From Candidatus Rokuibacteriota bacterium (GTDB lineage Bacteria; Methylomirabilota; Methylomirabilia; Rokubacteriales; JACPHL01): a DNA stretch of 6,414 nt. Location of the stretch: assembly GCA_016188625.1 (NCBI GenBank), contig JACPHL010000254.1:1-6414 (forward strand). The letters run 5' to 3'. Shown one piece after another: positions 1 to 6,414 of this stretch. The translations under genes were made by a program, and so were the position numbers. The notes under the pieces are model-generated. The model saw nothing but the letters and a program-made list of their open reading frames with translations, did no database searches and was not told the DNA's origin. Each line of letters opens with the position of its first letter. The stretch's first letter is position 1.

Positions 1-2439
1 CCGCTTCAGCTCCGGCAACCGGCCCCGCTCGGCGGCCAGGTAGAGGGGCTGGACGTAGAGGAGCGACTCCTCGATGGGGATGGCCAGGAGGCTCCCGCGG
101 ATCACCTGAGAGCCGGCCTGGCTCCACAGCGTGATCTGCTGGGAGATGACGGCATCCTGGTCGATCCGGGCCTCGATCTGCCGGGGCCCGAAGACCAGCT
201 TCCCCTTCGGGAAGTCGAAGAGGACGAGCTTGCCGTAGTTGGGCGGGTCGGAGCGGGCCGCCAGCCAGGCGATCATGTTGTCACGCCGGACGGGGGTGTA
301 GGGGAGCAGGAGGATGAACTCCTCTACACGCCGCTCCGCCCCGGGGAGGCGCATGATGGTGTAGTAGGGCGCCATCTCCTCCTCGCGCGTCTCCCCCTTC
401 CTGGCCGGGATGGTCCAGAGATCCTCCTTGTTGTAGAAGACCTGGGGGTCGCGCATGTGGTAGGCGGTGTACATGCGGGCCTGGATCCGGAAGAGGTCCT
501 GCGGGTAGCGGATGTGAGCGCGGAGGTCCTCGGGCATGGCCGCGATCGGCTGGAAGAGGCCGGGAAAGGCTCGGGCGTAGGCCCGGATGAGCGGCTCCTC
601 CTCCACCAGGTAGAGGCGCACCGTTCCGTGGTAGGCGTCCACGGTGATCTTGACCGGGTTCCGGATGTAGTTCCCCACCCCCCCGGTGGGCTGGGAGTAG
701 GGGAAGTGCTCCGAGGTGGTGTAGGCGTCGAGGAGCCAGACGATCCGGCCGTCGCCGGTGATCACCGGGTAGGGGTCGGCGTCCAGGCGGAGGAAGGGGG
801 CGAGCTTCCGGACGCGCTCCTCGATCTGGCGATAGTAGAGGATCCGGCTCTCCTGGGTGAGGTCCTTCGCGAAGAGGAGCTTGATCTCCCCGAAGCGGAC
901 CGCGAAGAGGAGCTTCCGCCAGAGCGACCCGATCCCCACGCCCCCCTCGCCGGCGTAGGTCGTGTAGACGTTCTGGTCCCCCACGGGGTAGTTCAGCTCC
1001 TTCTGCGCGGTCCGGGCCAGGACGTAGGCGTTGGCCACCTCGCCGAAGTAGATGTCGGGCCGGGTGATCTCGATCGAGGTGGAGGCCACGGGCGGGATGT
1101 CCTTGATGAAGAACTCGGGGAGCCCCTCCCGGGTCACCCGGTTGACGGGGCCGACCACGGCCCCGTAGCCGTGGGTGTAGACCAGGTGCTCGTTGATCCA
1201 GAGCCGGTTGGGCAGATGGGCGTGTGAGAGCTCCCGGACCGAGAGCATGACCTGGCGGTACTCCCCGTCCAACCGGTAGCGGTCGTTGTCGGCGTCCACG
1301 AACTTGTAGTAGGTCCGGATCTCCTGGAGCTGGGCGTAGGAGTCGAGCAGGGGCCGGTGCTCCCAGAGCCGGATGTTCTTGATCGTGACGTCGTTCTTCC
1401 GGAGGGTCGCGAGGTCGAGCTCCTCGGTGGCCGGGAAGGGCCGCACCTCGATCCGGTCGAGGCCGTAGGCCCGGTTGGTGGCCTCGATGGTGCGCTCGAT
1501 GAACGGGCGCTCGGCCACGATCTCGTTCGGGGCGACCCGGAAGCGCTGGATCACGGCCGGGTAGGCGGTGAGGCCGAGGAAGCTCCCGGCGAGCCAGAGG
1601 ACCAGCCCGCCCAGGGCGAGGCGGAAGCCCGGGCGCCGCATCTGGACCAGACAGGCGATGGCCGCGAGGCCGGCCAGGCCGACCATGACGCTCAGCATCG
1701 GCAGGGACGCGTTCACGTCGGTGTAGCTCGCCCCGAACGCGGCGCCGCCGGGGGAGAAGAGCAGGCCGTAGCGGTCCAGCGAGTACCCCCAGGCCTTGAC
1801 CAGGAGGAGGGCCGCGACGAGCCCGAGGAGATGCCCCTTCGCCCACGGCGTCGCCTCAGGCCCCCGCGGGGTGAGGGCGATCCCCCGGGAGAGGACGTAG
1901 ACGGCCCCCACGGCCAGGAGCGTGAAGAGCAGGAGCGTGAAGAGGAAGCTGTAGAGGGCGGTCAGGAACGGGTAGCGGAAGAAGTAGAACCCCACATCGC
2001 GGCCGAAGAGGGGATCGGCCACCTGGAACTCCACCGGGTTCAGGAAGCGGATCAGGGCCTCCCACCCCCCGGCCGCCGGGCCCGCCACCATGAGGCCCAC
2101 GACCAGGCACCCCGGGAGGAGGAGCCGGCGGTAGAGCGGCTCGATCAGCGCCCAGGGCGGGAGCTGGGGGGCCTGCCCCTCCAGCTCCCCCCAGGCGACC
2201 GGGGCGTCGGCGCCGCGGCCCCTCGGCGTGAGCCGCAGGTTGACGTAGAGCAGGAGAGCGGCCACGGCCCCGCCCACGAGGCCGAGCAGGACCTTCGTCC
2301 GGAGGATCGTCGTGAAGACCCCGGGGTAGCCGACCTCGTGGAACCAGAGCCAGTCGGCGAAGAGGGCCGTGGTCTGGCCCCCGAGGAGCCAGAGCCCCCC
2401 CACGACGAGGAGCACAAGAAAGAGCGCGTGACGTCGCAT
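1..2439 (-). CDS. UPF0182 family multi-spanning membrane protein, 3' end cut by window edge
   Basis: Uncharacterised integral membrane protein of the UPF0182 family (COG1615); its biochemical role is not known. The frame is open from an ATG at 2439 to the left edge with no stop or frameshift: 813 residues are visible, and family members usually run somewhat longer, so only the C-terminal end is missing. About seven hydrophobic segments lie near residues 5-20, 48-66, 105-122, 157-184, 203-220, 248-266 and 274-293. A large soluble, probably extracytoplasmic, part follows. Family hallmarks read by eye are DPLFGRDVGFYFF (142-154), YTDVNASLPML (239-249), LRAHIRYPQDLFRIQ, YHMRDPQVFYNKEDLW, SQPTGGVGNYIRNPV and, near the edge, QVIRGSLLAIPIEESLLYVQ. 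The start is supported by GGAGG (2445-2449) five bases upstream and by a basic-then-hydrophobic N-terminus. It begins 18 nt after the acyl-ligase stop, so co-transcription is likely. Family assignment is very secure; function is open. Confidence 0.96.
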   Translation of the reverse strand, partial: MRRHALFLVLLVVGGLWLLGGQTTALFADWLWFHEVGYPGVFTTILRTKVLLGLVGGAVAALLLYVNLRLTPRGRGADAPVAWGELEGQAPQLPPWALIEPLYRRLLLPGCLVVGLMVAGPAAGGWEALIRFLNPVEFQVADPLFGRDVGFYFFRYPFLTALYSFLFTLLLFTLLAVGAVYVLSRGIALTPRGPEATPWAKGHLLGLVAALLLVKAWGYSLDRYGLLFSPGGAAFGASYTDVNASLPMLSVMVGLAGLAAIACLVQMRRPGFRLALGGLVLWLAGSFLGLTAYPAVIQRFRVAPNEIVAERPFIERTIEATNRAYGLDRIEVRPFPATEELDLATLRKNDVTIKNIRLWEHRPLLDSYAQLQEIRTYYKFVDADNDRYRLDGEYRQVMLSVRELSHAHLPNRLWINEHLVYTHGYGAVVGPVNRVTREGLPEFFIKDIPPVASTSIEITRPDIYFGEVANAYVLARTAQKELNYPVGDQNVYTTYAGEGGVGIGSLWRKLLFAVRFGEIKLLFAKDLTQESRILYYRQIEERVRKLAPFLRLDADPYPVITGDGRIVWLLDAYTTSEHFPYSQPTGGVGNYIRNPVKITVDAYHGTVRLYLVEEEPLIRAYARAFPGLFQPIAAMPEDLRAHIRYPQDLFRIQARMYTAYHMRDPQVFYNKEDLWTIPARKGETREEEMAPYYTIMRLPGAERRVEEFILLLPYTPVRRDNMIAWLAARSDPPNYGKLVLFDFPKGKLVFGPRQIEARIDQDAVISQQITLWSQAGSQVIRGSLLAIPIEESLLYVQPLYLAAERGRLPELKR

Positions 2440-2457
2440 CGGGCCCTCCCAGGTCTG

Positions 2458-4050
2458 TCAGTCGTCGCCGAGGATCTGCTCCCGGAGCGCTCCGGTCTCG
2501 AAGAGCTCCGCCAGCCGTCGGTGCTGGATCTTCCCGCTCGAGGTCTTGGGGATGGTGTGGGGCCGGACCAGCAGCACGCGCGAAGGGCGCAGCCCCCGCT
2601 CCGCGCGCACCCGCCGCGCGATCTCCCGGATCAGCCGGGAGCGGGCCGTCCGGGCCGGGGCCTCGTCCCGGACCTCCGCGATCACGATGAGCCGCTGGGT
2701 CCCGAGCCGGTCGCTCTCCACCCCGATGGCGGCGGAGTACCGGACCGCCGGGTGCTGATCGACGATCTGCTCCACGTCCCCCGGGACCACGTTCTCCCCC
2801 CGGACCACGATGAGGTCCCGGAGCCGGCCGGTGACGAAGAGATGGCCCTCACCGTCGAGGAAGCCGAGATCCCCCGTCTGGAGCCAGCCGTCCCGCAACG
2901 CCTCCTTGGTGGCGACCGGGTCGTGGAGGTAGCCCTGCATGACCCCCGGGCCCCGTACCACGATCTCCCCCTCAACGCCGGGAGGGAGGGGCCGGCTGTC
3001 CCTGACGACCCGCACCTCCACACCGGGGAGGGGTGTCCCAGAGGAGACGTAGCGCCCGGAGGGATCGACGCGGGCCGGCTCTCCCGGCGTCGCCATGGTC
3101 ACGGCCAGGGTCGCCTCGGCCAGGCCGTAGGCGGGGCAGATCACGCCCTTCAGGCCGAACTGCGTCTCGAAGGCCCGGACCGTGGAGGGCCGGACCGGCT
3201 CGCCCCCGCTCAGGGCCAAGCGGAGGCTCGAGAGGTCGAGGCCGGCCAGGTCGTGGAACTGCCTCACGCAGCCCCGGTAGCCGAAGTCGGGCGAGGCCGT
3301 GAAGGCAGCGCGGGAGGTCGTGATCGCCTCCAGCCAGGCCCGGAGGTTGCGGAGGTCGGGGGGCAGGAGGATCAGAGGGGCCCCGGCGTAGAGGCTCCCG
3401 AAGCTCGCGCCGATCAGCCCCATGTCGTGATAGAGGGGGAGCCAGCTCACCACCACCTCCTCCGCCGCGAGCCCGACCCGCGTCAGGATCGCCCGGAGAT
3501 TGGCCAGGAGGTTCCGGTGGCTCAGGACCGCCCCGCGCGGGGCCTGCGTGCTCCCCGAGGTGTACTGGATCAGGGCCGTGTCGTCCTCGGAGAGATCCGG
3601 CAGGGGCGCCGGCGCGCCCCCGGCCTCCAGCTCGTCGGGGGCGAGGACGGCCTTGAGCGCGGGGCTCCCGCGCCCGGCCTCCTCCACGGTCGCGCGGAAC
3701 CAGTCGATGGTGACCACGGCCCGCGCCCCGGAGCTCTGGAGGATCCGCCCCAGCGCCGCCGCCCCCAGCGTGGGGTAGAGCGGAACCGGGACCGCGCCGA
3801 GGGCCTCGGCCCCGAAGAAGGCGTCGAAGAACTCCCGGCAGGTCGGCAACAGCAGACCGACGAGATCCCCGCGTCCGACCCCCGCACGCGCGAGCCCGGC
3901 CGCGGACCGGAGGCTCCTGGCCCACGCGGCCCCGTAGGTCACGGGTTCCCCGTAGGCGGTGAACCAGACGCCCTCGGGCTCTTGGCGGGCGCGGAGGCGC
4001 AACACCTCGAGCAGGGTCGGGGCCGCGGCGAGATCCGCCATCCCGGGCAT
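2458..4050 (-). CDS. Fatty acyl-AMP ligase / acyl-CoA synthetase-like adenylating enzyme (530 aa)
   Basis: ANL-superfamily enzyme that activates a fatty acid with ATP to acyl-AMP, for transfer to CoA or a carrier protein. Visible motifs are the P-loop YTSGSTQAPRG (163-173), SWLPLYHDMGLIG (202-214; the WLPLYHDMGL block is typical of the FadD/FAAL long-chain group), YGLAEAT (308-314), TGDLGFLDGEGHLFVTGR (392-409) with adenosine-binding Asp394, the hinge region GRLRDLIVVRGENVVPGDVE (408-427), and the catalytic lysine in PKTSSGKIQ (Lys507). Order and length fit a complete single-module enzyme with no fused carrier domain. The frame is open upstream to 4536, but the ATG at 4050 is chosen because GGAGGG (4059-4064) lies 8 nt before it and homology begins just after it; a second in-frame ATG at 4041 is possible. 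It resembles fatty acyl-AMP ligases most, yet only about 20 residues separate YGLAEAT from YVSSG, which seems too short for the FAAL-specific insertion, so an acyl-CoA product cannot be excluded. The UPF0182 gene follows 18 nt downstream. Confidence 0.93.
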   Translation of the reverse strand: MPGMADLAAAPTLLEVLRLRARQEPEGVWFTAYGEPVTYGAAWARSLRSAAGLARAGVGRGDLVGLLLPTCREFFDAFFGAEALGAVPVPLYPTLGAAALGRILQSSGARAVVTIDWFRATVEEAGRGSPALKAVLAPDELEAGGAPAPLPDLSEDDTALIQYTSGSTQAPRGAVLSHRNLLANLRAILTRVGLAAEEVVVSWLPLYHDMGLIGASFGSLYAGAPLILLPPDLRNLRAWLEAITTSRAAFTASPDFGYRGCVRQFHDLAGLDLSSLRLALSGGEPVRPSTVRAFETQFGLKGVICPAYGLAEATLAVTMATPGEPARVDPSGRYVSSGTPLPGVEVRVVRDSRPLPPGVEGEIVVRGPGVMQGYLHDPVATKEALRDGWLQTGDLGFLDGEGHLFVTGRLRDLIVVRGENVVPGDVEQIVDQHPAVRYSAAIGVESDRLGTQRLIVIAEVRDEAPARTARSRLIREIARRVRAERGLRPSRVLLVRPHTIPKTSSGKIQHRRLAELFETGALREQILGDD

Positions 4051-4058
4051 TGTACCAT

Positions 4059-4064
4059 CCCTCC
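4059..4064 (-). promoter_or_regulatory. Ribosome-binding site of the acyl ligase, inside an inverted-repeat arm
   Basis: On the minus strand GGAGGG lies 8 nt before the ATG at 4050 and decides that start. The same bases form the 3' arm of a perfect 11-bp inverted repeat (4059-4069 with 4083-4093, 13-nt loop). A ligase mRNA starting upstream of 4093 could therefore fold its own ribosome-binding site into a stem. Confidence 0.7.
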
Positions 4065-4179
4065 GAGGCGCGCCGTCCAGGTGCCTCGGAGGGGGGCTTC
4101 GCCCCCCTTCCGAACCTCCCCCTAAAGTTGCGCGGGCGAAGCCCGCGCTCGGAGCGGACCGTCCAATCCGCGAGCCGAG
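4059..4179. repeat. Cluster of consecutive palindromes in the divergent intergenic region
   Basis: Four inverted repeats occur almost back to back. H1 pairs 4059-4069 with 4083-4093 (11 bp, perfect). H2 pairs 4088-4097 with 4101-4110 around a TTC loop (one G-T wobble) and competes with H1 for shared bases. H3 pairs 4130-4137 with 4141-4148 around a GAA loop (8 bp, perfect), so H2 and H3 have opposite loop orientation, as in paired REP/BIME-type elements. H4 pairs 4148-4152 with 4175-4179 and 4154-4158 with 4167-4171, with an internal loop between. The loops of H1 and H4 both contain CCGTCCA (4073-4079 and 4159-4165), and CTCGGAG recurs at 4085-4091 and 4148-4154. This suggests a dispersed palindromic repeat, or a regulatory leader for either flanking gene. 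Membership in a repeat family cannot be shown from one copy. Confidence 0.65.
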
Positions 4180-4185
4180 GGTCCA

Positions 4186-4201
4186 GCGAGCGCGCGAGCG
4201 C
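4186..4201. repeat. Tandem 8-bp direct repeat (2 x GCGAGCGC)
   Basis: Two exact abutting copies of GCGAGCGC lie between the palindrome cluster and the hydrolase promoter candidate. It could be part of the same repeat element or simply low-complexity GC-rich DNA. No known binding-site consensus is recognised. Confidence 0.4.
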
Positions 4202-4245
4202 ACACCGGTACTTGGATGGGCTCCCAGGCCCGACCGCACGGGCCG

Positions 4246-4274
4246 TGGCCGACCGCCCGGCGAGGGCGTACAAT
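4246..4274 (+). promoter_or_regulatory. Candidate sigma70-type promoter for the alpha/beta hydrolase
   Basis: TACAAT at 4269-4274 matches the -10 consensus at five of six positions and stands out in this GC-rich region. A weak -35 (TGGCCG, 4246-4251, three of six matches) sits 17 bp upstream. Initiation near 4281 would give a leader of about 35 nt before the proposed GTG at 4316. Confidence 0.4.
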
Positions 4275-4315
4275 CGAGGGCGCGACCCTCATCCGGAGAT
4301 CTCCTGACCCTGAGC

Positions 4316-5515
4316 GTGCCACGAGCTTTGCGCCCGTCGCGTGGGCTGGCGGCCGGATGGCTCGCCCTCCTCGGCGCCCTCCTGGTCGCCGTCCCCCTCC
4401 TCCTCCGCCTCCTCCCGGCCGGGCTCGGGACGCTCTTCCTGATCGAGTTCCTCTCGGACGGCCGCGTCCCGGCCCTCACCACCCTGACCGCGCCGCCGCA
4501 CGAGGAGACGGTCCGGCTCGCGAGCGGCCCCGCCACCCTCTACCGTCCCCTGGCGCCCGGGCGCCGGCCCGGGCTCGTCCTGCTCCACGGCCTGGTGCCG
4601 GAGGGGAAGGACGACCCGCGCCTGGTCTGGGCCGCCGGCCTCCTGGCCCGCGGCGGCTTCGCCGTCCTGGTCCCGGACCTCCCGGGCCTCAGGGCCTCCC
4701 GCCTCCGGCCCGCCGACGCCGAGGTAGTGATCCGCGCGGTCGAGACCCTGGCCGCCGAGCCCGGCGTCCGCGCCGACCGCACGGCCCTCGTGGGGATCAG
4801 CGTGGGGGCCGGGCCGGCGCTCCTGGCGGCCGCCGATCCCCGCATCGCCGACCGGATCGGTCTCGTCGCCACCCTGGGCGGGTACGCCGATGCCCGCGAG
4901 CTCGTCCGTTACTTCACGACCGGCCACTACGGTTTCGGTGAGGTGCGAGGCCGCCGGGTTCTCGACCCCGAGCTGGTCCGGGCCTTCCTCCGGCTGAACC
5001 TGGATCTGATCCCCGATGAGGAGGACCGCCAAGCCCTCGGGGCACTCCTCGAGGGCCGCCCGCTCCCCCACCGCCTCGGCCCCGAGGGGCGGGCGGTCGC
5101 CGCGCTCCTGGCCAATCGTGACCCGGCCCGCGTCGATGCGCTTCTCGAGGCGCTCCCCGCGGCGATCCGGGAGCTGCTGGCCGAGCTGTCGCCGGTCTCC
5201 CGCCTCCACCGGATCCGGGCCCGCCTCCTGCTCCTCCACGGCCGGGACGATCCGGCCATCCCCTTCACCGAGAGCCTGCGGCTGGCGGCGGCAGCCGGAC
5301 CCGCGCGAACGCGCCTCGTCCTCCTCTCGCTGATCGGGCACGTGGACCCGGCCGAGACGTCGTGGTGGGGGGTGACGGCAGAGCTCTTCCGGCTCTGGGG
5401 CGCGGCCTACGAGCTCTTCCGCTCCCGACCCCTCCCGCGCTCGAGCCGCGGCGACGACGAGGCCGAGGGGGGAACGGGCCGATGGGAATCGCCGGGCGCG
5501 AGCCTCAGCAGGTAA
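4316..5515 (+). CDS. Membrane-anchored alpha/beta hydrolase (about 399 aa)
   Basis: Serine hydrolase of the alpha/beta fold, likely an esterase, thioesterase or dienelactone-hydrolase-like enzyme; the substrate is unknown. From the chosen GTG, residues about 11-33 form a leucine-rich membrane anchor after a basic start, so the catalytic domain is probably tethered to the inner membrane. The fold starts with VLLHGLVPEGKDDP (88-101, oxyanion region). The nucleophile elbow is GISVG with Ser162, the acidic residue is Asp312 in HGRDDP, and the catalytic His is His342 in IGHVDP, so the triad is complete. The tail after about residue 365 is low-complexity and overlaps the convergent DUF2294-like gene. 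The frame is open upstream to 3959, but that would run through the ligase start. No ATG fits. GTG 4316 has a poor ribosome-binding site, while GGAG at 4295-4298 sits 5 nt before a CTG at 4304, so the start is uncertain by a few codons. Divergent from the ligase operon, which suggests a related role in acyl-ester metabolism (inference). Confidence 0.87.
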   Translation: MPRALRPSRGLAAGWLALLGALLVAVPLLLRLLPAGLGTLFLIEFLSDGRVPALTTLTAPPHEETVRLASGPATLYRPLAPGRRPGLVLLHGLVPEGKDDPRLVWAAGLLARGGFAVLVPDLPGLRASRLRPADAEVVIRAVETLAAEPGVRADRTALVGISVGAGPALLAAADPRIADRIGLVATLGGYADARELVRYFTTGHYGFGEVRGRRVLDPELVRAFLRLNLDLIPDEEDRQALGALLEGRPLPHRLGPEGRAVAALLANRDPARVDALLEALPAAIRELLAELSPVSRLHRIRARLLLLHGRDDPAIPFTESLRLAAAAGPARTRLVLLSLIGHVDPAETSWWGVTAELFRLWGAAYELFRSRPLPRSSRGDDEAEGGTGRWESPGASLSR

Positions 5516-5838
5516 CGGCACTCATCGCGGGAAAGGTCCGGGATAGCCCGACAGTCTATGAGCGCGCGGTCGCCGACCTCGCTCAGCACCACCCGGAGAA
5601 GAGGAGACAGCTGGTCGAGCACCCGGCCGTAGTACTCGGTCAGGGCCCGTCGCCGCCGAGGATCCTCCACGAGGGTCGCCTCCGCCCGGCTCAGGAAGCC
5701 TTCGACCACGAGGACGAGGAAGCCCTCGTCCTCCTCGAGGACGCTGACCTTCCCGGGGCGGAGGCACAGCTTGGCCTCGAAGAACGCGGCCGTGAGGTCG
5801 ATCAGGCGCTGGCCGAGCCCCGGGCGCGCGTCCGACAT
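5407..5838 (-). CDS. DUF2294 (MpsC-like) family protein, divergent, 143 aa
   Basis: Small soluble protein resembling DUF2294, a family also labelled MpsC-like and of uncertain biochemistry. The pattern read by eye is an N-terminal helix LGQRLIDLTAAFFEAKL (8-24), a strand-rich part FLVLVVEGFLSRAEATL (40-56) that matches the family block of the type LVRLxGVLTPAEQxL, a long helix YYGRVLDQLSPLLRVVLSEV (69-88), and LIDCRAIPDLSRDECRYLL (93-111) at the place of the family's terminal strand pair. It lacks the GER-hydrophobic-strand ending seen in the gene at the right edge, so it is a diverged member. Residues after about 114 are Pro/Ser/Arg-rich and lie in the 109-bp antisense overlap with the hydrolase. 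The start ATG at 5838 has GGAAGG (5846-5851) 7 nt upstream. It lies 62 nt after the zinc-ribbon gene, same strand, probably one operon. Coding call fairly sure, family moderate. Confidence 0.72.
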   Translation of the reverse strand: MSDARPGLGQRLIDLTAAFFEAKLCLRPGKVSVLEEDEGFLVLVVEGFLSRAEATLVEDPRRRRALTEYYGRVLDQLSPLLRVVLSEVGDRALIDCRAIPDLSRDECRYLLRLAPGDSHRPVPPSASSSPRLERGRGRERKSS

Positions 5839-5900
5839 GACGAGGCCTTCCGGAACCTGCCCCGCGGCCCTCGCGGCTGGCCTCCGCAGACCGGTCGCGC

Positions 5901-6146
5901 CTACCTGGAGATCGGCGTGCCCCCGCAATCGAAGTGTCCGAAGCCCCTCGGCTGCTGGAAAAACGCGATCTGCTGGCTCGGCTTGACGTCGTCCTGGCAG
6001 CGCACGCACCGCCGGGCGGTCTCCTCCCAGGCCTCGAGGCAGTTCCGGCAGACCCCGAACCCTCGCTCTTGCGGGGAGAGTTTCATCTCCCCCTTGGGCG
6101 CGGCCTGTCCGCACGCCTGACACGCCACCTTTCCAAACGGCCACAT
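5901..6146 (-). CDS. Small zinc-ribbon protein of unknown function (81 aa)
   Basis: Cytosolic protein with metal-binding pairs at Cys9/Cys12 (CQAC), Cys33/Cys36 (CRNC), Cys47/Cys50 (CVRC) and His71/Cys74 (HFDC), enough ligands for two four-ligand zinc sites. No signal peptide or membrane segment is present. No named family is recognised. Such zinc ribbons commonly bind nucleic acid or protein partners, but nothing here says which. The start at 6146 is chosen because GGGAGG (6151-6156) lies 4 nt upstream and the first Cys pair follows soon after. An in-frame ATG at 6191 would start inside the terminator T-tract and is rejected. Upstream is a strong promoter and a leader with an intrinsic terminator, so expression may be controlled by attenuation. 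The DUF2294-like gene follows 62 nt downstream. Confidence 0.85.
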   Translation of the reverse strand: MWPFGKVACQACGQAAPKGEMKLSPQERGFGVCRNCLEAWEETARRCVRCQDDVKPSQQIAFFQQPRGFGHFDCGGTPISR

Positions 6147-6288
6147 GCTCCCTCCCTCGGCCCCCCTTCCTGAGGTGCTGGACTGAAACAAAAAGGCCGA
6201 CCCCGGTCACTGGGACCCTGGCCGGCCTATCCTGCCCCTGGTCATCCCCAAGCGGATCACCCTGGGCCCGATCAGCCGTTCCGTTCAG
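6147..6288 (-). promoter_or_regulatory. Structured 5' leader of the zinc-ribbon gene, possible attenuator or riboswitch
   Basis: Between the expected start site (about 6288) and the ATG at 6146 the transcript has about 140 nt. A mid-leader stem pairs GGTGATCC (6252-6259) with GGATGACC (6240-6247), with one G-G mismatch, followed by GGGGCAGGATA and then the terminator hairpin. It does not match the riboswitch classes I can recall (c-di-GMP, SAM, ZTP, fluoride, glycine, guanidine). Alternatively it is a short stand-alone RNA ending at the terminator, with the gene reached by read-through. Confidence 0.5.
6186..6227 (-). terminator. Rho-independent terminator ahead of the zinc-ribbon start
   Basis: On the minus strand an 8-bp stem GGCCGGCC/GGTCGGCC (6220-6227 with 6195-6202, one G-T wobble) is extended inward by GGTC/GACC (6214-6217 with 6205-6208) across a small internal loop. 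TTTTTGTTT follows directly (6186-6194). It lies downstream of the promoter at 6294-6323 and 40 nt before the ATG, the position of an attenuator. Confidence 0.85.
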
Positions 6289-6293
6289 TGCTG

Positions 6294-6323
6294 ACTTTAT
6301 CACGGGAAACCCATCCCTGTCAA
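6294..6323 (-). promoter_or_regulatory. Sigma70-type promoter for the zinc-ribbon / DUF2294-like operon
   Basis: A perfect -35 TTGACA (6318-6323) is followed after 18 bp by an extended -10, TGATAAAGT, with hexamer TAAAGT at 6294-6299. An alternative hexamer GATAAA (6296-6301) gives a 16-bp spacer. Initiation is expected near 6286-6289. The spacer carries GGGA/TCCC (6304-6307 and 6314-6317) as a short inverted repeat that might be an operator. Confidence 0.75.
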
Positions 6324-6331
6324 GGACTTTC

Positions 6332-6349
6332 CCCGACGGACCCGACGGA
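6332..6349. repeat. Tandem 9-bp direct repeat just upstream of the -35
   Basis: Two exact abutting copies of CCCGACGGA lie 8 bp upstream of the -35 box and just after the stop of the upstream gene. Position and spacing suit an activator site, but no known consensus is recognised, and it may be chance in GC-rich DNA. Confidence 0.5.
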
Positions 6350-6356
6350 AGGGGCC

Positions 6357-6414
6357 TCACCGGAATTGCTCCTCCAGGTTTTCGCTGAGGACGAAGATGA
6401 CGATGCGCTCTCCG
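6357..6414 (-). CDS. C-terminal fragment of a DUF2294 (MpsC-like) protein, 5' part outside window
   Basis: Only the last 18 residues are visible: GERIVIFVLSENLEEQFR, then TGA at 6357-6359. The GERIVIFVL strand followed by a short acidic tail closely resembles the usual end of DUF2294 proteins (GERIIIFTLD type). That family is linked by name to MpsC, but its reaction is not established. The next gene on the strand has its own promoter 34 nt beyond the stop codon. The identification rests on a very short piece. Confidence 0.55.
   Translation of the reverse strand, partial: GERIVIFVLSENLEEQFR

Follow-up and report, generated by a model that had tools for sequence, protein, structure and literature searches.

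The RAT on which BglG and LicT act is an imperfect hairpin of about 30 nt with internal loops, part of which coincides with the 5' arm of an intrinsic terminator. The regulator, a PRD/CAT protein, is encoded immediately upstream of the leader of the gene that it controls, and the controlled genes are for sugar uptake. Another leader RNA, the yybP-ykoY Mn2+ riboswitch, precedes TerC/Alx genes. The ykkC/guanidine riboswitches, formerly an orphan class, have a mixed regulon with, among others, carboxylases and nitrate, sulfate and bicarbonate transporters (PMC7266159). In Staphylococcus aureus, deletion of mpsC caused no growth phenotype and mpsC was dispensable for MpsAB transport; the expression of mpsA was downregulated at 5% CO2 (PMC6689103).

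In the present study, we analyzed a stretch of 6,414 nucleotides (hereafter, the window) from a Candidatus Rokuibacteriota bacterium (contig JACPHL010000254.1). Leader attenuators are already known as a kind, but the RNA found here is a new class: judging from its sequence, the window contains one copy of a previously undescribed family of bacterial RNAs that probably act as switches. Like the RAT, it is an imperfect looped hairpin over the 5' arm of a terminator; however, it is about 50-70 nt long and has four helices, its neighbour gene encodes MpsC (PF10057) and not a CAT-PRD protein, and its targets are not sugar-uptake genes. Both this RNA and yybP-ykoY precede genes for membrane proteins of the TerC/Alx type and for further ion transporters, whereas the present RNA has no Rfam match, has another fold and is mostly followed by carbon enzymes and bicarbonate transporters. 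It shares with the ykkC/guanidine riboswitches a mixed regulon including carboxylases and transporters, but differs from them in structure and in the lack of an Rfam match, and no guanidine carboxylase or SMR pump adjoins it. As in the mpsABC operon of S. aureus, the MpsC family is found beside a bicarbonate transporter (MpsAB/DabAB); in contrast, the mpsC knock-out there has no growth phenotype, and the dabA-DUF2294 locus of Staphylococcus pettenkoferi has no copy of the RNA.

When the window and 16 other loci were compared with all 4227 families of Rfam 15 at lax thresholds, no family reached its gathering score on the RNA, and nothing credible was seen on the window leader at E values up to 10. 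The best match on the leader strand was BcKCsr2 (18.4 bits against a cut-off of 40), and the sole match above threshold was to a tRNA that adjoins the element in L073. The initial annotation had taken the leader for an unassigned attenuator and had suggested comparison with Rfam; the absence of any known family on the leader agrees with it, as do the homologous leaders in many genomes, the strong covariation and the conserved overlap of antiterminator and terminator described below. The TerC/Alx genes downstream in two genomes (G065 and G046) might suggest a divergent member of a known family such as yybP-ykoY. However, the covariance model of that riboswitch (RF00080) gave no match, the loci with TerC downstream (L030 and L037) included, BcKCsr2 is far below its threshold, and a single laddered hairpin is unlike the yybP-ykoY architecture; we consider such a relationship very improbable. 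A literature search, subscription papers and preprints excepted, gave no description of the RNA class and no report of a CO2 or bicarbonate riboswitch, and DUF2294 appeared there in one unrelated paper.

Promoter, leader and terminator in the window

On the minus strand of the window, a promoter, a structured leader and a strong intrinsic terminator stand in order before an ATG at 6146. The promoter scan gave the -35 hexamer TTGACA (6323-6318), whose position is kept in most members of the family, and, after 18 nt, the -10 hexamer TAAAGT (6299-6294) with a TG extension, which was also recognized by comparison of the members. This promoter (6323-6294) matches at 10 of 12 positions, and the mean number of such sites in shuffled versions of the region was 0.0. 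The leader RNA (6287-6189) was delimited by the promoter, from which its start site was deduced, by a covariance model match at 6290-6188 and by the terminator. Folding of a 101-nt leader gave -52.3 kcal/mol, compared with -41.0 kcal/mol in shuffles (z -3.0). The terminator (6228-6194) is a stem-loop of nine pairs (6228-6220 with 6202-6194), followed by the run TTTTT (6194-6190); the sole terminator-like site in a scan of the region was at 6217-6199, with the T run. An ordinary gene that happens to be preceded by a promoter and a terminator, with no regulation, is a practically negligible explanation, since it is contradicted by the independent copies, the covariation and the mpsC linkage found in many phyla.

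The gene behind the leader (6146-5901) encodes a small zinc-ribbon-like protein of 81 aa with several Cys pairs, and its matches to Pfam zinc-ribbon families are all below threshold. The next gene (5838-5407) encodes a divergent MpsC-like protein of 143 aa, which has no Pfam match itself and is 38% identical over 110 aa to a protein of L008 (PF10057 at 2.7e-8). Its homologues are found in similar neighbourhoods in G025, G019, G033 and G073. Besides these, the main genes of the window, likewise on the minus strand, encode a UPF0182 membrane protein (1-2439) and an AMP-binding ligase (2458-4053). Upstream of the promoter lies the 3' end of mpsC (6413-6357; GERIVIFVLSENLEEQFR and stop), cut by the contig end, with C-terminal residues as in the PF10057 proteins of L008 and L009. 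The window genome (G000; 2.6 Mb, 84% complete) has a second copy of the RNA on contig C271, adjoining the N-terminal part of an mpsC at the contig end. The window contig and C271 probably join into one mpsC locus, in agreement with G019 and G033, where RNA copies are found on both sides of mpsC.

The near-consensus promoter, a paired mid-stem of the leader, the strong terminator before the ATG and the metal-binding pairs of the gene behind it had all been read in the initial annotation, and each was found again here, the mid-stem as helix P2 of a longer hairpin. The outermost helix of this hairpin, P0, and the end of mpsC are additions to that reading.

Structure and covariation of the RNA

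In 13 sequences, the outermost helix P0 is separated from P1a (two pairs) by a 2x2 loop (NG/AR), P1a from P1 (four pairs) by a 3x3 loop, and P1 from P2 by a 2x2 purine loop; the terminator follows. In the window, P0, the antiterminator helix, is formed by CGGC (6278-6275) and GCCG (6226-6223), P1a by AU (6272-6271) and AU (6230-6229), the latter followed by a conserved A at 6228, and P1 by GCCC (6267-6264) and GGGC (6237-6234). P2 (6261-6240) is closed by pairing of GGTGATCC (6261-6254) with GGATGACC (6247-6240). The evidence is covariation for P0, together with the terminator alignment for its 3' arm, RNAalifold and pair counts for P1a, pair counts for the 3' arm of P1, and folding and covariation for P2. 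In the 13 sequences, one pair of P1a is AU in 11 and GC in 2, and the other is CG in 7, UA in 5 and UG in 1; the variants of P1 among the members are GCCC/GGGC, CCAG/CTGG, GCCT/AGGC and TCAG/CTGA.

A test for covariation had also been suggested in the initial annotation. Here, by RNAalifold and pair counts, double changes were well above those of shuffles. In the GC-rich members, 92% of the cells were paired, 42 two-sided changes were observed compared with 15.8 in shuffles, and the covariation score was 0.52 versus 0.24, with slid controls at or below 0.18; across phyla it was 0.506 versus 0.214. The P1 covariation of the low-GC set alone was left out, because MAFFT misregisters P1 there by one position. 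Within the GC-rich set, P0 has the weakest covariation, with one double change (pair 13/85 of the alignment); its support is mainly cross-phylum, from the change of C-G to U-A at the same pair in six sequences, and in the low-GC members P0 is of the TTGG/CCAA type. The purines of the internal loops and a G18/A80 mismatch are conserved. When the cores of 21 members were folded in isolation, closely similar laddered hairpins were obtained, some with helices shifted by one base or with one pair lost. One member (L085, 1351-1411, minus strand) has an extended P2 and a P0 of GGA/TCC; it is located after an antiporter-like gene and mpsC and before a GreA-like gene.

The terminator was paired in 100% of the cells in 13 members and has covariation of its own. 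In the alignment, P0 occupies columns 12-16 and 82-86 and the terminator columns 80-88, hence the 3' strand of P0 lies inside the terminator. The same arm serves as the 3' side of P0 and as the 5' side of the terminator, so that the P0 hairpin and the terminator are mutually exclusive, as in an antiterminator/terminator switch. A promoter, a leader and a terminator thus stand before an ORF, with conserved pairing that excludes the terminator, and we are nearly certain that this is a conserved leader RNA with a strand shared between antiterminator and terminator. The structure is conserved with covariation across phyla, as would be expected also of a riboswitch, for which ligand binding is putative here.

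With its own promoter and terminator and its fixed pairing with mpsC, the RNA might also be a stand-alone small RNA that acts in trans, has MpsC as chaperone or target and leaves the next gene uncontrolled. In 25 of 27 members, however, a same-strand ORF follows the RNA within 300 nt (at 80-300 nt), and the re-use of a terminator strand by P0, which is conserved across phyla, would be superfluous for a plain small RNA. We regard this explanation as improbable.

Distribution of the RNA family

A DNA search of 59 genomes gave a single true homologue, which lies in G025 in front of a zinc-ribbon gene with 67% identity; matches in L003, L005 and L006 were rejected as chance matches within a coding gene of the rplY/ctc type. 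Through the homologues of the zinc-ribbon gene we reached G019 and G033, with two RNA copies in each genome: one precedes a second MpsC-like gene, and the other, which is divergent, precedes a cation-antiporter-like gene. The homologous leaders that the initial annotation expected at zinc-ribbon genes were found in these three genomes and at none of the further zinc-ribbon homologues. Because those further homologues have no leader, the zinc-ribbon gene is not the anchor of the RNA.

A covariance model trained on six sequences (R1) was searched in 95 genomes of the phylum, and its matches outside the training set had E values of 6e-14 to 9e-9. The new copies were the one on C271, two each in G046 and G065, and single copies in G073 and G076. 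A second model (R2), searched in 388 genomes across Bacteria, matched nine genomes, eight of which belong to the phylum of the window; in the ninth (G218), which is from another phylum and was not in the training set, the RNA is located 16 nt after mpsC. By eye, the RNA was seen directly after mpsC in G344, G207, G346 (twice), G353, G213, G180 and G118. A third model (R3), built with some of these mpsC-flank members, found members outside its training in L082 (G134), L085 (G158), L070 and G478. Weak matches of the covariance models in L031, L032, L049 and L050 were set aside.

We also drew up a structure descriptor, the rules of which are limited to base pairing, G18, A80 and an overlapping terminator. 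It marks further elements in Acetoanaerobium noterae (after mpsC), on an Anoxybacillus plasmid (flanked by mpsC and the gene for a Na+-dependent bicarbonate permease) and in G125 (in front of an ABC permease gene that adjoins mpsC). A handful of descriptor matches that lie in AT-rich loci, distant from mpsC, appear to be spurious. By covariance models and descriptor together, the family comprises about 28 copies, from 8 genomes of the phylum of the window and about 13 outside it, A. noterae and the Anoxybacillus plasmid among the latter. Promoters matching at 9 or more of 12 positions were found within 80 nt before P0 in 19 of 27 members, mostly with TTGACN and with 8-28 nt between the -10 box and P0, the matches in AT-rich flanks being less telling according to the shuffle counts. 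In L039, two tandem copies (1328-1433 and 1501-1600) precede one gene, and the first is degenerate or divergent.

Association with mpsC

The constant neighbour of the RNA is mpsC (PF10057, formerly DUF2294), normally just upstream. Full-length MpsC is encoded in seven of the eight RNA-bearing genomes of the phylum; the other 87 genomes have no full-length MpsC, and G061 has one weak match to the domain. The co-occurrence of the RNA and mpsC gave Fisher p values, which ignore phylogeny, of 7e-10 for 95 genomes and 1.5e-10 for 388 genomes. The descriptor matched 17 of 21 mpsC 3' flanks, compared with 0.67% of dinucleotide shuffles, the 17 matches being not fully independent because the descriptor was drawn up after viewing many of these sequences. 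This layout, with the RNA 3' of the gene for a putative regulator, is similar to that of BglG/LicT. Furthermore, the constancy of the upstream neighbour and the variation of the regulated genes argue for MpsC as a trans-acting reader. By analogy with BglG/LicT, direct binding of the hairpin by MpsC has, in our view, nearly an even chance.

The absence of a recognizable RNA at the mpsC genes of G254, G285, S. pettenkoferi and G158 (first copy) counts against this explanation. The null phenotype in S. aureus also counts against a role of MpsC, though no RNA is seen in its relative S. pettenkoferi, in which a plasmid DUF2294 gene is again found beside dabA. Divergent DUF2294 genes beside fdhD and fdhF, without a recognizable RNA, are present on Bacillus and Priestia plasmids (L095, L096). 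Neither a sequence search of the PDB nor a search of viral contigs gave a relative of MpsC, and a single-sequence AlphaFold model of the MpsC-like protein of the window (pLDDT 57.6) was too poor for a fold search.

A further finding against MpsC as the reader is that G046 (77% complete) has two RNA copies and no detected mpsC. The two copies are neighbours (L030), one before a gene for a small secreted-type protein and the other before a Usp-TerC pair. Their presence favours a true riboswitch, in which P0-P2 would bind a small molecule or ion, such as bicarbonate, a C3/C4 acid (PEP, oxaloacetate), Mn2+ or Ca2+, or would sense pH, and mpsC would be a frequent fellow of the same physiology. The conserved purines of the internal loops and the G18/A80 mismatch also fit such binding. 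However, the gene that constantly adjoins the RNA lies upstream and is not the regulated one, little of the sequence is invariant beyond some positions in the loops, and neither a junction nor a pseudoknot was seen.

Genes behind the RNA

The zinc ribbon is only one of many downstream genes, and it is found directly behind the RNA only in the window genome and G025. Phosphoenolpyruvate carboxykinase (PEPCK) genes are downstream at five loci, of the GTP type in G344, G346 and G478 by test and in G207 by eye, and of the ATP type in G180. The others include genes for biotin carboxylase (G118), DabA (G076), the bicarbonate transporter Sbt_1 (Anoxybacillus), TerC/Alx (G065, and by eye behind the Usp gene in G046), Na/Ca exchangers (Na_Ca_ex; G000, and, as judged by sequence similarity, G019 and G033), an ABC permease of the SsuC/TauC/NrtB type (G125), and MpsC or MpsC-like proteins (G019, G033, G065 and G073). 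CO2/bicarbonate is the best single common denominator of the downstream genes, though not of all: chorismate synthase (G218), argininosuccinate synthase (G134), the GreA-like gene (G158), a lactate-type MFS transporter (A. noterae) and DUF4914 (G213 and G353) fit an inorganic-carbon theme poorly. The A. noterae gene had been taken for an oxalate/formate transporter, an assignment now replaced by the lactate-type MFS. The large DUF4914 protein (a PF16260 match in L072 and L075, assigned by similarity in L079) is encoded behind mpsC at these three loci, two of which have the RNA.

Thus, of the proposal in the initial annotation that an attenuator controls a zinc-ribbon gene, the attenuator stands and the zinc ribbon as the regulated theme does not. 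Zinc sensing found no support, as no zinc transporter or zinc-sparing gene was present among the downstream genes examined. Enzymes and transporters such as PEPCK, biotin carboxylase, DabA, Sbt_1, TerC/Alx and Na_Ca_ex are the kind of genes that riboswitches control; however, no single metabolite links the downstream genes, and a ligand-binding RNA remains a serious alternative at clearly less than even odds.

Proposed mechanism and significance

Our computational results support the RNA family, its base pairs, the sharing of the strand, the association with mpsC and the gene contexts. The reading that we prefer, with a probability of about 0.5, is a cis-acting transcription-attenuation leader, the hairpin of which is likely held or released by MpsC in response to a signal of inorganic carbon, pH or ions. 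From the analysis we infer the switching itself, its ON direction, the binding by MpsC and the signal, as follows. RNA polymerase would start beside 6294 and transcribe the four-helix hairpin (P0, P1a, P1 and P2) with its purine-rich internal loops. The 3' strand of P0 (AGGCCG) would be needed again as the 5' strand of the intrinsic terminator, and this double use speaks for termination that is regulated. Holding of P0-P2 would block the terminator, so that the next gene is read; otherwise, transcription would stop. The hairpin may be held (or released) by MpsC, a small protein from the gene just upstream, as BglG/LicT hold RAT hairpins, and the signal may be one that reflects pH, ion balance or inorganic carbon (CO2/bicarbonate).

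We put forward tentatively, at somewhat less than even odds, a widespread module that controls genes for the uptake of carbon, for carboxylation and for ion transport in several phyla of bacteria, and in which either MpsC is an RNA-binding antiterminator or the RNA is the first bicarbonate/CO2 riboswitch. Should CO2 or bicarbonate be what the RNA or MpsC senses, this would be, as far as the searched literature shows, the first known control for inorganic carbon at the level of RNA, and DabA, Sbt, PEPCK, carboxylases and cation exchangers would be tied together. The short leader with its intrinsic terminator offers ready reporters in cultivable hosts, e.g. Acetoanaerobium and Anoxybacillus. MpsC/DUF2294 proteins, which occur from Bacillota to little-known phyla, have no assigned function, and the conserved RNA adjoining their genes opens a direct functional test.
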